Assembly (NCBI GenBank): GCA_003695505.1
Contig: RFIY01000218.1
Location: forward strand, 1 to 6,073
Source of the DNA: J088 sp003695505 [NCBI: Candidatus Dadabacteria bacterium]
GTDB lineage: Bacteria > J088
DNA length: 6,073 bases
Direction of reading: 5' to 3'
Shown: positions 1 to 6,073 of the stretch, piece after piece
Position numbering within the stretch: position 1 is the stretch's first letter
How the letters are laid out: every line of letters begins with the position of its first letter
The notes under the pieces: model-generated
Database searches by the model: none
What the model saw: only the letters and a program-made list of their open reading frames with translations
Told to the model about the DNA's origin: nothing
Program-made: the position numbers and the translations under genes

Positions 1-205
1 AGCCGAGGCGCGCCAGATCGTCTGACGGAGCTGTCGTGATCACATCGATGTCGGCTGTATGGCAACCGCGCAGCCAGGCATCGACGGCGCCGCCGACGAT
101 CCAGACAGCGTGACGGGCGGCAATCTTGTCCAGAATTGCGGCCAGGCGCGCGTCTGTCCCCACCCGCCCTGCGAGGCGGGCGGTCGACTCAGGAACGGGC
201 TTCAA
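1..205 (-). CDS. tRNA nucleotidyltransferase / poly(A) polymerase family protein, N-terminal part (cut by window edge)
   Basis: This is the beginning of a class II nucleotidyltransferase of the CCA-adding enzyme/poly(A) polymerase family, which adds nucleotides to RNA 3' ends in the cytoplasm. About 68 codons are visible. Numbered from the TTG at 205-203, the nucleotide-binding motif WIVGGAV lies at residues 35-41 and the metal-binding DID at 52-54, followed by VITTAPSDDL, the expected order and spacing. The usual GGxVRD motif reads GGAVDA here, so the Arg-Asp pair is replaced. An in-frame TGA upstream leaves only two start codons: TTG at 205-203, overlapping the J-protein gene by 17 nt, or GTG at 163-161. 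Neither has a well-spaced Shine-Dalgarno site, and translational coupling to the J-protein is likely. The family is inferred from the motifs alone. CCA-adding and poly(A)-adding activities cannot be told apart from this fragment. Confidence 0.7.
   Translation of the reverse strand, partial: MKPVPESTARLAGRVGTDARLAAILDKIAARHAVWIVGGAVDAWLRGCHTADIDVITTAPSDDLARLG
163..180 (-). repeat. GC-rich inverted repeat at the J-protein/nucleotidyltransferase junction
   Basis: Six perfect G/C pairs (163-168 with 175-180) enclose a 6-nt loop, beginning 8 nt after the J-protein stop codon. No U-run follows, so it is not a standard intrinsic terminator. The last base of its 3' arm is the first base of the candidate GTG start of the next gene. 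It could therefore control translation of that gene, or be plain coding sequence if the TTG at 205 is the true start. Confidence 0.35.
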
Positions 206-710
206 TGTCCTGTTGTAAAGCCTGAAAGTGTTCGTTCCCGGGTTCCATGGTCAGCGCCAGCTTGATGTTGTTGCGCGCACTGGTCATATCACGGGCAACG
301 AATGCCTGCTTTGCGAGTTTGTAGTACTTCGCACCGGGACCACTTCCGCCGTCATATTCTTTTTTTTGCGCCTTTTCCTGAGCGTCTTGCGGGCGCATGC
401 GCAGGTTTGCCGCACGATCCTCTGCGAGGGCCTGGTCATAGAATTTTCGCAGTGCGGGATCCTTGAGCATGTTGTATGCTTCCGAGATCTGCTTGAAGAC
501 GCGGGTCACCAGTTCGCGAAACGCCGCATCGGTCACATAGTTGTAGCGATCCGGGTGATACTTTCGCGAGCGTGCATAGAACGCCTTTCGGATGTCCGCT
601 TCGTCGGCGTCGGCGTTGACGCCGAGGATCTGGTAGTAATCCAGCCGCTCCATCTTTGACAGGAGCTGCTGGAGCTGCTGGACCGGGTTTTGTCGTGTCT
701 GTGAGGTCAT
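189..710 (-). CDS. J-domain protein with C-terminal TPR (non-canonical DnaJ, co-chaperone of the adjacent Hsp70)
   Basis: This 173-residue cytoplasmic co-chaperone should stimulate ATP hydrolysis by an Hsp70. The J domain spans about residues 24-92, with DYYQILGV opening helix I, the basic helix II ADIRKAFYARSRK, the catalytic HPD at 52-54, and FYDQ near the end of helix IV. The Gly/Phe region, zinc finger and C-terminal substrate domains of DnaJ are absent. After a charged linker (about 98-122), residues 126-159 fit one TPR: Y129, L132, A133, A145, I149, A152 and P157 occupy consensus positions. The ATG at 710 follows AGAAGGA with 9-nt spacing. A longer frame reaching position 1016 would overlap the Hsp70 gene and adds nothing recognisable, so it is rejected. 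The gene lies 31 nt after the Hsp70 stop, in the same operon. A run of eight A in the message at codons 115-117 is a possible slippage site. Confidence 0.93.
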   Translation of the reverse strand: MTSQTRQNPVQQLQQLLSKMERLDYYQILGVNADADEADIRKAFYARSRKYHPDRYNYVTDAAFRELVTRVFKQISEAYNMLKDPALRKFYDQALAEDRAANLRMRPQDAQEKAQKKEYDGGSGPGAKYYKLAKQAFVARDMTSARNNIKLALTMEPGNEHFQALQQDIEARS

Positions 711-719
711 GATTGTTGA

Positions 720-726
720 TCCTTCT
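720..726 (-). promoter_or_regulatory. Ribosome binding site of the J-domain protein gene
   Basis: AGAAGGA on the minus strand stands 9 nt before the ATG at 710, within the 31-nt gap after the Hsp70 gene. It fixes the start of the 173-residue product and argues against the longer upstream frame. Confidence 0.7.
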
Positions 727-741
727 CGGTCGAAATGTCGA

Positions 742-2301
742 TCAGCCGGCGGGGGCTTCCAGGTCGATATTCGCGCCCGATGTCGCTGCGGCAGCGACCT
801 CATCCGACGACATGCCGCCGCTGACGGAGAGCTGAACATTCGCGCTCTGCCCGGTGGCCTGATCCTTGGCACTGACATGGACGATCCCATTGCTGTCAAT
901 TTCGAACAGCACTTCGATCTTGGGAACGCCGCGCGGTTGCGGTGGAATGTTTTCCAGCACGAATTCCCCGAGGATCTCGTTCTCCGAAGATTTGCGTGAT
1001 TCACCCTGGACGACACGAATCCGTACTTCGGTCTGGTTGTCCTTGCTCGTCGTAAAGACCCGTGATTCGTCGCACGGCAACTGACTGTTGCGAGGAATCA
1101 GCACCTCGGTGACATCGCCTGCCATGCCGATTCCCAGGCTCTGAGAGGTGACATCGAGCAGCAGGCTGCCTGCGGCACGGCTGGTCAGCGAGTGCGCCTG
1201 GATCGCCGCGCCAGAGGCGACGACGATGACCGGGTTGATGCTGGCATCGGGGGCGCGATAAAAGTACTTCTCGACCATCTCGCGAATAACCGGCATGCGC
1301 GTCGAACCGCCGACAAGAATGACGCCATCCAGATCGTTGACGTTGAGCCGTGCCGCCTGCAGGGCTTCATCGACAACGGCGAACGTGCGCTGAACGAGAT
1401 CCTGAGTCAGTTGCTGGACCAGCCCGCGGGTCATTTCCACGTTCAGTTCGAATCCATCGAATACCGGTGCGCGGACGGCAACCTTTTCCTGGCTGGACAG
1501 ACGTTTCTTGGATTCTTCGGCGACGACCTTGAGCCGCTGCAGTGCCTTGAGATCCCGCCGCGGATCCTCGCCGGACGCCTCGACGGTACGCTCCGCCAGC
1601 CAGTCGATCAGGCGATCATCGAAGTCGTCTCCACCCAGATAGGTGTCTCCTGCGGTCGCGATCACCTCGTAGACGTCGCCACCAATTTCAAGAATAGAAA
1701 TATCGAACGTGCCACCGCCAAGATCATAGACGGCGACGCGCTGGTCGCGGTTCTGTCCGTAACCGTAGGCCAGCGCGGCGGCTGTCGGTTCATTGAGGAT
1801 GCGCAACACATTCAGCCCGGCGATCGTCCCGGCGTCCTTGGTGGCCTGGCGCTGGCCGTCGTTGAAATAGGCCGGTACCGTAATCACCGCGTCGGTGACT
1901 TCCTCGCCAAGCTGACGTTCCGCGATACGTTTCAGCTCGCGCAGCACCAGCGCGCTGATTTCCGGGATCGCGTAATCCGTGCCGCGAATGCGGATGCGCA
2001 CGGTATCGTTCTCGCCGTCGACAATCTCGTAAGGCATCAATGCGCGTGCCTTCTTGACCTCGGAACTGAAGCTCTTTCGCCCGATCAGTCGCTTGGCGCT
2101 GTAGACGGTATCCGGGCCAAATTCGATCGCACGCTTTTTTGCGGGCGTGCCGACGACGACACGCTGTTCGTCAAGAAAGCTGACGACGGATGGGATGACC
2201 TGTTCCCCGGCTTCGTTTTCAAACACGACCGGAGAGTCACCGTCAAAAAAAGCAACACAACTTGTCGAGGTTCCCAGGTCGATTCCGATCGCTTTACCCA
2301 C
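742..2301 (-). CDS. DnaK-like Hsp70 chaperone lacking the C-terminal lid
   Basis: This 519-residue Hsp70 is about 120 residues shorter than typical DnaK (E. coli, 638). The ATPase domain (1 to about 375) has the phosphate loop [11 protein letters not shown] at 7-17, K70 in AKRLIGR, P143 in TVPAYFND, E171 in [20 protein letters not shown] at 192-200 and [10 protein letters not shown] at 328-337. The Gram-negative insertion after residue 80 is present. The linker LLLD lies at 380-383, and the beta-sandwich substrate domain (about 384-495) includes DNQTEV, VQGE and [10 protein letters not shown]. Only about 24 residues follow, so the helical lid and an EEVD-like tail are missing. NPDEAVA is replaced by NPVIVVA (356-362), and the arch residues equivalent to E. 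coli M404 and A429 are T398 and S419. The start is GTG: an in-frame TGA lies just upstream with no other start between, and AGG stands 10 nt before it. The linked J-protein is the likely partner. It is probably a specialised paralogue rather than the housekeeping DnaK. Confidence 0.95.
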
Positions 2302-2311
2302 GGGCTTGCTA

Positions 2312-2422
2312 CCTGTTCAGATGCGGATTCGGCCGACTTTTCCGCTTCGGATCGTCACGCCGAACCTGTTCAAGATTCCCTAAAGATCATAGCCGATCCT
2401 GCAAGTCGATTGCACCCTGTTC
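2312..2422 (-). repeat. Three spaced GAACAGG boxes upstream of the Hsp70 gene
   Basis: The minus-strand heptamer GAACAGG occurs at 2312-2318, 2365-2371 and 2416-2422. The starts are 53 and 51 bp apart, close to five helical turns. The first two copies share 9 bp (TGAACAGGT). The innermost copy carries the AGG proposed as the Hsp70 ribosome binding site, and the outermost abuts the proposed minus-strand -35 element. Other copies occur inside coding sequence at 2199-2205 and 3551-3557, so chance is possible. Confidence 0.3.
2386..2415 (-). promoter_or_regulatory. Possible sigma70-type promoter of the Hsp70/J-protein operon
   Basis: The -10 element TATGAT (2386-2391, minus strand) matches the consensus at five of six positions. 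The best -35 candidate, GTGCAA at 2410-2415, is 18 nt away and matches at only three of six. This would give a 5' leader of about 78 nt. The weak -35 suggests an activator or an alternative sigma factor, or that the true promoter is elsewhere in the gap. No sigma32-type CCCCAT partner was found for the nearby CTTGAA. Confidence 0.35.
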
Positions 2423-2499
2423 CCCCGCGGCAACTCTCGCTGGAACGGACCTTCGCTAAACAACGTTTTGCCTGCATCAACATAGATCTTGTTGCGCTC

Positions 2500-2528
2500 T
2501 TGACAAGCCAGGAACTTTCCGATAGACT
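2500..2528 (+). promoter_or_regulatory. Sigma70-type promoter of the large secreted-protein gene
   Basis: A perfect -35 TTGACA (2500-2505), a 17-nt spacer and the -10 TAGACT (2523-2528, four of six consensus positions) are in ideal arrangement. The predicted start point is near 2535, giving a leader of about 84 nt before the ATG at 2619. Confidence 0.65.
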
Positions 2529-2535
2529 CACTTGC

Positions 2536-2557
2536 GGTTCGCGGTATACCCGGAATC
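2536..2557 (+). repeat. Imperfect 22-bp dyad at the predicted transcription start (possible operator)
   Basis: A perfect 8-bp palindrome GGTATACC (2543-2550) is flanked by matching TTC (2538-2540) and GAA (2553-2555), plus an outer G/C pair. In total 8 of 11 pairs match. It begins about one base after the predicted start point, where a repressor would block the promoter at 2500-2528. It could also form a hairpin at the 5' end of the message. Confidence 0.4.
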
Positions 2558-2604
2558 TGATGATCTGGAACCGTGAAAGCATTTTGCAAGGACAGACGGA
2601 AGGT

Positions 2605-2610
2605 AGGAGG
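2605..2610 (+). promoter_or_regulatory. Strong Shine-Dalgarno site of the large secreted-protein gene
   Basis: AGGAGG lies 8 nt before the ATG at 2619. An in-frame TAG overlaps it at 2604-2606, so translation cannot start further upstream. This fixes the N-terminus and predicts efficient initiation. Confidence 0.85.
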
Positions 2611-2618
2611 TCCAGTCC

Positions 2619-5600
2619 ATGTTGTTGACGCGCAGATTTGTAGCAATGGTCGCCTTTGCGATTGCGGGAGTCGTGACTTTCGCATCCAGCGCGATCGCCG
2701 AGCCGATGGAGATCAATCCGTTCGGCTATGTCCACGTTGACTCCTCGGGGTCGTACAACGCCGTCGGTGAGCTTGGCTCGACGGCTGGTGACCGGATCTA
2801 TATGAACCGGAACCAGTTGCTTGTGCGCCTGACCGGTTGCGAGTACCGTGCCCGGGTCACCAATGACAACGCCTGGAACGACGGTTTCTGTGACAACGGG
2901 GCCGGCAACCCGCGGCACTGGACCGGGTCGGCGATGTCGTTCATTGAGAGCCTCGTCAACGACAAGCTGCTCGGCGCGACGACCAATCCGATTGACCTCG
3001 CGTCCCAGCTTGGCGTCACAATTCCGCCGCAATACTGGAACGACTACGACGACCGATTTGGACGCGGTGGTGCCGATGACGGCATCAATACGTCCGAGCC
3101 GGTGTTCCGCAACTACCTGGATCTGCTCTTCAAGCGACTGCTTGACGGCGACCGCACGACACCTCTGGATTACGACATTCACACCTTCCGCTATGTCGAT
3201 TCCTACAATCCGGCGTTTACCGCGCCGTCCTATGTCGGTGCCGGGATCTCCGTCAATCCAACGACCTTCGATACAAACGGCGACGGCGTCGAGGGCGGCT
3301 GGGAGCCGTTCCACCTGCTTGCGCCAACCTGTATCCCTGACCTCGTGTTCCTTGGGCCGGATATCTGCCTCAACCTGAACATCGTCAATACGAGTGATAC
3401 ATTCGTGTACTATGTCACGGGCCCCTGGGGTGGTTCCGCAACGGAGCCGTCGTCTTACTTTGGTGCTGGTGCGACGGAAGTCAATAACGTCGGCGCGCCG
3501 ATGATCGATTTTACGCCTTACAGCCCGGCGAACCAAGCCGGAACAAGCCACCTGTTCCTGGCGTCGAAGCCGGAATTCGACTTTACATTCGATGCCGAAC
3601 TGCAGGGTTGCACGCGTTCGCTGAAGGGTTCGAACACGAACTGTAACAGCAGTCCGTATCGCGACGATGACGACGGTCTGTACGCCGAAATCAAGCTCGT
3701 GAACTTCCAGGTCGACCTGCTCTTTGAGCCGCCGTTTACCGACGCGGCTTACGGCACCAGCCAGGAGGTCGAGGGCGCGACCCCGCAGGATTATCGTTTC
3801 AGCTATTCCCGCAATATCAGCGATATTCCCGAAACGGGAAGCGCCGGGTTTACGACCTGGACGTGTGCGGATGGCACGACGCTGACCGGCGTGACGAATG
3901 AAAGTTCGCCGCTCTACGACGCCAAGTGCGACCTCAGCCGCTGGCTGAAGTTCTACGGCACGGCAACCGTGCCCGAGCTGACCCTCGGTATCTCGTTGCG
4001 AATTGTCTCCGGCTACAACTCCGGACCGTCGATCTCGATCCCGGATCACATGGTCAACGTTACCGCACCGACCATTTCCCTTGGGTTCGACATCAAGGTC
4101 ATCGAGTTTTCCGGACAGTTCAGTTACATCCTGGTCGGCGGGCAGTTCTGTAATGATGATTACACCGGCTCGGGCGCGGAAGCGCGGCAGGGCCAGGACT
4201 ACATGGGCGTCTTCTACGATCAGACGGACAGCCCGTACAACTGCGCCACGGTCACGGGTAGCGGGCCGAGCAAGTTCGACGATGTGACCTACAAGAAGAG
4301 TACGCAATTCGTCAGCACCATCTCGTTCCTGCGCGCCGAATTCCTTGGCCAGTTCGAAGACTTCTTTGACCCCAACACCAACCCGGGTTTCTTCCTTGGG
4401 CCGACGATCGTCCCAGGACTGGATGATCTGAACGATACCGTTGCCGAAGCGACCGGCTTCGACTGGCCGCTTGCGGGGAGCTCCGTCGCGGATTCCACCG
4501 AGGCCGTCTGGCTCGCCCTGGGGCTTGGTAGCGACGTGGAGCTCGCCGCAGATATGCACGCGCCGCTCGGTACGACCGAGTACGCCACCAAGGGGGCCGG
4601 GACCGCATCGCTGGTGTCGGGTCAGGGCGACGCCGTCGCCGAGTTCTGGGCCGACCCGTGGGGCGTACTGATGCCATTCTCGGGTGGTATCGGCATTTAC
4701 TGGACGCACGGCACGAATACGACTGGACCAAATGCGGAAGTCGCGAGCTGTGTCACGGCCGATCCTGCCTACACCGGCTATGTAGACGGTGTGCAGTCCC
4801 TTCCCGGCGACGCAGCCAGCCAGGGCGACGACCCCTATGTCAGTCGGCCGTTGCCGAGCCTGAACCTGAGCTGGTCCGGATCCGGTGACACGCACGGTGC
4901 GTGGCAGTCGGCGACAGATCAAACCGTCTGGGATGGCCCCGAGTATGACTCGGCGCTCCTGCATCTGCGAATCCCCGATGTGAACGGCCTGCATCCGTTC
5001 GTTGGGCCGTGGGAGCTGCGTAATGCGGCGCGCGTCGGTGGCGGGGGTGATCGCCTTGTGCCCGTGTCGGATCCGACCAACGCGACAACCGACGAGACCT
5101 ATGCGATCGGTCTGGCGATCCACCAGAATCTGCTGTCGAAATTGCTCTACGAGTTCGTCGTAGATGGCCTGCTCTGCATCGACATCGATCCAGATGCGAC
5201 CTACCAGGACGCGCTCGACAGCCTGCTTGGCGGGATCCTGACCACGGACACGATGGGCCTCTTCGTCCCGAATTTGACGAAGCAGTACAGCGGCGAAAAC
5301 ATGGCGCTGCGCATCGTGCCGCTTCTGAAGGATCCGAGCAGCCTGTACCTGGCGATTGGGCAGACCTATCAGTCCGCCATCAGTCAGTACACCCGCTCGT
5401 TCTCGGGCGGTAGCCCAAGTGCGGCCACCGCAGCCAATCCGATTCCGCGGATCATCGTTGGTGGTGAGAACCAGTATGATTCGTTGAAGAAGCGTTTCCG
5501 CGGGCAAATCGCGACGCGATCCCTGATCGCCAACACCTGCGGTGCGTCAGGCTCCGACCCATTGACTGATCCGTCCTGTGGCCTTTGGCCGGATCTGTCG

Positions 5601-6073
5601 GTCATCATCCCTCACCTGGAGATGGAGTTTTATGTCAACGACTCGAACGGCGGCACGGTCAGCCCGCCGGTGCGACGCCGTGCCTTCGCGCTGGATGTCG
5701 GCATCAACGTCGGTTTGAACATCGACGTGATCAAGAATCCGGTTCAGACGAGCGGTGTCAGCGCAATCTACAATCCGAACCTGCTGTTCGGTGATGCGAT
5801 CACGAACTCTCGCCCGATTTACGGCGGTACCGATTTCCCGATCGGTTGTGACGACACTGTCCCGGGGCAATCGTGTCTGATTCGCGATGTGCCGTCTCGC
5901 CTAGTGATTTTCCTGGGCGGGCTCCTCGATCCAGAGTTGAACGCAGTGCTTGTCTACGACGAAATGCCGTCGGTCCTGACGGACATCGCCGGGACGACGC
6001 TGTATGACTCCGCGACCGGTGGTTGTGTGGACCCGACGGGCGTTGCGAACACAACCTGTCCGTCAGCCACGGG
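2619..6073 (+). CDS. Large secreted cysteine-rich beta protein, function unknown (3' end beyond window)
   Basis: One uninterrupted frame gives 1151 codons before the window ends, and no stop is reached. I do not recognise the family. The N-terminus is a Sec-type signal peptide: charged TRR (residues 4-6), a hydrophobic core to about 22, and cleavage expected after AIA at 27. There is no lipobox cysteine and no second membrane segment, so export to the periplasm, surface or medium is inferred. The mature part has 18 cysteines, mostly in close pairs (74/91, 238/250, 331/342, 416/437, 511/542, 974/987, 1077/1086, 1136/1147), suggesting disulfides. It is rich in Asp, Gly, Thr and aromatic residues, with alternating beta-type stretches (for example 451-507 and 991-1037). 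Residues 218-229 resemble a calcium-binding loop (D218, N220, D222, E229). Residues about 826-1040 recall BPI-like lipid-binding domains, a hypothesis only. The start is fixed by AGGAGG and an upstream in-frame stop. Confidence 0.93.
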   Translation, partial: MLLTRRFVAMVAFAIAGVVTFASSAIAEPMEINPFGYVHVDSSGSYNAVGELGSTAGDRIYMNRNQLLVRLTGCEYRARVTNDNAWNDGFCDNGAGNPRHWTGSAMSFIESLVNDKLLGATTNPIDLASQLGVTIPPQYWNDYDDRFGRGGADDGINTSEPVFRNYLDLLFKRLLDGDRTTPLDYDIHTFRYVDSYNPAFTAPSYVGAGISVNPTTFDTNGDGVEGGWEPFHLLAPTCIPDLVFLGPDICLNLNIVNTSDTFVYYVTGPWGGSATEPSSYFGAGATEVNNVGAPMIDFTPYSPANQAGTSHLFLASKPEFDFTFDAELQGCTRSLKGSNTNCNSSPYRDDDDGLYAEIKLVNFQVDLLFEPPFTDAAYGTSQEVEGATPQDYRFSYSRNISDIPETGSAGFTTWTCADGTTLTGVTNESSPLYDAKCDLSRWLKFYGTATVPELTLGISLRIVSGYNSGPSISIPDHMVNVTAPTISLGFDIKVIEFSGQFSYILVGGQFCNDDYTGSGAEARQGQDYMGVFYDQTDSPYNCATVTGSGPSKFDDVTYKKSTQFVSTISFLRAEFLGQFEDFFDPNTNPGFFLGPTIVPGLDDLNDTVAEATGFDWPLAGSSVADSTEAVWLALGLGSDVELAADMHAPLGTTEYATKGAGTASLVSGQGDAVAEFWADPWGVLMPFSGGIGIYWTHGTNTTGPNAEVASCVTADPAYTGYVDGVQSLPGDAASQGDDPYVSRPLPSLNLSWSGSGDTHGAWQSATDQTVWDGPEYDSALLHLRIPDVNGLHPFVGPWELRNAARVGGGGDRLVPVSDPTNATTDETYAIGLAIHQNLLSKLLYEFVVDGLLCIDIDPDATYQDALDSLLGGILTTDTMGLFVPNLTKQYSGENMALRIVPLLKDPSSLYLAIGQTYQSAISQYTRSFSGGSPSAATAANPIPRIIVGGENQYDSLKKRFRGQIATRSLIANTCGASGSDPLTDPSCGLWPDLSVIIPHLEMEFYVNDSNGGTVSPPVRRRAFALDVGINVGLNIDVIKNPVQTSGVSAIYNPNLLFGDAITNSRPIYGGTDFPIGCDDTVPGQSCLIRDVPSRLVIFLGGLLDPELNAVLVYDEMPSVLTDIAGTTLYDSATGGCVDPTGVANTTCPSAT
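5094..5738 (+). other. Possible TULIP (BPI-like) lipid-binding segment within the large secreted protein
   Basis: Residues about 826-1040 show, in order, AIGLAIHQNLLSKLLYEFVV then GLLCIDI, a region with a Leu/Pro motif (LFVPNL), LRIVPLLKDP, and paired amphipathic strands (LEMEFYV; FALDVGINVGLNIDV). BPI/LBP-type C-terminal domains have a similar order: a helix with a buried hydrophobic face (a 'xQxxLNxxLY' pattern), a strand, an 'xRxxPxxPP' segment and long alternating strands. The resemblance was judged by eye and is not proof. If right, the protein would bind or carry lipid outside the cytoplasm. Confidence 0.3.

Follow-up and report, generated by a model that had tools for sequence, protein, structure and literature searches.

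A lidless Hsp70 conserved beside its own J-protein gene in bacteria

An Hsp70 gene that stops shortly after the beta-sandwich domain, with a J-protein gene directly behind it, could be a damaged copy of an ordinary chaperone or one half of a specialised pair. We addressed this question at a window of 6,073 nt (the whole stretch of DNA analysed), which is an entire contig (C283) from a draft genome of 2.83 Mb and 84.5% completeness. An earlier note on this DNA had proposed a specialised chaperone pair, distinct from general DnaK, with fast-exchanging or large, folded clients. The features of the locus are as follows.

742–2301, minus strand: lidless Hsp70 gene, 519 aa, GTG start, stop codon at 744–742 (open frame without internal stop; PF00012; DnaK alignment)
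1183–2301, minus strand: nucleotide-binding domain (NBD), about residues 1–373 (alignment to DnaK NBD chains; catalytic residues)
814–1164, minus strand: linker and SBD-beta, about residues 380–496 (alignment; strands in the AF2 model)
745–813, minus strand: short tail replacing the lid, residues 497–519, with a helix at 499–510 and a two-residue strand at D513–L514 (AF2 model; no match to the lid profile)
711–741, minus strand: 31-nt intergenic gap from the Hsp70 stop to the J-protein start (sequence)
189–710, minus strand: J-TPR protein gene, 173 aa, ATG start (open frame; PF00226)
435–641, minus strand: J-domain with HPD motif, residues 24–92 (PF00226)
192–347, minus strand: single TPR-like helix pair plus cap, residues 122–173 (AF2 model, pLDDT 91.3; structural alignment with TPR proteins)

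The layout described in the earlier note, which names no strand, held: both genes are on the minus strand, the Hsp70 frame runs for 519 residues to a clean stop without an internal one, and the J-protein gene starts 31 nt on. The statement that no frameshift hides a lid also stood, as tblastn searches of the whole window in all frames, with the lids of E. coli DnaK and of the genome's own DnaK as queries, returned best E values of 2.8 and 3.8. A further minus-strand frame (2–205) overlaps the J-gene stop by 17 nt, so the operon may continue; the frame resembles the beginning of a CCA-adding or poly(A) polymerase head, at a score below the PF01743 cut-off (E = 0.037). Divergently, on the plus strand, lies an open frame (2619–6071) that the contig end interrupts; its product of at least 1151 aa seems to begin with a signal peptide and gave no Pfam or NCBIfam match. 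Rfam returned no match in the window at gathering score and PHROGs only general matches, mostly of unknown function; the promoter scan (3 sites vs a shuffle mean of 1.0) and terminator scan (1 vs 2.6) were not used as evidence.

We then compared the 519-residue protein with Hsp70 families, as the earlier note had proposed. PF00012 covered residues 4–504 (profile positions 1–509 of 599; E = 2.5e-174) at 581.3 bits, far above the cut-off of 20.6, and phmmer aligned residues 1–506 with residues 1–516 of E. coli DnaK (E = 4.1e-146). It follows from this alignment that NBD, linker and SBD-beta are all present, with 13 residues beyond the aligned part; the protein ends just past the start of lid helix A. 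The two proteins share these three domains at 48% identity, with identical catalytic and J-docking residues; whereas E. coli DnaK continues into a helical lid (SBD-alpha) and a disordered tail, the lid is absent from the window Hsp70 and its family. The AF2 model (pLDDT 88.8) contained NBD, linker, SBD-beta, the helix at 499–510 and the strand at 513–514, with tail pLDDT of about 85 for residues 501–510 and 67 for 511–519, and its top structural match was ATP-bound DnaK (4b9q; Z 58.9, 2.0 Å over 504 residues). The protein scored below the NCBIfam equivalog cut-offs for DnaK (604.7 vs 822.55 for TIGR02350; 633.8 vs 648 for NF001413) and below that for HscA (523.4 vs 708.55 bits).

The genome also encodes ordinary chaperones. 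PF00012 matched at six places including the window's gene, among them a full-length, lidded DnaK of 605 aa on contig C91; the absence of such a protein, named in the earlier note as a result that would refute a specialised pair, was thus not what we found. The remaining matches comprised the N-terminal part of a DnaK interrupted by the end of its contig (C174), a 578-aa Hsp70 beside an apparent sigma-factor gene by eye (C358), a 1535-aa Hsp70 (C321) and a weak match (C173), and the genome carries one GrpE and five J-domain places including the window's. We observed that the C358 protein (L044:5711-7447, minus strand) has a disordered-looking tail with an amphipathic-looking stretch at its end, and that the C321 protein (L045:2351-6958, plus strand) has proline-rich repeats and a coiled-looking region.

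A tree, also suggested by the earlier note, was computed under LG+G4 from the core common to 75 rows, without an AU test, and contains several long branches. It placed the window Hsp70 with two lidless J-paired Hsp70s (95/93), whereas the DnaKs, the 605-aa protein included, formed a separate set together with that of E. coli (100/100). A set of 36 rows with 99/100 support comprises DnaK, a second J-linked family and others; most lidless J-paired rows fell outside it, and four divergent rows stood apart on long branches. Since the label for lidless J-paired rows ("A-lidless") needs 8 changes on this tree, it does not prove a single clade of them; short-tailed Hsp70s also occur in other branches.

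The J-protein was characterised in the same manner. PF00226 matched it (E = 1.7e-17), as well as 27 of 27 J-protein family members, and was the only DnaJ domain family in the Pfam lists; the J-domain, with its HPD, carries an insertion of 5–6 residues relative to DnaJ. E. coli DnaJ has G/F, zinc and substrate domains, whereas the window's protein consists of a J-domain and one TPR-like hairpin only. Judged from its sequence, it is a class C J-domain protein, having the HPD motif and lacking zinc or beta client domains.

The earlier note's description of this protein as bearing a TPR was sustained in part. The AF2 model contains one TPR-like helix pair with a cap, which a structural aligner superimposed on TPR proteins in many rows (residues 122–173; Z of about 9–10, 0.8–1.7 Å over 49–52 residues), although helical repeats at such Z may share arrangement only. 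The protein has a single repeat, and at the sequence level no Pfam TPR family reached its cut-off in the window's protein (Fis1_TPR_C, 14.5 bits vs 25.3), TPR_2 was matched by 6 of 27 family members (best E 0.0039), and the top TPR match among the members (E 0.00078) reached 19.6 bits against a cut-off of 27.8. Foldseek with the J model gave nothing at E ≤ 0.001, and the 50 matches listed were J-domains, HscB and other J-proteins, so the structural TPR assignment derives from the second aligner only. Given the size that a TPR clamp needs, the single repeat does not amount to one. The J-proteins of Myxococcaceae have a long proline-rich N-terminal extension, with a total length of up to 978 aa. 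We also observed that 47 of 85 distinct J-proteins finish in a hydrophobic-x-[IVLM]-[KR] end (e.g. FKIR; L086, L052, L172); this end occurred in 42 of 703 gene calls (J-proteins included), and is absent from the window's J-protein.

We next investigated whether lidless orthologues recur beside J-TPR genes, as the earlier note had suggested. The J-protein was taken as search probe because Hsp70 is too common. A first search found four full-length relatives among 58 other genomes: in two, a lidless Hsp70 gene immediately precedes the J-gene, one of these Hsp70s lacking its start because the contig ends there, and the contigs of the other two begin just before the J-gene. All genomes drawn as relatives of the window's genome share only the domain rank with it. 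Named genomes yielded 102 relatives in a further scan; the best 80 of these, by record title mostly from Myxococcota and 'Deltaproteobacteria', were kept. At E up to 1e-15, matches were present in 93 of 117 Myxococcota genomes and in 19 of 386 genomes of a wide draw, the window's genome included.

Among the best 80, 27 were not counted (a J match short of the TPR part, late-starting or low-scoring; most with the J-gene before the Hsp70). The 53 counted loci comprised 33 with an Hsp70 upstream, two of these incomplete at a contig end, 3 with an Hsp70 downstream (L087, L088, L092) and 17 with no Hsp70 in view, each with less than 3.5 kb of upstream sequence. Where a complete Hsp70 lay upstream of a full-length J-protein relative, it was lidless in 31 of 31 loci. 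From the phylum and wide draws, 53 loci were fetched (from 37 of the 93 phylum-positive and 14 of the 19 wide-draw-positive genomes), and three were left out: L214, a canonical DnaK/DnaJ locus, and L215 and L223, in which the J-gene precedes the Hsp70 (in L223 with a tail of 101 residues). Of the 50 kept, one Hsp70 was cut (L175), and the complete ones were lidless in 48 of 49. The exception is the 720-aa J-paired Hsp70 of L213 (L213:2165-4327, plus strand), in which about 200 proline-rich residues are inserted between NBD and linker; by eye it is lidless too, with a tail of 13 residues. The 80 loci (31 + 49) correspond to 74 distinct proteins, or 56 clusters below 90% identity, and no counted locus with at least 3.5 kb upstream lacked an Hsp70 beside the J-gene. 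These results give good support to a conserved, dedicated lidless Hsp70/J pair distinct from general DnaK.

Some neighbours and relatives of these loci deserve separate mention. A CvpA-like gene (PF02674) lies within 2.6 kb after the J-gene in 24 of 29 named-genome loci; we rejected it as a general third gene, as it was found in only 13 of 47 genome-draw loci, and the window's contig ends before such a position. In L049, L052 and L053 the next gene after the J-gene encodes about 630 aa, and in L049 and L053 it precedes the CvpA-like gene; the L053 protein matches the aldehyde ferredoxin oxidoreductase families PF02730 and PF01314. A second family has the J-gene before the Hsp70 (L087, L088, L092, L099, L105, L110, L111, L118, L122, L134, L215), and L101, whose J-gene precedes a lidless Hsp70, was assigned to this J-first group. 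Its lidless members have 523–526 aa with ends in alternating patterns such as YELELKQ, whereas those of Myxococcaceae carry a tail about 100 residues long, to which the lid profile gives hardly any match. The contig BNCN01000003.1, titled Comamonas, holds two Myxococcus-like Hsp70/J loci (L077 and L113), and its title is probably wrong.

Residue conservation was analysed in a group of 77 family Hsp70s, which leaves aside the divergent L198, L203, L216–L218 and L224 and partly aligned rows such as L213, and includes some genomes twice (68 distinct tails). A lid profile built from 10 canonical DnaKs matched 10 of 10 of that source set and none of the 77 family tails, which extend 10–45 residues beyond the position of E. 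coli I512; the earlier note had held that relatives all carrying a lid would point to a local truncation, and the relatives proved to be lidless as well. In E. coli numbering, the ATPase residues T11, K70, E171, D194, T199 and D201 (T11, K70, E171, D193, T198 and D200 in the window's own) and the J-docking residues R167, N170, T173 and D393 were unchanged in 77 of 77. Similarly, the central peptide pocket retained V436 in 77, I438 in 76 and I472 in 74 of the 77. Since these three sets of residues are unchanged, the family Hsp70s are predicted to be active and should be J-driven.

Other positions have changed in a family-specific manner. R445, an arginine in 10 of 10 canonical DnaKs, is serine in 64 of 77; the arch residue M404 is valine or alanine in 75, and A429 is serine in 48. 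At DnaK position 78, phenylalanine occurs in 76 of 77, and Q, F, V and D occupy positions 314, 317, 319 and 321 in all 77. DnaJ K48 touches DnaK D477 (PMC8215388); the D477 position is glutamate in 71 of 77, and the K48 position is lysine in 26 of 27 J-proteins, so that this contact between the partners is retained. The GrpE-signature loop is unlike that of DnaK across the family, and is shortened in the window (10 residues vs 15). The loss of the K55–E267 and R56–E264 bridges described for HscA (PMC8215388) was considered and contradicted, as K55 and E267 are present in 77 of 77; R or K occupies position 56 in 72, and E or D position 264 in 69. On an HscA-like independence of GrpE, the altered loop and the retained K55 and E267 give a mixed picture.

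The tail that stands in place of the lid has a feature of its own: 12 residues past E. coli I512, a hydrophobic residue occurs in 57 of 68 distinct members (leucine in 45) and in 10 of 12 lidless members of the second, J-first family, but in none of the 10 canonical DnaKs. In the window this residue is L514, within the short strand of the AF2 model.

Several known systems come close to the pair. HscA/HscB and HscC/DjlC likewise combine a specialised Hsp70 with its own class C J-protein, and HscA and HscC share an altered GrpE-signature loop (PMC8215388), but both have a lid. The nearest working analogue is the eukaryotic ribosome-associated complex (RAC), in which Ssz1 is a lidless Hsp70 with a complete SBD-beta and its own J-partner, Zuo1 (PMC7083937); however, Ssz1 binds ATP without hydrolysing it and has a detached linker (PMC7083937), whereas the window family keeps the catalytic residues and linker D393. 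The artificial DnaK(1–507) delta-lid has nearly the same domain content as the window Hsp70 (PMC5895705), yet it is engineered and lacks both the conserved tail and an own partner. StkA of Myxococcus xanthus is a short Hsp70 homologue (540 aa) with a specific regulatory role, and is followed by an SCP2-like gene (StkB) rather than a J-gene (PMC4319316). Our search of open-access literature turned up no account of a bacterial family of lidless Hsp70s that has a J-protein as its partner.

One family member has probably been studied already. Of the 15 Hsp70s of M. xanthus (PMC8265645), MXAN_2747 has an SBD-alpha much shorter than that of the others studied, and is among the four closest to DnaK (PMC8265645). 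In strain AM003, the 551-aa protein at L140 was the only lidless J-paired-type Hsp70 identified, and is the fourth of that strain's Hsp70s by PF00012 score. Because this rank agrees with the paper's four closest to DnaK, we assign MXAN_2747 to the family as its probable M. xanthus member, by elimination via Hsp70 ranking rather than by sequence. Its deletion lowers sporulation and peroxide resistance, and the protein rises in development (PMC8265645); in the parts covered here, that paper treats neither a J-gene nor a lidless family.

Several explanations can account for the short Hsp70. The window is the whole of a 6-kb contig from an incomplete draft genome, as might befit an ordinary lidded DnaK that was locally truncated, frameshifted or broken in assembly; this reading was rejected as highly improbable, because relatives at about 50–58% identity end at the same place, and no frame of the window contains lid sequence. 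The Hsp70 could instead stem from a DnaK duplication followed by early loss of the lid, and act as a general, low-grade backup of DnaK under stress without a special client. Deletion of each of four non-canonical M. xanthus hsp70 genes, MXAN_2747 included, gave similar mild defects, and the authors speak of helpers (PMC8265645); such like phenotypes fit a general helper as well as they fit a special module. We regard a general helper as distinctly unlikely, given that a private J-gene adjoins the Hsp70 in all examined loci with enough sequence, that the family-specific residues at 78, 314, 317, 319 and 321 are conserved, and that MXAN_2747 failed to complement E. coli dnaK at 37 °C (PMC8265645).

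A bacterial counterpart of RAC is another reading, which we consider doubtful: the Hsp70 would mainly be the J-protein's partner, with a leucine-proline (LP) peptide from its own tail or from a proline-rich J-protein filling the groove as a pseudo-substrate, and clients would be weakly bound and handed to full-length DnaK. The groove of lidless Ssz1 holds an LP motif of its J-partner Zuo1 (PMC7083937), and in the family LP was present in 31 of 68 distinct tails, compared with 4.3 on average and at most 11 across 500 shuffles; the strand at D513–L514 in the model of the window Hsp70 and the long extensions of Myxococcaceae J-proteins also agree with it. Yet only 10 of 31 tails contained LP after removing relatives above 80% identity, LP also occurs within the final 25 residues of 126 of 703 other proteins and is missing from the window's tail, and its count in the J-protein extensions was little above that in shuffles (82 vs 62 summed). 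Furthermore, Ssz1 is not an active ATPase (PMC7083937), in contrast to what the intact catalytic residues of all 77 family members suggest here.

We favour, at a probability of about 0.6, a conserved two-gene chaperone module in which an ATPase-competent lidless Hsp70 is driven by its own class C J-protein. The gene order, the family-wide absence of the lid and the unchanged ATPase, J-docking and central pocket residues are established at the level of sequence. In this module, the J-protein, positioned by its TPR-like hairpin and, in Myxococcaceae, also by the proline-rich N-terminal extension, would deliver the client and trigger ATP hydrolysis, upon which the beta-sandwich would grip a short hydrophobic segment of the client. 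With no lid to close, binding and release would be fast, and the groove would stay open to bulky, partly folded or aggregate-bound clients; the tail, with its helix A stub and the hydrophobic residue at +12, may steady the sandwich in the lid's place. The module would work beside the general DnaK and not replace it.

Work on lidless DnaK bears on the clients that the earlier note had envisaged. DnaK without its lid has on and off rates 10–100 times faster (PMC7083937), and by analogy we infer fast client exchange in the window family. DnaK delta-lid still works with DnaJ and ClpB in reactivating aggregates, and earlier work found the lid to be needed to refold luciferase (PMC5895705). With a truncated lid, DnaK could no longer hold a folding intermediate against force (a result cited in the review PMC8215388), which argues against the large-client idea. 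A bolder version, which we hold to be rather unlikely, is that an ATP-burning lidless Hsp70/J pair evolved in bacteria apart from eukaryotic RAC. The tail, with its helix A stub and a strand-forming hydrophobic residue or LP motif, would dock groove-side as a built-in pseudo-substrate, and the J hairpin or proline-rich arm would displace it and load a dedicated client; the Hsp70 would cycle fast and serve folded or membrane-bound clients, with cvpA often following in the operon.

Current views give the lid a central part in client trapping by Hsp70. A natural, widespread lidless family with ATPase and J-docking residues and a private J-partner would allow the purpose of the lid to be tested, and also whether J-triggered hydrolysis alone suffices. 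It would, moreover, place the puzzling short-lid Hsp70 of the genetically tractable M. xanthus in a conserved module.
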